Source: Crassaminicella thermophila
GTDB taxonomy: Bacteria > Bacillota > Clostridia > Peptostreptococcales > Thermotaleaceae
NCBI RefSeq assembly: GCF_008152325.1
Contig: NZ_CP042243.1
Span: forward strand, 1,493,026-1,557,025
Direction: 5' to 3'
DNA: 64,000 nucleotides
Shown here: positions 1 through 64,000 of the stretch, piece by piece
How the letters are laid out: the number at the start of each line of letters is the position of its first letter
Position numbering within the stretch: position 1 is the first letter of the stretch
Made by a program: the position numbers and the translations under genes
Notes under the pieces: model-generated
What the model was told of the DNA's origin: nothing
Databases searched by the model: none
The model's input: only the letters and a program-made list of their open reading frames with translations

Positions 1-6
1 TATTTT

Positions 7-46
7 AACCATCAAGAGAAAAAACAAAAATAAGCTCTTGATGGTT
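7..46 (-). terminator. Inverted repeat after ynbB, possible terminator
   Basis: Perfect 12-bp arms at 7-18 and 35-46 enclose a 16-nt loop that is T-rich on the minus strand. It lies just past the stop codon of the methionine gamma-lyase-like gene. There is no clear U tract after the 3' arm, so termination is plausible but not certain. Confidence 0.45.
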
Positions 47-70
47 ACTATTTCTATTCTTCCCATATTG

Positions 71-1375
71 TTATATCTTTAAAAAACCTTTGTCCTTCAT
101 TGTTTGCAACGCTTTAATTACTCCATATTTTGCATGTTCATAAGTTAAGCCACCTTGATAGTATACAATATAAGGTTCTTTTATAGGTGCATCAGCACTT
201 AACTCGATAGAAGATCCTTGTACAAAAGCTCCTGCTGCCATAATAACAGGACTATCATATCCAGGCATATCCCAAGGTTCAGGCGTTACAAAAGAGTCTA
301 CTGGAGCAGCAGCTTGTACTCCTTGACAAAATGCAATTACCGCTTCAGGACTTTTAAGCTTTATGGATTGTATAATATCACTTCTATCTCCATTAAAACT
401 TGGCGACACTTCATAACCTAATTTTTCGAATAACTTGGCACAAAGGATTGCACCTTTTATTGCCTCACTCACAACATGAGGAGCTATAAACAATCCTTGG
501 AACATACTTCTTGTAAGACCAAAAGTAAGGCCACACTCCTTTCCTACCCCAGGAGAAGTCATTCTATAAGAAATTAATTCAATAAGATTTTTTCTTCCCA
601 CTATGTAACCCCCTGTAAGAGCTAATCCTCCACCAGGATTTTTAATCAAAGATCCTGCCATAACATCTACCCCTACCTCAGTAGGTTCTAATATATCTAA
701 AAATTCCCCATAGCAATTATCTACCATAACAATTACATCTGATTTTACATCTTTTGCTGTCTCTACAATATTTTTTATATCTGTTATAGTTAATGCTTTT
801 CTCCAGCTATAGCCTGTTGATCTTTGAATATAAACCATCTTAGTTTTCTTTGTAATGCTTTTTGCTAATAATTCTAAATCTACTTCTCCATTACTTAAAA
901 AGTCAATTTGATTATAGCTTACACCAAATTCCATTAAAGAACCATTATATTCTCCTCTAATTCCAATTACTTCCTCAAGTGTATCATATGGCTTTCCTGT
1001 AACAGAAATCATTTCATCACCTGGTCTTAATATACCTGTAAGACAGAGAGTTAGAGCGTGTGTGCCATTTACAATAGTAGGACGTACAATAGCGTCTTCT
1101 GTTTTAAAAAGATTTGCGTAAACTTTTTCAATAGCCTCTCTTCCTATATCATTATACCCATATCCTGTATTCCAGTTAAAATGCATGTCACTTATTCTCG
1201 TCTCTTGCATTACTTTTAATACTTTATATTGGTTATATTGCTTTAAATCATCAATTTTTTTAAATTCTTCTTGAATTTCATTTTCTGTTTCTAATACTAA
1301 ATTTAACACTTCATTACTTATATTCATTTGCTCTCTTAAAAATTCTTCTATATTTTTTCGCAATCTTATCACCAT
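71..1375 (-). CDS. ynbB: Methionine gamma-lyase family PLP enzyme (YnbB, 'aluminium resistance' family)
   Basis: This is a fold-type I PLP-dependent enzyme of the Cys/Met-metabolism superfamily, the conserved Firmicute YnbB group. The motif GYGYNDIGRE and the segment MAGSLIKNPGGG, whose lysine should hold PLP, identify it. The physiological substrate is not settled for the family and cannot be read here. The frame is open up to a GTG at 1405. The ATG at 1375 has no good ribosome binding site, and a TTG at 1363 preceded by GGTG is an alternative, so the start is uncertain by about 15 codons. As in B. subtilis it lies downstream of spoVK, but the gene between them is a small GTPase and not hflX. 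It is the last gene of the hfq-spoVK-GTPase run. Confidence 0.9.
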   Translation of the reverse strand: MVIRLRKNIEEFLREQMNISNEVLNLVLETENEIQEEFKKIDDLKQYNQYKVLKVMQETRISDMHFNWNTGYGYNDIGREAIEKVYANLFKTEDAIVRPTIVNGTHALTLCLTGILRPGDEMISVTGKPYDTLEEVIGIRGEYNGSLMEFGVSYNQIDFLSNGEVDLELLAKSITKKTKMVYIQRSTGYSWRKALTITDIKNIVETAKDVKSDVIVMVDNCYGEFLDILEPTEVGVDVMAGSLIKNPGGGLALTGGYIVGRKNLIELISYRMTSPGVGKECGLTFGLTRSMFQGLFIAPHVVSEAIKGAILCAKLFEKLGYEVSPSFNGDRSDIIQSIKLKSPEAVIAFCQGVQAAAPVDSFVTPEPWDMPGYDSPVIMAAGAFVQGSSIELSADAPIKEPYIVYYQGGLTYEHAKYGVIKALQTMKDKGFLKI

Positions 1376-1398
1376 CCAATATATAATTCTTTTGTATT

Positions 1399-1596
1399 TT
1401 AACACATTATATCTTTATTATCAATTTGGTTATTACATAATGGACAACTATGGTCATTATAAACATCTTCTCGCATTTTCAATGGTGCATAATAAACTCC
1501 TTTTTTATATCCTTCCTTTATTCCTATCCTACGTCCTATAGCATAACCTAATAAAAATATTGATAATATTATGATAGAATAAATACCGTATATCAT
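1399..1596 (-). CDS. Small membrane-anchored protein with a CxxC pair
   Basis: This 65-aa protein has one hydrophobic segment (about residues 3-20) ending in a glycine-spaced stretch (GYAIGRRIGIKEGYKKG). A soluble tail follows with CPLCNNQ and a final cysteine, which could form half of a zinc site. A textbook ribosome binding site (AAGGAGGT at 1601-1608) precedes the ATG, so it is translated. It sits between the UbiA-like gene and ynbB, and the 3' end meets the possible upstream start of ynbB. I do not recognise the family, and the function is unknown. Confidence 0.7.
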   Translation of the reverse strand: MIYGIYSIIILSIFLLGYAIGRRIGIKEGYKKGVYYAPLKMREDVYNDHSCPLCNNQIDNKDIMC

Positions 1597-1622
1597 AAAA
1601 ACCTCCTTAATTTTACAACTAT

Positions 1623-2213
1623 TTATTTGTTAGAACCTAATTTTGCTAAAAGGTTTATACTAATTTTTTGATAAATAACATTTATTAATATATAACATAA
1701 AAGTACAATAATTAATTTGATATAATCAAACATCAATAGAAGTATAATCATAATTAAGCCCATAAGAATAATCTCTATTTTTCCAAACTTGTTTGCAAAA
1801 TTCTTATATCCATACTTTCTATCAAGTTTCATATCATGAATATCATCAATAAACTGTATTACAATCATTATAAGCATTGATGTAGTAATAGACCTAAAAG
1901 AAAACATACAACAATTTATAATAAATATAATAATACTTTCCTGATATCCTTTAAATCCTGTTGACAATTTCATATTTAAATCATGAAACATTCCAACAAT
2001 ATAACAAGAGCTCATTAATGTTACAGCATATTGTACATGTATTGCTGAAGCTATAGAAAAAAAAATAATACTATAAGGTAAAATTGCTTTATCTAATGTA
2101 TGTATTAATAAATTATTATCTTCATCTAAATAATCATCTAAAAGCTTAATGATTAATCCTATTATAAGGCTAGCAGTTAGTTTCTTGATAATGCTATAAT
2201 CTACGAGATACAT
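1623..2213 (-). CDS. Polytopic membrane protein resembling UbiA-type prenyltransferases
   Basis: This is a 196-aa, strongly hydrophobic protein. Two aspartate-rich loops recall the UbiA superfamily: LLDDYLDEDNN near residue 25, like the NDYxDxxxD motif, and FIDDIHDMKLDRKYGYKNF near residue 120, like the second DxxxDxxxG motif before a 'xxFG' turn. It is shorter than classical UbiA enzymes (about 280-300 aa), so it may be a reduced or divergent member. Its start overlaps the GTPase gene by 20 nt and has its own GGAGAGGTG ribosome binding site, so the two are translationally linked. The substrate is unknown. The prenyltransferase-like call is inference from the motifs. Confidence 0.5.
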   Translation of the reverse strand: MYLVDYSIIKKLTASLIIGLIIKLLDDYLDEDNNLLIHTLDKAILPYSIIFFSIASAIHVQYAVTLMSSCYIVGMFHDLNMKLSTGFKGYQESIIIFIINCCMFSFRSITTSMLIMIVIQFIDDIHDMKLDRKYGYKNFANKFGKIEIILMGLIMIILLLMFDYIKLIIVLLCYILINVIYQKISINLLAKLGSNK

Positions 2214-2802
2214 AGCTTTTCACCTCTCCAAAACCTCTCTTTAATAAAGCAGATATAGGAATAATATAATGGTCTGAAAATTCTTTTTGAAGCTGTATAA
2301 TAGGAGTTTTCCTTTCAAGCAAATCTATTTTATTTCCTAAAATAGCATAACCTTCCTTTATAGCCCCATATTTTATTAATTGATAATCCACTTCACCAAT
2401 ACTTTCTATAACGTTATTATAATTTAGCTTAGAAATATCAATAATATGTAGAATAATATCGCTTTCTCTAAGAGCTCCTAACGTTTGTCCCATAGCTCTT
2501 CTTATTTTTACGTCCTTATGTATACCATCAATTAAACCACTACTATCTATAATCTTTATTATTTTTCTCCCTTTTAAAATGGGAATTTCTATCTCTATAG
2601 ATTGTAAGCAAGTTGTTTTATACGGAACACTTGAAGATAAAATTCGCTTAGCTTCTTCTGTTGAGTATTTTTTTACTTCTACTTTTTCATCATTTTTTAT
2701 AGACTTAATTTCTATATTTTTAAAACCAAGATACTCTGCAAAATTTAAAATAAATAGCGTCTTACCTGCATTAGGCTTTCCAATAACAAGACAATTTCTC
2801 AT
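2194..2802 (-). CDS. Small Era/TrmE-like GTPase
   Basis: This is a 202-aa P-loop GTPase. G1 is GKPNAGKT at residues 8-15, G3 is DSSG (in place of DxPG), G4 is NKID and G5 is the SA of ISALLKRG. It is little more than a bare G domain, with no KH, RNA-binding or membrane domain. It occupies the place of hflX in the B. subtilis hfq-spoVK-hflX-ynbB order, but it lacks the HflX N-terminal domain and is not that protein. The ribosome binding site AGGGG lies 7-8 nt before the ATG. It overlaps the downstream membrane-protein gene by 20 nt, which suggests joint function. The role is unknown. Confidence 0.75.
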   Translation of the reverse strand: MRNCLVIGKPNAGKTLFILNFAEYLGFKNIEIKSIKNDEKVEVKKYSTEEAKRILSSSVPYKTTCLQSIEIEIPILKGRKIIKIIDSSGLIDGIHKDVKIRRAMGQTLGALRESDIILHIIDISKLNYNNVIESIGEVDYQLIKYGAIKEGYAILGNKIDLLERKTPIIQLQKEFSDHYIIPISALLKRGFGEVKSYVSRRL

Positions 2803-2812
2803 TAATAATCCC

Positions 2813-3757
2813 CTACCCCTCTGTAATATCTTCTCTTTTTAGAATCATTAAATCTTCCCGTGTAAAACTTCCTGAATTTTGTAACCTTACTGCTTGTTTT
2901 CGGATAGCTCTCTCAATAATATTTCTTACTAATCTTGCATTTCCACTATTCTGTTTATCCTCTAATCTCTTCTGTGATATAATTTTTAATAATTTTGCCT
3001 TAGCTGAAATAGAAAGCTTATACTGTCTTTTTTCAAGCATTACTTCAGCAATACGTATTAATTCATCTAAACTATAATCTGGAAATTCAATATGTATAGG
3101 AAAACGAGATTTTAATCCAGGATTAGTTTTTAAAAATTTTTCCATTTCTTCCTTATATCCTGCTAATATTAAAATAAGATTTTCTTTATAATCTTCCATC
3201 CCTTTTACCATTGCATCTATAGCTTCTTTGCCAAAATCTTTCTCACCCCCTCTAGCTAAAGAGTATGCTTCGTCAATAAACATAATTCCACCTAAAGATT
3301 TTTTTATATGTTCTCTTACTTTTACTGCTGTATGACCAATATATTCTCCTACTAAATCAGCTCTTTCAACTTCTACTACATGTCCCCTTTCTAATACTCC
3401 CATTGCACAAAAAATTTTTCCTAATAGTCGTGCTACCGTTGTTTTTCCTGTTCCTGGATTACCTTTAAAAATCATATGTAATACCATTGGTTCAGTAGCT
3501 AATTGTTCTTCTTTTCGTTTATTTTGAATAGTAATATATGCTTGTATTTCTCTTGAAAGTTTTTTAACACTCTTTAGCCCTATTAAATTATCAAGCTCTT
3601 TCATTAAAATTCTTATGTTTTCTTCATTATTTATTTTCTTATTCTCATTTAATTCTCTATTATTTATCATTTTTTGAATAGCATATTCAGTTGTAATTTT
3701 ACCCTGTTCTAATAAATTAAAAATATCTGAATACTTATTATATCTCATACTTTTCAC
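2813..3757 (-). CDS. spoVK: Stage V sporulation protein K, AAA+ ATPase
   Basis: This 314-aa AAA+ ATPase of the SpoVK/CbbX family carries Walker A GNPGTGKTTVARLLGK near residue 103, Walker B GIMFIDEAYSL near residue 160 and a C-terminal lid with an arginine-rich sensor region (NARLVRNIIERAIRKQ). In B. subtilis SpoVK acts in the mother cell during spore maturation. The N-terminal 60 residues are lineage-specific. GAGGTG precedes the ATG. The gene lies downstream of hfq, beyond a strong terminator, and 10 nt before the GTPase gene. Confidence 0.9.
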   Translation of the reverse strand: MKSMRYNKYSDIFNLLEQGKITTEYAIQKMINNRELNENKKINNEENIRILMKELDNLIGLKSVKKLSREIQAYITIQNKRKEEQLATEPMVLHMIFKGNPGTGKTTVARLLGKIFCAMGVLERGHVVEVERADLVGEYIGHTAVKVREHIKKSLGGIMFIDEAYSLARGGEKDFGKEAIDAMVKGMEDYKENLILILAGYKEEMEKFLKTNPGLKSRFPIHIEFPDYSLDELIRIAEVMLEKRQYKLSISAKAKLLKIISQKRLEDKQNSGNARLVRNIIERAIRKQAVRLQNSGSFTREDLMILKREDITEG

Positions 3758-3813
3758 CTCAAAATAGTTGTTATAATATAATATGCTGTAAGTATATAAA
3801 TTTTTTCAAAAAC

Positions 3814-3851
3814 AAAAAAATAAGGATAACATTTCTGTTATCCTTATTTTT
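3814..3851 (-). terminator. Intrinsic terminator of hfq
   Basis: A perfect 10-bp stem (3822-3831 with 3836-3845) and a 4-nt loop are followed on the minus strand by a run of seven U. It sits a few bases after the hfq stop codon and should end the mutS-mutL-miaA-hfq transcript. Confidence 0.9.
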
Positions 3852-3856
3852 AAATT

Positions 3857-4102
3857 TTATTCTTCTTGCTTTTTATTATTAGTTAGCATAAAATTTACAG
3901 ACTTTAAAGGAGTTATTGTCGAGATAGCATGTTTATATATCATATGTTGCTTACCATCACTATCTAATACAATTGTATAACTATCAAAACCTTTTACAGT
4001 TCCCTTTATTTGAAATCCATTAACCAAATATACAGTTATAGAAGTATGTTCTTTTCTTACTTGGTTCAAAAATACATCTTGTAAATTTATTGAATTTTTC
4101 AT
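3857..4102 (-). CDS. hfq: RNA chaperone Hfq
   Basis: This is an 81-aa Sm-like protein that forms a hexamer and mediates pairing of small RNAs with mRNAs. Sm1 covers roughly residues 9-50 ([19 protein letters not shown] then [15 protein letters not shown]). Sm2 is the YKHAIST segment, the Gram-positive equivalent of the YKHA motif. There is no long acidic tail, only a short charged end. AGGAGGGG precedes the ATG. The gene follows miaA, the widespread miaA-hfq arrangement. Confidence 0.97.
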
Positions 4103-4149
4103 AAATACCCCTCCTATAATATTGAAAAAAGTAGATTACATAAAGTATT

Positions 4150-5088
4150 CTATATAAAGTTTAATTTTCCTTCAACATATTTTATTATGTCATTTTCCAG
4201 TTGAACCTTTGAACTGTATTCATTAAAATTAAACCATTTAATTTTATCATATCTTTTAAACCATGTAATCTGTCTTTTTGCATAACGCCTAGTATCTCTT
4301 TTTAAAATTCTTATAGCTTCTTCAAAATCATACATACCTTTTAAGTATTTTATAATTTCTTTGTACCCTAATCCCTTCATCGAAATGTCTTCTTCATTTA
4401 AACCCAAGCTTATCAACTTTTTCACTTCTTCAACAAGTCCTTTTTTAATTAATATGTCAACTCTTTTATTGATTCTTTCATATAACTCTTGTCTATCTCT
4501 CATTAGTCCAATTAAAACATAATTATAATCTGGATTTTCAACTAAAGCGCTGCGAAAGTCTTTTATACTTTCTCCATTTTCAATAATCTCTAAAGCTCTA
4601 ATGACTCTTTTTACATTATTAGGATGAATTCTTGCTGCTGCATCAGGATCTCTTTCTTCTAATTTTTTATGCAAATATTCATTTCCATAAGTTTGAACTT
4701 CTTTTTCTAGTTTATTTCTAAATTCCCAATTAGAAATAGTTTTTGTAAAGTCTATATCATATATAATTGAATTAACATATAAGCCTGTACCACCTACGAT
4801 AATAGGAATTTTTCCTTTTTTTAAAATTAAATCAATATATTGTTTAGCCTTTTTTTGGAACTGAACTACAGAAAAATCTTCTCTAGGATCAATTTCATCC
4901 ATTAAATAATGCGGAATACCTGCACGTTCTTCTAAAGTAGGTTTTGCACTTCCAATATCCATATGCTTATAAATTTGCATAGAATCAGCAGAAATAATCT
5001 CTCCATTTAATTTTTGAGCAATATTAATAGATATTTCTGTTTTCCCAACAGCCGTAGGTCCAACTATTATTAAAAGAGGTTTTTTCAT
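4150..5088 (-). CDS. miaA: tRNA dimethylallyltransferase MiaA
   Basis: MiaA transfers a dimethylallyl group from DMAPP to N6 of A37 in tRNAs reading UNN codons, which supplies the substrate for MiaB. The 312-aa sequence shows the P-loop GPTAVGKT (9-16), the DSMQIYKHMDIGSAKP segment that contacts substrate, and the C-terminal YAKRQITWFKR motif typical of the family. The ribosome binding site AGGAGG stands 7 nt before the ATG. It lies 12 nt downstream of mutL and shares the window with miaB, so both steps of ms2i6A formation are encoded close together. Confidence 0.97.
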   Translation of the reverse strand: MKKPLLIIVGPTAVGKTEISINIAQKLNGEIISADSMQIYKHMDIGSAKPTLEERAGIPHYLMDEIDPREDFSVVQFQKKAKQYIDLILKKGKIPIIVGGTGLYVNSIIYDIDFTKTISNWEFRNKLEKEVQTYGNEYLHKKLEERDPDAAARIHPNNVKRVIRALEIIENGESIKDFRSALVENPDYNYVLIGLMRDRQELYERINKRVDILIKKGLVEEVKKLISLGLNEEDISMKGLGYKEIIKYLKGMYDFEEAIRILKRDTRRYAKRQITWFKRYDKIKWFNFNEYSSKVQLENDIIKYVEGKLNFI

Positions 5089-5100
5089 GTTATTCCTCCT

Positions 5101-6993
5101 CTATATTCTTTTAAATTTTCTTTCAATTTCATATTTTGTCATAGATACAATAATCGGTCTGCCATGAGGGCAAGTAAATGGATTCTCAAGCTTAGCTAAT
5201 TGTTTCATTAGTTCTTTAATTTCTACAAAATCAAGTTTATCTTTTGCTTTAATAGCTTGTTTACAAGCCATTGATATTATTTGTTCGACTTTTATGTCAT
5301 AGCTATTGTTAATATTTTTTTGAAAATTGTCAACAACTTCCATAAAAAATTCTTTTGCTTCAGGTTCTCCAAATACAACAGGAACAGATCTTAAAATAAA
5401 TGCATTCATTCCAAATTCTTCTACTTCGAATCCTAGATTATTAAAAATATCAACATTTTTCTTTACTATTTCAAATTCTACAAAAGATACCTCAACTAAA
5501 ATAGGGGTTAATAATTTTTGACTAACTGCTGATCTTTCTTTATAGCTTTTCAATAAAGTATCATATAAAATCCTTTCATGAGCAGCATGTTGATCTATTA
5601 AAAACATAGTTTGATCATCTTGTCCTATTAAGTATGTATTAAAAATTTGTCCTAATATCCTAATATTCATAATTAACTCTGAATTTTTATTGTTTAATTT
5701 CTCTTCATTTACAATATTTTTTGTTTTTGTATTTTGATTGAACTCACTAATATTATTTCTGTTTATTTTCTCTTTTTTTTGGGTTGCTTTAACTAACTTG
5801 TTTTCAACTTTATTATTTGCATGGTAGGATAATTTATCCTCTAAAACTAAATCTTTCTCATGTTCTTTATTTGGTTTTATCTCACTTATATTTTTAGTAT
5901 TTTTAATTATAGTATCTGAACATGTAGGTAAATCAATTATTCTTTCCTGATATCCTTCAAGTTGTTTTTTAGATTTTTCAAAACCTATACTTGGGATTAA
6001 ATTTTCTTCTAACAGTTTACTTCTTAATGTATTAACAACAAAATCCTTAATATATAATTCATCATCAAAGCGTATCTCTGTTTTTGTAGGATGTATATTT
6101 ACATCGAGCCTATTAGGTGGAATATTTAAATATATAAAGCATATAGGAAATCTGTTCACTTTAACTAATGTTTTATAAGCTTCTTCAATGGCATCACTAA
6201 TAATTTTATTTTTTACATATCGACCATTTACAAAAAATACTTGTTGCTTCTTATTTCCTCTAGCTATAGTTGGTTTTGAAATATAAGCTTCTATAGATAT
6301 ATCTTTAACTCGATTTGAAACATACATCATATTTTTTGCTATTTCTTTTCCATAAATACTTACAATATTATTTATTACACTACTAGATCCAGAAGTAGTA
6401 AATACAATAGTACCATTATTTATGAATCGAAAAGAAATATTAGAATATGCCAATGCAAATTTACTAATCAAGTCACTTATATAACCAGTTTCAACAGCAT
6501 TAGATTTCATAAATTGATATCTTGCTGGCATATTATAAAACAAATTTTTAATCACAAAAGTGGTTCCTTTAGGACAACCAATTTCTTTACGTTCTATAAT
6601 TTCTCCTCCATGTATCTCTAAATATGTACCAGTTTTAGAATCTTCAGTCTTTGTTATTAATTCAACTTGAGAAACTGATGCAATACTTGCTAATGCTTCT
6701 CCTCTAAAGCCTAATGACAAAATAGAATTCAAGTCATCAGCATCTTTTATCTTACTTGTAGCATGTCTTTCGAAAGCTATTTCTACATCAGATTCATATA
6801 TTCCTATACCATCATCAGTAATTCTTATATAAGTTTTTCCCCCCTCCTTAATCTCTACAATAATTTTTGAAGCATTAGCATCAATAGCATTCTCTACTAA
6901 TTCTTTTACAACAGAAACTGGTCTATCAACAACTTCTCCAGCAGCTATTTTATTAGCTATTAACTTATCTAATTTATGAATTCTTTTTAACAT
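5101..6993 (-). CDS. mutL: DNA mismatch repair protein MutL (endonuclease type)
   Basis: This is a 630-aa GHKL ATPase/endonuclease. N-terminal motifs ELVENAIDANA, DDGIGI and GFRGEALASI form the ATP site. A lysine/asparagine-rich linker (about 350-430) leads to the C-terminal domain with the metal-binding motif DQHAAHERILYD, then ACKQAIKAKDKLD and CPHGRP, as in nicking MutL proteins that work without MutH. The last acid of the DQHA motif is Asp where B. subtilis has Glu, a conservative change. The GAGGAG ribosome binding site is inside the mutS 3' end, and the gap to mutS is only 4 nt. Confidence 0.97.
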   Translation of the reverse strand: MLKRIHKLDKLIANKIAAGEVVDRPVSVVKELVENAIDANASKIIVEIKEGGKTYIRITDDGIGIYESDVEIAFERHATSKIKDADDLNSILSLGFRGEALASIASVSQVELITKTEDSKTGTYLEIHGGEIIERKEIGCPKGTTFVIKNLFYNMPARYQFMKSNAVETGYISDLISKFALAYSNISFRFINNGTIVFTTSGSSSVINNIVSIYGKEIAKNMMYVSNRVKDISIEAYISKPTIARGNKKQQVFFVNGRYVKNKIISDAIEEAYKTLVKVNRFPICFIYLNIPPNRLDVNIHPTKTEIRFDDELYIKDFVVNTLRSKLLEENLIPSIGFEKSKKQLEGYQERIIDLPTCSDTIIKNTKNISEIKPNKEHEKDLVLEDKLSYHANNKVENKLVKATQKKEKINRNNISEFNQNTKTKNIVNEEKLNNKNSELIMNIRILGQIFNTYLIGQDDQTMFLIDQHAAHERILYDTLLKSYKERSAVSQKLLTPILVEVSFVEFEIVKKNVDIFNNLGFEVEEFGMNAFILRSVPVVFGEPEAKEFFMEVVDNFQKNINNSYDIKVEQIISMACKQAIKAKDKLDFVEIKELMKQLAKLENPFTCPHGRPIIVSMTKYEIERKFKRI

Positions 6994-6997
6994 ATCT

Positions 6998-9637
6998 TTA
7001 CACTCCTCTATTTTGAGCTAGTTTAACAAGTTTATATAAATGATTCATAGCTTCCATAGGAGTAATATCTAATATATCTATTTTTTTCAATTCTTCAATA
7101 ACATCATTATTCTTACCATCAAAAATACTCATTTGTTTTTCATATATTACTTCATTTGTTTTATTTATCGTCGTATCTTCTTTTAAGTTCTTTTTATTAA
7201 TGTCGTTTTCTTCCAATTGCAAAAGAATCTGTTTTGCTCTAGTTATTACATCATCTATAACTCCAGCTAATTTAGCCACTTGAATACCATAACTTTGATC
7301 TGCACTTCCTCTAATAATCTTTCGCAAAAATATAATATCGTCATTACATTCTTCTACAGATATACAATAATTTTTTACTCCATTAAGAATTCCTTCTAAT
7401 TCTGTTAATTCATGATAATGAGTAGCAAATAATGTTCTAGCACCTAATACCTTCTTTGAGCTTATATATTCAACAACAGCCCAAGCAATACTCAAGCCAT
7501 CATAAGTACTTGTTCCTCTTCCTATTTCATCTAAAATAATCAAACTTTTCTTTGTAGCATTATTTAAAATATTAGCCAATTCACTCATTTCAACCATAAA
7601 AGTACTCTGCCCTCGAGCTAAATCATCAGATGCACCTACTCTTGTAAATATTCTATCTACCACTCCAATAGTTGCTTTATCAGCTGGAACGAAGCATCCT
7701 ATTTGTGCCATTAGTACAATTAAAGCTACTTGTCTCATATATGTAGATTTTCCTGCCATATTAGGCCCAGTAATAATTGAAAATCTATTTTCATCACCAT
7801 CTAATAAAGTATCATTTCCTATAAACATATCAAAATCCATAGTTCTCTCAACAACTGGATGTCTTCCATTACAAATATCTATAAGCAAATCGTTATTAAT
7901 CTTTGGCTTTGTATAACCAAACCTATCACTAACTTCAGCAAAAGATATTAATGCATCTAAAGTTGCAATCGCACGCGCTGTATTCTGTATTTCCTTCGTG
8001 AATTTTTTAATTTCATCTCTAATTTGAACAAATATTTGGTATTCTAATTCTACAACCTTATCTTCTGCTCCTAAAATTTTGGATTCAGCTTCTTTTAATT
8101 CTGGAGTAATATACCTTTCAGCATTTGCGAGAGTTTGTTTTCTGATGTAATTTTCTGGTACTAAATTTAAATTAGTTTTTGTAACTTCTAAATAATACCC
8201 AAAAACCTTATTAAAACCAATTTTTAATGATTTGATTCCTGTTTTAAGTCTTTCGTTATTTTCTAAATTTGCAATCCATTGTTTACTATTTGATATAATT
8301 TCTCTTAACTCATCTAGTTCATGATTGTAAAATCTTTTAATAATTCCCCCTTCTTTAATCGTAATTGGAGGGTCATCCATAATTGATTGTTTTATCAGTT
8401 CTTTTACTTCTTGAACTAAATTAATTTCATATAATACATTTTTCAATTTTAATGTATTAAAAGAATCTAAAATTTTCTTTACTTTAGGCAATACTTCAAG
8501 AGATCCCTTTAGCGCAATAAGATCTCTTGCATTAGCATTTCCATAAGATATTCTTACGACTAAACGTTCTAAATCATATACATTATTTAATAGTTCTTTT
8601 AACTCTTCTCTAGCTAAAATATTCTCTTTTAGCTCTTCAACAGCGTCTAATCTTGATTGAATTTCTCCAATATCTTTCAATGGCTCTTCAATCCATTTTT
8701 TTAAGATTCTTCCACCCATTGCTGTATTTGTCTTATCTAGTATCCATAACAAAGAACCTTTTCTTTTTTTCTCTCTCATAGTTTCAGTTAATTCTAAATT
8801 TCTTCTTGTAGATTTATCCAAAATCATATAAGCATCTGATGAGTAAAAATATATATTGTTTATATGAGAAAGAGAATTTTTTTGTGTTTTTTGTAAATAT
8901 TCAAATAAAGCTCCTATAGAACACGTGCTATGGTTTTTATCATCTATTCCAAAGCCTTCTATTGCTATTATATTGAAATGCTGTTTAATTTTTTTAATAG
9001 CATAATCTTGCTTAAAAGCCCAACTATCAAATACATCAATATAAGGCTTAGAAAGGACTGTATATATTTCTGATTTCAAATCATATCCTAAACATTGCAA
9101 AGTATTTATAATTATTTCCTTTGGATTAATTTTGACAATTTCATCTAATAAACAGTTTATAAAATTATCTTTTGTAAACTCAGTTGTTCTTAACTCTCCT
9201 GTCGATACATCCGCAAAAGATATTCCTGCTCCATCATCATCAACATATATAGACATGATATAATTATTTTCTTTTTCATCTAACATATATGCATCCATAA
9301 CTGTACCAGGAGTTATTATTTTAACTACATCTCTTTTTACAATTCCTTTAGATACTGAAGGATCTTCAACCTGTTCACAAATAGCAACCTTATGCCCTTT
9401 ATCTATTAATTTTGCTATATAATTTTCAGCAGAATGATGTGGTACACCACACATTGGTGCACGTTCTTTAAGTCCACAATCTCTTCCTGTTAATGTTATC
9501 TCTAACTCTTTCGAAGCTAAAATAGCATCATCAAAAAACATTTCATAAAAATCACCTAATCTAAAAAATAAAATACAATCTTTATATTTCTCTTTCAAAT
9601 CTAAATATTGTTTCATCATTGGAGTTAACTTACCCAT
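6998..9637 (-). CDS. mutS: DNA mismatch repair protein MutS
   Basis: This mismatch-recognition ATPase is about 879 aa long. The N-terminal FFRLGDFYEMF holds the Phe-x-Glu that stacks on the mispair. The C-terminal ATPase has Walker A GPNMAGKSTYMRQ, the STFMVEM signature and the DEIGRGTST Walker B region. An ATG exists six codons upstream (9655), but the GGGAGG ribosome binding site overlaps it. The spacing fits the ATG at 9637, which gives the usual MGKLTPMMKQYL start. It lies directly upstream of mutL, with a strong hairpin separating it from miaB. Confidence 0.97.
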   Translation of the reverse strand: MGKLTPMMKQYLDLKEKYKDCILFFRLGDFYEMFFDDAILASKELEITLTGRDCGLKERAPMCGVPHHSAENYIAKLIDKGHKVAICEQVEDPSVSKGIVKRDVVKIITPGTVMDAYMLDEKENNYIMSIYVDDDGAGISFADVSTGELRTTEFTKDNFINCLLDEIVKINPKEIIINTLQCLGYDLKSEIYTVLSKPYIDVFDSWAFKQDYAIKKIKQHFNIIAIEGFGIDDKNHSTCSIGALFEYLQKTQKNSLSHINNIYFYSSDAYMILDKSTRRNLELTETMREKKRKGSLLWILDKTNTAMGGRILKKWIEEPLKDIGEIQSRLDAVEELKENILAREELKELLNNVYDLERLVVRISYGNANARDLIALKGSLEVLPKVKKILDSFNTLKLKNVLYEINLVQEVKELIKQSIMDDPPITIKEGGIIKRFYNHELDELREIISNSKQWIANLENNERLKTGIKSLKIGFNKVFGYYLEVTKTNLNLVPENYIRKQTLANAERYITPELKEAESKILGAEDKVVELEYQIFVQIRDEIKKFTKEIQNTARAIATLDALISFAEVSDRFGYTKPKINNDLLIDICNGRHPVVERTMDFDMFIGNDTLLDGDENRFSIITGPNMAGKSTYMRQVALIVLMAQIGCFVPADKATIGVVDRIFTRVGASDDLARGQSTFMVEMSELANILNNATKKSLIILDEIGRGTSTYDGLSIAWAVVEYISSKKVLGARTLFATHYHELTELEGILNGVKNYCISVEECNDDIIFLRKIIRGSADQSYGIQVAKLAGVIDDVITRAKQILLQLEENDINKKNLKEDTTINKTNEVIYEKQMSIFDGKNNDVIEELKKIDILDITPMEAMNHLYKLVKLAQNRGV

Positions 9638-9682
9638 ATAGAAATTTCCTCCCATAAAAAATAATATTACTATTATATCATA

Positions 9683-9722
9683 AACTATATAAAACCAGGG
9701 ACATCCCTGGTTTTATATAGTT
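9683..9722 (-). terminator. Long perfect hairpin between miaB and mutS
   Basis: Perfect 19-bp arms (9683-9701 and 9704-9722) make one long stem. It lies just after the miaB stop. The run of T is inside the 3' arm and no strong U tract follows, so termination may be partial, leaving some miaB-mutS read-through. Confidence 0.75.
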
Positions 9723-9731
9723 GTTTTAATT

Positions 9732-11162
9732 TTATTCAATAAATTCACCATTTAAACTAAATGTTTTTGGTTCAGTAATCTTTACTTTTACTAGTTTCCC
9801 TATACACTCTTTAGGCCCAATAAAATTTACAAGTTTATTAGTTCTTGTACGTCCCATAAGTCTATCTTTATTAGTCTTACTTGGCCCTTCTACAAGAACC
9901 TCAACTACTTTTCCCTTTAGCAAACTATTCTTTTTAGCAATTATAGGATTTAAAATATCTAACAATCTATTAAAGCGTTCATGTTTTACATTTTCAGGAA
10001 CTTGATCTACATATGTTGCTGCTGGAGTACCCTCTCTTATAGAATATAAGAAAGTAAATGCAGAATCATATTGAACCTTTTGAATAACATCTAATGTCTC
10101 TTTAAAATCTTCTTCTGTTTCTCCAGGAAAACCTACAATAATATCTGTTGTAATACATACATTAGGAACCTCTTTCTTTAAATCCTGTACTAGTTTTAAA
10201 TAATCTTCTTTAGAATAGTGTCTATTCATTTTCTTAAGTACTCTTGTGCTACCTGATTGAACTGGTAGGTGAATATGTTCACATACTTTTTCACAATCTC
10301 TCATAGCTCTTATTAATCTATAAGATAAATCTTTTGGATGTGAAGTCATAAACCTTATTCTCTCTAAGCCCTCGATTTCATTTAATTTATATAAAAGACC
10401 AGCAAAATCAATATCTGCATCTAGCGTCTTCCCATAGGAATTAACATTTTGACCTAAAAGAGTCACCTCTTTTGTACCATTCATAACCAATTGCTTAATT
10501 TCTCGTATAATATCTTCAGCATTTCTACTTCTTTCTCTTCCGCGAGTATATGGTACAATACAATAGGTACAAAAGTTATTACAACCATACATAATGTTTA
10601 CAAAAGCTTTTAATTCATATTTTCTTACAGCTGGTATGCCTTCTACAATTTCTCCTTCTTCTTCCCATACCTCTACAATCATATCTTTAGCTTTTTTACA
10701 AGTTGCTAATAGTTGAGGAAACCTATGAAGGTTATGGGTCCCAAAAACTAAATCTACGTGATTATATTTTCTCTTAATTTGTTCTACAACATGAGGTTGT
10801 TGCATCATGCATCCACAAACGACAATAATCATATCTTTTTTTTCTTTCTTTAATGACTTTAACTGTCCAAGATTTCCATATACTTTTAATTCTGCATTTT
10901 CTCTTACACAGCACGTATTATAAATAATCAAATCGGCTTCATACATATTATTAGTTTCTATATATCCCATATTATCGAGCATACCTAACAATTTTTCAGA
11001 ATCATGCTCATTCATTTGACAACCATAGGTAATAATCATTACTTTTTTTCTTTGTCCAGTTTTTTCTAAGTATTCTTCATTTTCCATTCTAATAATCTCA
11101 ATATATTCACTTTGTAATGCTAAATCTTTTAATGATACTTGTACTTCTTCTCTTTTACTCAA
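9732..11162 (-). CDS. miaB: tRNA-2-methylthio-N6-dimethylallyladenosine synthase MiaB
   Basis: This radical-SAM methylthiotransferase adds the 2-methylthio group to i6A37. Auxiliary cluster cysteines are C48 (YGCQMN), C84/C85 and C116/C118, and the radical-SAM triad is C194-C198-C201 (CNNFCTYC). A TRAM domain occupies the last 65 residues. The start codon is TTG, set by an AGGAGG ribosome binding site 7 nt upstream. At 476 aa it is slightly longer than average because of an N-terminal extension of about 35 residues. Its substrate is made by MiaA, encoded 4.6 kb downstream. Confidence 0.96.
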
Positions 11163-11248
11163 AATAATTCCTCCTAAATCTATCTGTTAGCATTTATATT
11201 CTTTCCAATCTAAACCTTATTATATCAAAAGAATAAAAAAAAAAGAAG

Positions 11249-11277
11249 TAAAAAAGCCGTTGATCAAATCAACAGCT
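11249..11277 (-). terminator. Terminator of the MerR/coiled-coil gene
   Basis: A 10-bp stem (11255-11264 with 11268-11277, one G-U pair) and a 3-nt loop are followed on the minus strand by U5 and further T-rich sequence. It isolates the regulator-like gene from miaB. Confidence 0.85.
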
Positions 11278-11297
11278 ATAATTTAAATAACACCTCA

Positions 11298-11903
11298 TTA
11301 TGTTTTCTTTAAGAAAAATTTTTTCCAAAACGAGATTTTTTTTTGATCTAACCTATTAAGCTTTTCTTTCAATTTTGCTACTTCATATGATTTTTCCTTT
11401 AATTTCATTTTTAATCTAGCATTTTCACATATAAGAACATCTTTTTCTTTTTTAACAGTATCATTACTTTCAAATTGTTCTTTTCCTTTGATAGTAGCAT
11501 CTAAATAACTTATAATCTCCTCCTTTGTTTGTTCAAGTTTACAATTTATATTTGAACATATACCATTTATAATATCTGAAGGAGAATTTTTTTCTAAAAT
11601 AGTTAGATCATTTGAATTACTAATAGCAACTTCTCTCGTTACCGCAATTTCATCTGTAGCAGAAACAATTAACTCAGGAGATTCTAAGATAAGCTTAATC
11701 TGTTTATTGGTTAGACCTTTATTTTGAAGTTCTTTTATGTAAATAAATCTTTCTATTTCTTTGTAAGTATAATATCTTCGATTAGAATTAGTCCTTGGTA
11801 TCTGTAAGTTAAAGTCACTCTCATAGTATCTCAATACATGGGGTTCATAGCCAGTTATTTTACTCACTTCTGAAATAGAATACTTTTTATCTTTATCAAT
11901 CAC
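11298..11903 (-). CDS. MerR-type DNA-binding protein with coiled-coil tail; RacA-like candidate
   Basis: The N-terminal winged helix is MerR-like (YSISEVSKITGYEPHVLRYY at about 8-27, wing NSNRRYYT, then KGLTNKQIKLILES). A middle spacer leads to a charged coiled coil (about 150-190) and a basic, aromatic tail (KKISFWKKFFLKKT) that could lie on a membrane or bind a partner. There is no ligand or metal domain. This layout matches RacA, which anchors the chromosome at the cell pole in B. subtilis sporulation, more than a classical MerR regulator. The GTG at 11903 is preferred: GGGAGG lies 7 nt before it and overlaps the upstream ATG (11918). A perfect sigma-H promoter match lies at 11930-11956. 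The RacA function is inference. Confidence 0.7.
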   Translation of the reverse strand: MIDKDKKYSISEVSKITGYEPHVLRYYESDFNLQIPRTNSNRRYYTYKEIERFIYIKELQNKGLTNKQIKLILESPELIVSATDEIAVTREVAISNSNDLTILEKNSPSDIINGICSNINCKLEQTKEEIISYLDATIKGKEQFESNDTVKKEKDVLICENARLKMKLKEKSYEVAKLKEKLNRLDQKKISFWKKFFLKKT

Positions 11904-11929
11904 ATGCATCCCTCCCATCTAATTTATCT

Positions 11930-11956
11930 ATTCTTTATTAGTTATTCAAATCCTTT
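11930..11956 (-). promoter_or_regulatory. Sigma-H-type promoter of the MerR/coiled-coil gene
   Basis: On the minus strand AAAGGATTT (11956-11948), an 11-nt spacer and AAAGAAT (11936-11930) match the sigma-H consensus RNAGGAWWW / RNNGAAT at every fixed position. The implied transcription start, near 11922, leaves a leader of about 20 nt before the GTG start. This also argues against the ATG at 11918. The same -35 and spacer occur before spoVS. Confidence 0.7.
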
Positions 11957-12086
11957 CTTACATACACAGATTTCTATAGCAAATTCAGACATTTTTTACT
12001 ATAATTCTAATTTTTATTAAAATGTCTACTTATATTTTGTTAAAAATAATTAAATAAATTTTAGGGAAGGAATTTAAAAAGATCTT

Positions 12087-12857
12087 TTATATTTTCTTGT
12101 AAAAAAAAGTTCTGAAAGAATCTAAATTATATCTTGTAGGAAGAATAATTTGTTCTGTACTACCAACAAATAATATTCCATCATCATTTAACGAATCATA
12201 AAACTTTTTATACATCATTTCTTTACATTCTTCAGTAAAATATATCATGACATTTCTGCATACAATTAAATCGCATTTATCTGGGTATGAATCACTTAAT
12301 AAATTATGTTGACTAAACTTAATATGTTTTTTTATTTCTTCGCTTATTTTGTAAGATTCTCCAATTTTAGTAAAATATTTATTAAGTAAATGCTTTGGCA
12401 CATTTGCAACGCTTTTAGGAGAATATATGCCTACTTTAGCTTTATTAATAGCTTCATTATCAATATCTGTTGCTAAGATAGTTACATTATTTAAAGACAC
12501 GCTTTCGCTTAGCGCCATTGCAAGCGAATATGGTTCGTCCCCAGTAGAACAAGCAGCACTCCAAATTTTCAGCCTCTTACTTCTCTTTAATAATAATGGG
12601 AAAATTTCATTTTGCAATATTTTCCATTGATTTGGATTCCTAAAGAACTCCGAAACATTTATAGTTAAATAATTAATAAATTCATCAAAAAGCTTTTTAT
12701 CTTTATTTATTGCAGTATAATAATCTTCATAATTTATAAAATTATTTCTTTTGATTAATGAATCAATTCTTCTTTTCATTTGTCTTTCTTTATAATATGA
12801 TAAATTAATTCCAGTTTTTTTATAGATCTTTTCTTTGAATTTTTCATAATTGTTCAT
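12087..12857 (-). CDS. cheR: Chemotaxis protein methyltransferase CheR
   Basis: CheR methylates glutamates of chemoreceptors with SAM. The 256-aa sequence has the all-helical N-terminal domain (about 1-75) and the SAM-binding domain with WSAACSTGDEPYSLAM, the acidic LATDID strand and the catalytic-region CRNVMIYFTEE. It stands alone, with no other chemotaxis gene in the window, as often seen in Clostridia. It suggests a motile, chemotactic cell. A strong terminator of the ispH-rpsA unit lies upstream. Confidence 0.95.
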   Translation of the reverse strand: MNNYEKFKEKIYKKTGINLSYYKERQMKRRIDSLIKRNNFINYEDYYTAINKDKKLFDEFINYLTINVSEFFRNPNQWKILQNEIFPLLLKRSKRLKIWSAACSTGDEPYSLAMALSESVSLNNVTILATDIDNEAINKAKVGIYSPKSVANVPKHLLNKYFTKIGESYKISEEIKKHIKFSQHNLLSDSYPDKCDLIVCRNVMIYFTEECKEMMYKKFYDSLNDDGILFVGSTEQIILPTRYNLDSFRTFFYKKI

Positions 12858-12938
12858 ATTCTATCTCCTTTATGGTTTATAAGTTTTTTCAAATAAAATT
12901 ATATTTTTCATTTTCTTATAAACATATATAAATATCAA

Positions 12939-12974
12939 GAAAAAATAAGGAAGATTTATCTTCCTTATTTTTTA
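12939..12974 (-). terminator. Terminator of ispH-rpsA
   Basis: Perfect 16-bp arms (12940-12955, 12958-12973) with a 2-nt loop end in six T on the minus strand. The stem includes the rpsA stop codon. Confidence 0.9.
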
Positions 12975-13870
12975 GATTCAATAATATCACCTATTGTAGT
13001 TGGCTCATCATTATTAATTATTTCTAAATTAGGTTCCTCTATATTTTCAGCTGCTTCTTTTATACTTAAACTTATTCTCTTGTTTTCCTTATTTATATCT
13101 AAAATTTTAACTTTTACTTTTAAACCAACATGCACCTCTTCAGATGGCTTTGCAATATGTCTATCGCAGATTTGAGATATATGTACTAATCCATCAATAC
13201 CAGGGGCAATTTCAACAAAAACACCAAAATCTACCAATTTTACAATTTTACCTTCAACAATATCACCAATATTAAATTTTTCATCTATATTTATCCATGG
13301 TTCTGGCGTTGTCTGCTTTAATCCTAATGAAATTTTCTCATTTTCTTTATCAAAATCTAATATAACAACTTTTATCCTATCTCCTATTTTTACAACATCA
13401 GATGGATGATTTACTCGTCCCCAAGAAAGATCAGATATATGTACTAATCCATCAATACCTCCTATATCAACAAAAGCACCAAAATTTGTAATTCTCTTCA
13501 CTTCCCCTTCAACAACACTTCCTTTTTCTATCTTTTCCCATAATAAACGTCTCTTGATTTTATTTTCTTCTTCCATAAGCACTCTATGAGAAAATACCAC
13601 ATTTTTTTTCCTTCTATTTAAATCTATTATCTTTACATTAATTTGTTTGCCAACAAATTCTTGTAAATCACTTACATAACTTGTAGATAATTGAGATGCT
13701 GGTATGAATCCTTTAATTTCATTACATATAGCGATAACGCCTCCTTTAATGGCTTGGAGGATTTTAACTTCTACTGTACCTTTTTCTTTAGCTGCTTCTT
13801 CTAATATTTCCCAATTTTTTTTCAATGTCAATTCTTTTTTTAGATAAAAGAATATTTCCTTCTCCATCAT
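12965..13870 (-). CDS. rpsA: S1-domain part (repeats 2-4) of an IspH-RpsA fusion, out of frame with ispH
   Basis: Three S1 RNA-binding repeats are present: a degenerate one (GTVEVKILQAIKGGVIA...), then GSVVEGEVKRITNFGAFVDI and GDIVEGKIVKLVDFGVFVEI, each ending in an ISL(G/S) strand. Homology begins at KNWEILEEAAKE. The preceding residues in this frame are not S1-like, and the upstream ATG codons lack a good ribosome binding site. The part joins the ispH frame by one base: an A8 run (13815-13822) needs to be A7 for a continuous IspH-RpsA protein of the type common in Clostridia. Either the gene is broken, slippage restores it, or the base is an error. Confidence 0.85.
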   Translation of the reverse strand: MMEKEIFFYLKKELTLKKNWEILEEAAKEKGTVEVKILQAIKGGVIAICNEIKGFIPASQLSTSYVSDLQEFVGKQINVKIIDLNRRKKNVVFSHRVLMEEENKIKRRLLWEKIEKGSVVEGEVKRITNFGAFVDIGGIDGLVHISDLSWGRVNHPSDVVKIGDRIKVVILDFDKENEKISLGLKQTTPEPWINIDEKFNIGDIVEGKIVKLVDFGVFVEIAPGIDGLVHISQICDRHIAKPSEEVHVGLKVKVKILDINKENKRISLSIKEAAENIEEPNLEIINNDEPTTIGDIIESKK

Positions 13871-14948
13871 CTGTTCTTAAAACGTAAGCTTCTATTTCAT
13901 CTCCCTCTTTAGCAATTTGATGAGGATTAACAAAAGGATCATTTGAAATTTCACTTTTTGGAATGATGCCATCTGATTTATAACCTATATTCACCATAAT
14001 TTCATCATCCGTTACATGAATTACCGTTCCTTTTACAGTCGTTCCTCTTCGTGGAACTCTTAAAGTATTCTCAATTTCTTCCATCATATCCATCATTGAA
14101 TTATTTTCTTTTTCCATGTTGTTCATTTTTTCAATAGCCTCCTTAATAATCCAGTCCGGTGTAGATGCTCCGGCTGTTACTCCAATTTTGTTCAAGTTTT
14201 TTAGTTGTACTATTGGTAATTCTTCAGCAATTTCAATATGATAAGTATTTGGACAATATTTTTTACTTATTTGTACTAACTTTTGTGTATTTGAACTATG
14301 GTATCCACCAATGACAATCATTGCATCCACTTGTTTTGCCACTTCAGCACAAGATTCTTGCCTTTCTTTAGTTGCTGTACAAATGGTATTAAATTTTTTT
14401 AGAACCTCTACTTTTTCCTCTAATTTTTTAACGACACTATTCCATAATTCTAATGTAATAGTAGTTTGTGCTACAACACATATTTTTTCACAATTCTTTA
14501 TTATATCAATATCTTTAAGTTCTTGAACAATATATGCATTATTATTACACCATCCATTTATGCCAATAACTTCTGGATGATTCGGGTTTCCAACGATAAC
14601 AATACCATAATCTTTATCATAATATTCTTTTACAATTTTTTGTACATTCCTAACAAATGGACATGTAGCATCAATTATTTCAATATTATTTTCATTAGAT
14701 AAATCATAAATCTTTAGTGAAACTCCATGTGATCTAATAATCATAATATTATCTTTCGCATCCTTAACATTTTTTATTGCTGATATGCCCATAGATTCTA
14801 ACTTTTCAATTACTTGATCATTATGTATCAAAGGTCCATAAGTATAAACTTTTTTATTGTTAGTATTACCAATAGTATTAATCGTCTTATTCATAGCTTG
14901 TTTAACACCAAAGCAAAAACCAGCATTGTTAGCAACAATTATTTTCAA
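13788..14948 (-). CDS. ispH: 4-hydroxy-3-methylbut-2-enyl diphosphate reductase IspH plus first S1 repeat (fusion, frame broken)
   Basis: IspH makes IPP and DMAPP from HMBPP in the last step of the MEP pathway. Its [4Fe-4S] ligands are the cysteines of AGFCFGVKQAM, DATCPFVRNVQK and CTATKERQES, and RSHGVSL holds the active-site histidine. After about 280 residues a linker leads to a first S1 repeat (GTVIHVTDDEIMVNIGYKSD...). The frame then runs out at KKLGNIRRSS because of one extra A in the A8 run at 13815-13822. The start is probably TTG at 14948, since GGAGGT overlaps the upstream ATG (14966). Confidence 0.9.
   Translation of the reverse strand: MKIIVANNAGFCFGVKQAMNKTINTIGNTNNKKVYTYGPLIHNDQVIEKLESMGISAIKNVKDAKDNIMIIRSHGVSLKIYDLSNENNIEIIDATCPFVRNVQKIVKEYYDKDYGIVIVGNPNHPEVIGINGWCNNNAYIVQELKDIDIIKNCEKICVVAQTTITLELWNSVVKKLEEKVEVLKKFNTICTATKERQESCAEVAKQVDAMIVIGGYHSSNTQKLVQISKKYCPNTYHIEIAEELPIVQLKNLNKIGVTAGASTPDWIIKEAIEKMNNMEKENNSMMDMMEEIENTLRVPRRGTTVKGTVIHVTDDEIMVNIGYKSDGIIPKSEISNDPFVNPHQIAKEGDEIEAYVLRTDDGEGNILLSKKRIDIEKKLGNIRRSS
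13815..13822 (-). other. Frame break in ispH-rpsA at an A8 homopolymer
   Basis: On the minus strand GA8TTGG is read as E-K-K-L-G in the ispH frame. Removing one A gives E-K-N-W-E-I-L, the expected continuation into the second S1 repeat. No other defect is seen on either side. Confidence 0.85.
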
Positions 14949-15055
14949 TATTATTATACCTCCCATGAATACTTTTATTAAATTCTACATATTATTACAA
15001 AACTCCTTCTTTAAATCATAAAATGATTAAAAACTATTATAGAATATTTCTCAAA

Positions 15056-15700
15056 TTATTTCAAATAATATAATATTTCATCGACTACTTCTTGTATGCA
15101 TTTTCCTGTTGTATCAATTACAATAGCATCTTCTGCTTGTCTAAGAGGTGCAAATTCTCTTTCAGTATCAATTTTATCTCTTTTTTCCATTTCATTTTTT
15201 ACTTCTTCAAATGTTACATTAAACCCCTTTTCCTTTAATTCAGTAAATCTTCTTTTAGCTCTCTCATCAATAGAGGCTGTTAAAAAAAATTTATAAGTTG
15301 CATTAGGAAGTACATATGTACCTATATCTCTTCCATCCATTATAACGTTTTTGTTAGCAGCAATTTTCCTCTGTAACTCCACCATTTTCATCCTTACAAA
15401 TGAAATTTTAGCTACATGTGAAACAAAGTTACTAACTTCTGGTTTTCTAATTTCCTCTGTAACAAGCTTTCCATCAAGAAAAATATCGTTTCCATCTATA
15501 TCGATTTTACTATCAGATAAAATTTTTTTTATTTGTTCTTCTTGAACATTCTTTCCATATCTTAGTATCTTCAATGTTATAGCTCTATACATAGCTCCTG
15601 TATCAATATATGTCAATTTTTTAGCCTTAGCTATTATTTTTGCAATAGTACTTTTTCCAGCACCTGCAGGACCATCTAAAGCAATACTTATATTTACCAT
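15056..15700 (-). CDS. cmk: Cytidylate kinase
   Basis: Cmk phosphorylates CMP/dCMP with ATP. The P-loop is DGPAGAGKST, near residue 10 of the chosen start, followed by YIDTGAMYRAIT, the CMP-binding insert and DGRDIGTYVLP. The frame is open 12 codons further (15736), but the family starts just before the P-loop and GAGAGGG lies ahead of the ATG at 15700. It is encoded between the HI0933-type flavoprotein and ispH-rpsA, the common Clostridial cmk-ispH-rpsA neighbourhood. Confidence 0.95.
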   Translation of the reverse strand: MVNISIALDGPAGAGKSTIAKIIAKAKKLTYIDTGAMYRAITLKILRYGKNVQEEQIKKILSDSKIDIDGNDIFLDGKLVTEEIRKPEVSNFVSHVAKISFVRMKMVELQRKIAANKNVIMDGRDIGTYVLPNATYKFFLTASIDERAKRRFTELKEKGFNVTFEEVKNEMEKRDKIDTEREFAPLRQAEDAIVIDTTGKCIQEVVDEILYYLK

Positions 15701-15740
15701 AGCCTCATCCCTCTCTTCCTTCATTCCGTTTTTCAAAAAT

Positions 15741-16967
15741 TTATACGCTAATTCCAGCTAAATAACCAGTAGAAAAAGCAATTTGCAAATTATAACCTCC
15801 TGTTAAAGCATCTACATCTAGTATCTCTCCTACAAAAAATACCCCTTTAATTTTCTTTGATTCCATTGTTGATGGATTTATTTCTTTTACATTAATTCCA
15901 CCAGAAGTAATAATAGCTTCTTTTATTGGTCTCGTCTTTGTAATAGTCATAGGTAAATTTGTCAATAGTTTAACAAGTTGTTTTCTTTCGTTTTTTGTTA
16001 TCTGGTTAACATATTTATTTTCTGGTATACTAGATAAACGCAAAATTATAGGTATTAATTTCTTAGGAAGCAAATCATTCAGTGAATTTTTAAACTGTTT
16101 TTTAGAATATTTTTCAAAATCTCTTATAATTCTCTTTTCTAATGTTTCTTTATCTAAAGCTGGTTTAAGGTTTAATATAGCCTTAATTTTTCCCTTATCC
16201 AAAAAATCTTTTATATAGTTACTCATACTTAAAACAATAGGTCCTGAAATTCCATAATGTGTAAAAATCATCTCACCAAATTCAACATGAATTTCTTTAT
16301 CTTTATATATAGTTTTTAATAAAACATTTTTCAGTGATAATCCTTGTAATTCCTTAGCCCAATCTTCTTCAACCTCGAGAGGAACTAATGCAGGTTTTAA
16401 CGGAACAATGCTATGTCCTAACATTTTTGCAAATTTATATCCATCTCCAGTAGATCCTGTAGAAGGATAAGACATTCCACCAGTAGCAATAATTACCTTA
16501 TTACCACTAATGATTGAATTATTATGTAATCTAACTCCTTTGATATCATTATTTTCAATTAGGAGCTCCTTTACTTCACAATTAAATTTAATATCTACAT
16601 TATAAGTTTTCATATACTTTTCAAGGGCTTTAATTACATCATTAGATTTGTCTGATTTAGGGAAAACTCGGTTGCCTCTTTCAACTTTCGTTAACGTCCC
16701 ATATTTATGCAATAATTCTATAACATCATAGTTTGTAAAAGTATAAAAAGCACTATATAAAAAATTTTTGTTAGTTGTTACATTATTTAACAGCTCATCA
16801 ATATCACAATTATTCGTTACATTACATCTACCTTTACCTGTTATGTAGATTTTTTTTCCAAGTTTATCATTTTTCTCTAGTAATATCACTTTTTTTCCTT
16901 TTGATGCAGCGGTACCTGCTGCTATCATACCAGCAGCACCACCTCCAACAACTATTACAGTTTCCAA
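15741..16967 (-). CDS. HI0933-family NAD(P)/FAD-dependent oxidoreductase
   Basis: This 408-aa flavoprotein of the HI0933/YhiN family has an N-terminal dinucleotide-binding motif (VVGGGAAGMIAAGTAA), then the family signature GKGRCNVTN and the C-terminal FFVGEILDVDALTGGYNLQ, which closes the FAD site. The reaction is not established for this family. It lies directly upstream of cmk and ends 5 nt before the longest possible cmk frame, so the genes are probably cotranscribed. Confidence 0.88.
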   Translation of the reverse strand: METVIVVGGGAAGMIAAGTAASKGKKVILLEKNDKLGKKIYITGKGRCNVTNNCDIDELLNNVTTNKNFLYSAFYTFTNYDVIELLHKYGTLTKVERGNRVFPKSDKSNDVIKALEKYMKTYNVDIKFNCEVKELLIENNDIKGVRLHNNSIISGNKVIIATGGMSYPSTGSTGDGYKFAKMLGHSIVPLKPALVPLEVEEDWAKELQGLSLKNVLLKTIYKDKEIHVEFGEMIFTHYGISGPIVLSMSNYIKDFLDKGKIKAILNLKPALDKETLEKRIIRDFEKYSKKQFKNSLNDLLPKKLIPIILRLSSIPENKYVNQITKNERKQLVKLLTNLPMTITKTRPIKEAIITSGGINVKEINPSTMESKKIKGVFFVGEILDVDALTGGYNLQIAFSTGYLAGISV

Positions 16968-16982
16968 TTTTTTATCACCCTT

Positions 16983-17597
16983 TTACTTTATATTTTCTAA
17001 ATGTGCAGTATCATTTAATGTAACAATAACAGGCCCATAGTCTCTATATTCGATTAAATTAACACATGTATTATCTTGTCTTATTTTATAAAAGTTTGAA
17101 AGGTCTATGTCCATAATCCCTAATATAATAGATTTTATAGTTACTCCATGAGATACAACCATAATGTTTTTTCCCTTATTCTCAGTTATAATATCATTAA
17201 TTGTTTCAAGTCCTCTTTTTTGAACATCTATTAATTTTTCTCCACCAGGAATATTTGCCTCATGAGGTTTACTTCTCCATACAGTATAATGTTCTAGATA
17301 ATTTTTTTTAATATTTTCATGAGTTAGTCCTTCCCATTCTCCAAAAGACATTTCTCGCAAACCACTTATTTTCTTAACCTCAGTATTCAATTTCTCCCCA
17401 AGTATCACAGCTGTTTCATATGCTCTATCTAGATCACTACTATAAATACAATCTATTTCATAATTTTTCATTCTATTTGCTAAAAGTGTTGCCTGATAGC
17501 GTCCTTCTTTGCTTAATGCTACATTTATGCTTCCTTGTGCTCTAGATTCAGTATTCCATTTTGTTTGTCCATGTCTTATTAAATATAATTTCGTCAT
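16983..17597 (-). CDS. Histidine phosphatase family protein (phosphoglycerate mutase-like)
   Basis: This 204-aa protein of the RHG superfamily has the catalytic LIRHGQTKWN motif at residues 5-14, the second arginine in SSDLDRAYETA, and MVVSHGVTIK near residue 146 with the second catalytic histidine. Family members include cofactor-dependent phosphoglycerate mutases, alpha-ribazole phosphatase and broad phosphatases. No cobalamin genes lie nearby, so the substrate is open. It lies 15 nt upstream of the HI0933-type gene and is probably first in the flavoprotein-cmk-ispH operon. Confidence 0.88.
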   Translation of the reverse strand: MTKLYLIRHGQTKWNTESRAQGSINVALSKEGRYQATLLANRMKNYEIDCIYSSDLDRAYETAVILGEKLNTEVKKISGLREMSFGEWEGLTHENIKKNYLEHYTVWRSKPHEANIPGGEKLIDVQKRGLETINDIITENKGKNIMVVSHGVTIKSIILGIMDIDLSNFYKIRQDNTCVNLIEYRDYGPVIVTLNDTAHLENIK

Positions 17598-17700
17598 GAA
17601 TGCTCTTCCCCCTTTAAAAGATCAAATTTATTATACCATTAAATAAGAGTATTACACTACTTCTAATTATTTTTCCCACTTCATAATTAATATAAAACTT

Positions 17701-17754
17701 TTTTAAGCAATATAAAAAACTACGTATATACGTAGTTTTTTATATTGCTTAAAA
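17701..17754 (-). terminator. 54-bp perfect palindrome, terminator of the RpiR gene
   Basis: The sequence from 17701 to 17754 equals its own reverse complement over all 54 bases. It starts 3 nt after the RpiR-type stop codon. The 3' arm contains U6 and the palindrome ends in A/T runs, so it can work as a terminator in either direction. Confidence 0.85.
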
Positions 17755-17757
17755 TTA

Positions 17758-18630
17758 TTATATAGTATTTTTATTATTATAAACGTTATGTTTTTCCCAT
17801 ATTTTTTCTAGCTTATCAAAGGTACTAGAGATTTCATCTTTCTCCCTCATACCTACAGCAACTAATAATGCATTAATTAAACTTAGAGGGGCAACTAAAG
17901 AATCCACAAAAGAAGCCATATTACTCCTTGCAACTAATGTGTAATCTGAAATTGATGCAATTGGTGAAACTTGGCTATCAGTAATTCCTATAACTACAGC
18001 ACCTTGTTCTTTTGTATAATTTATAGCATTTAAAGTATTTGTAGAATATCTTGGGAAACTAATACCTATAACTAAGTCATCCTTCCCTACTCTTAACATT
18101 TGCTCAAAAACATCACTTACTCCTGGTGTTACAATTTTTACATTATCTAATATTAAGTTTAGATAAAAGCCTAAATATTCAGCTAGAGTACTTGAACTTC
18201 TTAATCCTATAATATAAATTCTTTTTGCATCAAATATACTATTTACTACATTTTGAAAAACTTCATCGTCTATTTCTTCAATCGTTGCTTTAATATTGTC
18301 CATATCTGCTTTTAATACTTTCTTAAGAACAGCGCCTTCATTCGTATAATCTTGTGACATTTCTAATCTTTGAACAGTTGTTAATTTTGTTTTAATTAAT
18401 TCTTGTAACTCTTTTTGCAATTGAGGGTATCCTTCATACCCTAAAGCATTAGCAAATCTTACAACCGTTGATTCACTAACTCCTACCTTATTGCCTAGCT
18501 TTGAAGCAGTCATAAAAGCTGCTTTATCATAATTATTAGTAATGAATTGAGCAATTAATTTCTGTCCTTTACTTAGTCTTGAAAAGCTTTTTTGAATATT
18601 TTTTATTAAATCTAAATTTTCATCTCTCAT
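17758..18630 (-). CDS. MurR/RpiR-family transcriptional regulator
   Basis: The N-terminal RpiR helix-turn-helix (about 1-78, with VGVSESTVVRFANALGYEGYPQLQ split by helix 2 and 3) is followed by a SIS domain (about 125-260, RIYIIGLRSSSTLAEY and VIGISFPRYSTNT). SIS domains usually bind phosphosugars. The gene lies 25 nt downstream of the gamma subunit of a 2-oxoacid:ferredoxin oxidoreductase. It is therefore likely cotranscribed with korDABC, and could control that operon. The effector cannot be deduced. AAGGG lies 8 nt before the ATG. Confidence 0.9.
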   Translation of the reverse strand: MRDENLDLIKNIQKSFSRLSKGQKLIAQFITNNYDKAAFMTASKLGNKVGVSESTVVRFANALGYEGYPQLQKELQELIKTKLTTVQRLEMSQDYTNEGAVLKKVLKADMDNIKATIEEIDDEVFQNVVNSIFDAKRIYIIGLRSSSTLAEYLGFYLNLILDNVKIVTPGVSDVFEQMLRVGKDDLVIGISFPRYSTNTLNAINYTKEQGAVVIGITDSQVSPIASISDYTLVARSNMASFVDSLVAPLSLINALLVAVGMREKDEISSTFDKLEKIWEKHNVYNNKNTI

Positions 18631-18655
18631 GGAAATTGCCCTTTCTCAATTACAC

Positions 18656-19195
18656 TTACTCTCTAGCCCCAAGTTTATAGCCTTCTTCTAAAGCACGACG
18701 ATTTAACTCTTCTGTTCCTTTTGGTACTCTATTTAATACTGCTGCTTCAAGTGATTCTCTTGATACAACCTTTAATAATTCGTTAATTGCTCCAATTGCA
18801 ACAATATTTGCTACCATTGGCTTTCCAACTACTTCACTAGCAGTTTCTAGTATTGGAATTTGAACAACTTTTCCTGCCTTCGTATTCTCAGGAACTTTTA
18901 CTGTAGAGTCAACTAATAATAATCCTTCTTCTCCAATTAAATCTACATATTTATCACAAGCTACTTGTGTTAAAGATAATAAAAGATCAGCTGTTTGAAC
19001 TTTTGGAAAATCAATTTCTTCTCTACTAATAATTACTTCTGCTTTACTAGCACCACCACGAGCTTCAGGACCATATGATTGTGATTGAATAGCATTCTTT
19101 CCATCCATGATTGCTGCTTCAGCTAGGATTATTCCTCCTAAAATAAGACCTTGCCCACCTGAACCAGTTAATCTTAATTCTATTTGTTTAGACAT
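18656..19195 (-). CDS. korC: 2-oxoacid:ferredoxin oxidoreductase, gamma subunit
   Basis: This 179-aa subunit has the family N-terminus (IELRLTGSGGQGLILGGIIL) and the segment SQSYGPEARGGASKAEVIIS. With the alpha, beta and ferredoxin subunits it forms a four-gene oxidoreductase that converts a 2-oxoacid and CoA to acyl-CoA, CO2 and reduced ferredoxin. The subunit arrangement (D, A, B, C) fits 2-oxoglutarate:ferredoxin oxidoreductase. One base separates it from korB. Confidence 0.92.
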   Translation of the reverse strand: MSKQIELRLTGSGGQGLILGGIILAEAAIMDGKNAIQSQSYGPEARGGASKAEVIISREEIDFPKVQTADLLLSLTQVACDKYVDLIGEEGLLLVDSTVKVPENTKAGKVVQIPILETASEVVGKPMVANIVAIGAINELLKVVSRESLEAAVLNRVPKGTEELNRRALEEGYKLGARE

Positions 19196-19196
19196 A

Positions 19197-20018
19197 CTAT
19201 CTCTCCTTTATAAATCTATCAATTATTTTTTGATACTCTTCAGTATATTCAGGTTCTGTAGTATTTTTAAATTCTCCAATTAAGAATTTCCCTTCAAGTT
19301 GCTCTGATGAAAGTTTTTCTGCAACCTTAATATCAACTGCATGATCTCTTTGCCACTTCATAATGTCAACAGCTGTACCTTTTTTATTTTTTCTTCCATA
19401 ATAAGTAGGACATACACTAACACCTTCAATTAACGAAAAACCTTTATTTTGTATACCTTTCTCAACAAGTTTAACTAATTGATTTGCATGGTAAGCAGTT
19501 CCTCTAGCAACATAAGTAGCACCTGCTGATGCTGCTAATTTTGGTATATCAAAAGGTCTATCAATATTTCCATAAGGCGCAGTTGTTCCTAAATCACCGG
19601 TAGGTGTCGTAGGTGAATATTGTCCACCTGTCATACCATAAATATTATTGTTGAAAACGATTGTCGTAATGTTAATATTTCTTCTTGCAGCATGAATTAA
19701 ATGGTTCCCTCCGATTGCTGCCGCATCACCATCACCTGTAATTACAATAACTTCAAGTTCAGGTCTAGCTAATTTTACACCTGTTGCAAACGCTAAAGCT
19801 CTACCGTGTGTAGTATGAAGTGTATTAAAATCCATATATCCTGGAGCTCTTGAAGAACAACCGATACCAGAAACAATACATACTTTATCTTTATCTAAAC
19901 CTAAATTCTCAATTGCTTTTGCTATAGCTCTCATTAAAATTCCATGCCCACATCCTGGACACCAAATATGTGGTAATTTATCCATTCTAAAATAATTTTG
20001 TATTAATGTGCTAGCCAC
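19197..20018 (-). CDS. korB: 2-oxoacid:ferredoxin oxidoreductase, beta (TPP-binding) subunit
   Basis: This 273-aa TPP-binding subunit shows HIWCPGCGHG near the N-terminus, GIGCSSRAPGY, and the Mg-TPP motif GDGDAAAIGGNHLIHAARRN with NNNIYGMTGGQ. It binds the cofactor and, through the Cys motif, contacts an iron-sulfur cluster. No typical pyruvate-specific extension is present, and the four-subunit layout favours 2-oxoglutarate, but the sequence alone does not prove the substrate. Confidence 0.94.
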   Translation of the reverse strand: MASTLIQNYFRMDKLPHIWCPGCGHGILMRAIAKAIENLGLDKDKVCIVSGIGCSSRAPGYMDFNTLHTTHGRALAFATGVKLARPELEVIVITGDGDAAAIGGNHLIHAARRNINITTIVFNNNIYGMTGGQYSPTTPTGDLGTTAPYGNIDRPFDIPKLAASAGATYVARGTAYHANQLVKLVEKGIQNKGFSLIEGVSVCPTYYGRKNKKGTAVDIMKWQRDHAVDIKVAEKLSSEQLEGKFLIGEFKNTTEPEYTEEYQKIIDRFIKER

Positions 20019-20019
20019 T

Positions 20020-21159
20020 TTAAATTACCTCCTCAATTTTAGATAATATCTCGTCAGGAGTAATAATATCACCATCAACTTTTCCAATATGGAATATATC
20101 AGATGAGCCTTTTACCACTCTCTCAACTTCTAAAACTAATTGTCCATAGTTAAGTTCTGCAACGATAATACCTTTTACTTTATCAGCAATTTCTTTTATT
20201 TGTTTTTCTGGGAAAGGCCAAATAGTAATTGGTCTAAACATACCTACCTTTAAACCTTTTTCTCTAGCTTTTTTTACTGCACTTTTAGCACTTCTAGCTG
20301 TTCCTCCATAAGATAATACAACAACTTCTGCATCTTCCATATATAATTCTTCATAAGTTACAATATCATCAATATTATCTTCAATTTTTTTCATTAGTCT
20401 AGTACAAAGTTTATCTGCTACAGCATTACTGTTTGTTGGGAAGCCTGACTCATCATGAACAAGTCCTGTAACATGATATCTAAATCCATCGCCAAATCCT
20501 GCCATAGGCGCTACATATTCTCCTTCTTCAACTTTATAAGCTAAATAATCTTTATCATCTTGTGAAGGTTTTTTACGATCAATGATTTCTAATTCACTAG
20601 TATCTGGAATTGCAATTCCTTCTCTCATATGACCAACAATTTCATCTAACAAAAGTATCACAGGCGTTCTATATTTTTCTGCAAGATTAAAACACCTAAT
20701 AGTTAAATCGAAAGTTTCTTTTACTGATGATGGAGATAAAGCAATAACAGGATGATCCCCATGTGTTCCCCATTTAGCTTGCATTACATCACCTTGAGAT
20801 GGAGAAGTAGGAAGACCTGTACTAGGACCATGTCTTTGCACGTTTACAATAACACATGGTATTTCAGCCATAGCTGCATAACCGATATTTTCTTGTTTTA
20901 ATGAAAATCCAGGACCACTTGTTGCAGTCATAGCTTTTACACCAGTAAGAGCAGCTCCTATTGTAGCAGCAATACCCCCAATTTCGTCTTCCATTTGAAT
21001 AAATTTTCCACCTACTCTTGGTAGCTTTTGTGCAGACCCTTCTGCAATTTCTGTTGATGGAGTTATAGGATATCCTCCATAAAAACGCATTCCTGCAGCA
21101 ATGGCACCTTCTACGCAAGCTTCATTTCCTTGCATTAATTTTATGTTATTTTTCTTCAT
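20020..21159 (-). CDS. korA: 2-oxoacid:ferredoxin oxidoreductase, alpha subunit
   Basis: This 379-aa alpha subunit has MQGNEACVEGAIAAGMRFYG followed by GGYPITPSTEIAE, the substrate-carboxylate loop of the family, and ATSGPGFSLKQENIGYA. The C-terminal domain II (about 265-375) has VLSYGGTARSAKSAV. It overlaps korD by 14 nt and korB begins 1 nt after its stop, so the four subunits form one translationally coupled operon. Confidence 0.94.
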   Translation of the reverse strand: MKKNNIKLMQGNEACVEGAIAAGMRFYGGYPITPSTEIAEGSAQKLPRVGGKFIQMEDEIGGIAATIGAALTGVKAMTATSGPGFSLKQENIGYAAMAEIPCVIVNVQRHGPSTGLPTSPSQGDVMQAKWGTHGDHPVIALSPSSVKETFDLTIRCFNLAEKYRTPVILLLDEIVGHMREGIAIPDTSELEIIDRKKPSQDDKDYLAYKVEEGEYVAPMAGFGDGFRYHVTGLVHDESGFPTNSNAVADKLCTRLMKKIEDNIDDIVTYEELYMEDAEVVVLSYGGTARSAKSAVKKAREKGLKVGMFRPITIWPFPEKQIKEIADKVKGIIVAELNYGQLVLEVERVVKGSSDIFHIGKVDGDIITPDEILSKIEEVI

Positions 21160-21364
21160 CTTCCATACCTCCTAGATAAATTGCAAAATCCGGACAGCGT
21201 ACTTCACATAAACCACATTTAGTACAATTTTCAATATCTACAATCTCGACTTTTTCATTTTTTAAAGCAAGTACTTTTTTAGGGCAAAATTCAACACAAA
21301 TCCCACAACCCTTACACCAGTTTTGCTTTACTATTAATTTTTTTCCATTCTGGTTTGCCATCAT
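21146..21364 (-). CDS. korD: 2-oxoacid:ferredoxin oxidoreductase, ferredoxin-like delta subunit
   Basis: This small two-cluster ferredoxin of about 72 aa has CKGCGICVEFCPKK and CTKCGLCEVRCPDF, giving two [4Fe-4S] clusters for electron exit to ferredoxin. The ATG at 21364 is chosen because GGAG stands 6 nt before it. An ATG at 21376 carries that ribosome binding site inside its own codons, and the next codon (21361) is also ATG. It is the first gene of the kor operon, preceded by a clear promoter. Confidence 0.92.
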   Translation of the reverse strand: MMANQNGKKLIVKQNWCKGCGICVEFCPKKVLALKNEKVEIVDIENCTKCGLCEVRCPDFAIYLGGMEDEEK

Positions 21365-21403
21365 TTTCAACTCCATTCCAAAGTTAATGTTTTCCTCAAC
21401 CCA

Positions 21404-21432
21404 ATAATAACAAAAAATATGACGAATTGCAA
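21404..21432 (-). promoter_or_regulatory. Housekeeping promoter of the kor operon
   Basis: On the minus strand TTGCAA (21432-21427), 17 nt and TATTAT (21409-21404) fit a sigma-A promoter about 40 nt before korD. The -35 lies inside one copy of a direct repeat (21428-21442), so a regulator bound there would compete with RNA polymerase. Confidence 0.65.
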
Positions 21433-21483
21433 TTTTTATTTCATATTTTTAGAAAAATATACAATAATGCAATTTTTCCTTCA
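21428..21483. repeat. Two 15-bp direct repeats at the kor promoter
   Basis: On the plus strand TGCAATTTTTATTTC (21428-21442) and TGCAATTTTTCCTTC (21469-21483) differ at two positions and are 41 bp apart, about four helical turns. They lie at and upstream of the -35 box of korDABC and are candidate operator sites. The rest of 21377-21698 holds the surE terminator and no gene. Confidence 0.5.
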
Positions 21484-21602
21484 AATTGTACGCATGAATT
21501 TGATGATACAAGTTCACTATTATTACTGCATACACTCATCCGAGGATACATGCCGTATATAATCTATTTTGATTTTAAAATATAATTCCTCAAAATTCCA
21601 AA

Positions 21603-21640
21603 CAAAAAAACTGAAAATGCAATCAACTCGTCATTTTCAG
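21603..21640 (-). terminator. Terminator of surE
   Basis: A 9-bp stem (21611-21619 with 21632-21640) is followed on the minus strand by U7. It separates surE from the kor promoter. Confidence 0.85.
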
Positions 21641-21698
21641 TATCTTTTCATTATCAATTTCTAATATTTATCTAAATGCAACACTCTATCATAAGTCT

Positions 21699-22463
21699 TT
21701 ATTTTATTTGAATATTCCATTTTTTCACTTGTTCAATTAAATCAAATTTTGTCAGGTCAAAATGGATTGGTGTGATAGATATACAATTATTTTTTATACT
21801 ATATATATCAGTTCCTTCATTATTCTTTTCATCAATCACCTCTCCGCCTAACCAATAATAACTCTGTCCTCTTGGATCAATTCTTTCTATAAATGAATTT
21901 TTATATTTTCTAACACCTAATGTTGTAACATCTACTCCCTTAATATTCTCTTTTTTACAATTAGGTATATTTATATTTAATAACGTATCTGGTGGTAATG
22001 GATTTTTTGATATTATATCTGCTACTATACAACAAAACTCAGCAGCAACATCATAGTTTACATTTTTAAAATCTGCAAGTGACACAGCAACAGCAGGGTA
22101 TCCTAAAATAGCCCCCTCTATAGCAGCAGAAACAGTACCTGAATAAAGTACATCTGTTCCTAGATTAGGTCCTTTGTTTATTCCTGAAAAAACAATATCT
22201 ATTTTTTCTTTAACAAGAGCTTCTATAGCAAGTTTTACACAATCTGTTGGTGTACCGCTAACTGCCCATGCATCAAAATCTTTATCAAAAAACTTAATCT
22301 TTTCTGCTCTAAGTGGTTCATGCATAGTTATTGCATGTCCTGTTGCACTTCTTTGTCGGTCAGGTGCTACAACATAAATATTACCCATTCTTTTAAGTGA
22401 ACACGCTAATTTATAAATTCCTTCTGCATAGATACCGTCATCATTCGTTATTAGTATCTTCAA
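21699..22463 (-). CDS. surE: 5'/3'-nucleotidase SurE
   Basis: SurE is a metal-dependent nucleoside monophosphate phosphatase. The metal ligands are in ILITNDDGIYAEG (two Asp at residues 8-9), the Ser of the RQRSAT loop and the Asn of FSGINKGPNLG. YSGTVSAAIEGA follows. It is 254 aa, the normal length. The start codon is TTG with AAGGAGG 7 nt upstream. It is divergent from the plus-strand gene at 22581. Confidence 0.96.
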   Translation of the reverse strand: MKILITNDDGIYAEGIYKLACSLKRMGNIYVVAPDRQRSATGHAITMHEPLRAEKIKFFDKDFDAWAVSGTPTDCVKLAIEALVKEKIDIVFSGINKGPNLGTDVLYSGTVSAAIEGAILGYPAVAVSLADFKNVNYDVAAEFCCIVADIISKNPLPPDTLLNINIPNCKKENIKGVDVTTLGVRKYKNSFIERIDPRGQSYYWLGGEVIDEKNNEGTDIYSIKNNCISITPIHFDLTKFDLIEQVKKWNIQIK

Positions 22464-22580
22464 AATAATCCCTCCTTATATAAAAATAAAATTATTACTT
22501 AATTATTTTAATAGTAATTTATAATAAAACAAATACTAATATTACTAAATTTCAAAAATGATTTATTGGGAGTGATAAAT

Positions 22581-23219
22581 TTGATCCAAATTGACGACTC
22601 AGGAAGCGGCAGCTTAATAGGTGGAACCTGCATTGGAGCTATGAGAAAAGAAACTGAAGAATATGTTTATGACATAATTCCTTTAGAATACTATCATAGT
22701 GATAATTTTGAAAAAAAACTATATTTGGATGTAGTAGTCGACATAACAAATTCACTTCTTCAAAAGTTAAAAGTGTCTAAGCATGAAAAAATTGAAGTAT
22801 GTAGAGGTTATATGTTTGACAAATTAAGGTTATTTTTAAAAGAAAATAAATATAACTTTTCTAGTACAACTATAGGAGAACCTCTCCAGTCTAGAATTGA
22901 AAATACATTTGAAGAATATTCAATATCTTTAGGTCTTCCAAATGAATTCTTAAGCTATACTAAATACCCATTTCATTTTCACCGATTACTAAGATGGGTA
23001 TATGCAGATTATAATAATCGATTTCCCCTTTGTAAAACTGGATGGAAAAGCTGGAAAAAATATGGAAATATCAAATTGAAAGTTGAAACAACTTATATAA
23101 AACATTCAAAGTATAAATGCTTAAAATGTTGGAACAAAATAGAAAATGAAAGTTATGTAAAAGTACTTAAATATTATAGTAATAAGCCTAATATAATCTA
23201 TCTTCATCTTGATTGCTAA
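22581..23219 (+). CDS. Unknown protein with RNase HII-like N-terminus and CxxC...HxxC end
   Basis: This protein of about 212 aa is one of few plus-strand genes. It starts IQIDDSGSGSLIGGTCIGA, which resembles the RNase HII first strand (xDExGRGPLAGPV) in spacing of acids and glycines. A middle strand IEVCRGYMFDKLR follows. The C-terminus has CLKC about 35 residues before the final HLDC, a possible zinc site. The downstream acidic residues of true RNase HII are not evident, so a nuclease role is only a hypothesis. A TTG at 22581 with GGGAG 8 nt upstream is the likely start. A shared terminator lies after it. Confidence 0.7.
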   Translation: MIQIDDSGSGSLIGGTCIGAMRKETEEYVYDIIPLEYYHSDNFEKKLYLDVVVDITNSLLQKLKVSKHEKIEVCRGYMFDKLRLFLKENKYNFSSTTIGEPLQSRIENTFEEYSISLGLPNEFLSYTKYPFHFHRLLRWVYADYNNRFPLCKTGWKSWKKYGNIKLKVETTYIKHSKYKCLKCWNKIENESYVKVLKYYSNKPNIIYLHLDC

Positions 23220-23253
23220 TAAAACTCCACAATAGGGAGTTTTATTTTTTTAT
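23218..23253. terminator. Bidirectional terminator between convergent genes
   Basis: An 11-bp stem (23218-23228 with 23236-23246) is followed by T7 on the plus strand. A-rich sequence on the left gives the opposite transcript a weaker U tract. It serves the plus-strand gene and overlaps the mnmM stop codon. Confidence 0.85.
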
Positions 23254-23808
23254 AATTGTAATCAATATTGGAGGCTCTTTTGTTTGATTAATATAATCTA
23301 CCTTCAATACATGAAATTTATTCTCATCAAGTTTTTCTACATAATGTATAATTTTTTCTTTTTCATCTTCTCCCCCTAGATGCCCATAATAAATGACAAT
23401 CGTAATAATCCCATTTCTTTTTAATAACTTTAAGCACTTATCAATTGCAACAATTGTAGTTTCAGGTTTTGTAACTATATTACGATCTCCTTTAGGTAAA
23501 TAGCCTAAATTAAACATTGCTCCACATATTTCATTTGATATATATCTATCAATATTTTCATGTCCATCTTGTATTAGTTTTGAATTATTTATATTATTCT
23601 TATCAAGTAATTTTTTTGTATTTAAAATTGCTAAATCTTGTATATCAAAAGATATTACACTTCCCTCTTTTCCAACAGTTTGAGCTAAGAAAAGAGTATC
23701 ATTTCCATTTCCCATTGTAGCATCAACAACTAAGTCTCCTTCTTTAATAATTGTTCCGATAAAAAACTTAGCTAATTCAGTTGCTCTTTTTAAAGATTTT
23801 ACATCCAT
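23242..23808 (-). CDS. mnmM: tRNA mnm5s2U34-forming methyltransferase MnmM (YtqB family)
   Basis: This 188-aa SAM-dependent methyltransferase (rRNA_methylase/YtqB family) has motif I VDATMGNGNDTLFLA near residue 28, the acid of FDIQD and FNLGYLPKGD as the catalytic-loop motif. In B. subtilis the homologue completes 5-methylaminomethyl-2-thiouridine at the tRNA wobble position. It lies 13 nt downstream of the GNAT gene. GGGGTG precedes the ATG. Confidence 0.88.
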   Translation of the reverse strand: MDVKSLKRATELAKFFIGTIIKEGDLVVDATMGNGNDTLFLAQTVGKEGSVISFDIQDLAILNTKKLLDKNNINNSKLIQDGHENIDRYISNEICGAMFNLGYLPKGDRNIVTKPETTIVAIDKCLKLLKRNGIITIVIYYGHLGGEDEKEKIIHYVEKLDENKFHVLKVDYINQTKEPPILITIIKK

Positions 23809-23821
23809 TTAAACACCCCAC

Positions 23822-24268
23822 TTATTTTTTAGATTTGCATGCCTTAAAAAAATAATCTGGTAAAGTTACTTGTAATATCATATTACTTTCTAACATATTT
23901 AAATCATCTATATACTCACAATAGTTTTTAACTTCCTTAAAACCAATTTTCTTAAAAAACAAATTACTCTTATCTGTATTTACATAGACCTTTTCTATAC
24001 CTTTTTTATCTGCTACATTCAAAAGAGCCTTTACTATACCATCTCCTAAGTATTCTCTACGCCTATTTTTTGTTACAATTACAAATTCAATAATAGCAAC
24101 ATTTTTTTTTTGTTTAAATCCTGCAACTGCAACAGGAATTTTATTATCATAAGCAATCATGCAATTTAAGATATATTTCTCTATTTGATCTATATTAAAA
24201 TTGTTTTCTTTTAAAAATTTTTCTATAACAGGTATTTCATCATAACTAGCTGTTTTAATCTCTAACAT
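23822..24268 (-). CDS. GNAT family N-acetyltransferase
   Basis: This 148-aa protein has the GNAT fold order: a first strand with EIPVIEKFLKENNF, the central AIIEFVIVTKNRRREYLGDGIVKALL region with the acetyl-CoA pyrophosphate loop (RRREYLGDG, a variant of RxxGxG), and the late strand KVYVNTDKSNLFFKKIGFKE. The acceptor is unknown. It lies between rluB and mnmM and is probably cotranscribed with both. Confidence 0.82.
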   Translation of the reverse strand: MLEIKTASYDEIPVIEKFLKENNFNIDQIEKYILNCMIAYDNKIPVAVAGFKQKKNVAIIEFVIVTKNRRREYLGDGIVKALLNVADKKGIEKVYVNTDKSNLFFKKIGFKEVKNYCEYIDDLNMLESNMILQVTLPDYFFKACKSKK

Positions 24269-24319
24269 TACTTTCAGCTCCTTATCTTATAATATAAATT
24301 TGATTATACAAATCCTAAG

Positions 24320-25027
24320 CTAACAGGATTTTAAATATTTTATTTCTGAATCTGTTAAATATCTCCATTTTCCTTTCTGTAAATTATCCATTGTTATTTT
24401 ACCAATAGCTATTCTTTTTAATTTTGTAACTGGATGGTTAATCTTATCAAACATCTTTCGAATCTGTCTATTTTTCCCTTCATGGATAATTACCTTTACT
24501 AAACATGCTTCTCTTTCTTTTTTTAGTACTTCTATTTGAGCTGGAGCAGTTATATATCCACCTATATCAATTCCTGTCTTAAACATATGCAGTTCTTTAT
24601 TATTTGGTATCCCTTTAATTTTAGCAATATAAGTTTTTTTCACTTCATGTTTTGGATGAGTAAGTTGATATGATAAGTCTCCATCATTTGTCATAATTAA
24701 TAATCCAGATGTATCATAATCTAGCCTACCCACAGGATAAATTCTTTCATTAATGTCTTTTACTAAATCAGCTACAGTTGGTCTATTAAATTCATCAGAT
24801 AATGTAGTTATATAACCTTCTGGTTTATTAAGCATTATATAAACTTTATTTCTTTCTAATTGAATCACTTTATTATCAACTGAAATAACATCTGAAGTTG
24901 GATCTACAACTACTCCCATATCTATTATTACTTTTCCATTAACTTTTACCCGTCCTAATTTAATAAGTTCTTCAGCTTTTCTTCTAGATGCAACTCCTGA
25001 ATGTGCAATGTATTTTTGTAACCTCAC
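24320..25027 (-). CDS. rluB: 23S rRNA pseudouridine synthase, RluB/RsuA family
   Basis: This 235-aa enzyme has an N-terminal S4 RNA-binding domain (RLQKYIAHSGVASRRKAEEL) followed by a pseudouridine synthase domain with catalytic Asp in GRLDYDTSGLLIMTND and the family motif EGKNRQIRKMF. It isomerises a uridine in large-subunit rRNA. The exact position, U2605-type, is inferred from similarity. It begins with GTG, with AAGGAGC 7 nt upstream. Confidence 0.9.
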   Translation of the reverse strand: MRLQKYIAHSGVASRRKAEELIKLGRVKVNGKVIIDMGVVVDPTSDVISVDNKVIQLERNKVYIMLNKPEGYITTLSDEFNRPTVADLVKDINERIYPVGRLDYDTSGLLIMTNDGDLSYQLTHPKHEVKKTYIAKIKGIPNNKELHMFKTGIDIGGYITAPAQIEVLKKEREACLVKVIIHEGKNRQIRKMFDKINHPVTKLKRIAIGKITMDNLQKGKWRYLTDSEIKYLKSC

Positions 25028-25208
25028 AAAAACAGCTCCTTTTCATTAATTAAGTATATTATATATTTTATACTAGCCTCTTTTCAAATATATAATAAAT
25101 TTACTTTTTGATTTTTAAAATTTCAATTTTTTCATTCTCCTAACACTCTATTTTACAAGATTACACCATTGACGAAAAACATTCAACCCAACACCTAATA
25201 TAATGAAA

Positions 25209-25229
25209 GGCAGGAGATTAACTCCTGCT
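25209..25229 (-). terminator. Hairpin after the ABC-F gene
   Basis: A 7-bp GC-rich stem (25210-25216 with 25222-25228) lies 5 nt past the stop codon. Only a short CUUUC follows on the minus strand, so the terminator is weak. The remaining 25028-25208 holds no gene or recognised site. Confidence 0.6.
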
Positions 25230-25233
25230 CAGA

Positions 25234-26893
<1,660 letters not shown>

Positions 26894-26906
26894 TCAATTT
26901 CTTACA

Positions 26907-26944
26907 AATAAAAAATTGCACAAACTACTGTGCAATTTTTTATT
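26907..26944 (-). terminator. Terminator of the FAD oxidoreductase unit
   Basis: Sixteen-base-pair arms (26907-26922, 26929-26944) with a 6-nt loop and U6 in the 3' arm form a strong hairpin. It lies between the FAD oxidoreductase stop and the ABC-F ribosome binding site. Confidence 0.88.
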
Positions 26945-27018
26945 CTACTCTCTCGATTATACACCCTCTTGCATATTTTTTCAAATATTCTAACCTAAAT
27001 TATTAAAATATGAAATAT

Positions 27019-28299
27019 TTACACTAATCTTTCTTCGAATATATTTAACAAATTTACTCTTTCAATTTTTTTCTTTAGCTTTTCTGTATCTGTAGTATAC
27101 AAATTCAAGTCTTTCATTCTTTTAAAATAATCTGATCCAGCAAAAGTATATCTTGTCTTTAAGCCTTCTTCTGTTTTAATTTTAGTATTTTCATATGCAA
27201 TCAAATCACCAATGCACAGATTAACTGGAATTTCTAAAAGTGGTATTCCTTTTATTAAACGAACACTATTATGTCCTGCTAAACTGCCTGTAGCAATAGC
27301 TTCCGTATGACCAACAAAAAGTCCTGATTTTTCACCAGCACATAAAAGATTATCAAGTGTATCCACTTTCATTGTATTATCCCTAGGTGCAATAGACAAA
27401 TACCTTATTGAATTTCCAATTCCACCAGAGTAAGGATCTTCATATCTAGCATTTTCTAAGCCCTCAAATTTTCTTAGTTTTTCTAATGGATAAAAAGGAG
27501 CCATCATTTTTGCATGACCTGTATCAAGCAAGATTAAGTTTTCTGCATATTCCTTCAATGCGTATTGTTGACAAACTTTCATATCCAGTTTTTTAATATT
27601 TATATCATCTTTTGGAATAGGTAATATAACTACACCTTTTGTATTTAATTCATCTACAATTGATTTACTTAAAGAATCCTTATTTAATTTGCAGGATCCA
27701 CTAAATGCTCCATAGGATCCATCTTTTCTTTGTCCTAAAATATCCTCAACTCCTGCCTTTTGACTAATGCTTACTCTTGGCCCAAATGAAGGACATCTTA
27801 ATATACACATAGAGCATCCATTACCATATTTTAAACAATTCCCCATTGGCCCTGTAGATCCTGTTGTTTCAATAAAAACATCACCCTTAACTATTCTGCC
27901 ATCTTGTAATACAATACCTGTAAGACTTCTATTTGTTAGCTTTACATCTACAGCTCTTGATTTTAATAAGATTTCAATATTCATTTCATTTAATAGTCTT
28001 CTTACCATAGGCTCTACTTTACATACATCGTATAAACTTGCGTGCTTATGTCCAGGAAAGTCAATATTTACATGCCTTGATGCTTTATCAGTAATATCAA
28101 ATAATTCTTTAGCACCTAATAGAATACATTCTTCTGCAGCCGTGTATCTTCCATTATTTCTCATTATACCGCCAACATTTCCTAATCCTAATAATATATC
28201 CATTCGCTCTAATATTGTAACCTTAGCACCTGCTTTTTTTGCAGTAATAGCAGCTGCTACACCAGCCCATCCCCCTCCGATTATTACTACTTTAGTCAT
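27019..28299 (-). CDS. FAD-dependent oxidoreductase
   Basis: This protein of about 426 aa has an N-terminal Rossmann motif VVIIGGGWAGVAAAITAKKAG and a C-terminal FAD-closing stretch NLLCAGEKSGLFVGHTEAIATGS, in the manner of GidA/TrmFO-like or fumarate-reductase-like flavoproteins. A cysteine cluster GCSMCILRCPSFGPR near residue 166 may hold an iron-sulfur centre. The true start is the second ATG (28299), since GGGAGG lies 7 nt before it and too close to the first (28305). It overlaps the frame that encodes the [2Fe-2S] end of the electron-transfer partner, so the two form one redox unit. The substrate is unknown. Confidence 0.85.
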   Translation of the reverse strand: MTKVVIIGGGWAGVAAAITAKKAGAKVTILERMDILLGLGNVGGIMRNNGRYTAAEECILLGAKELFDITDKASRHVNIDFPGHKHASLYDVCKVEPMVRRLLNEMNIEILLKSRAVDVKLTNRSLTGIVLQDGRIVKGDVFIETTGSTGPMGNCLKYGNGCSMCILRCPSFGPRVSISQKAGVEDILGQRKDGSYGAFSGSCKLNKDSLSKSIVDELNTKGVVILPIPKDDINIKKLDMKVCQQYALKEYAENLILLDTGHAKMMAPFYPLEKLRKFEGLENARYEDPYSGGIGNSIRYLSIAPRDNTMKVDTLDNLLCAGEKSGLFVGHTEAIATGSLAGHNSVRLIKGIPLLEIPVNLCIGDLIAYENTKIKTEEGLKTRYTFAGSDYFKRMKDLNLYTTDTEKLKKKIERVNLLNIFEERLV

Positions 28300-28594
28300 T
28301 GACATTCCTCCCTTCTAATAATTCTTTAACTTCCAACTGACTTTTACACATCTTTATTACATTCCCACCTTTTGTTTTACATGTACAAGAGCCACAAACT
28401 CCTTCGCCACAACATATCTTACTATTATTGGTTATTACAAATTTTACACCTTTATTCAATGAATTTATTTCCTTTCTAATAATTCCATGGAATTTATCAG
28501 AACCAGCACTATATATAAGATCATATTTTCTTCTCACTAAAATATTTCTAAATTCATTTAATCCTTTTTCTTCTCGTAAATTTAATTGTATCAT
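28292..28594 (-). CDS. C-terminal part of an FAD/NAD-binding electron-transfer protein (frame broken)
   Basis: This 100-aa piece has the NAD-domain end (YDLIYSAGSDKFHGIIR) and the [2Fe-2S] cysteine motif CCGEGVCGSCTCKTKGG, as found at the end of dihydroorotate dehydrogenase electron-transfer (PyrK-like) or sulfide dehydrogenase-like subunits. It belongs to the N-terminal piece at 28623-29264. Reading the same frame upstream without one T gives VTDPGKIGLIF, which links the two. It probably has no separate start of its own. Confidence 0.8.
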   Translation of the reverse strand: MIQLNLREEKGLNEFRNILVRRKYDLIYSAGSDKFHGIIRKEINSLNKGVKFVITNNSKICCGEGVCGSCTCKTKGGNVIKMCKSQLEVKELLEGRNVND

Positions 28595-28622
28595 TTCTAT
28601 ATTAAAATCTTTTATATAATCT

Positions 28623-29264
28623 TTAATAAAAATCAGCCCAATTTTTCCCGGATCTGTTACAAAAAGTTATCGCATTTTTATTCTTCAATAAATATTTTAT
28701 TGCAAGTACAGATGGTGCTAAAGCTACCCCTCTTGCTACAACTAAAACATTTTTTTCCTTTGTACTTTTAAGATTTTTTAAACCTAAAACACCATTCCAG
28801 TATGGACCTTTAACAAAAATTTCTTTATCACACTCCATCAATGTCTTTGTCTTAATTCCTAATACTTTTACTGCTATATCAATTTCTCCCTTATACTCGT
28901 CTGCATTCATAATTGACATAGGCACATTAAAAAAAAGAGGTTTATCTAGCTCTCTAATAAATACATATGACCCTGGTTGTTTTAATTGCCTTGCTAGTGT
29001 TTTAGTAACTGCTATTTTAAAAATCATTACATCTTCACTAATATATTTTTTTTCAATAATTTTACCTTTAAATTCCTTTCTCTCATATTTTTTTTTGTTC
29101 CCGCACCAATAAAATTCTTGATAAATACATACTCCACTCCAACTACAATCACAAAAACTTTTTCCTTGAAGATGTGCACACATAATACAATCATTAGTTT
29201 CAGCTAAGTAACATGGACAGTACTCACTACCAGCATCTATACATTCTACCCTTTCATTGATCAA
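28623..29264 (-). CDS. N-terminal part of an FAD/NAD-binding electron-transfer protein (frame broken)
   Basis: The N-terminal 45 residues are rich in cysteine (CPCYLAETNDCIMCAHLQGK, then CDCSWSGVC) and may bind metal. An FAD-binding ferredoxin-reductase domain follows (PGSYVFIREL, FNVPMSIMNAD) and the start of the NAD domain (NVLVVARGVALAPSVLAIKYL). The frame ends at NRSGKNWADFY after a T5 run (28661-28665) that should be T4. TTG at 29264 is the start, set by GGAGGG 7-8 nt upstream. The upstream ATG (29300) lies inside the dacF terminator. It is likely the electron-transfer partner of the flavoprotein at 27019-28299. Confidence 0.8.
   Translation of the reverse strand: MINERVECIDAGSEYCPCYLAETNDCIMCAHLQGKSFCDCSWSGVCIYQEFYWCGNKKKYERKEFKGKIIEKKYISEDVMIFKIAVTKTLARQLKQPGSYVFIRELDKPLFFNVPMSIMNADEYKGEIDIAVKVLGIKTKTLMECDKEIFVKGPYWNGVLGLKNLKSTKEKNVLVVARGVALAPSVLAIKYLLKNKNAITFCNRSGKNWADFY
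28661..28665 (-). other. Frame break in the electron-transfer gene at a T5 run
   Basis: The minus strand reads ACTTTTTGTAACAG. With four T it translates T-F-V-T-D-P-G-K-I-G-L-I-F, which joins both homologous halves. With five T it terminates after 20 unrelated residues. Confidence 0.8.
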
Positions 29265-29278
29265 TATAAATCCCTCCA

Positions 29279-29337
29279 ATATTTTGAACATAAAAAACAC
29301 CCTATTAATAATAGGGTATTTTTTATGTTCAAAATAT
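29279..29337 (-). terminator. Terminator of dacF
   Basis: Two 29-nt arms (29279-29307, 29309-29337) pair with a single mismatch around one central base. The 3' arm contains U6 on the minus strand. It lies 13 nt after the dacF stop codon and directly before the ribosome binding site of the electron-transfer gene. Confidence 0.85.
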
Positions 29338-29349
29338 GTTACACATTTT

Positions 29350-30465
29350 TTATCTATTTCTTAAAATAAAATCTATAACCTTATCCTTGAAATTTTTTAT
29401 ATCTATATCTTCTCTAGAAACTAAATCAGTAGTGTAAAGCAAATTATCCTTAAGGTATATTTTAACTTTTCCTATCTTCTGCCCCCTTTTTATCGGTGCT
29501 TTTAAAATTTCATCTATCTCTACTATTTTTGTAATCTGATTTTTTTCATTAGATGTTAATGGGATAATAACATCCTCCTTAGAAACAACATTCGTACTAC
29601 ACTTTTTCCCATTTTGTACACTAACATTTTTTATAATACTATTCTTTTTTATTACATGAAACGGAGTATATTTTTCAAATGCATAGTCTAATAAACGATA
29701 CGAGTCTTCAAACCAGTTTGGTGCATTTAACACTACACATATTAGTTGAACACCATTTCTTGTTGCAGATGTAACAAGACATCTCCCTGCTACTTTTGTA
29801 TAACCAGTTTTAACACCATCTCCACCATTATATTGAGTAAGTGTTTTATTTTTGTTATAAAAATATTTATATCCATCTCTATCAGCTATCCAAAGCTTTG
29901 TTTTTACTATTTGATGAAACTCTTTATTCTTTAAGGCTTTTCTTGTAATAAGTGCTAAATCATATGCAGTAGTATAATGATTTTTATGATGAAGTCCGTG
30001 AGGATTTACAAAATTTGTATTTCTTGCACCAATTTCCTTTGCTCTTTTATTCATTAATTTAACAAAGCCATCAACTGAACCTGATATATGTGAAGCAATA
30101 GCTACAGCTGAATCATTTCCAGATCTTAACATCAACCCATAGATTAAATCTTTCATCGTCAATTTCTCATTATATTTTAGATATATAGACGAACCTTCTA
30201 CGCCAACTGCATTTTTAGGAACTTTTACCATATCTCCTGGACTCGATTTTTCCAATGCTACTAAAGCCGTCATAATTTTAGTAGTACTTGCCATAGGCCT
30301 TTTTTTATTAATATTTTTTTTATAAAGAACTCTTCCTGTTTTTACATCCATTACAATTGCACTACTTGCAGAAATATTAAAATTATCCTCAAAAGCTAAT
30401 GCTGTATTATTATATAAAATAATCATTAAAATTAAGTATAAAATAATTATTTTCCTTTGTTTCAA
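29350..30465 (-). CDS. dacF: D-alanyl-D-alanine carboxypeptidase, DacF-like
   Basis: This penicillin-binding protein 5-type serine peptidase trims the peptidoglycan stem peptide. A hydrophobic N-terminus (about 8-27) is a signal peptide. Catalytic motifs are STTK (near residue 60), SGN (near 118) and KTG (GGDGVKTGYT). A C-terminal beta domain (about 275-370) follows. TTG at 30465 is preferred, with GGAG 8 nt upstream, over the GTG at 30474. It follows ytfJ in the sporulation-associated scpAB-DUF2953-ytfJ-dacF run, and an imperfect sigma-F/G-like promoter lies upstream. Confidence 0.92.
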   Translation of the reverse strand: MKQRKIIILYLILMIILYNNTALAFEDNFNISASSAIVMDVKTGRVLYKKNINKKRPMASTTKIMTALVALEKSSPGDMVKVPKNAVGVEGSSIYLKYNEKLTMKDLIYGLMLRSGNDSAVAIASHISGSVDGFVKLMNKRAKEIGARNTNFVNPHGLHHKNHYTTAYDLALITRKALKNKEFHQIVKTKLWIADRDGYKYFYNKNKTLTQYNGGDGVKTGYTKVAGRCLVTSATRNGVQLICVVLNAPNWFEDSYRLLDYAFEKYTPFHVIKKNSIIKNVSVQNGKKCSTNVVSKEDVIIPLTSNEKNQITKIVEIDEILKAPIKRGQKIGKVKIYLKDNLLYTTDLVSREDIDIKNFKDKVIDFILRNR

Positions 30466-30498
30466 ATCAATCACTCCATTTAATATTATAACTAGTTC

Positions 30499-30528
30499 TA
30501 GTATTATCTAATTAAATAAAAAAAATAC
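30499..30528 (-). promoter_or_regulatory. Possible sigma-F/G-type promoter of dacF
   Basis: On the minus strand GTATT (30528-30524), 15 nt and GATAATACTA (30508-30499) match forespore-type elements (GYWTA / GGNRANAHTW) with one mismatch in each and a spacer one base short. In B. subtilis dacF is forespore-specific. The match is too loose to be sure. Confidence 0.3.
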
Positions 30529-30583
30529 AACTAGATTTGATAATATAAGAAAAGAAGAATAAGGAGTATATAAACTTTTCTCC

Positions 30584-31027
30584 TTATTCTTCTGCAAGCT
30601 TATCTTCTGAATTTTTTTTACTTTTACTTTGATTTTTTTTATCACCCATAGATTGGATTTTATCTAATAACTTAGGCATAAAATTTATCAAATTATCCAA
30701 CATAGTTGCATTTTGGTCTACTGGTAATAACTTCATTTCACCATTACCAACAACCATAAAAGCAACAGGTTGTACAGAAACACCTGCACCTGTTCCACCA
30801 GCAAAAGGTAATTTATCACTTGTGTCAGCATCTTCTTCTTGATTGTTTATTTTTATATTATATTCGCCACCTCCTGAAGCGAATCCAAAAGATACTCTTG
30901 ATATAGGAATAATCACTGTACCATCAGGTGTTTCAACAGGGTCTCCTACAATTGTATTTACATCTACCATATCTTTTAAACTTTCCATTGTTGTTTTCAT
31001 TAATGCTTCTATTGGATGATTTGCCAT
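30584..31027 (-). CDS. ytfJ: Sporulation protein YtfJ (GerW family)
   Basis: This 147-aa protein has the family start HPIEALMKTTMESLKDMVDVN, the conserved TIVGDPVETPDGTVIIPISRVSFGF and the glycine-rich GGTGAGVSVQPVAFMVV. YtfJ/GerW is a spore protein needed for efficient germination in Bacillus. The C-terminal lysine/serine tail is low-complexity. It lies downstream of DUF2953, and the two frames overlap by 95 nt, possibly because the DUF2953 frame is extended. Confidence 0.92.
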   Translation of the reverse strand: MANHPIEALMKTTMESLKDMVDVNTIVGDPVETPDGTVIIPISRVSFGFASGGGEYNIKINNQEEDADTSDKLPFAGGTGAGVSVQPVAFMVVGNGEMKLLPVDQNATMLDNLINFMPKLLDKIQSMGDKKNQSKSKKNSEDKLAEE

Positions 31028-31664
31028 TACCTACACCACCTTTTCTTAAAAATGTATATCCAAACTTAATCGCTGCAATAATAATATAGCCTATTTTAAT
31101 ACTTATTATACAATTAAGAGTTGTCTTAAAAATTTGTTTACCAAACTGTGGAACAACATTTAAAATAATTTTATTGCATTTTACATTATTTTTTATTATT
31201 ACCATTAGATTCCCTTTTATCATCCAAAAAACACCTGATAATATTGCTGTTACTGCAGCATCTTCTATGCCAAATTCTGTTATCCATAAAAGATAATCTA
31301 TTTTTATTTTTTTACGAAGATAGTTTACAATATGGAAATACAACTCCCAAAAGTGTTTTAATTTAATTTGAATTCTTTGCATTTCTTTAAAAGTAATGAT
31401 AGATTCATCTTCTTTTACTAAATTATCATCTTCATTATTTTTAATTTTTGCATCTAACTTTAGAAAAGGAATTCCATTTTTTTTAACATTTAAATCAACA
31501 AAAGGTATTTCAATTTTGTACTTGAGTATCCCAAATAATGTTTTGAAACTTAAAATAATTTTATCATTTGTTTTATCTTTCAGGATCTTTATTTGAATTG
31601 TTATAGTTGTAAAAAATAATATACAAAAAAATACAAAAACACTCATAATAATATATATATACAA
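30933..31664 (-). CDS. DUF2953 family protein
   Basis: An N-terminal membrane segment (IIMSVFVFFCILFFTTI) is followed by a beta-rich domain and amphipathic segments, as in DUF2953 proteins, which occur beside ytfJ in Firmicutes. The function is unknown, with a sporulation link by neighbourhood. TTG at 31664 with AGAGGTG upstream is the likely start, rather than the frame end at 31736. The last 30 residues (after GYTFLRKGGVG) read through the ytfJ start region and look unnatural. One T fewer at the preceding T5 run would end the protein there. Confidence 0.78.
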   Translation of the reverse strand: MYIYIIMSVFVFFCILFFTTITIQIKILKDKTNDKIILSFKTLFGILKYKIEIPFVDLNVKKNGIPFLKLDAKIKNNEDDNLVKEDESIITFKEMQRIQIKLKHFWELYFHIVNYLRKKIKIDYLLWITEFGIEDAAVTAILSGVFWMIKGNLMVIIKNNVKCNKIILNVVPQFGKQIFKTTLNCIISIKIGYIIIAAIKFGYTFLRKGGVGNGKSSNRSINENNNGKFKRYGRCKYNCRRPC

Positions 31665-31737
31665 AATATCACCTCTTATCATTAGCACTATAGTATATTT
31701 TTTCCATAAGGTATAGAAAATACACACTACAAACATA

Positions 31738-31766
31738 TAAAAAAAACCGATAAATTATTTATCGGT
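31738..31766 (-). terminator. Terminator of scpB
   Basis: A 9-bp stem (31746-31754 with 31758-31766) and a 3-nt loop are followed by U8 on the minus strand. It includes the end of scpB, which separates scpAB from DUF2953-ytfJ. Confidence 0.88.
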
Positions 31767-32291
31767 ATAATCTAAAGCTTCAAAATCCTCTATCCTAGGT
31801 AAATCTTCTAAATTATTAAGCCCAAAAGATTTTAAAAATTTATCAGTAGTGCAATATAGGATAGGACGTCCTATTCTTTCTAATCTTCCGTTTTCAGCTA
31901 TCAATTCTTTTTCTAAAAGAGTATTAATTGCTTTATCACTTTTTACTCCTCGAATAGCTTCAATTTCTGGCCTAGTGATAGGTTGATTATATGCTATAAT
32001 TGCCAAAACCTCTAAAGCAGCTTGAGTTAAACCTTTATTTTGAATAGGAGTACATAACTTTTGAATATAATCAAAATATTTACTGTTTGTACATAATTGA
32101 AAACAGTTATTTACTTCTATTATTTGAATTCCTCTATCTTGTACCTCATATTCCTTTTTTAAATCTAATAAGCACTTTCTTATAAATTCAGGAGGTAAAC
32201 TTATTATATCAGCAATAGTTTTAATATTTACTGGATCTCCCCATACAAACAGCATTGCTTCAATAATTGATTTGATTTTTTTTTCATCCAT
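31755..32291 (-). CDS. scpB: Segregation and condensation protein ScpB
   Basis: This 178-aa double winged-helix kleisin-associated protein has the family motifs IIEAMLFVWGDPV, ALEVLAIIAYNQPITRPEIEAIRGVKSDKAI and TTDKFLKSFGLNNLEDLP. With ScpA it binds SMC to compact and segregate the chromosome. GAGGTG lies 8 nt before the ATG, within the scpA 3' end. Together with ftsK and xerD it adds to the chromosome-maintenance genes here. Confidence 0.95.
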   Translation of the reverse strand: MDEKKIKSIIEAMLFVWGDPVNIKTIADIISLPPEFIRKCLLDLKKEYEVQDRGIQIIEVNNCFQLCTNSKYFDYIQKLCTPIQNKGLTQAALEVLAIIAYNQPITRPEIEAIRGVKSDKAINTLLEKELIAENGRLERIGRPILYCTTDKFLKSFGLNNLEDLPRIEDFEALDYTDK

Positions 32292-32296
32292 TTTTA

Positions 32297-33049
32297 CTAC
32301 ACCTCATTATTTGCAATGTTTCTTTTTATGATAATATTTCCAAATATTTTATTTTGTTGTACAATAATAAGCTTTAATTTTATCAATTCTAAAAGTGCTA
32401 AGAAAGTTACAACAACTTCACTTCTATCAGAAGAATTTATAAATAATTGATCAAAGTCTAGTAAAGTATTTTTACTAATAATTTTTTTTATTTGCTCTAT
32501 CTTATCTTCTATAGTTATTGCATCTCTTTTTATTTCTGTAATATGTATTCGATTTTTATTTATTCTTTTTCTTTTTTTTAATAACCTATTAAACGCATCT
32601 AGAAGGTCTTTAATATCTAGATCTACTAACTCGTTCTTATCATATTTAACAAATTGATCCAATTGTTCTGGATCCTTATAAAAAATTTTCGTATAAATTT
32701 CTTCACGTTTTTTGAACTCGATTGCTGCATTCTTAAATTTTTTATATTCAATAAGCCTTTTTACTAAATCTTGCCTTGGATCTTCTTCAACAATGTCCAT
32801 CTCTAGTTGTTGTTCTTGTTTATTTGGAAGAAGCATTTTAGACTTAATTTCTATAAGCGTAGATGCCATAACTAAAAATTCACTGGTAATTTCTAAATCG
32901 AATTTTTTCATATTTTCAATATGCTGAATATACTGTTCTGCGATATCTGCAATAGGAATATTATATATATCTACTTTTGCTTTCTCAATCAAGTGAAACA
33001 ACAGATCAAAAGGTCCTTCAAAAACTTCAAGTTTTACATTATATGACAT
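32297..33049 (-). CDS. scpA: Segregation and condensation protein ScpA
   Basis: This kleisin bridges the SMC heads. The N-terminus YNVKLEVFEGPFDLLFHLIEK is diagnostic, followed by IADIAEQYIQHI and SEFLVMASTLIEIKSKMLLP. The C-terminal winged helix has VVTFLALLELIKLKLI. The frame extends to 33091, but AGGTG before the ATG at 33049 and the family start support the shorter form (250 aa). It lies 5 nt upstream of scpB. Confidence 0.96.
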   Translation of the reverse strand: MSYNVKLEVFEGPFDLLFHLIEKAKVDIYNIPIADIAEQYIQHIENMKKFDLEITSEFLVMASTLIEIKSKMLLPNKQEQQLEMDIVEEDPRQDLVKRLIEYKKFKNAAIEFKKREEIYTKIFYKDPEQLDQFVKYDKNELVDLDIKDLLDAFNRLLKKRKRINKNRIHITEIKRDAITIEDKIEQIKKIISKNTLLDFDQLFINSSDRSEVVVTFLALLELIKLKLIIVQQNKIFGNIIIKRNIANNEV

Positions 33050-33135
33050 TTTTTCACCTGCTTTATACTCTTTTAATATATTTAAAACCATACAACATTA
33101 TACCACACTTATATATACAGAAAGAACTTATAAAA

Positions 33136-33178
33136 TAAAAAAAGAAGCAACTACATATTATAGTGTAATCACTTCTTT
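33136..33178 (-). terminator. Imperfect hairpin with U tract after the second D,D-carboxypeptidase gene
   Basis: Complementary ends (AGAAG with CTTCT) and an inner ACA/TGT pairing with mismatches are followed by U7 on the minus strand, just past the stop codon at 33186. Confidence 0.6.
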
Positions 33179-33185
33179 TCGTTTT

Positions 33186-34352
33186 TTATTTAACAGTTTG
33201 AGTAATTATTTTATGAAATATATTTAAAAAAGAAGCAGCTTCCATTCCTTTCTCCGTTAAAATATCAACTCTTCCAATTTCTTGTCCATCTTTTGTTAAA
33301 ATAATTTCACCCACTTTTTCATTTGCTTTAAAAGGTGCTTTTATATATTTAGGCAATATGATTTCCTTATAGACTTTATTCTCTTCACCTTTTCTTACCA
33401 AAGCACTTAAATTATCTTTAGCTACAACATTTATCTTTGTTTCTTTTCCTTTTTCAACTAGTAACTCATCAATAATTTGATTTTTCTTAACTATTGGAAC
33501 AGCACTATAAGTAGCAAATCCATAATTAAGTAGTTTTTTTGCTTCTGCGAATCTTATTTTTGAAGTAGGACTTCCTAATATTACAGCTATTAGTGTAAGT
33601 CCGTTTTTTGTAGCAGAAGCAGATAAGCAATATTTAGCATCTGATGTATATCCTGTCTTTATACCATTTGCACCAGGATAAGTTTTAATGAGCTTATTAG
33701 TATTTGTTAACTGAAGATTCGTCTGTCTTTTATTAGGCAATCCTACTTTCATTGTTGACATCCAGATTGTTAAATATTCATGAATCTTAGGATATTTCAA
33801 TAATTCCTTAGACATTAATGCAATATCATAAGCACTTGTATAATGTCCTTCTTGTGGTAATCCATTTGTATTCATAAACTGTGTATCATTCATTCCAAGT
33901 TCTTTTGCTTTTTGATTCATTCTTTTAATAAACATTTCTTCAGTTCCACTTATGTGTTCACCTAGCGCTACACATGCATCATTTGCAGAAGCTACTGAAA
34001 TACCTTTTATAAGTTCTTCTACTGTTTTTTCTTCACCCGGCTCTAAATAAAGTTGACTTCCTCCCATTGAAGAAGCACGTTCACTAATAAGGACCTTATC
34101 ATCTAAAGATATTTTTCCTTGATTAATAGCCTCCATCGCAAGTAACATGGTCATTATTTTGGTTACGCTAGCAGGGGGAAGCTTATCATGAATATTTTTT
34201 TCAAATATTATTTTTCCGCTTGAAGCATCCATCAAAATTGCAGATTTTGCATTTACATCAAACTCTTGGGCATTTCCAAATATAGAACAATTGCTAAATA
34301 TTATTACAAAACATATAAAAAAAACAAATATTTTGTCATTTTTTAATCTCAT
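33186..34352 (-). CDS. D-alanyl-D-alanine carboxypeptidase (PBP5 family)
   Basis: This is a 388-aa paralogue of the DacF-like protein 3 kb downstream. A signal peptide (about 7-28) is followed by SVTK (62-65), SAN (near 119, in place of SGN) and KTG in NGIKTGYTSDAK. The C-terminal domain ends in a segment (EAASFLNIFHKIITQTV) that may be an amphipathic membrane anchor, as in DacA/DacB. AAGGAGG lies 8 nt before the ATG. DacB versus DacF identity cannot be settled by eye. Confidence 0.9.
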   Translation of the reverse strand: MRLKNDKIFVFFICFVIIFSNCSIFGNAQEFDVNAKSAILMDASSGKIIFEKNIHDKLPPASVTKIMTMLLAMEAINQGKISLDDKVLISERASSMGGSQLYLEPGEEKTVEELIKGISVASANDACVALGEHISGTEEMFIKRMNQKAKELGMNDTQFMNTNGLPQEGHYTSAYDIALMSKELLKYPKIHEYLTIWMSTMKVGLPNKRQTNLQLTNTNKLIKTYPGANGIKTGYTSDAKYCLSASATKNGLTLIAVILGSPTSKIRFAEAKKLLNYGFATYSAVPIVKKNQIIDELLVEKGKETKINVVAKDNLSALVRKGEENKVYKEIILPKYIKAPFKANEKVGEIILTKDGQEIGRVDILTEKGMEAASFLNIFHKIITQTVK

Positions 34353-34457
34353 GTAAAGTCCTCCTTGCTTTTTTATTTAGTTTTATCTTTTCCATCAATT
34401 ACTTTTGTTATACACAAGAGGACAATTATCACATTACATGAAATTATTGATTAAATA

Positions 34458-34481
34458 ACAAAAGAGCCTTTTTAGGCTCTT
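34458..34481 (-). terminator. Terminator of xerD
   Basis: A 7-bp stem (34462-34468 with 34475-34481) is followed by U4 on the minus strand. The xerD stop codon lies in the loop. Confidence 0.8.
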
Positions 34482-35359
34482 GGATGTGCTTTATTATAAA
34501 CTTCTTTTATTTTATTCTTTGTCAGTAGTGTGTAAACTTGTGTCGTTGATATATCTGAATGACCTAACATTTCTTGAACTGATTTTAAATCTGCACCATT
34601 TTGAAGTAAATGTGTTGCAAATGAATGTCTTAAAGTATGAGGTGTAATTTTTTTATTAATTTTTGCCTTCTGTGTATACTTCTTTATTATTTTCCAAAAT
34701 CCCTGTCGTGTTAGTCTGGTTCCATGGTAATTTACAAACAATGACATTTCTATTTTGTCTTTTACTAAATATTGTCGTACTTTATTAATATATTCATCTA
34801 TAGCTTTTTTTGCTATAGACCCAATAGGAATTATTCTTTCTTTGTTTTGATTACTGCAACATGTAATATATCCCATATCTAAATTCAAATGAGAACAATC
34901 AAGGGCTACAAGTTCAGAAACACGTATACCTGTTGCATATAATAACTCTAGCATAGCTTTATCTCTTATTCCTATTTGATTATTATTATCTGGCTGAGCT
35001 AACAATAACTCTACTTCTTCTAAGGTTAGAATGTCTGGTAACTTTTTTTCAGATTTAGGAGATTCTAAATGAATAGTTGGATCTTTATCGATAAATTTCT
35101 CATTTAATAGAAATTGCGAAAAAGAACGTATAGATGCAAGATTCCTCGAAATAGTCGATGTAGCCTTGCCTAATTTTTGTAAATGCAATAAATAGGTTAT
35201 AATTGTCGTCTTATTAACCTCTTTTACATCTAATATTTCTCTTCCCTTTAAATAATCTATAAATTGAGAAACATCCCTTTTATAAGATTCCAAGGTGTTT
35301 TTTGATAGTTCTTTTTCATAGGCTAAATAATGTATAAAATCATCTAAGTAAACATTCAT
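34472..35359 (-). CDS. xerD: Site-specific tyrosine recombinase XerD
   Basis: This tyrosine recombinase of about 295 aa resolves chromosome dimers at dif. The N-terminal SAM-like domain starts YLDDFIHYLAYEKELSKNT. The catalytic residues are visible: Arg in ATGIRVSEL, the HTLRHSFATHLL box (His, Arg), GHSDISTTQVY with the last His and the nucleophilic Tyr. ATG at 35359 fits the GGGG ribosome binding site 9 nt upstream. The frame is open 10 codons further. FtsK, encoded 20 kb upstream, would be its activator. Confidence 0.94.
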   Translation of the reverse strand: MNVYLDDFIHYLAYEKELSKNTLESYKRDVSQFIDYLKGREILDVKEVNKTTIITYLLHLQKLGKATSTISRNLASIRSFSQFLLNEKFIDKDPTIHLESPKSEKKLPDILTLEEVELLLAQPDNNNQIGIRDKAMLELLYATGIRVSELVALDCSHLNLDMGYITCCSNQNKERIIPIGSIAKKAIDEYINKVRQYLVKDKIEMSLFVNYHGTRLTRQGFWKIIKKYTQKAKINKKITPHTLRHSFATHLLQNGADLKSVQEMLGHSDISTTQVYTLLTKNKIKEVYNKAHPRA

Positions 35360-35440
35360 AAAACTTGTCCCCTTTGTTTTTAAATGCATCTTATAATACT
35401 ATTCAACAGATATCAAAAAAATCCTTTAATCTTTTTATTA

Positions 35441-35659
35441 TTATTTTATATACCACATTATTAAATAGAAAAAGTTTTCTTGGAAATTATTTTCTTCTGT
35501 ATAAGGACTTAATACAAACGTACTATTTCCTTTAGGTCTATTATTTCTGTCTTCAATTATTAATATATTAATTAATTTATCAATAATTTGAGGCAATAAA
35601 ATAGAAAATATTATTAGAATTAATAAAATTTTTATAAATAGTCCAAAACGTTTCACCAT
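35441..35659 (-). CDS. Small membrane protein between spoIIM and xerD (DUF4227/YqzK-like)
   Basis: This 72-aa protein has one N-terminal membrane segment (FIKILLILIIFSILLPQII) and a short tail. B. subtilis has a similar-sized DUF4227 protein (YqzK) beside xerD, so it may be the equivalent. The assignment rests on position and topology, not on clear motifs. It lies 21 nt downstream of spoIIM. Confidence 0.6.
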   Translation of the reverse strand: MVKRFGLFIKILLILIIFSILLPQIIDKLINILIIEDRNNRPKGNSTFVLSPYTEENNFQENFFYLIMWYIK

Positions 35660-35680
35660 TTCATACTCCCCTTAGATATT

Positions 35681-36319
35681 CTACATATACTTAGAGAGTG
35701 CTTTCATAAACACTGGTGTTATATAAGCTTCAATCATACATCCAAATATTATGAATAAGGAAATAAAAGAATTGATAGTACTATACAATATAAACTGTCT
35801 AAATGTGTTATCATTACTACTATAGGTTCTATTTTTCCTATTTCTAATGATCATTTTAGAAAAACCAATACCAATTACTCCTATAACGATAATACTTGGT
35901 ATAATAAATAGATTTTGAGGAAATATAGAAATAAAAGAAAATAAAATTCCTTTAAATCCCAATTGTTCTACTAAGAATCCAACTGTAAAACCAATAATTA
36001 GTCCCCTTATTGCTATTAACAATAATATTAATGGCGCTCCTATAACTGTTATACCTAATATCCAAATTAAAGCTGCTGTTTGCAAATTATTTATCAACGA
36101 TTGCTTCAGTATAGATGATGCATCAATAGATTTATTGCTCAGGACTTGAAAAAAACTTCTCATATAATTTATCAATTCTTGTTTTTGATTATCAGCTAAA
36201 GCTTTTACTGTGAATGCACCAGATGAAATTCCTATAATAAAAAACATACATACTATAAAATATATAAAAACATTTCCTTGTATATGCTTAAGCACAATTA
36301 TTTGGAATCTTTTTATCAA
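35681..36319 (-). CDS. spoIIM: Stage II sporulation protein M
   Basis: This 212-aa integral membrane protein has about five membrane segments, with the family pattern FFIIGISSGAF at the first segment and GLIIGFTVGFLVEQLGFKG in the middle. SpoIIM joins SpoIID and SpoIIP in the septal peptidoglycan-remodelling complex that drives engulfment. The start is TTG, with GGGGG 7 nt upstream. A sigma-E promoter match lies about 45 nt upstream, in line with mother-cell expression. Confidence 0.93.
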   Translation of the reverse strand: MIKRFQIIVLKHIQGNVFIYFIVCMFFIIGISSGAFTVKALADNQKQELINYMRSFFQVLSNKSIDASSILKQSLINNLQTAALIWILGITVIGAPLILLLIAIRGLIIGFTVGFLVEQLGFKGILFSFISIFPQNLFIIPSIIVIGVIGIGFSKMIIRNRKNRTYSSNDNTFRQFILYSTINSFISLFIIFGCMIEAYITPVFMKALSKYM

Positions 36320-36360
36320 AACAAATCCCCCTTTCTTGCATATATCTTATGTGTTATAAA

Positions 36361-36389
36361 ATATTATGCAAAATAGAGGAATAATATGA
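36361..36389 (-). promoter_or_regulatory. Sigma-E-type promoter of spoIIM
   Basis: On the minus strand TCATATT (36389-36383), exactly 14 nt, and CATAATAT (36368-36361) match the mother-cell sigma-E consensus KMATATT / CATACANT with two mismatches in the -10. Confidence 0.6.
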
Positions 36390-36501
36390 CTTGTCTATTA
36401 TATTTTGTCCTATTTTTATAATTTATTATCTTCCCTTTAACAGTAATTTCAAGTAAAAATTAATCCTTTTTCTTTATACAACATTATAAACTTCCTCATT
36501 G

Positions 36502-36530
36502 GAATATTTTAGGACAAGTTTGCATATTAT
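36502..36530 (+). promoter_or_regulatory. Sigma-E-type promoter of the 43-aa gene
   Basis: On the plus strand GAATATT (36502-36508), 14 nt, and CATATTAT (36523-36530) match the sigma-E elements as well as the spoIIM promoter does. It lies 34 nt before the ATG at 36564 and points away from spoIIM. The region 36320-36563 holds these two divergent promoters and no other gene. Confidence 0.5.
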
Positions 36531-36563
36531 AGTGTAAAAATATTCTTAAAAGGATGGGATAAT

Positions 36564-36695
36564 ATGTATAAAGTTATAACACAGAACCAGCTTTATTTAA
36601 TAGGTAAAGTCTCAGATTTATTAGAAGTTTTAGAAGACCTTTGCAATAAATATACTACTTTAGAATCTCTAATTGAGGATCATTTAAAATCTTAA
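36564..36695 (+). CDS. Short protein (43 aa) divergent from spoIIM
   Basis: The frame starts ATG with AAGGATGGG upstream and reads MYKVITQNQLYLIGKVSDLL, followed by a helical, acidic end (EVLEDLCNKYTTLESLIED). There are no membrane segments. Its last 41 nt overlap the 3' end of the DUF3866 gene on the opposite strand. A sigma-E-like promoter precedes it, so it may be a sporulation gene. It is too short for a family call, and coding status rests on the ribosome binding site, promoter and amino-acid pattern. Confidence 0.6.
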   Translation: MYKVITQNQLYLIGKVSDLLEVLEDLCNKYTTLESLIEDHLKS

Positions 36696-37752
36696 TACCC
36701 AATTCACCCGCTAAGCCAGCAGTAATAAAAAAATCTTTATCATTTTGAAAATCTCTACCCATTGTACGCATATTTATTGTTGAATTTTCTAATATCTCTG
36801 TTGTCTTTGTTGTATCCATATATAATATTTTATGTTTCTTTTGAATTTCAGTATTATCTATTTGTAAATTAATATACTCTTTTTTACTTTCTTCAAAATT
36901 TGGAATACCTACAACAGCACGAGTTTTACTTATTTTACTAAGAACAGTTAACGTATGATGACTTATACCTCTATGCCTCTTTCTAATATCAGCAAAACTT
37001 ATTCTAGGAACAGCGATAGGAATTCCTCCTAAATCATTTGTTGCATCAATAATATTTCCTTGTTCTATACCACTAAAACCAAATTTAGTGCCTGTTCCAA
37101 CAATTCCTGGTCCCATTGTCACCACAGCTATATCACATTTAATAATCTCTTTAGCTGCAATAAGCCCATTATAAATATTTACGCAATCTAAATCTCCTCC
37201 AAAAGCATTTCCAATAGTTATGGTACTAGCTATTAGTTTTTTTTCTTTTAAATCTTTTATAGTATTGCTTAAATCAATAGGAAGTGCTGCTCCATCAGTC
37301 ATAATATAAGCAATTTTTATATTTTTGTTATACGTTTTTAAAACTTTTATAATTGGCGGCAGCATACTATGCAAAGTTCCTATTATAACAGGCATACCAT
37401 TTAAAGACTTAAATTTATTAAAAATATCATGAAATATACTTCCTTGTTCTTCAGCAGCAAATACCTTTATCTGATATGGAGAATACCTTAGTTTCATAAT
37501 ATGCCCACCATTTGTTATATCTTTATTAGGACTATCTAAATTTGATACAACAAAGTGATATCCACCTGTCCCAAGGTTTAAATCTACAGCAGTAGTATTC
37601 AATAATAAAGAATCGCCTATTTTTACATCCCCAGTTAATCTATTATAATTAATAGCCTTGTAGTTATGATTATTTATTTCTACCAATATTTCAGTACTAT
37701 TGATATTACATTTTAATATTTCAAGAACTTTCCCAACTTTAATACCTATCAA
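36655..37752 (-). CDS. DUF3866 family protein
   Basis: This conserved Firmicute and actinobacterial protein has about 365 aa and alternating alpha/beta segments: VVSNLDSPNKDITNGGHIMKLRY, then PVIIGTLHSMLPP and VTMGPGIVGTGTKFGFSGIEQG, a glycine-rich loop. The function is unknown. TTG at 37752 is the probable start, because the ribosome binding site GAGGGG overlaps the codons of the upstream ATG (37770). It lies downstream of the GT4 gene. Confidence 0.85.
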   Translation of the reverse strand: MIGIKVGKVLEILKCNINSTEILVEINNHNYKAINYNRLTGDVKIGDSLLLNTTAVDLNLGTGGYHFVVSNLDSPNKDITNGGHIMKLRYSPYQIKVFAAEEQGSIFHDIFNKFKSLNGMPVIIGTLHSMLPPIIKVLKTYNKNIKIAYIMTDGAALPIDLSNTIKDLKEKKLIASTITIGNAFGGDLDCVNIYNGLIAAKEIIKCDIAVVTMGPGIVGTGTKFGFSGIEQGNIIDATNDLGGIPIAVPRISFADIRKRHRGISHHTLTVLSKISKTRAVVGIPNFEESKKEYINLQIDNTEIQKKHKILYMDTTKTTEILENSTINMRTMGRDFQNDKDFFITAGLAGELGIKILNDPQLEILK

Positions 37753-37806
37753 TTTATCCCCTCTTTTCATAAAAATTTTTCATTATGAAAGAAAAAGGCA
37801 GATAAA

Positions 37807-38619
37807 TTATCTACCCATTTCATCAAGATATTTTAATATTTTTACTCGTTGAATAGTCTCCGTTAAAGAATATTTTTCTGTATAAAGATGTATTAAAATT
37901 AAAAATCCTAATATAATTGTTCGTACATAAAAACCTGCAGAAATACATGCTATTCCTAATGAAATTCCTAATATATTTGAACCTACATCTCCCATCATAG
38001 ACTTTGCCTTAAGATCACATGGTAAGTAGGCTAATACTGAACCAAATAATCCAAATAGTAGCAATCGAAATGTTTCAAAAATAGGATTCAAAACTATAAC
38101 AATACCACTAAACAAAAAACCTTTTAATGCTCTACCAGGACGTAAGTCTAATAAATTTATAAAGTTAGTAAAAAGCGCTATAATTAATGTATTTATAAAA
38201 ATGTTTAAAAAATCATCAGAAATAATTATACTTATTGTTAATGCAATTAATCCACCAAAAGCTGCTTTAAATCCACCCGTTGTTAATTTAAGCTTTAACA
38301 TCATCTTAAAATGGCCCTTTAGACCAGTAACATTTCTATTTCCTAGTAAATCATCTAATAGCCCTGCTAATCCCATAGCTAAAGAACCTATCATAAATAT
38401 TAAGCAAACAATAATATTACTTTTAGATTTCCAGATTAATAAAAAAACGGTCTGTATAGCGATCACCGGAATAAATACCAGCCCCATACCTACAGGAATA
38501 TTTTCACCATTATAATTACTCCTTACACACCCTGATTCATACAATAGATCCAAAAACATAGGAATCAAAAATTTACTTATAAAAAATCCTACAACAAAAT
38601 AAGTAAATAATATAAGCAT
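37807..38619 (-). CDS. MraY/WecA-like glycosyltransferase (GT4 membrane family)
   Basis: This 270-aa polytopic membrane protein has the polyprenyl-phosphate hexosamine-1-phosphate transferase motifs in reduced form: AGLLDDLLGNR near residue 87, NFINLLDLRPGRALKG near 150 and SMMGDVGSN near 208. It is shorter than MraY (about 320 aa). Its start codon overlaps the stop of the GT2 gene (TAATG), so they are translationally coupled. It probably acts on a lipid-linked sugar with the GT2 enzyme. The product is unknown. Confidence 0.82.
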   Translation of the reverse strand: MLILFTYFVVGFFISKFLIPMFLDLLYESGCVRSNYNGENIPVGMGLVFIPVIAIQTVFLLIWKSKSNIIVCLIFMIGSLAMGLAGLLDDLLGNRNVTGLKGHFKMMLKLKLTTGGFKAAFGGLIALTISIIISDDFLNIFINTLIIALFTNFINLLDLRPGRALKGFLFSGIVIVLNPIFETFRLLLFGLFGSVLAYLPCDLKAKSMMGDVGSNILGISLGIACISAGFYVRTIILGFLILIHLYTEKYSLTETIQRVKILKYLDEMGR

Positions 38620-39305
38620 TACTTTATCTCTCCTTTAGATTTTTGGAGTAATGTTAAAAATATTTGGTAAAATTGTTTTCCTCTATGCATAAAACTTTTT
38701 ATATCTCTTCCTGTCTCTCTATGTGTCATATTTACATCTATTTCTTTAATTCTGAATCCCATATTTATAATATCAATAGTCATTCCTACCTCAACTCCAT
38801 AATCTGATGGAAAGTCACCTAATTTTTTGAGTACCTTTGATTTAAAAGCTCTCTGTCCAGAAAGTGAAGTATTAATAGTACATCCAGTATAAAATTTCAC
38901 ACCATGTTTTGCTAAATTTTTAACAATTCCAAAACCGCCCTTTTTCTTAGGAGCAGAAAATCTTGCAATTGTAACATCTGCTTCATCTTTTATAATTGGA
39001 ACAATCAATTTATCAACTTCTGATGCAGTTTTTCCAAGGTCTGCATCTAAAAAAACTACAATGCTACTTTCTTCTAATACTTTTTCTATTCCTAATTTTA
39101 AAGCAAATCCTTTCCCTTTATTGTTGTTCAAACGGTATGCTTCTACACCAGTACTACTAACAACATGATAGGTATCATCTTTAGATCCATCATCTAATAC
39201 CACAATTCTATCTACATATCTTGAACCTTTTATTGCATAAATAGTATCTTTTATTCTATCAGCTTCATTATATGCAGGTACTAAAACAGTAATTGAATTA
39301 GACAT
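38619..39305 (-). CDS. Glycosyltransferase family 2
   Basis: This 228-aa GT-A glycosyltransferase has VLVPAYNEADRI at the N-terminus, VVLDDGSKDDT, and the metal-binding FLDADLGKT as the DxD-type motif. LSGQRAFKS is typical of polyprenyl-phosphate sugar transferases. AGGAG lies 8 nt before the ATG. It lies between steA-steB and the GT4-type membrane protein and is coupled to the latter, which points to envelope glycan or lipid-linked sugar synthesis. Confidence 0.88.
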   Translation of the reverse strand: MSNSITVLVPAYNEADRIKDTIYAIKGSRYVDRIVVLDDGSKDDTYHVVSSTGVEAYRLNNNKGKGFALKLGIEKVLEESSIVVFLDADLGKTASEVDKLIVPIIKDEADVTIARFSAPKKKGGFGIVKNLAKHGVKFYTGCTINTSLSGQRAFKSKVLKKLGDFPSDYGVEVGMTIDIINMGFRIKEIDVNMTHRETGRDIKSFMHRGKQFYQIFLTLLQKSKGEIK

Positions 39306-39316
39306 GCAATCAACTC

Positions 39317-41344
39317 CTAATCTATAGTTATAAATCCTTCTGGAACTAATGCTTCAGCACTTTCTTTTTCTCCAAAATGACCTTCTCTTCCACTTACTAC
39401 CATTAACATGGAAATTTTTCCAATGATTGTATCCACATTATCAACAGTAGAAATTCTTAATTTTTTATAATCTGGAATATTTGAATAATCGACACTTAAT
39501 TTTTCAACCGCCATAACTGGAATATTTGCACCTTTAATACAATTAATAATTGGAACATCTACCTTAGTTAATAAACTTTTTTCTTCATCTATACTTCCTC
39601 CTGCTACAATAACATAATCTGTAGGAAATACAAGCTTATCTGTATAATCTATCATTTTTATATCTTTTAAATACTTTATAAACTTCATATCATTACCAGA
39701 AACCAGTGCATTACAAAATCTTTTTATTAATTGTACATGCAATTCTTCTTTGGAATCTCCAGTTAATTTAAACTTATTAGATAATTGAATTAATTTTTCT
39801 TCATCTGATGTAGAAAAATCTTTGACAATAATATTAGTTACACTATTAACCCCTGCTTTCTTAAAAGCATCTATTATTCCAGAATAATCATAATATTCAC
39901 TTGTCTCTAATATAACTATATTTAAATCCTTTAACTTATCTTTTACTATTATTGGATAAATAGTATTGATAAACTTTTCATTTTTTTCTTTTTCTGAAGT
40001 TAATAATTCTATCTTCTCTTGTAAACTGTCTTGCTTAATCTTAAATTCATCAAATTTACTTTCTAATTGAGCAACAATTTGTTTCTGCTGCTCAACAATT
40101 AAATCTTGTCCATCTAACATAATGCCAATAAATATCCCTATTCCAATTGCTAAAAATATTGCAACAATCGTTATTACATAATACTTTAAATTAATTACCA
40201 AATGTGATACCTCCCTAAAAATTCCATTGGAAGAACAAATTTTAATTTTATAATAAATAATTTTTAATAATTGTTGCACTGTTGGAGACAATAATCCTAC
40301 AATAAAAATAGGAATCATAGCTCCAAAGGCTAAACCAGCAAAGTGTTTAAACTTTACGCTTTCTCTGTATAGCTTATTAACACCTTTTGCATCTATAAGT
40401 TTTGATCCTACTTTTAATCGAACAAGAAAAGTGCTCGCCATACCTTTTCTACCTTTTTCAAGAAAATCTACCATATTCGAATGCGTACCCACAGCTACAA
40501 TTAGTTCTGTTTCATTTTCGAATGCTAATAACATTGCAATATCTTCACTTGTTCCTGGAGCTGGAAATATTATACTTTCTAATCCTAGTTCCTTTATTCT
40601 TTTTAATCCTGGCGCTTCTCCATTTGGATAAGCATGTACAATTATTTCTTTACATACCCTTAAACATTCATCAGAAACACTATCCATATCACCAACAATA
40701 ATATCAGGAACATAACCACACTCTATAAGAGCATCTCCACCACCATCAACACCAACTAATATAGGATTAAATTCTTCTATATAAGACCTTATAGCATGTA
40801 AATCTTCTTTATAGTTTTTCCCTCTCACAACAACTAGAGTGTGTCTACCTTTAAACTTAGTTTTAACTTTAGGAATTATTAAGTTTCCTAATAGCATATC
40901 TTTTTCTTTTTTTGCATATTCTAATGTGTTTTCAATAAATTTGTCTAATTCTTGTTGGAAGTTTATACTTGTTTCTTCTAATTTCATTTTAATTAATTGT
41001 TTCGTTAAGATTATTCCACTTCCAATATATTGTCCATTAATAAAAATTTTATTGTCAATAACCTCCAAGAAATCCCCATCATTAATAGCCTTAAAAACTT
41101 CAATTCCTACATTATCTAAAATAGGAATACCTGCTTTTTCTATAATCTCAGGCCCAAGATTAGGATATCTACCACTAATTGATTGATTAGCATTAATAAT
41201 CATACGTGGTTTACACATAACCAAAGAATTCGCAGCTACTTCATCTAAGTCTTTATGGTTAATCACCGCAATTTCTCCAGGATTTAATCTTTTCACAAGT
41301 TCTTTAGTTTTCTTATCTATTCTTGCAATTGATTTTACTAACAT
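39317..41344 (-). CDS. steA: SteA-SteB read as one 675-aa frame
   Basis: Residues 1-381 are SteA, a putative cytokinetic-ring protein with a thiamine-pyrophosphokinase-like fold (GVDGGGDALIECGYVPDIIVGDMDS), ending in a membrane segment. Residues 382-675 are SteB (copper-transporter/MctB-type): a membrane anchor IVAIFLAIGIGIFIGIMLDG, a coiled coil and a periplasmic domain. They are normally two adjacent genes. Here no stop separates them, but GGGAGG (40215-40210) with TTG at 40201 lies exactly where SteB begins, so SteB can be made separately. One extra T in the T5 run at 40216-40222 would create a stop just before that site. Confidence 0.85.
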   Translation of the reverse strand: MLVKSIARIDKKTKELVKRLNPGEIAVINHKDLDEVAANSLVMCKPRMIINANQSISGRYPNLGPEIIEKAGIPILDNVGIEVFKAINDGDFLEVIDNKIFINGQYIGSGIILTKQLIKMKLEETSINFQQELDKFIENTLEYAKKEKDMLLGNLIIPKVKTKFKGRHTLVVVRGKNYKEDLHAIRSYIEEFNPILVGVDGGGDALIECGYVPDIIVGDMDSVSDECLRVCKEIIVHAYPNGEAPGLKRIKELGLESIIFPAPGTSEDIAMLLAFENETELIVAVGTHSNMVDFLEKGRKGMASTFLVRLKVGSKLIDAKGVNKLYRESVKFKHFAGLAFGAMIPIFIVGLLSPTVQQLLKIIYYKIKICSSNGIFREVSHLVINLKYYVITIVAIFLAIGIGIFIGIMLDGQDLIVEQQKQIVAQLESKFDEFKIKQDSLQEKIELLTSEKEKNEKFINTIYPIIVKDKLKDLNIVILETSEYYDYSGIIDAFKKAGVNSVTNIIVKDFSTSDEEKLIQLSNKFKLTGDSKEELHVQLIKRFCNALVSGNDMKFIKYLKDIKMIDYTDKLVFPTDYVIVAGGSIDEEKSLLTKVDVPIINCIKGANIPVMAVEKLSVDYSNIPDYKKLRISTVDNVDTIIGKISMLMVVSGREGHFGEKESAEALVPEGFITID
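40199..40215 (-). promoter_or_regulatory. steB: Internal ribosome binding site and TTG start of steB
   Basis: On the minus strand GGGAGG (40215-40210), 8 nt and TTG (40201-40199) stand in frame inside the steA-steB reading frame. The encoded start (VINLKYYVITIVAIFL) is the normal SteB N-terminus. Translation from here would give a 294-aa SteB covering 39317-40201. Confidence 0.75.
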
Positions 41345-41493
41345 ATATTTCCTCCAATTGCTTTTTCATTAGTATTACTCTAATTTTATAAATAATACCT
41401 AAAAGCATCACTTTATAACAATCCCTATTATAACACAATTACTTCACATAATATATATATAGTGATGATTTTTGAATATTATATAAAATTATA

Positions 41494-41541
41494 ATAAAAA
41501 AATACCACCTTTCCATCTACTACATAAATAGAAAGGTAGCA
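41494..41541 (-). terminator. Terminator of proA-proB
   Basis: An 11-bp stem (41503-41513 with 41531-41541, two G-U pairs) is followed by U7 on the minus strand, 25 nt past the proB stop codon. The remainder of 41345-41565 shows no gene. Confidence 0.85.
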
Positions 41542-41565
41542 TTTTTACTTAAATTCTCTTTTATT

Positions 41566-42357
41566 TTATCTTGGAACAAATAAAGTTGCTTTTTCAGTTC
41601 TATCTAATAATTTAAATAAAATATTCTCTTTTTTTCCATTAGCTAGGATCATTGGAATACCATAATTATTAACTTTTCTCGCTGCTTCAATTTTGGTAGC
41701 AATTCCTCCTGTTCCAAAAGCATTCACTTCTCCAATTTCAATATTTTCTAATAATTGATCAATATCTGATATTTGTTCTAATAATATTGCATCCTTATGA
41801 TCTTTTGGATTTTTATTAAATATACCGTCAATATCACTAAACAAAATTAATAAATCTGCATTCCAAATATTTGTTGTAAGTGCTGCTAAAGTATCATTAT
41901 CCCCAATTTTTATTTCGTCCACACTAACAGTATCATTTTCGTTAATAATTGGTATAACACCTTCATCTACTAAAGTAAATAAAGTGTTTCTAATATTTAA
42001 AGTTCTATTAGAATCAGAAAAATCTTCTCTAGTCAAAAGCATTTGTCCAATATGAATATTATATTCACTAAAAACTTTTCTATAAGCATCCATCAATTCT
42101 ACCTGTCCAATAGCACATAGAGCTTGTTTATAATGAATGTCTTCTTTTCTCATCCACTTACCTATTGTCGCTACTCCTGCAATTCTTGCTCCCGAAGAAA
42201 CCATAACTATTTGTTTTCCTTGATCTATTAAAAAATTTATTTGTTCGCTTAACTCTTGCAAAAATATCTTATTAACTGTTCCGTCTTCATTAGCTAATGT
42301 ATTACTGCCAATCTTAATAACAATTTTTTTACTTTTATTTATAATTTCTGAAATCAT
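41566..42357 (-). CDS. proB: Glutamate 5-kinase
   Basis: ProB phosphorylates glutamate in the first step of proline synthesis. The 263-aa kinase has IVIKIGSNTLA at the N-terminus, VMVSSGARIAGVATIG, and the ATP-site GDNDTLAALT and FGTGGIATKIEAA. It ends after the kinase domain, with no C-terminal PUA domain, a shorter form seen in some Firmicutes. It lies 9 nt after proA under control of the proline T-box. Confidence 0.95.
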   Translation of the reverse strand: MISEIINKSKKIVIKIGSNTLANEDGTVNKIFLQELSEQINFLIDQGKQIVMVSSGARIAGVATIGKWMRKEDIHYKQALCAIGQVELMDAYRKVFSEYNIHIGQMLLTREDFSDSNRTLNIRNTLFTLVDEGVIPIINENDTVSVDEIKIGDNDTLAALTTNIWNADLLILFSDIDGIFNKNPKDHKDAILLEQISDIDQLLENIEIGEVNAFGTGGIATKIEAARKVNNYGIPMILANGKKENILFKLLDRTEKATLFVPR

Positions 42358-42366
42358 AATATCCCT

Positions 42367-43605
42367 CTATTCCCTAATCTGTCCATTTCCAATAATTGTA
42401 TATTTCACTGTTACCAATTCATTAAGTCCCATTGGCCCACGTGCATGTATTTTTTGTGTGCTAATTCCCATTTCTGCTCCAAAGCCAAATTGTCCACCAT
42501 CTGTAAATCTAGTAGAAGCATTTACATATACAGCTGCGGCATCTACTTGACGTAAAAACTTATTTGCATTTGTTAAGCTTTCTGTCAAAATTGCTTCTGA
42601 ATGTTTTGTACCATATTTCCGAATATGAAAAATAGCATCATCAACATTTTCCACTACCTTAACAGCTAAAATATAATCCAAATATTCTTTATACCAATCT
42701 TCTTCTATTGCAGAATTAACTGGAATAATCTTTTTTGTCTCTTGACAACCACGTATCTCTACTCGTTCTATTAAACGATCATATAATTTAGGCAAAAACA
42801 AGTTAGCTATTTTTTTATGAACTAATACAGTTTCACAAGCATTACAAACTCCTGGACGCTGAACCTTTGCATTTTCAATAATATCTATAGATTTTTTAAT
42901 ATCTGCTGTTTCATCTACAAATATATGACAGTTACCTACACCAGTTTCAATCGTTGGTACTGTAGCATTCTTTACAACAAATTGAATTAAGTCCTTTCCC
43001 CCTCTTGGAATAATTACATCTATATATTCATTTAATGTTAGCATTTCTTTTACCACTGATCTATCAATATCATCTATAAATTCAATAACATTTTCAGAAA
43101 CAGGACTCTTTTTTAAACCTTCTTTAATAGCATATACTAAAGCATTATTAGAATTAATAGATGAAGAACTTCCACGAAGCAAAATGCAATTTCCACTTTT
43201 TAACGCAAGAGAAAAAGCATCTACTGTTACATTTGGCCTTGATTCATAAATAATACCAATAACACCTAAAGGTACTGTCATCTTACTTAATGTTAAGCCA
43301 TTTTCTAAAGTCCATAACTCATTGCTCTTCCATACAGGATCTTTTAATTCAATAATATTGTGAATACCTTCTATCATATCATCAATTCTTTCTTCACTTA
43401 AGCATAATCTATCAATTAAGCTTTCTTTCATATTATCTTTCTTTGCTTTTTCAACATCTTTTTTATTTTCTTCTAAAATAAATGCCTTATATTCTTTTAA
43501 ACTAAGCCCTACTTGATATAAAGCTTCGTTTTTAAGTTTAGTATCCATAGTAGCTAATATTTCTGAAGCTTTGCATAACTTTTTACATTTATCAACTAAA
43601 GTCAT
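42367..43605 (-). CDS. proA: Gamma-glutamyl phosphate reductase
   Basis: ProA reduces gamma-glutamyl phosphate to glutamate semialdehyde with NADPH. The 412-aa aldehyde-dehydrogenase-like protein shows the catalytic-cysteine segment QRPGVCNACETVLVHK near residue 250, RGSSSSINSNNALVYAI, and the C-terminal FGFGAEMGISTQKIHARGP. AAAGGGTG precedes the ATG. It is the first gene after a T-box leader whose specifier is a proline codon. Confidence 0.96.
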   Translation of the reverse strand: MTLVDKCKKLCKASEILATMDTKLKNEALYQVGLSLKEYKAFILEENKKDVEKAKKDNMKESLIDRLCLSEERIDDMIEGIHNIIELKDPVWKSNELWTLENGLTLSKMTVPLGVIGIIYESRPNVTVDAFSLALKSGNCILLRGSSSSINSNNALVYAIKEGLKKSPVSENVIEFIDDIDRSVVKEMLTLNEYIDVIIPRGGKDLIQFVVKNATVPTIETGVGNCHIFVDETADIKKSIDIIENAKVQRPGVCNACETVLVHKKIANLFLPKLYDRLIERVEIRGCQETKKIIPVNSAIEEDWYKEYLDYILAVKVVENVDDAIFHIRKYGTKHSEAILTESLTNANKFLRQVDAAAVYVNASTRFTDGGQFGFGAEMGISTQKIHARGPMGLNELVTVKYTIIGNGQIRE

Positions 43606-43659
43606 CTATATCACCCTTTCTTAATAAGATTATCATACAATTTCAAATAATTTAATTCA

Positions 43660-43892
43660 TAAATAAAAAACTCCCATCCCTAAAGGGACGAGAGTATACC
43701 CGCGGTACCACCCTAATTAGCAATTAGCTCACTTAAACAATCGTAACGTGATCGCACCCGTAATGACTTAATTCGCCACATGCTCCAGAGTGGGTTCAAA
43801 GAGTTAGTTTATAAGACTCTCACCAATGTCTTACTCTCTGTAAAACATCACTCTTTTACTATTCTCCTTCAAAGCATCGATATATTTATTTT
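43660..43892 (-). ncRNA. T-box riboswitch, tRNA-Pro specific, controlling proA-proB
   Basis: On the minus strand the leader carries a stem I with AGAGAG bulge and GGTG apical-type motifs, the specifier stretch TTTGAACCCACTC, the T-box sequence AGGGTGGTACCGCGG (43714-43700) and a terminator (43665-43695, 11-bp stem then U6). The specifier reads CCC (43794-43792) or CCA (43793-43791), a proline codon either way, matching the genes below it. Uncharged tRNA-Pro should favour the antiterminator and raise proA-proB expression. Confidence 0.93.
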
Positions 43893-43898
43893 AAAATG

Positions 43899-43927
43899 AT
43901 TATATCTAAAAATTATATATATGTCAA
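43899..43927 (-). promoter_or_regulatory. Consensus housekeeping promoter of the proline T-box operon
   Basis: On the minus strand TTGACA (43927-43922), 17 nt and TATAAT (43904-43899) are a perfect sigma-A promoter. Transcription should begin near 43892, just before the T-box leader. It lies between the purB stop codon and the leader. Confidence 0.9.
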
Positions 43928-43946
43928 TGTATTAATTCTTAATATT

Positions 43947-45377
43947 CTATACTTTCAAATCAACTTCTATTCCTAAAAGTTCTTTATTAGATTCTATAAT
44001 AGGATCAATATGTGCTTCAATGAATTCAGATACTTGTTCAGAAGCTCTTCCTATAAACAATTTAGGATTTGTTAAATTATTAATATCTTCTTTTGAAAGA
44101 CCAAACGTTTCATCATTTGCTATTCTTATCAATAGATCATTTGCTTTACCTTCTTGCTTTACTACCTTTGCTGCTTCCATAGAATGTACTCTAATTTTTT
44201 CATGTAACTCTTGTCTGTCTCCACCTCTTTTTACAGCTTCCATCAAAATATTTTCTGTAGCCATAAAAGGCAATTCATTCATAACATGTTGCTGAATAAC
44301 TTTTTCATAAACTACCAATCCTGATGATATATTAATGCATATATCAAGTATTGCATCTACTGCTAAAAAGGCTTCTGGTATAGAAATTCTTTTATTCGCT
44401 GAATCATCTAAAGTTCTTTCAAACCATTGTGTAGAGGTTGTCATAGCTGTATTCATTGAAGATGCTATTACATATCTAGCAAGAGATGCAACTCTTTCGC
44501 TTCTCATAGGATTTCTTTTATAAGCCATAGCTGAAGAACCAATTTGATTAGCCTCAAAAGGTTCTTCAACTTCCTTCAGATGTTGAAGTAATCGTATATC
44601 ATTTGTCATCTTATGTAGGCTTTGTGCAATTCCACTTAAAACAGAATGTACTTTATAATCTAATTTTCTTGAATATGTTTGTCCCGTTACAGGAAAAGTT
44701 TTATCAAATCCTAATTTCTTAGCTACTAATTTATCTAATTCTTTTACTTTTTCATGATTCTCATCAAAAAGTTTTAAAAAACTTGCTTGTGTTCCTGTTG
44801 TTCCCTTTACTCCTCTTAATTTGATATTTAACAATAAATTCTCAATATCTTCAAAATCCATAAGAAGATCCATTAACCAAAGGGTAGCTCTCTTCCCTAC
44901 AGTTGTTAATTGAGCAGGTTGAAAATGTGTGAAACCTAAAGTAGGTAGATCTTTATATTCTTTTGCAAATTTAGAAAGCTTATTCATTAGATTAATTGTT
45001 TTTTTTCTAATAATCGTCATTGCTTTCTTTATAATAATAATATCTGTATTATCTCCAACATAGGCACTTGTTGCCCCAAGATGTATAATTGGCTTAGCTT
45101 TTGGACATTGTACACCAAAGGCATATACATGTGACATTACATCATGTCTTGTTTCTTTTTCTCTTGCTATTGCAACATCATAATTAATGTTATCGCAAAA
45201 CTTCTTCATCTCATCTATTTGTTCATCAGATATTTCTAATCCTAATTCTTTTTGAGATTCAGCAAGGGCAATCCAAAGTTTTCTCCAAGTTTTAAATTTT
45301 TCATCTGAAGAAAATATTTCTGCCATTTCTTTGCTTGCATATCGCGTAATTAATGGATTTTCATAAACTTTTGCCAA
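43947..45377 (-). CDS. purB: Adenylosuccinate lyase
   Basis: PurB acts twice in purine synthesis, releasing fumarate from SAICAR and from adenylosuccinate. The sequence of about 476 aa shows the fumarase/aspartase-family signature GSSAMAYKRNPMRSERV, TSAYVGDNTDII and TLGFTHFQPAQLTTVGKR. TTG at 45377 is chosen: AAAGGAG lies 8 nt before it and overlaps the upstream ATG (45395), and the resulting start fits the usual (Y/V)xNPLITRYAS N-terminus. It stands apart from other purine genes. Confidence 0.95.
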   Translation of the reverse strand: MAKVYENPLITRYASKEMAEIFSSDEKFKTWRKLWIALAESQKELGLEISDEQIDEMKKFCDNINYDVAIAREKETRHDVMSHVYAFGVQCPKAKPIIHLGATSAYVGDNTDIIIIKKAMTIIRKKTINLMNKLSKFAKEYKDLPTLGFTHFQPAQLTTVGKRATLWLMDLLMDFEDIENLLLNIKLRGVKGTTGTQASFLKLFDENHEKVKELDKLVAKKLGFDKTFPVTGQTYSRKLDYKVHSVLSGIAQSLHKMTNDIRLLQHLKEVEEPFEANQIGSSAMAYKRNPMRSERVASLARYVIASSMNTAMTTSTQWFERTLDDSANKRISIPEAFLAVDAILDICINISSGLVVYEKVIQQHVMNELPFMATENILMEAVKRGGDRQELHEKIRVHSMEAAKVVKQEGKANDLLIRIANDETFGLSKEDINNLTNPKLFIGRASEQVSEFIEAHIDPIIESNKELLGIEVDLKV

Positions 45378-45450
45378 TTTTTTTTCTCCTTTCATTCAAT
45401 ATTAATCTAAGCTTATTATATTCTACATATTTCTCCAATATCCTTCATAA

Positions 45451-46266
45451 TTACTTATTTTTCATCTTTATAATTTTATCGTAACTTATGGAAACTTTTC
45501 CAATAGCAGGTACTCCATTCACAATCTCATCATGATAGTCTGATCCTCCAGTAACAAAAATATTATGTTTTCTTGCTAATCGTAAATAAATCTTATTATG
45601 AAAAGGTAAATGTTTTGTGTGATAAACTTCTATTCCTTCAATACCTTTGTAAATCAAACTTTCTACATTGATTTTTTCATCAATTAATCCTGGATGAGCC
45701 AAAACAGGAATACCATTAGCTCTCTTTATAATTTTTATTGCATCATCTACTGTTAGTTTAAATCTTTCAACATAAGCAGCTTTTCCTTTTTGTAATAGTT
45801 TTTCGAAAGCTTCTTGTACTGAAGATACATACCCCTTATCAATAAGAACTCGAGCTATATGCGGCCTTCCAATCGATCCTTTTTTTACTTTATCATAAAC
45901 TTCTAAAAGAGTGATATCATAATTCAACTTTCTTAACTTCTCTATAATTAGTTTTGCTCTTTTAAGTCTATAATTTTTAATATTATTTGTAATTCTTACA
46001 ATTTCAGAATTCTTATAATCTATAAAATATCCTAATATATGAATTTCAATCTGATTATAAAGTGTACTAAACTCTATCCCCGGGATAATTACAAAATCAT
46101 TATATTTTTTTGATGCTTCTATAGCTTCTTCAATACCATCTACAGTATCATGATCTGTTATGGATATACCTTTCAACCCCAGCTTTTTTGACCACCTTAC
46201 AATTTCAGTAGGCGAAAAAATTCCATCAGATGCACTAGTATGAACATGCATATCTATGTTATCCAT
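45451..46266 (-). CDS. PHP domain-containing phosphoesterase
   Basis: This 271-aa metal-dependent phosphoesterase of the TrpH/YciV-like group has MHVHTSASDG at the N-terminus, SITDHDTVDG, the Glu of IPGIEFST, VLAHPG and GGSDYH as metal ligands. Relatives act on nucleoside 3',5'-bisphosphate or on short 5'-phosphorylated RNA or DNA. The exact substrate is not readable here. It lies between spoVS and purB. Confidence 0.88.
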   Translation of the reverse strand: MDNIDMHVHTSASDGIFSPTEIVRWSKKLGLKGISITDHDTVDGIEEAIEASKKYNDFVIIPGIEFSTLYNQIEIHILGYFIDYKNSEIVRITNNIKNYRLKRAKLIIEKLRKLNYDITLLEVYDKVKKGSIGRPHIARVLIDKGYVSSVQEAFEKLLQKGKAAYVERFKLTVDDAIKIIKRANGIPVLAHPGLIDEKINVESLIYKGIEGIEVYHTKHLPFHNKIYLRLARKHNIFVTGGSDYHDEIVNGVPAIGKVSISYDKIIKMKNK

Positions 46267-46344
46267 AAATTCACCCCAATTTTAACTTTAAAGCTATATT
46301 ATAGTATACGTAAATTTTAAAAACATTATCAAACTCCTATTTCA

Positions 46345-46375
46345 TACAAAAAACCTGCTTTAAAAGCAGGTTTTA
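46345..46375 (-). terminator. Terminator of spoVS
   Basis: An 8-bp or longer stem (AAAACCTGCTTT paired to AAAGCAGGTTTT, 46351-46374) is followed by U6 on the minus strand, just after the spoVS stop codon. Confidence 0.88.
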
Positions 46376-46381
46376 TGTATA

Positions 46382-46642
46382 CTATCTTGGTTCTACAATT
46401 AATTTTATAGCTGTTCTTTCTTCCCCGTCTATTGTTATATCTGTAAAAGCAGGGATGCAAATTAAGTCAACACCACTAGGAGCAACAAATCCTCTCGCTA
46501 TAGCTACTGCTTTTACTGCTTGATTTAGAGCACCTGCACCAATAGCCTGGATTTCAGCGCCCCCACGTTCTCTTAAAACGCCAGCTAATGCTCCTGCAAC
46601 AGAATTTGGACTTGATTTTGCTGATACTTTTAATACTTCCAT
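46382..46642 (-). CDS. spoVS: Stage V sporulation protein S
   Basis: This 86-aa protein with the highly conserved family sequence (EVLKVSAKSSPNSVAGALAG, then GAGALNQAVKAVAIARGFV) has an Alba-like fold that probably binds nucleic acid. In B. subtilis it affects septation and the move to later sporulation stages. AGGGGG lies about 9 nt before the ATG. A sigma-H promoter match lies 68 nt upstream, as expected for this gene. It follows rny. Confidence 0.97.
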   Translation of the reverse strand: MEVLKVSAKSSPNSVAGALAGVLRERGGAEIQAIGAGALNQAVKAVAIARGFVAPSGVDLICIPAFTDITIDGEERTAIKLIVEPR

Positions 46643-46709
46643 GATTATAGCCCCCTTAAAATTAAGATTAAGATTTGGTTTTATTTAACAAATATATTTT
46701 GTTTAATGT

Positions 46710-46736
46710 ATTCTACAAATATACTAAAAATCCTTT
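46710..46736 (-). promoter_or_regulatory. Sigma-H-type promoter of spoVS
   Basis: On the minus strand AAAGGATTT (46736-46728), 11 nt and GTAGAAT (46716-46710) match RNAGGAWWW / RNNGAAT at all fixed positions. The -35 and spacer length are identical to those before the MerR/coiled-coil gene at 11298-11903. Confidence 0.7.
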
Positions 46737-46775
46737 TTTTAAATGATAAATTAGAAAATTTTTAAAAATTATATT

Positions 46776-46809
46776 AAAAAATAAAAGAAGCTAAAGCTTC
46801 TTTTATTTT
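46776..46809 (-). terminator. Terminator of rny
   Basis: Perfect 14-bp arms (46778-46791, 46796-46809) with a 4-nt loop end in a T-rich 3' arm on the minus strand. The rny stop codon lies within the stem. Confidence 0.88.
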
Positions 46810-48344
46810 GCATATTCAATAGCTCTTGTTTCTCTTATAACATTGACTTTTATTTGACCAGGATATTCTAATTCATTTTCTATTTTCTTTGTTATTTCAC
46901 GAGCTAAGTAAATAATGTCTTCATCTGACATTACTTCTGGTTTTACCATAATCCTTATCTCTCTACCTGCTTGAATAGCAAATGATTTCTCTACTCCATC
47001 ACTTGAATTTGCTATTTCCTCAAGTTTTTGTAAACGTTTAATATATGTTTCAAGTGTTTCTCTTCTTGCACCTGGTCTTGCTGCGGATATGGCATCTGCT
47101 GCTGTTACTAATACAGCTTCTACCGTTTGTGGCTCATAATCTCCATGATGAGTAGACATAGCATGTATCACTTCATTAGATTCCTTATATTTTTTAAGCA
47201 AATCTATTCCTATGTCTACATGTGTACCTTCAATTTCATGATCCACAGCTTTACCAATATCATGAAGCAATCCTGCTCTTTTTGCTAATTTTACATCAGC
47301 ACCTAGTTCAGCAGCCATTAAACCTGCTAAATGAGATACTTCTATAGAATGTTTTAAAACGTTTTGGCCATAACTAGTTCTATATTTTAATCTACCTAAT
47401 AATTTAATTAACTCTGGATGAAGACTGTGAACACCAGTTTCAAATGTAGCTTGCTCACCTTCTTCTTTAATAATATTATTTACTTCTTTTTTTGCTTTCT
47501 CTACCATTTCTTCAATTCTTGCTGGATGAATTCTTCCATCAACTATAAGTTTTTCTAGTGCTATTCTTGCTACTTCTCTTCTTATCGGATCAAAACCTGA
47601 TAATATAACTGCTTCTGGTGTATCATCAATTATTAAATCTATTCCAGTTAATGTTTCTAAAGCTCGTATATTTCTTCCTTCTCTACCAATAATTCTTCCC
47701 TTCATTTCATCATTTGGAAGACTTACTACAGACACTGTAGTTTCAGCAACATGATCTGCTGCACATTTCTGGATAGCATAAGATATGATTTCTCTTGCTT
47801 TCTTTTCTCCATCCTCTTTAGCTTTTTGCTCAATTTCTTTGATCATCATTGCAGCTTCATGTTTTACTTCTTTTTTTGTATCATTTAAAAGTAATTCTCT
47901 GGCTTGTTCAGATGTAAGACCTGATATTCTTTCTAATTCTTCAAGTTGCTTTTGATAAATTCCCTCTATTTGCTCATTTTTCTCAGTTATTTCTTTTATC
48001 TTCTTATTTAAAATTTCATCTTTCTTTTCTAAATTATCAACTTTTTTATCTAATGTCTCTTCTTTTTGTTGTAGCCTTCTCTCAAACCTTTGTAACTCAT
48101 TTCGTCTTTCTCTAATTTCTCTATCAAGTTCATTTCTTAATCGATGAACTTCTTCTTTAGCTTCAAGTAAAATCTCTTTCTTTGCTGTTTCAGCTTGCTT
48201 TTGAGCTTCTATAATTATTTCATTTGCTTTTTGCTCTGCATTATTAATTTTACCTTCAGCAATATTTTTTCTAATAAGATAACCTACTCCAATACCTATA
48301 ATAACGGCTACAATTATCAAAACTATAATATAAATCAGATTAAT
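46803..48344 (-). CDS. rny: Ribonuclease Y
   Basis: RNase Y is a membrane-bound endoribonuclease that starts bulk mRNA decay. It has an N-terminal membrane anchor, a long coiled coil (about 30-190), a KH domain ([19 protein letters not shown]) and an HD domain with [10 protein letters not shown]. The start is odd: the only good ribosome binding site (GGGGAGG, 48360-48354) serves either an ATG (48348) that stops after two codons, or an in-frame ATT at 48344 that restores a normal [10 protein letters not shown] anchor. A later in-frame TTG (48320) has no ribosome binding site. An extra T after the ATG would also explain it. Confidence 0.9.
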
Positions 48345-48353
48345 ACATAAACA

Positions 48354-48488
48354 CCTCCCCTACTTAAACGTAACAAAACAACAAAACCGAGAAACCTCGG
48401 TTTTTAAATCTTTCACTATGGGTTTATAGAGTAAAAATTTAAAACACTAGCCAGGCCTCTTAATTTATAAACAGATACACCAATATCT
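48354..48488 (-). promoter_or_regulatory. Structured 5' leader of rny with terminator-like hairpin
   Basis: Between the promoter and the rny ribosome binding site, the minus-strand RNA can form ACAGATA/TATCTGT, a longer-range TTTATA...GAG / CTC-TATAAA pairing, and a 9-bp hairpin (48383-48391 with 48396-48404) with a T-rich tract after it. I do not recognise a known riboswitch class. The arrangement would suit attenuation or autoregulation by RNase Y itself. Confidence 0.45.
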
Positions 48489-48494
48489 GTTATA

Positions 48495-48523
48495 ATTGTA
48501 TATCTTTTTTAATATACTGTCAA
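48495..48523 (-). promoter_or_regulatory. Housekeeping promoter of rny
   Basis: On the minus strand TTGACA (48523-48518), 17 nt and TACAAT (48500-48495) form a near-consensus sigma-A promoter between the recA terminator and the rny leader. Confidence 0.85.
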
Positions 48524-48582
48524 GTTGAACTTCATGATTGAATCTTATCACTTTATTGTAATAATATATTTAAATATTTATT

Positions 48583-48609
48583 CAAAAAAAACCCTAAAAA
48601 GGGTTTTTA
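48583..48609 (-). terminator. Terminator of recA
   Basis: An 8-bp stem (AAAACCCT with AGGGTTTT, about 48589-48608) is followed by U8 on the minus strand, directly after the recA stop codon. Confidence 0.9.
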
Positions 48610-48611
48610 TA

Positions 48612-49640
48612 TTAACTATCTGCTGTAACAGATTGCGCATTTTCATTTATTAGAGGAAGATTATATTGTTCCCTTATTTTGTTTTCAATTTCTAAACAAA
48701 TTTCAGGATTTTCAATTAAAAATTGCTTTGCATTTTCTCTTCCTTGCCCCATTTTTTGTTCTTCATAGCTATACCAAGAACCTGCCTTTTTTATGATATC
48801 TTTTTTAACAGCACAATCCAATATTCCACCTTCGCGTGAAATTCCAGTTCCATACATTATATCAAATTCAGCTATTTTAAAAGGAGGTGCCACTTTATTT
48901 TTTACAACTTTTACTCTCGTTCTGTTTCCTACTATATCCTCACCTTGTTTAATAGATTCAACCCTTCTTACATCTAATCTAACAGAAGCATAAAATTTAA
49001 GCGCCCTTCCTCCAGTCGTTGTTTCTGGATTTCCAAACATAACGCCTACTTTTTCTCTTAGTTGGTTAATAAATATTGTAGATGTTTTAGATTTATTTAT
49101 GACACCAGCAAGTTTTCTTAATGCTTGAGACATAAGTCTTGCTTGCAATCCAACATGACTATCTCCCATATCTCCTTGTATCTCAGCCTTTGGAACAAGT
49201 GCTGCAACAGAATCTACAACAATTACATCAATAGCTCCACTTCTAACTAAAGCTTCACATATTTCTAATGCTTGTTCTCCAGTATCTGGTTGTGATACAA
49301 CCAATTCATCTATATTTACCCCTAAATTTTTTGCATAAACAGGATCTAATGCATGTTCAGCATCTATAAAAGCTGCAACACCACCTTGTTTTTGAGCTTC
49401 TGCAATAACATGTAGTGCAACTGTTGTCTTACCTGAAGATTCTGGTCCATATATTTCTATAATTCTACCCCTAGGTATACCCCCTATTCCTATAGCAATA
49501 TCTAAATCCAATGAACCAGTAGAAATAGATTCAACATTTAATTTAGCTACGTCCTCTCCAAGTTTCATTATAGAACCTTTACCAAATTGTTTTTCTATTT
49601 GCCCCATGGCGATTTCCAATGCTTTTCTTTTTCCATCCAT
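48612..49640 (-). CDS. recA: Recombinase RecA
   Basis: This DNA strand-exchange ATPase and LexA co-protease has 342 aa. It shows the canonical [18 protein letters not shown]-like start ([18 protein letters not shown]), Walker [24 protein letters not shown] and loop 2 [21 protein letters not shown] at 49640 is the family start. The ribosome binding site lies about 28 nt further upstream behind a small hairpin, and a GTG (49670) beyond that hairpin is in frame but unlikely. A LexA box and a strong promoter precede it. Confidence 0.97.
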
Positions 49641-49646
49641 GATTAT

Positions 49647-49676
49647 CCAGATGTTATATCTGGTTGTCACCTACCT
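49647..49676 (-). promoter_or_regulatory. Hairpin between ribosome binding site and start of recA
   Basis: On the minus strand AGGTAGGTG (49676-49668) is followed by four bases, a hairpin with perfect 6-bp arms (49663-49658, 49652-49647, 5-nt loop), six bases, and the ATG (49640). Without the 17-nt hairpin, AGGTG stands 10 nt from the ATG. The same layout is seen before the ABC-F gene. Confidence 0.5.
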
Positions 49677-49687
49677 TTCACAATTAT

Positions 49688-49700
49688 CGAACAAACGTTC
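49688..49700. promoter_or_regulatory. LexA (SOS) box of recA
   Basis: CGAACAAACGTTC at 49688-49700 fits the Firmicute LexA operator CGAACRNRYGTTC at all positions. It lies just downstream of the -10 box, where LexA would block transcription. Confidence 0.85.
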
Positions 49701-49708
49701 TGGTTATA

Positions 49709-49737
49709 ATTATATATTATTCTTTTTATATGGTCAA
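49709..49737 (-). promoter_or_regulatory. Housekeeping promoter of recA
   Basis: On the minus strand TTGACC (49737-49732), 17 nt and TATAAT (49714-49709) form a strong sigma-A promoter. Its start site lies against the LexA box. Confidence 0.88.
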
Positions 49738-49749
49738 TAATAATATTTT

Positions 49750-50979
49750 TTATTTTAAAATCAATCTTATCATATTAAGCGCAAGCATTGTTGTGTAATT
49801 TCTTATTTTATTTCTATCTCCCCAAATATTATATTTATTACATATAACATTTCCTTCATAAGCTATTGCAATATATACTAAACCTACAGGTTTTTCTTTT
49901 GTTCCCCCTGTAGGACCTGCTATACCTGTTACAGCCAAACATAAATCACTCTTAGTTTTTTCTTTAAGCCCTAAAGCCATTTCTTTAGCAGTCTCTTCAC
50001 TTACTGCACCATATTTTTCTAAAGTATTTAAACTCACACCTAACTCTTGTACTTTTGCTTCGTTGCTATATGTTACAATACTTCTATCTAAGCATTTTGA
50101 AATGCCTGAAATAGAAGTTAACTTAGAAGATATTAAACCTCCCGTACACGACTCTGCAAAAGAAATACTACATTCTTTTTCTAATAATTTTTTCGCAACA
50201 ACTTCAACCAATTCCTCATCATCATAACTATATATATATTGGCTCAATCTATTTTTTATTTCTTTAATTATTAACTCAACACCTCTATTTGCTTCATCTA
50301 TATTCTCAGCTTTCATAGTAATCCGTACACTAACCTCTCCTTCTTTTGCATAGGTTGCAATAGTTGGATTAGTTTGATTAGATATTAAATCTGTTAACGC
50401 AGTTTCAAGAGCTGACTCACCAATACCGAAAAATCTTAAAACTTTGGAATAAATTATACATTCCGATTTAGTCCTTAAATAATCTTTAACATAACTATCA
50501 AACATAGCTCTCATTTCTTTTGGTGGTCCTGGTAAAGTTATAATTATTTTTCCATCATTTTCAATGATGAATCCAGGTGCAGTTCCACAATCATTTGGTA
50601 AAACTATACTATCTTTCGGTATATATGCTTGTTTTAAATTATTTTTATTCATAGGTCTTTTAATATTTTTAAAATATTTACATATTTTCTCATAAGAAGG
50701 TTTATGTAGTTCTAATTTTTTACCTACTACTTTTGCAATTATTTCCTTTGTAAGGTCATCCTGTGTTGGTCCTAAGCCACCTGTTGTAATAATTAAATCA
50801 GATTTAGACATAGCATAAGCTAATGTTTCTTTTAGCCTATCACTATTATCTCCAACGGTATAATGGTAATATACATTTAATCCCAATTCATTTAACTGTT
50901 GAGATAAATATACTGCATTTGTATTTATAATTTGACCAAATAAAATCTCTGTACCAACACTTATAATTGAACAATTCAT
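49750..50979 (-). CDS. cinA: CinA, competence/damage-inducible protein with NMN deamidase domain
   Basis: This 409-aa protein has an N-terminal molybdopterin-binding-like (COG1058) domain (ISVGTEILFGQIINTNA, TTGGLGPTQDD, LPGPPKEMRAMF) and a C-terminal PncC domain with SFAESCTGGLISS and AVTGIAGPTGGTKEKPVG, which deamidates nicotinamide mononucleotide in NAD recycling. AAGGAG lies 7 nt before the ATG. It precedes recA, a common arrangement (cinA-recA), but recA has its own promoter. The IS110-type element lies just upstream. Confidence 0.95.
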   Translation of the reverse strand: MNCSIISVGTEILFGQIINTNAVYLSQQLNELGLNVYYHYTVGDNSDRLKETLAYAMSKSDLIITTGGLGPTQDDLTKEIIAKVVGKKLELHKPSYEKICKYFKNIKRPMNKNNLKQAYIPKDSIVLPNDCGTAPGFIIENDGKIIITLPGPPKEMRAMFDSYVKDYLRTKSECIIYSKVLRFFGIGESALETALTDLISNQTNPTIATYAKEGEVSVRITMKAENIDEANRGVELIIKEIKNRLSQYIYSYDDEELVEVVAKKLLEKECSISFAESCTGGLISSKLTSISGISKCLDRSIVTYSNEAKVQELGVSLNTLEKYGAVSEETAKEMALGLKEKTKSDLCLAVTGIAGPTGGTKEKPVGLVYIAIAYEGNVICNKYNIWGDRNKIRNYTTMLALNMIRLILK

Positions 50980-51061
50980 AACAAATCTCCTTGTATACTA
51001 TATTTAGGTTAATAAAGGCAACCTATAATCCTTTATTAGCTGAAAGATTATACAAAAAAGA

Positions 51062-51250
51062 GTATAATCAAAATATTAGATAGAGTGATGTCGTAGTCTC
51101 CTTGAGGTAAGACCTCGTACTTGAAAGACTGACACCTCTGTCTGATAAACAGATTACGAATAAGTTGGATGTTGACTAATAAGTTTAGTACTTCGAATAT
51201 GCAACAAGGCGGTAACGTTTATCAGATTAGAGGAACTATCTAAAATAAAT
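51062..51250 (+). ncRNA. Candidate IS110 bridge RNA in the element's left end
   Basis: The non-coding stretch before the transposase can fold into GAGGT-AAG-ACCTC (51104-51116), and a perfect 10-bp helix TCTGATAAAC (51141-51150) with GTTTATCAGA (51217-51226). That helix closes a 66-nt internal region holding a further small hairpin (ACTAA/TTAGT, 51175-51189). Size and placement match the bridge RNAs known to guide IS110 recombinases through two internal loops. Which loop reads target and which donor cannot be told without the element ends. Confidence 0.6.
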
Positions 51251-51261
51251 TTATAGTGGTG

Positions 51262-52485
51262 ATGGAAATGTTTTATTTAGGTATTGATATTGGAAAAAAC
51301 AATCATGTAGCTTCGCTAATAAATGAAAAAGGAAAAATTATTTTTAAGGCTTTTTCCTTTTCAAATACTACAAATGGTGGTGAAAGCTTAATTACTAAGT
51401 TAAACAATTTCATTAGATCTGTTAATGATGTTGAAATAGGTATGGAAGCTACTGGTCACTATTGGTTATCCATTTACTCATTTCTTGTGGAAAAAGGTTT
51501 TGTCATTCATGTTGTAAACCCTATCCAAACTGATGGTTGGCGTAAAGGTATTGAAATCAGAAAGCGTAAAACAGATATCATTGATTCTGTTTTAATTGCA
51601 GATCTTATTCGTTATGGTGATTTTTCTGGAAACTTCCTTAGCCGATGAAAAATACCATATCACTTCGCAACCTTTCTCGCTTTTAGAAACTATCTCATCA
51701 GTTCTATAGGTGACCTTAAACGTAAAAACCATTTGTGTCTTAGACCAAGTTTTTTTCCTGAATATCAATCTATCTTTTTCTGATATTTTTTTGGACAAAC
51801 ATCAAAGGAAATTTTTGCTTCATTTCAGCTCTCCAAGTGATTTTCGAAAAATATTTCATCTGAAAAAGTTAGACAAAGTTTTATCTGAAATCACTATGAA
51901 AAAAATTTTGCTACTAATAAAAATCAAACAACTTTCTCGTGTAGCTAAAAAAATTCTTTTTGGTATAAGCTTTTTGTTTAGATAGCTTTTGCTCTTCAAT
52001 TAAAAACTATTAATTGAGCAGATTAACTTTATTGAAAAGTCAGGTCAAAAGATATAGAAAAAGCAAATAAACACTTTTACTTGATAAAAATCAATTCTCC
52101 TATTACTACAATACCTGGTATTGGCAACGTAACAGCTGCAACTATACTTGGCGAAATAGGTGATATCTCAAGATTTTCAAACCCTTCAAAGCTTGTTGCT
52201 TATGCTGGAATTGATGCTTCTGTTTCACAATCTGGTGAATATCAAAGTACAAATAACAAAATGAGTAAACGTGGATCGCCCTATCTTAGAAAGGCTCTCT
52301 TTAGTGCTGCTTTAGTTACCTCTAACTGTGACCCTGTTTTTAAAGCTTTTTACCAGAAGAAACGTTCAGAAGGAAAACATCACCTAACGGCTATTGGAGC
52401 TGTCGCTCGTAAACTTTGCTACACAATTCATGCTATTTTAAAAAATAATTGTCCTTATGAGGTGAGACTACCTAATAACGAGTAA
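51262..52485 (+). pseudogene. IS110-family transposase, multiply frameshifted
   Basis: Intact N-terminal part (to about 51625): DEDD RuvC-like domain with YLGIDIGKNNH, IGMEATGHYW and KTDIIDSVLIADLI. Intact C-terminal part (from 52081): Transposase_20 domain with PGIGNVTAATILGEIGDI, YAGIDASVSQSG and the catalytic-serine region, then KRGSPYLRKALF. Between them every frame is closed, yet removing single or double bases at about two dozen places restores a continuous IS110 protein (e.g. RNYLISSIGDLKRKTICVLD). Nearly all extra bases lengthen A or T runs. Confidence 0.9.
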
Positions 52486-52619
52486 TTGATATTATTTCCC
52501 ATATTTTTACTTATACTTGCCTCACGCAGGTCTTTTTGTCATGCATTTTTATTCACCAATTTAATTAAAATTTTTTCTTTTTTACTATTGACTTTTTATA
52601 GTTGGTCTTTCTATACATT

Positions 52620-52662
52620 TTTAAACAATAAAAAGCAGCTTTGCTGCTTTTTATTGTTTAAA
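52620..52662 (-). terminator. Terminator of pgsA
   Basis: Perfect 20-bp arms (52620-52639, 52643-52662) with a 3-nt loop. The pgsA stop codon is in the stem, and U5 occurs at the base of the minus-strand 3' arm. Confidence 0.88.
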
Positions 52663-53187
52663 TACTTGCCTATTTAAATATAAATAATCTATTCCAGATA
52701 CAATTGTAAGAATAACTGCTATCCATAACATAATCGTACTAAATGGAAAATCAATCAACGAAAAAGGAAAATTATTTAGTAGTATAGAAATAATAGCAAT
52801 GATTTGCGCAATTGTCTTTAATTTTCCCCACCAGCTTGCTGCAATAACAATTCCCTCTGAAGCTGCAATAGCCCTTAGAATACTAATTGTATATTCTCTT
52901 GAAATAATAACAACCACCATCCAAGCAGGCAGTTTTCCCATCTGAACAAGACAAACCAATGCTGCAGTAACAAGTAGTTTATCAGCTAATGGATCCACAA
53001 ATTTACCAAATTTGGTTATTTGATTTCTACTTCTAGCAATATATCCATCTAAAGTATCTGTTATGGCAGCAATAGTAAAAATTCCAGCAGCAATATATAT
53101 TCCATAAGGAATTTTATTTAGTAATACAATCATAAAAACTGGTACCAAAATAATCCTAGCTAGCGTTAATTTATTCGCAAGATTCAT
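52651..53187 (-). CDS. pgsA: CDP-diacylglycerol--glycerol-3-phosphate 3-phosphatidyltransferase
   Basis: PgsA makes phosphatidylglycerol phosphate. The 178-aa membrane enzyme has the complete CDP-alcohol phosphatidyltransferase motif D44-x2-D47-G-x2-A-R-x8-G61-x3-D65-x3-D69 (DTLDGYIAR...GKFVDPLAD). It starts with the usual NLANKLTLARIILVP. It overlaps the rimO 3' end by 17 nt, so the two are coupled. The IS110-type element lies just beyond its terminator. Confidence 0.96.
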   Translation of the reverse strand: MNLANKLTLARIILVPVFMIVLLNKIPYGIYIAAGIFTIAAITDTLDGYIARSRNQITKFGKFVDPLADKLLVTAALVCLVQMGKLPAWMVVVIISREYTISILRAIAASEGIVIAASWWGKLKTIAQIIAIISILLNNFPFSLIDFPFSTIMLWIAVILTIVSGIDYLYLNRQVFKQ

Positions 53188-54514
53188 CCAATATCTCTCC
53201 TATTAAATCATATTCTAACGTATCTGTTATTTTAACTTTTACCAAATCCCCAAAATCAATAGGTTTTTTTGTGTTAAAATAAACAACTCCATCAACTTCT
53301 GGTGCATCATATGCGGTCCTACCAATATAAAGACCTTCATCTTCTACTTTTTCTTCTACAAGTATATCATAAATATTACCTATTTTCTCCATATTTTTTT
53401 GAAAAGAAATTTCTTTTTGTATATTCATAATTTGGTCATATCTTTCTTCTTTTATCTCTTCTGGAACTTGATCTTCAAACTTAGCAGCTGGAGTATCTTT
53501 TTCTTTTGAGTAACTAAATACTCCTAATCTATCAAATTTAACATGTTTAATAAATTCTTTTAGTTCCTCAAACTGTTCATTTGTTTCTCCTGGAAAACCA
53601 ACAATTAAAGATGTACGTAAATGAATGTCAGATATTTTTTGACGTAATTTATTAATTACATATAAAATATGTTCCTTTGTAGTTTTTCTATTCATTCTTT
53701 TTAAAATAAGATTATTACAATGTTGAATTGGTAAATCTAAGTATTTGCAGATTTTATCTTCTTCTTTCATTACATTGATTAATTCATCTGAAACATTATC
53801 AGGATAACAATATAAAAGTCTTATCCATTTTAATTCTTCAATCTTACAGAGTTTTCTTAGTAATTCAGCAAGCTTAAATTCTCCATATAAATCAACTCCA
53901 TATCTTGATGTATCTTGCGCAATAAGAATAATTTCTTTAACACCTTTTTTTACCATATCTTTTGCTTCTTTTAAGATATATTCCATTTTTCTGCTTCTAT
54001 ATGAACCTCGTAATTTAGGAATAATACAATAAGTACAGCAATTATCACACCCTTCTGCAATTTTAAGATATGCTGTATAAGATGGTGTACTTAAAACTCT
54101 TGGTAAATCTTCTGAAATTTCAATGTTAATATTGCCAGATTTAACAATCCTTTCACCTTTTAATGTATCATAAATTACTTTTATTATTTCTGGATAATTC
54201 CCTGTCCCTATTACTGCATCTACTTCAGGAAGTTCTTTTATTAATTCTTTTGCATATCTTTCTGCTAGACATCCAGATACTACCAACAATTTACAATTAC
54301 CTTCTTTTTTTAACGTTCCTAATTCAACAATTGTATCAATAGACTCCTGCTTTGCAGCCTCTATAAACCCACAAGTATTTACAATAATAATATCAGCTTC
54401 GTATTTATCATTCGTAAGCTGGAAATTATATTGATCTAATAACCCCATCATCACTTCCGAATCTACTAAATTTTTTGCACATCCTAATGACTCAATAGAT
54501 ACTTTCAAATTCAT
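53171..54514 (-). CDS. rimO: Ribosomal protein S12 methylthiotransferase RimO
   Basis: This radical-SAM methylthiotransferase modifies an aspartate of S12. It is a 447-aa paralogue of MiaB with auxiliary-cluster cysteines C12 (SLGCAKNLVDSE), C48 and C82 and the radical-SAM triad C156-C160-C163 (CDNCCTYC). A TRAM domain is at the C-terminus. SLGCAKNLVDSEVM distinguishes it from MiaB. Its ATG overlaps the mnmH stop codon by one base. Confidence 0.96.
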   Translation of the reverse strand: MNLKVSIESLGCAKNLVDSEVMMGLLDQYNFQLTNDKYEADIIIVNTCGFIEAAKQESIDTIVELGTLKKEGNCKLLVVSGCLAERYAKELIKELPEVDAVIGTGNYPEIIKVIYDTLKGERIVKSGNINIEISEDLPRVLSTPSYTAYLKIAEGCDNCCTYCIIPKLRGSYRSRKMEYILKEAKDMVKKGVKEIILIAQDTSRYGVDLYGEFKLAELLRKLCKIEELKWIRLLYCYPDNVSDELINVMKEEDKICKYLDLPIQHCNNLILKRMNRKTTKEHILYVINKLRQKISDIHLRTSLIVGFPGETNEQFEELKEFIKHVKFDRLGVFSYSKEKDTPAAKFEDQVPEEIKEERYDQIMNIQKEISFQKNMEKIGNIYDILVEEKVEDEGLYIGRTAYDAPEVDGVVYFNTKKPIDFGDLVKVKITDTLEYDLIGEILDESCE

Positions 54515-55578
54515 TATTCGAGCTCCCTTCTAGTAATTCTGATATTGTTTAAAAAACTATTTATTATTGGTAATACATCATTTATATCATCATAATCAAT
54601 TACTATATCATAGTTGTTATATTTTTTAATTGAGTATTTATATAATGGATCATAATAATATTCCATGAGGTATTTTACAACATAAGTGTAATCCTTGGTA
54701 TCGATCTTTTTTATTAATTTATCCACAGCTTCATTTCCTAATCTTTTTCTTAAATGATTAATTGACTTCATTATTTTAAAATCATTTTCTTCTAAATGAA
54801 CAACATAGTCCTCTAAAATAATTTTAATCCTATTTTCTAATGTAGTTTTTAATAAAATATGATATCCATTTATCATCCGATTATATACTGCTTCTGGTAT
54901 CTGAACACTACCTATTCTTTTACTTTCGCTTTCTACAAATATATAATCTTCCTCTGCTTTATATAGAACATTAAATATTAAAGATTCGAACATTTTTTGT
55001 GTAGGAGGTTTACCTGAAAAAACAATATTTCCAAAAACAGAACCACTATTTTTTGCGATTTTTTCTAAATTCAATACAGGTTTTCCTATGCATTGCAATT
55101 TTTCTAGTATATGTGTTTTTCCTACTCCTGTTAATCCATGAAGCATAACAAATTTGTATCTGTCAATTTTATTTTTTAAAAAATCAATAACATATTTTCT
55201 ATAATTCTTATACCCACCTGTCAAGCGATATATATTTGATATTTTTAACATACTTAATAAAGTACATACTGATGTACTTCTCATTCCACCACGCCAACAA
55301 AATATAACAATATTATCATACTTTTTACTATATTCTTTTATCTTTTTGTAAAGATTCGGCAATTTATTTGATGCAAAATTCAAACCTTCTAGAGTAGCTT
55401 CATCTGGACTTTTTTTCCTATAAATTGTACCAATAATTACCCTTTCAGCATCATCTAATATTGGAATATTTACTGATCCTGGAATTGTTCCATCGTCATA
55501 TTCTGACTGAGATCTTACATCAATAAAAAGTACATTTTTTAATGCTAATGCTTCTTTAATATCTATTACCTTCAACAC
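54514..55578 (-). CDS. mnmH: tRNA 2-selenouridine synthase MnmH
   Basis: MnmH converts 2-thiouridine at tRNA position 34 to geranylated and then 2-selenouridine forms using selenophosphate. The 354-aa sequence has an N-terminal rhodanese domain with catalytic C94 (VIFCWRGGMRS) and a C-terminal P-loop domain (GLTGVGKT, 148-155). It implies selenium metabolism (SelD) elsewhere in the genome. The start is GTG with GAGGG upstream. It sits between ftsK and rimO. Confidence 0.93.
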   Translation of the reverse strand: MLKVIDIKEALALKNVLFIDVRSQSEYDDGTIPGSVNIPILDDAERVIIGTIYRKKSPDEATLEGLNFASNKLPNLYKKIKEYSKKYDNIVIFCWRGGMRSTSVCTLLSMLKISNIYRLTGGYKNYRKYVIDFLKNKIDRYKFVMLHGLTGVGKTHILEKLQCIGKPVLNLEKIAKNSGSVFGNIVFSGKPPTQKMFESLIFNVLYKAEEDYIFVESESKRIGSVQIPEAVYNRMINGYHILLKTTLENRIKIILEDYVVHLEENDFKIMKSINHLRKRLGNEAVDKLIKKIDTKDYTYVVKYLMEYYYDPLYKYSIKKYNNYDIVIDYDDINDVLPIINSFLNNIRITRRELE

Positions 55579-55598
55579 TTCAATCCCTCTATTTCTTA

Positions 55599-57887
55599 TT
55601 ATTTTATTGTACTCTTAATATTTTCTAATTCTTCTTTAGACAATAGAACTTGTCTTGGCTTACTCCCAACATGTTGTCCTACTATGTTTCTCTCCTCCAT
55701 AGCATCAATTAACCTCGCTGCTCTATTATAACCTATTCTAAATCGCCTTTGTAGCATAGAAATTGAAGCTTGCTGTGTATCAACAACAAGTTCAATTGCA
55801 TCTTTTAATAATTCATCTACTGAATCTTGTTCTTGCAAATAACTACTTTCAAACTTATCAATAATATCTTCTTCATAATTATTAGAAACAGCTTGCTCTT
55901 TTACAAATGAAACAACTTTTTCAACTTCCTCATCAGAAATAAAAGCACCTTGTATACGTGTTGGTTTAGCTGCTCCAACAGGATAGAATAACATATCTCC
56001 TTTACCCAATAATTTTTCTGCTCCAGCCATATCTAATATAGTTCTAGAATCTGCTTGTGAAGAAACAGAAAAAGCAATGCGTGATGGAATATTCGCTTTT
56101 ATCACACCCGTAATTACATCTACAGAAGGTCTTTGTGTAGCAACAATTAAGTGTATCCCTGCTGCTCTAGCCATTTGAGCTAATCTACAAATTCCATCTT
56201 CTACTTGTCCAGGTGCTACCATCATTAGATCGGCAAGTTCATCAATAATAATAATAATTTTAGGTAATGTTTCTTTTGATTCATTTTTCATTTTTTCATT
56301 ATAACTGTTGATATCCCTCACACTATTTTCTGCAAAGTATTTATATCTATTAGTCATCTCTTGTACAGCCCAGTTTAATGCACTTGAAGCTTTTTTAGGA
56401 TCTGTAACAACAGGAATTAAAAGATGTGGAATTCCATTATAATTATTTAATTCTACTACCTTAGGATCTATTAAAAGTAATTTAACTTCTTCAGGAGTAG
56501 CCTTATAAAGAATACTTGTAATTAATGTATTTATACATACACTTTTTCCTGATCCTGTAGCTCCAGCAATTAACATATGTGGCATTTTTGCTAAATCAGC
56601 TATAATAGGATTTCCAGTAATATCTTTTCCGAGAACAAAAGTTAATTTAGAATTACTATTTACAAATTTATCACTTTCTAATACTTCTTTTATTGTAACA
56701 GGTGAAATATTTTCGTTAGGTATTTCTATTCCTACAGCTGCCTTACCTGGAATAGGAGCTTCAATTCTTATATTTGAAGCAGCTAAATTTAAAGCTATAT
56801 CATCTGATAAACCAACTATTTTGCTAACCTTTACTCCTGGACTAGGTTGAATCTCATATCTTGTTATTGTTGGTCCTTTACTAACTTGAATAACTTTTGC
56901 ATCTACTCCAAAATTTTCAAGTGTTTCTTCTAATACTTTGGCCTTATGTAAAATTTCCTTTTTATCATCTTTTGTACTTAAGACCGGATTATTTTTTAAA
57001 AGATTTAAATCAGGTATTTTATAATCAGATTTAGTAGAATTTTTAATATGTATCTGAATATCTTCTACATCATTTTCATCTTCTGAATCTATTGCCAATT
57101 GTTTTTTAGCATCTACTTTATCTTCTTCAATATCATTCATATTTTTAAAATCACTATCAGTCTCTCGAGTAAAATCTAAAATTTTAATTTTTTCCTCTAA
57201 ATCAACATTGTGCTCTAAGGATTTTACCGTATTTTCTTTTATAATTATAGATTTCTCTTTTTTTGATTTTCGTCTTTCCTCTTTAATATTTGGAATTTGT
57301 ATAAATTCCATTATAGAATTTTTTATTAAATAAAATAACTTAATAATAATTTTATTGCTTTTTCTTACCAAATCTACTAAAGAAATTCTCGTAATGATTA
57401 TAAATGAAATTATCATCATTGTAATAATCACAAGGTAACTTCCATTTATGCCCAATAATCTGATACTGATTCCAGCTAATATACTACCTAATAATCCTCC
57501 ACCTATGCCTTCTATTCCTTGTTCATATACTAATTTAATATTTTGAAAGCTTATTTTAGATGGTATATATTCTGAAGTATAAATTGAATATACTATAACA
57601 TATCCTATATACATTAAACCAATTGATAATTTAAGTTTTTTATCTGAAAGCTTTCCAATCATGGAAAATATCCCTAATAATATAATAATATATGGTAATA
57701 AATGTGCTGGTACAGACAAGAGTCCCATCAAAGCAGACTTTATAAATTTCCCCAATTCCCCTGTCGATTTATTCTGTAAACTAATCAATATTAGTATTCC
57801 TATAGATATAATAAACAAAGAAATAATTTCATTTTTTAATTTAGATTTTTGATTTGCTTTATTTTTTTTTCTAGTTTTTCTACCCAC
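55599..57887 (-). CDS. ftsK: DNA translocase FtsK/SpoIIIE
   Basis: This 762-aa septal DNA pump has four N-terminal membrane segments (about 25-185), a charged linker (185-290), and a motor with Walker [26 protein letters not shown], and [13 protein letters not shown] as Walker B. The C-terminal gamma winged helix has [27 protein letters not shown], for KOPS/SRS recognition. It moves chromosome ends through the division or sporulation septum and activates XerCD. GTG start with AGGGGAG upstream, behind a leader with a terminator-like hairpin. Confidence 0.95.
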
Positions 57888-57914
57888 AATTATCTCCCCT
57901 TTCTATCTTATTAG

Positions 57915-58012
57915 AAAAAGCACAGATTAACTGTGCCATAAGCTAAATTGCTCTAATTTTTGCCTTATAAGCCTAATTTTATAAAGACAGGTAATCCTTT
58001 AGCTTTATTATT
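57915..58012 (-). promoter_or_regulatory. Riboswitch- or attenuator-like leader of ftsK
   Basis: The minus-strand leader has a closing helix AAGCTAAA (58005-57998 side) with TTTAGCTT (57947-57940) around about 50 nt. A 6-bp GC-containing hairpin GCACAG-TTAAT-CTGTGC (57936-57920) and U5 follow, about 20 nt before the ftsK ribosome binding site. This is the layout of an aptamer followed by a terminator. The aptamer does not match a class I know. Confidence 0.45.
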
Positions 58013-58026
58013 TCATCATAATACTT

Positions 58027-58055
58027 ATAATTATCTAAAAAAAATAAAGTGTCAA
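58027..58055 (-). promoter_or_regulatory. Probable promoter of ftsK
   Basis: On the minus strand TTGACA (58055-58050) is followed after 17-18 nt by AATTAT/ATTATA (58032-58026). The -35 box forms part of the 3' arm of the tepA terminator. Confidence 0.6.
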
Positions 58056-58074
58056 TACATCATATTAACACTTT
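58037..58074 (-). terminator. Terminator of tepA, overlapping the ftsK -35 box
   Basis: A 12-bp stem (58046-58057 with 58063-58074, one G-U pair) and a 5-nt loop are followed by U8 on the minus strand. Confidence 0.85.
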
Positions 58075-58109
58075 AACATTGATATTATAACATAAGCATC
58101 TAAATTATT

Positions 58110-58883
58110 CTATTGTAAATTCTTTTGTGTCTGTACTTCATTATTATTAGCCTGTATTTCTATTAATTCCCTCAATTTCCTCATAGCTGCATCTAATCCG
58201 CCAACCTCATCAATTAAGCCAATATCTACAGCTTCTTTACCTATTAATATAGTTCCTACATCATTTGCAATTTCATCTGTTTCTGTCATTAAGTCCAAAA
58301 TAACATCCCTAGGTACTTTAGATGTCCTAGTAATAAACTGAATTATTCTTTCTTGCATTTTTTGAAAATACTTAAAGGTCTGTTGGACACCTATCACTAA
58401 TCCATTCATTCTTATAGGATGTATAGTCATAGTAGCAGTTTGAGCAATATATGAATAGTCACTAGCTGTGGCTAATGGAACTCCTATACTATGCCCTCCT
58501 CCTAAAACAAGTGATACTGTAGGCTTTGATATACTAGCAATTAGCTCTGCAATAGCAAGTCCTGCTTCTACATCTCCCCCAACTGTATTTAAAATAGTAA
58601 TCATTCCATCTATTTTAGGATTTTCCTCAACTGCTATTAATTGAGGAATAATATGTTCGTATTTTGTTGCTTTGTTTTGTGGAGGAGCTACAGCATGCCC
58701 TTCTATATGTCCAATAATAGTTAAATAGTGTATATTACTAGGCATATTAGGAATATTAGGTGTCCCTACATCTTTAATATTTTCTAGCTTTGTATTTAAT
58801 TTTGTTTCTATCTTCGGAGAAATAGCTGGTTGTTGTTGTATTTCAGAATATACTTCTGTATTTTTATTATTTTTATCATCCAT
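58110..58883 (-). CDS. tepA: ClpP-class protease TepA/YmfB-like
   Basis: This 257-aa member of the ClpP/crotonase-fold serine peptidases (TepA, translocation-enhancing protein) has an N-terminal low-complexity stretch (1-50), [18 protein letters not shown], catalytic S132 in LGGGHSIG and H155 in TIHPIR, with the acid of a later [11 protein letters not shown] segment. No membrane segment is evident. In B. subtilis the gene also lies between dapG/dapA and spoIIIE, as here. Confidence 0.9.
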
Positions 58884-58970
58884 AATTTCACACTCCTATA
58901 TTCTTTTAAAATTATTCTTTCCAATAAAAAAACTACTATACTATTTGTATAATTTAAAAAAATTTATACA

Positions 58971-59022
58971 ATAAAAATACCCTAAAGAGTAGGCTTTCAT
59001 TTGTCCACTCAATAGGGTAAAT
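58971..59022 (-). terminator. Terminator of dapG
   Basis: Nested helices ACCCTA/TAGGGT and GAGT/ACTC (58979-58993 with 59005-59018) are followed by U5 on the minus strand, right after the dapG stop codon. Confidence 0.8.
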
Positions 59023-59023
59023 T

Positions 59024-60247
59024 TTATTTTTTTGAAAGATTAAATTCTTTATGAAGAGCAATAACAGCATTTTTGGTATCAGCATCTTTTACCAAACAAG
59101 ATATTGTATTATGAGAATCTGAAGTTTGTAATATTTTTATTCCTTGTTTAGATAAAGCCTTTACTATTTTTGCCATAACTCCAGGTATACCTCTCATTTT
59201 ATGACCAATAACTGTTATTTTACTACAATCATTAACAATTTTATACTTAAAATTATGTTCTTCTAATATTTTTTCAATTTTTTCGATATTTTTTTTATCA
59301 ATTGTAAACACTTTTTTATCAGTGAAAAAATTTATTAAATCTATACTAATATTATTCTTTGTTAATGCATTCATCAATAATTCATTTGCTTCAATTGAAT
59401 CTTCAAAATATACATTTACTTGTGCAATATTATTTTTATGTGCAATTGCAGTTAGTATATCATCTTTCGATATATTTTTACTATATCTATCATTATATAA
59501 CTCTTTATTATGAATAATCGTTCCTGGCCCATCAGATAATGTATTTTTAACCTTTAATGGAATGTTTCCTCTTTTTGCAATTGCTACTGCCCTAGGATGA
59601 ATAACCTTCGCTCCATCTTCAGCCATTTGATATATTTCATCATAACTTATACTATCTATTACTTTCGCTTCCGATACTAACCTTGGGTCAGCAGTCATAA
59701 CTCCATCTACATCTGTATATATTTCCACAACACTTGCATTTAAAGCTTCCCCTAATATAGCTGCAGTTGTATCACTACCTCCACGTCCTAAAGTAGTTAT
59801 ATCTTTATTTTCTGTAGCTCCCTGAAATCCTGTTATGACAGGAATGTAGCCTTTCTTCAAAAAATTAATAATATTTGTTGTATCAACTTTTAATACTTCC
59901 GCATCTCCATAATTATTATCTGTAATAATTCCTGCTTGATATCCAGTCAAAGCAACTGCCATATATCCCATAGATTTAATAGTATTTGCTAAAATAACAG
60001 AAGAAATGATTTCTCCACAAGCCATAATCATATCTAATTCTCTACTTTCATATTCTTTATAAATCGAATTGGCAAAATTAATTAATGTATCTGTTGCATA
60101 TGGATCTCCACTTCTTCCAATAGCAGATACAACAACAACAGGATATTTTCCTTCTTTTTTCGTACATATTACCTTATTTGCTACTTTTTCCCTACGTTCG
60201 TTCGTGGTTACTGAAGTACCACCAAATTTTTGAACAATAATATCCAT
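59024..60247 (-). CDS. dapG: Aspartate kinase (DapG/LysC class)
   Basis: This enzyme phosphorylates aspartate at the head of the lysine, diaminopimelate, threonine and methionine pathway; the B. subtilis dapG isozyme serves spore dipicolinate and cell wall. About 407 aa: kinase domain with IVQKFGGTSVTTNERR, GRGGSDTTAAIL and EIYTDVDGVMTADPR, then two C-terminal ACT domains for feedback control. ATG at 60247 fits AGGGGG 6 nt upstream, while the frame extends to 60265. It lies downstream of ymxH as in Bacillus, but without spoVFAB, asd and dapA nearby. Confidence 0.94.
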   Translation of the reverse strand: MDIIVQKFGGTSVTTNERREKVANKVICTKKEGKYPVVVVSAIGRSGDPYATDTLINFANSIYKEYESRELDMIMACGEIISSVILANTIKSMGYMAVALTGYQAGIITDNNYGDAEVLKVDTTNIINFLKKGYIPVITGFQGATENKDITTLGRGGSDTTAAILGEALNASVVEIYTDVDGVMTADPRLVSEAKVIDSISYDEIYQMAEDGAKVIHPRAVAIAKRGNIPLKVKNTLSDGPGTIIHNKELYNDRYSKNISKDDILTAIAHKNNIAQVNVYFEDSIEANELLMNALTKNNISIDLINFFTDKKVFTIDKKNIEKIEKILEEHNFKYKIVNDCSKITVIGHKMRGIPGVMAKIVKALSKQGIKILQTSDSHNTISCLVKDADTKNAVIALHKEFNLSKK

Positions 60248-60379
60248 ATTCTTCCCCCTAACCATATATCCACCTATATATTAGCACATATTTACCAATT
60301 TTTCTACATTTTTTAAGCATTCCTTATACTATATTATGATATGGTTTATACTTTGGGGATATATATTATAAAAAATTAT

Positions 60380-60649
60380 CTAAAATGAAAATCTCCTCTT
60401 GGTAATTCTTTCCTCTTCCAATTCAATAATAATCATGTCATTTCCTATTTTTCTAACACAATCCCATGGAATCTCAATAAAATTTTTATCATGAAATATC
60501 GAAAACTGATTTTTTAAATCGGGAACAAGCATAGCTCTTATTTTTCCATTTTTTTCATCTACTAATAAATCAGATTCAGCTAAAACACCGAGTCTTCCTC
60601 CATCACTTAAATTTACAATCTCTTTTCCTCCCAATTTACTTAATTTCAT
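60380..60649 (-). CDS. ymxH: YlmC/YmxH family sporulation protein (PRC-barrel)
   Basis: This 89-aa protein has the PRC-barrel-like family pattern LSKLGGKEIVNLSDGGRLG and a C-terminal IGNDMIIIEL strand pair. Homologues sit beside dapG and mlpA in spore formers and are associated with sporulation, but the molecular role is unknown. The ribosome binding site AGGGGG precedes the ATG. Confidence 0.88.
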   Translation of the reverse strand: MKLSKLGGKEIVNLSDGGRLGVLAESDLLVDEKNGKIRAMLVPDLKNQFSIFHDKNFIEIPWDCVRKIGNDMIIIELEEERITKRRFSF

Positions 60650-60712
60650 ATTTATCCCCCTTCTTGCTATATATATTTTATTCTATTTAATACTTAATAA
60701 TATTATTACAAT

Positions 60713-61147
60713 TTAGACACCTGTATGACCAAATCCACCAGAACCTCTTTCTGTTTCATCAAGAAATTCCACTTGATCCCATGTAACTTTCTCATATTTA
60801 CAAATTACCATTTGTGCAATTCTATCCTCAGGGTTTATATAAAAATCTTCATCTCCCCAATTTATTAACGGAACCTTAATTTCTCCTCTATAATCACTAT
60901 CAATTGTTCCTACTCCATTTACTAAACCTATTCCATATTTCACAGCAAGCCCACTTCTTGCTCTAACTTGGGCTTCTAAACCTTCAGGTAACTGAATATA
61001 TAAACCAGTTGAAACTAAAACTCTTTGTCCTGGTTTTAAAATAATAGGCTCTTTTATATTAGCTCGTAAATCCATTCCTGCCGATCCAATTGTTTCATAC
61101 TTTGGTAATGATACATTATCTTTTGTTTTAATTTTTATCTTATACAT
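60713..61147 (-). CDS. dut: Deoxyuridine 5'-triphosphate nucleotidohydrolase
   Basis: dUTPase converts dUTP to dUMP and keeps uracil out of DNA. All five motifs of the 144-aa trimeric enzyme are visible: [36 protein letters not shown] and [16 protein letters not shown] lies about 7 nt before the ATG. It lies 45 nt after the mlpA stop codon and before ymxH. Confidence 0.96.
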
Positions 61148-61163
61148 ATATTCTCCTCCTTAG

Positions 61164-61193
61164 TAAAAAAGACATTAGCTTTAGCTAATATCT
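61164..61193 (-). terminator. Terminator of mlpA
   Basis: A 9-10-bp stem (61170-61179 with about 61184-61193) is followed by U6 on the minus strand. It overlaps the mlpA stop codon and precedes the dut ribosome binding site. Confidence 0.85.
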
Positions 61194-62452
61194 TAAGATT
61201 TTAGAATCGTACTAATATCTGTTTGTTCATCAATTTTACCAACAGCTGAAATCGCTGCATTATTTAAGACAAAAATCATATCAATAACATTATTTATATC
61301 TTCCATAGTAACATTATCAATTTTTTGTAGTATTTCTTTTTGTGAATAAATCTTATTTAAAAACAATTCTGATTTGCCAATTCCTAACATTCTGCTGCTT
61401 GTACTCTCCAAACCTAAGATATAATTTCCTTTTAATTGTTCTTTAGCTTTTGATAATTCAGTTTTAGTAAGCCCATAATTCTTTATTTTTTTTATTTCAC
61501 CCTTTATTAATTTCATCACTTCTTTTAGTTGAGAAGGGTTTATGCCAGCATAAATTGTAAAAAGACCAATATTTTTATAAAAAGATGGATAAGAAAATAC
61601 CGAATATGCTAATCCTTTATCTTCTCTTATATTTTGAAAAAGTCTTGAACTCATACTTCCACCAAAAACAGCATTCATAAGAAGTAAAGGATAGTAATGT
61701 TTGCTTGTTAAAGGTATACCTTGTAGCCCTATACATAGATGCAATTGTTCAATATCTTTATATTTAATTGTTGTATTTGCAATAAATTTTGGTTGCTTCT
61801 CTAATTCATTTTTATTTTTCTTATTTATGAAATTTTTAAATTTTTCCTCCAACAATTGAAGTAATGCCTCTTCATCAAAGCTTCCAGCTACTGATACAAC
61901 CATATTTTCGACCGTATAATTGGTTTCAATATAATTTAATAAAGTTTTTTTATCAAAACTATTTACAGTATCACCATTTCCAAGTACTGGTAATCCTAAA
62001 GAGTGACCATAAAATACTGTCTTTGATAATAAATCATGAGCATTATCTTCCGGGGAATCTTCATACATATTAATCTCTTCTAATACTACACTTTTTTCTT
62101 TTTCTATTTCTGTAGATCTAAAGGTAGAGTTAAATAACATATCTGTTAATACATCAACTGCTACATTAACATGTGCATCTAATACTTTTGCGTAGTAACA
62201 TGTACATTCTTTACTGGTAAATGCATTTAATTGCCCTCCAATATCATCTATTGATTCAGCAATTTCTTTAGCTGTTCTATTTTTTGTTCCTTTAAACAAC
62301 ATATGCTCGATAAAATGTGTAATACCATTATTTTTAATATTTTCATTAATAGAACCTGTTTTAATCCAAAATCCTAATGATACTGATTTTACATGTGGAA
62401 TTTTCTCTAAAACAACTCTTACGCCATTACTTAATCTATATTTTTGATACAT
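61193..62452 (-). CDS. mlpA: M16 family zinc peptidase (MlpA/YmxG)
   Basis: This 419-aa pitrilysin-type peptidase has the inverted zinc motif H46-F-I-E-H50 with the distal Glu in EKSVVLEEINMYED. The C-terminal non-catalytic repeat has the RxxxxGLAYS pattern (EDKGLAYSVFSYP). B. subtilis mlpA lies after ylxY and pnp in the same order. The peptide substrate is unknown; an effect on regulatory proteases has been reported for Bacillus. AGGAGG lies before the ATG. Confidence 0.93.
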   Translation of the reverse strand: MYQKYRLSNGVRVVLEKIPHVKSVSLGFWIKTGSINENIKNNGITHFIEHMLFKGTKNRTAKEIAESIDDIGGQLNAFTSKECTCYYAKVLDAHVNVAVDVLTDMLFNSTFRSTEIEKEKSVVLEEINMYEDSPEDNAHDLLSKTVFYGHSLGLPVLGNGDTVNSFDKKTLLNYIETNYTVENMVVSVAGSFDEEALLQLLEEKFKNFINKKNKNELEKQPKFIANTTIKYKDIEQLHLCIGLQGIPLTSKHYYPLLLMNAVFGGSMSSRLFQNIREDKGLAYSVFSYPSFYKNIGLFTIYAGINPSQLKEVMKLIKGEIKKIKNYGLTKTELSKAKEQLKGNYILGLESTSSRMLGIGKSELFLNKIYSQKEILQKIDNVTMEDINNVIDMIFVLNNAAISAVGKIDEQTDISTILKS

Positions 62453-62547
62453 CTTTTCCTCCTAATTTTATTAGTAAATAACATATAGATATTATAAGTT
62501 AGTATTTAATAATAATCAAGAAAAAAGAATTACATGAAAAGCTTAAT

Positions 62548-63255
62548 TTATTTATTAAGTAAGTCCGATATAGTTCCTATCTCTATCCCCTCTTCCTTAA
62601 TCTTATCTATTAGATATGGTAAAGCTTCCACTGTAGCTGGTTTAGGATGCATTAAAAGTATTGCTCCTGCATGTGGTTTATTCATTACCCTTTTAATAAT
62701 TATGTCTTTTGTAGATCCTTTTCTCCAATCAATAGTATCTATACTCCATAGTATAGTCTTATAACCAAGCTCTTTTGCAACCTCTAAAGTTGTATCATTA
62801 TAATCTCCTGATGGTGGTGCAAAATATTTTGGCTTCACACCTAATATATTGTCAATAACTTCTTCTGTTTTCTTAATTTCAATATAATTTTGTCTCTTAC
62901 TTATTTTGCTATGCATCTTATGACTATAAGCATGATTTCCTATCTCATGTCCTTTACTGTGAATAAGTTTTAATAATTCAACATTATTATATGCCCATCT
63001 TCCTGTAACAAAAAAAGTTATTTTTACACCCTTTTCTTCTAAAATATCTAATAATTTTGGAATCTCTTCATTTCCCCAATCTACATTACATGTAAATGCC
63101 ATCCTTTTTATACTTGGATCTACTTTTCTAATAGGTTCTTCATTCTCTTTTGTAAAAAATGTATTAATACTTTCTTCAGTAAAAAAAATTAAGAGTAATA
63201 TTATAACAGTACAAATAATCATTAAATTTTTTTTATTTATTATATAAACTCTCAT
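62548..63255 (-). CDS. ylxY: Polysaccharide deacetylase, YlxY family
   Basis: This NodB-fold protein of about 235 aa has one N-terminal membrane anchor (MIICTVIILLLIFFT). Motif 1 is FTCNVDWGNEEIP, where usual deacetylases have TFDDGP, so a metal-binding Asp is replaced. GNHAYSH keeps two His of motif 2, and FAPPSGDYN and ILLMHPKPA represent later motifs. The change in motif 1 suggests altered or lost activity, as in other YlxY proteins. ATG at 63255 with AAAGGAGG 8 nt upstream is chosen over the frame end at 63321. Confidence 0.9.
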   Translation of the reverse strand: MRVYIINKKNLMIICTVIILLLIFFTEESINTFFTKENEEPIRKVDPSIKRMAFTCNVDWGNEEIPKLLDILEEKGVKITFFVTGRWAYNNVELLKLIHSKGHEIGNHAYSHKMHSKISKRQNYIEIKKTEEVIDNILGVKPKYFAPPSGDYNDTTLEVAKELGYKTILWSIDTIDWRKGSTKDIIIKRVMNKPHAGAILLMHPKPATVEALPYLIDKIKEEGIEIGTISDLLNK

Positions 63256-63338
63256 TTTTAAACCTCCTTTCATAGTAGATGCATATTCAAATCTATAATA
63301 TTTATTCAATAAATTTTGCATTATTTCATTCTAAATAT

Positions 63339-63368
63339 AAAAAAAACATAAACCCTATTGGTTTATGC
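63339..63368 (-). terminator. Terminator of pnp
   Basis: An 8-bp stem (63347-63354 with 63360-63367) and a 5-nt loop are followed by U7-U8 on the minus strand, just after the pnp stop codon. Confidence 0.88.
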
Positions 63369-63371
63369 TTT

Positions 63372-64000
63372 CTATTCTTTTTGACTAGATTGATCATTAT
63401 CTAGAACGGCTTTCCTAGACAGATTAATCCTTCCTTGTTTATCAATTTCTATGACTTTTACTAAAACTTCATCTCCTACCTTTAATACATCTTCAACTTT
63501 TCCTATTTTTTCTTTAGCAATTTGTGAAATGTGAAGTAATCCTTCTTTACCAGGAAGTATTTCTACAAATGCACCAAAATTAAGAATTTTGACTACTCTC
63601 CCCATATATATTTCTCCGACTTCTGCTTCTTTAACAATTCCCTCTATCATCTTCAATGCTTTACTACCTTCTTCTACATTTGCTGCAGTTATAAAAACTC
63701 TTCCATCATCTTCTATATCAATTTTTACATTTGTTTCATCAATAATCTTGCTAATTGTCTTTCCTCCTGGTCCGATCACTTCCCTTATCTTTTCAGGATC
63801 AATAGTTATGTTAATAATTCTTGGCGCATACGGAGATAGTTCTTGTCTAGGTTCTGAAATTGCTTCACACATTTTATCAAGAATATATAATCTTCCCTTT
63901 CTTGCTTGCTCTAATGCTTTTTGCAATATTTCTTTATCAATACCATGTATCTTTATATCCATTTGAATAGCAGTAATACCTTCTTTTGTCCCCGCAACCT
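63372..64000 (-). CDS. pnp: Polynucleotide phosphorylase, C-terminal part (5' end outside window)
   Basis: PNPase degrades RNA from the 3' end by phosphorolysis. The window holds the last 209 codons: the end of the second RNase PH domain ([18 protein letters not shown]), the alpha-helical link, the KH domain with [14 protein letters not shown], and the S1 domain ([20 protein letters not shown]). The frame stays open to 64000, so the gene is truncated by the window. With RNase Y it gives the main mRNA decay enzymes. Confidence 0.97.

Follow-up and report, generated by a model that had tools for sequence, protein, structure and literature searches.

Introduction

In Bacillus subtilis, RacA is a DNA-membrane tether that aids chromosome capture and translocation (PMC6593407). 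RocS of Streptococcus pneumoniae combines a winged helix-turn-helix (wHTH) of the MerR type with a bipartite coil and a MinD-like helix which binds the membrane after oligomerization, and has itself earlier been compared with RacA and Par (PMC11500499, PMC13042908). GlnR and TnrA do not have a coiled coil; their C-terminal region contacts glutamine synthetase (PMC5859096). No description of how the chromosome is secured in the clostridial forespore was found in the literature that we searched. Here we analyse a gene from a 64,000-nt stretch of the genome of Crassaminicella thermophila (the window), where it is present in only one copy.

Results

Gene and domain organization

The open reading frame at 11298–11918 on the minus strand was confirmed. 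The start had to be revised: translation most likely begins at GTG 11903, giving 201 residues, rather than at ATG 11918, as the putative ribosome-binding site GGGAGGG falls between these two codons, and in relatives a GTG or ATG start codon stands at the same residue. The features are as follows.

11298–11903, minus strand: coding sequence, 201 residues, GTG start at 11903 (most likely); MerR-type wHTH, linker, coiled coil and amphipathic basic tail
11670–11903, minus strand: wHTH, residues 1–78 (Pfam MerR_1, 1.3e-21; AlphaFold pLDDT mostly 92–97; Z 9–12 against MerR-family structures including RacA)
11586–11666, minus strand: linker, residues 80–106, predicted disordered and poorly conserved (pLDDT below 50 over most of it; orthologue alignment)
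11469–11582, minus strand: first coil helix, residues 108–145, variable in sequence (alignment and AlphaFold)
11370–11450, minus strand: strongly conserved coil block, residues 152–178, KEKDVLICENARLKMKLKEKSYEVAKL, inside helix 148–197 (invariant or near-invariant columns in two alignments)
11301–11336, minus strand: C-terminal tail ISFWKKFFLKKT, residues 190–201, putative membrane-targeting helix of MinD/RocS type (residue pattern, orthologues and the MinD of the same genome)
11910–11916, minus strand: putative ribosome-binding site GGGAGGG (sequence; a G-rich site before the start is also kept in relatives)
11930–11956, minus strand: sigma-H promoter with −35 AAAGGATTT (11956–11948) and −10 AAAGAAT (11936–11930) (consensus match and conservation in orthologues)
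11971–11986, minus strand: conserved element GAATTTGCTATAGAAA upstream of the promoter; from the G of its TTTG to the AGGA of the −35 region the distance is 26 bp (fixed spacing in relatives)

The amino terminal part belongs to the MerR-type wHTH superfamily, with 76.8 bits for MerR_1 (PF13411) against a Pfam gathering cut-off of 21.6. An AlphaFold2 model built on 44 window and locus sequences (mean pLDDT 83) predicts the wHTH at residues 1–78, disorder at 80–106 and two helices at 108–145 and 148–197, followed by a short tail. The core motif of the coil block was found in all 86 orthologues. No effector-binding domain or motif follows the HTH among the Pfam or NCBIfam matches, so the protein does not qualify as a classical MerR regulator; beyond the N-terminal MerR_1 hit the Pfam search returned only chance matches to the coil. 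The initial description, in which a MerR-type DNA-binding head is joined to a long coiled coil and a basic aromatic tail and an effector domain is lacking, is thus borne out.

The C-terminal tail

Near the C-terminus, two hydrophobic pairs two residues apart occur in 82 of the 86 orthologues (for example FWKKIF and FLKRIF), compared with 6% of shuffled tails, and the pattern is not found in the coil ahead of the tail. The MinD protein of the same genome ends in GFVSKLKRLFGMK. The hydrophobic moment of the tails, 0.52, is barely above that of shuffled tails (0.47) and does not discriminate, so the amphipathic character is argued from the residue pattern. Judged by this pattern, the tail looks like a membrane-targeting helix of the MinD/RocS type, a likeness overlooked at first reading, and its resemblance to this anchor suggests direct attachment to the membrane.

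Promoter and upstream sequence

At each fixed base, the arrangement AAAGGATTT-N11-AAAGAAT agrees with RNAGGAWWW / RNNGAATWW, the consensus for sigma-H (PMC8510167). A lone match is weak by itself, as 1.6 matches to so loose a consensus are expected by chance on each strand of the A+T-rich window. The pattern AGGAWW-N15/16-GAAT, however, lies upstream of 46 of the 86 non-redundant orthologues (0.3 in shuffles), and a relaxed pattern upstream of 64 of the 86 (1.9 in shuffles). It is for this conservation, not for the single match, that we accept the sigma-H promoter, and with it the initial claim of a match at all fixed positions. The gene has its own promoter and its neighbours are housekeeping genes; membership in an operon was therefore rejected.

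Further sigma-H-like sites are present on the minus strand at window positions 4173, 35427, 45446, 46736 and 60448. For hfq, genes resembling xerD and purB, and spoVS, the distance from the site to the gene is 68–94 bp; the remaining site lies about 200 bp ahead of a gene for aspartokinase. On the other strand the strict pattern was not matched. The minCD genes of B. subtilis are sigma-H dependent, and the same consensus precedes minCD in the C. thermophila genome. It also precedes spoVS (46382–46642), with the promoter at 46736. In Bacillus thuringiensis, spoVS is sigma-H dependent (PMC8510167).

The exact form of GAATTTGCTATAGAAA occurs once in the genome, and its near-copies are spread across the chromosome; a centromere-like array was rejected on this ground. 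Nor were the near-copies of this element, the only one searched, clustered near the origin, and no clustered target site was identified in this way. RacA itself binds ram sites proximal to the origin. The Spo0A core of Clostridioides difficile and B. subtilis is TGTCGAA, with G2, C4 and G5 being critical (PMC3485338). A Spo0A box is a doubtful identity for the upstream element: this genome reads TATAGAA at the place of the core, and TGACGAA stands there only in a few Alkaliphilus-like relatives.

The upstream element could be an operator, and this bears on the main rival of a tethering function: a transcription regulator of the sporulation stage, made under sigma-H, whose MerR head would act at one or a few promoters while the coil only dimerizes the protein and the tail tunes its location or partner binding. 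It is the main rival because, in sequence, the HTH is nearest to those of GlnR, TnrA and other MerR regulators. The absence of an effector domain, the single exact occurrence of the upstream element, the conserved membrane-type tail and the disordered linker of 27 residues between head and coil, which is unlike classical MerR dimers, argue against such a regulator, and we regard it as unlikely, though worth serious consideration.

Comparison with RacA

The predicted HTH superposes on that of RacA (5i44) with Z 10.9 and an rmsd of 1.6 Å over 68 of 68 residues. This fit is not specific for RacA: GlnR (11.8) and MtaN (11.7) score as high, and CadR is also tied. The window protein gave no match up to E 1 with the RacA models NF009646–NF009649 (NCBIfam). 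As positive controls, a B. cereus RacA sequence matched NF009646 over residues 1–180 of 180 with 396 bits and a B. subtilis RacA passed the cut-off of NF009648. None of the 291 class genomes reached this cut-off, whereas B. subtilis, scanned as a control, did.

In a profile comparison with RacA only the HTH aligns (E 1e-4, probability 56%). For the coil, the score of 15.2 against a shuffled maximum of 14.3 (probability 1%) is not significant; a K..DV motif stands in register in both coils within this non-significant alignment. RacA tails such as KRRKMIFSIFGL and KKRRMMSFFGF are related in character to the tail of the window protein. We know of no test of the role of these RacA tails.

A true RacA orthologue, with the origin anchored by a coil that binds DivIVA as in B. 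subtilis, would account for the same order of parts, the sigma-H promoter, the basic aromatic tail, the 1.6 Å superposition and the K..DV register, and a DivIVA gene is present in the C. thermophila genome. With no match to any RacA model, no class genome at the RacA cut-off, a profile alignment confined to the HTH and a coil similarity that is not significant, we consider this reading very improbable. The window protein is a relative of RacA within the MerR fold, and is not RacA by the family test, given the missing model match and the tie of its HTH with GlnR and MtaN. The RacA likeness seen initially thus stands for the architecture (HTH fold, disordered linker, coil, basic aromatic tail) and fails for family membership. 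The comparison of HTH and tail with RacA, which the initial annotation had proposed, gave a fold that superposes and a tail that is likewise basic and aromatic, with GlnR and MtaN being as close to the HTH as RacA is.

Distribution and link to sporulation

Orthologues were defined as full-length matches with E <1e-50, a cut-off of our own, in a sample of 198 genomes of the order. Such an orthologue is present in 37 genomes. Named carriers of the gene include members of Geosporobacter, Thermotalea, Anaerosolibacter, Alkaliphilus, Natronincola, Tissierella and Caloranaerobacter. SpoIVA was found in 36 of the 37 carriers, compared with 87 of the 198 genomes overall (Fisher p about 2e-14, uncorrected for relatedness). 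The remaining carrier, a genome 76% complete (G003), has SpoVAD and sigma-G, so that spore genes accompany the orthologue in 37 of 37 cases, in line with the initial expectation that the gene would occur in other spore-forming Clostridia and not in non-spore formers. At the class level, strong or weaker homologues were found in 30 sampled genomes, and every one of these has SpoIVA. Within the order, 51 genomes have SpoIVA without the gene, and many of these belong to a single family (f4); the gene is therefore not essential for clostridial sporulation in general.

In most loci the gene is flanked by cheR on one side and miaB/mutS on the other, with a varying number of housekeeping genes in between. 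The order cheR – gene – miaB/mutS is kept across Thermotaleaceae, Natronincolaceae and Tissierellia, and this recurrence argues for vertical inheritance. Presence mainly in phages had been named at the outset as an outcome that would speak against a sporulation role; a scan of viral contigs found no relative of the gene. Phage origin was rejected on this result and because the match to phrog_11671 is confined to the HTH. Plasmid origin was rejected as well, the sole plasmid match being a chromosomal-type segment in Geosporobacter ferrireducens. On this 'plasmid' (NZ_CP017270.1) the gene lies together with cmk, ispH, miaB and mutS, and the sequence overlaps the chromosome end; it is probably a misassembled piece of the chromosome.

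Two members of one genus differ in the state of the gene. One (G022) has an intact gene together with SpoIVA, SpoVAD and sigma-G. The other (G033, a draft 86% complete) is without all three, and its copy at the same locus is frameshifted by an internal deletion and has lost the C-terminus. This contrast is consistent with a gene that becomes useless once sporulation is lost. Taken together, the conserved sigma-H promoter, the spore genes of all carriers, the decay in G033 and the absence from viral contigs bear out the sporulation link that had been inferred at first, and we consider it well supported.

The same evidence bears on a general chromosome or nucleoid tether of the RocS kind, which would also act in vegetative growth and merely possess a sigma-H promoter. 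The protein has the three-part plan of RocS, namely a MerR wHTH, a coil with a conserved module and a MinD-like helix (PMC11500499). RocS-like_C (DUF536, PF04394) was not among the Pfam hits for the window protein up to E 1 or for four orthologues up to E 10, in searches whose HMMER filters drop most weak matches. Confinement to genomes with spore genes, and decay where these are missing, argue further against a general role, which we think improbable.

In the C. thermophila genome itself, spoIVA (1291918–1293394, outside the window) is divided into a frame of 395 residues and one of 99 residues in a different phase, whereas sigG and spoVAD are intact; the split is either a genuine lesion or due to an error in sequencing. 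Other chromosomal proteins with a MerR head, a coil and a basic tail were seen in Coprococcus catus (L110) and in further clostridial families (L201–L213), the sampled genomes of the latter group all being SpoIVA-positive. Short MerR-coil proteins on small contigs (L224–L226), one of them (L224) near a replication-initiator-like gene, are reminiscent of the Par partition protein of pSK1. At one locus (L199) the MerR head of the tether-candidate family, downstream of cheR, continues in-frame into a STAS-like (anti-anti-sigma-like) domain.

Discussion

Proposed function

We propose that the window protein is a sporulation-specific DNA-membrane tether, working like RacA of B. subtilis and built like RocS of the pneumococcus, and assign this reading a probability of about 0.58. 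Sigma-H would turn the gene on at entry into sporulation, as the conserved promoter indicates. The coil would dimerize the protein and the wHTH, whose fold is predicted, would bind chromosomal DNA. The short amphipathic tail of MinD/RocS type, as its sequence suggests, would enter the membrane once at least two copies are joined. This would fix the chromosome to the membrane, presumably in the polar region, and so lead to its capture in the forespore. Such a tether might possibly do the job of RacA without DivIVA.

More tentatively, and as a possibility rather than an expectation, many Clostridia might anchor the chromosome of the future forespore by direct membrane binding via a MinD-type tail, an independent route to the task that RacA performs through DivIVA in Bacillus. 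Further versions may be represented by the protein families with MerR head, coil and basic tail seen elsewhere in the Clostridia. The present gene is single-copy, has a conserved sigma-H promoter and is confined to genomes that carry spore genes; its product combines a DNA-binding head with a tail of membrane type, which makes it a direct candidate for deletion and tagging.

Comparison with known systems

With RacA, the protein shares the MerR-type wHTH with a superposable fold, the disordered linker, the coiled coil and the basic aromatic C-terminus; like RacA it appears to be sporulation-specific, as judged from its conserved promoter and its distribution among spore formers. It differs in HTH sequence (13–15% identity), in the coil block, which reads ENA-L-M-KEK-YE compared with DVV-YQLLQHRREMEE in RacA, and in a tail that is closer to the MinD/RocS anchor. 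GlnR and TnrA have the closest solved HTH domains by sequence and are among the closest by fold, whereas a long coil and a tail are present in the window protein.

RocS and Par of plasmid pSK1 share with it the MerR-type wHTH, an oligomerizing coil with a conserved second module and the C-terminal MinD-like amphipathic helix, which binds the membrane in RocS and is recognized by its residue pattern in the window protein. RocS acts in vegetative, non-spore-forming cocci, whereas the window protein has a sporulation promoter and the distribution of a spore-former gene. In its predicted parts, the whole protein resembles a RocS that has been placed under a sporulation promoter. If the proposed function is true, it would join RacA, RocS and Par in one recurring design, in which DNA is tethered to the membrane by a head, a coil and a tail.
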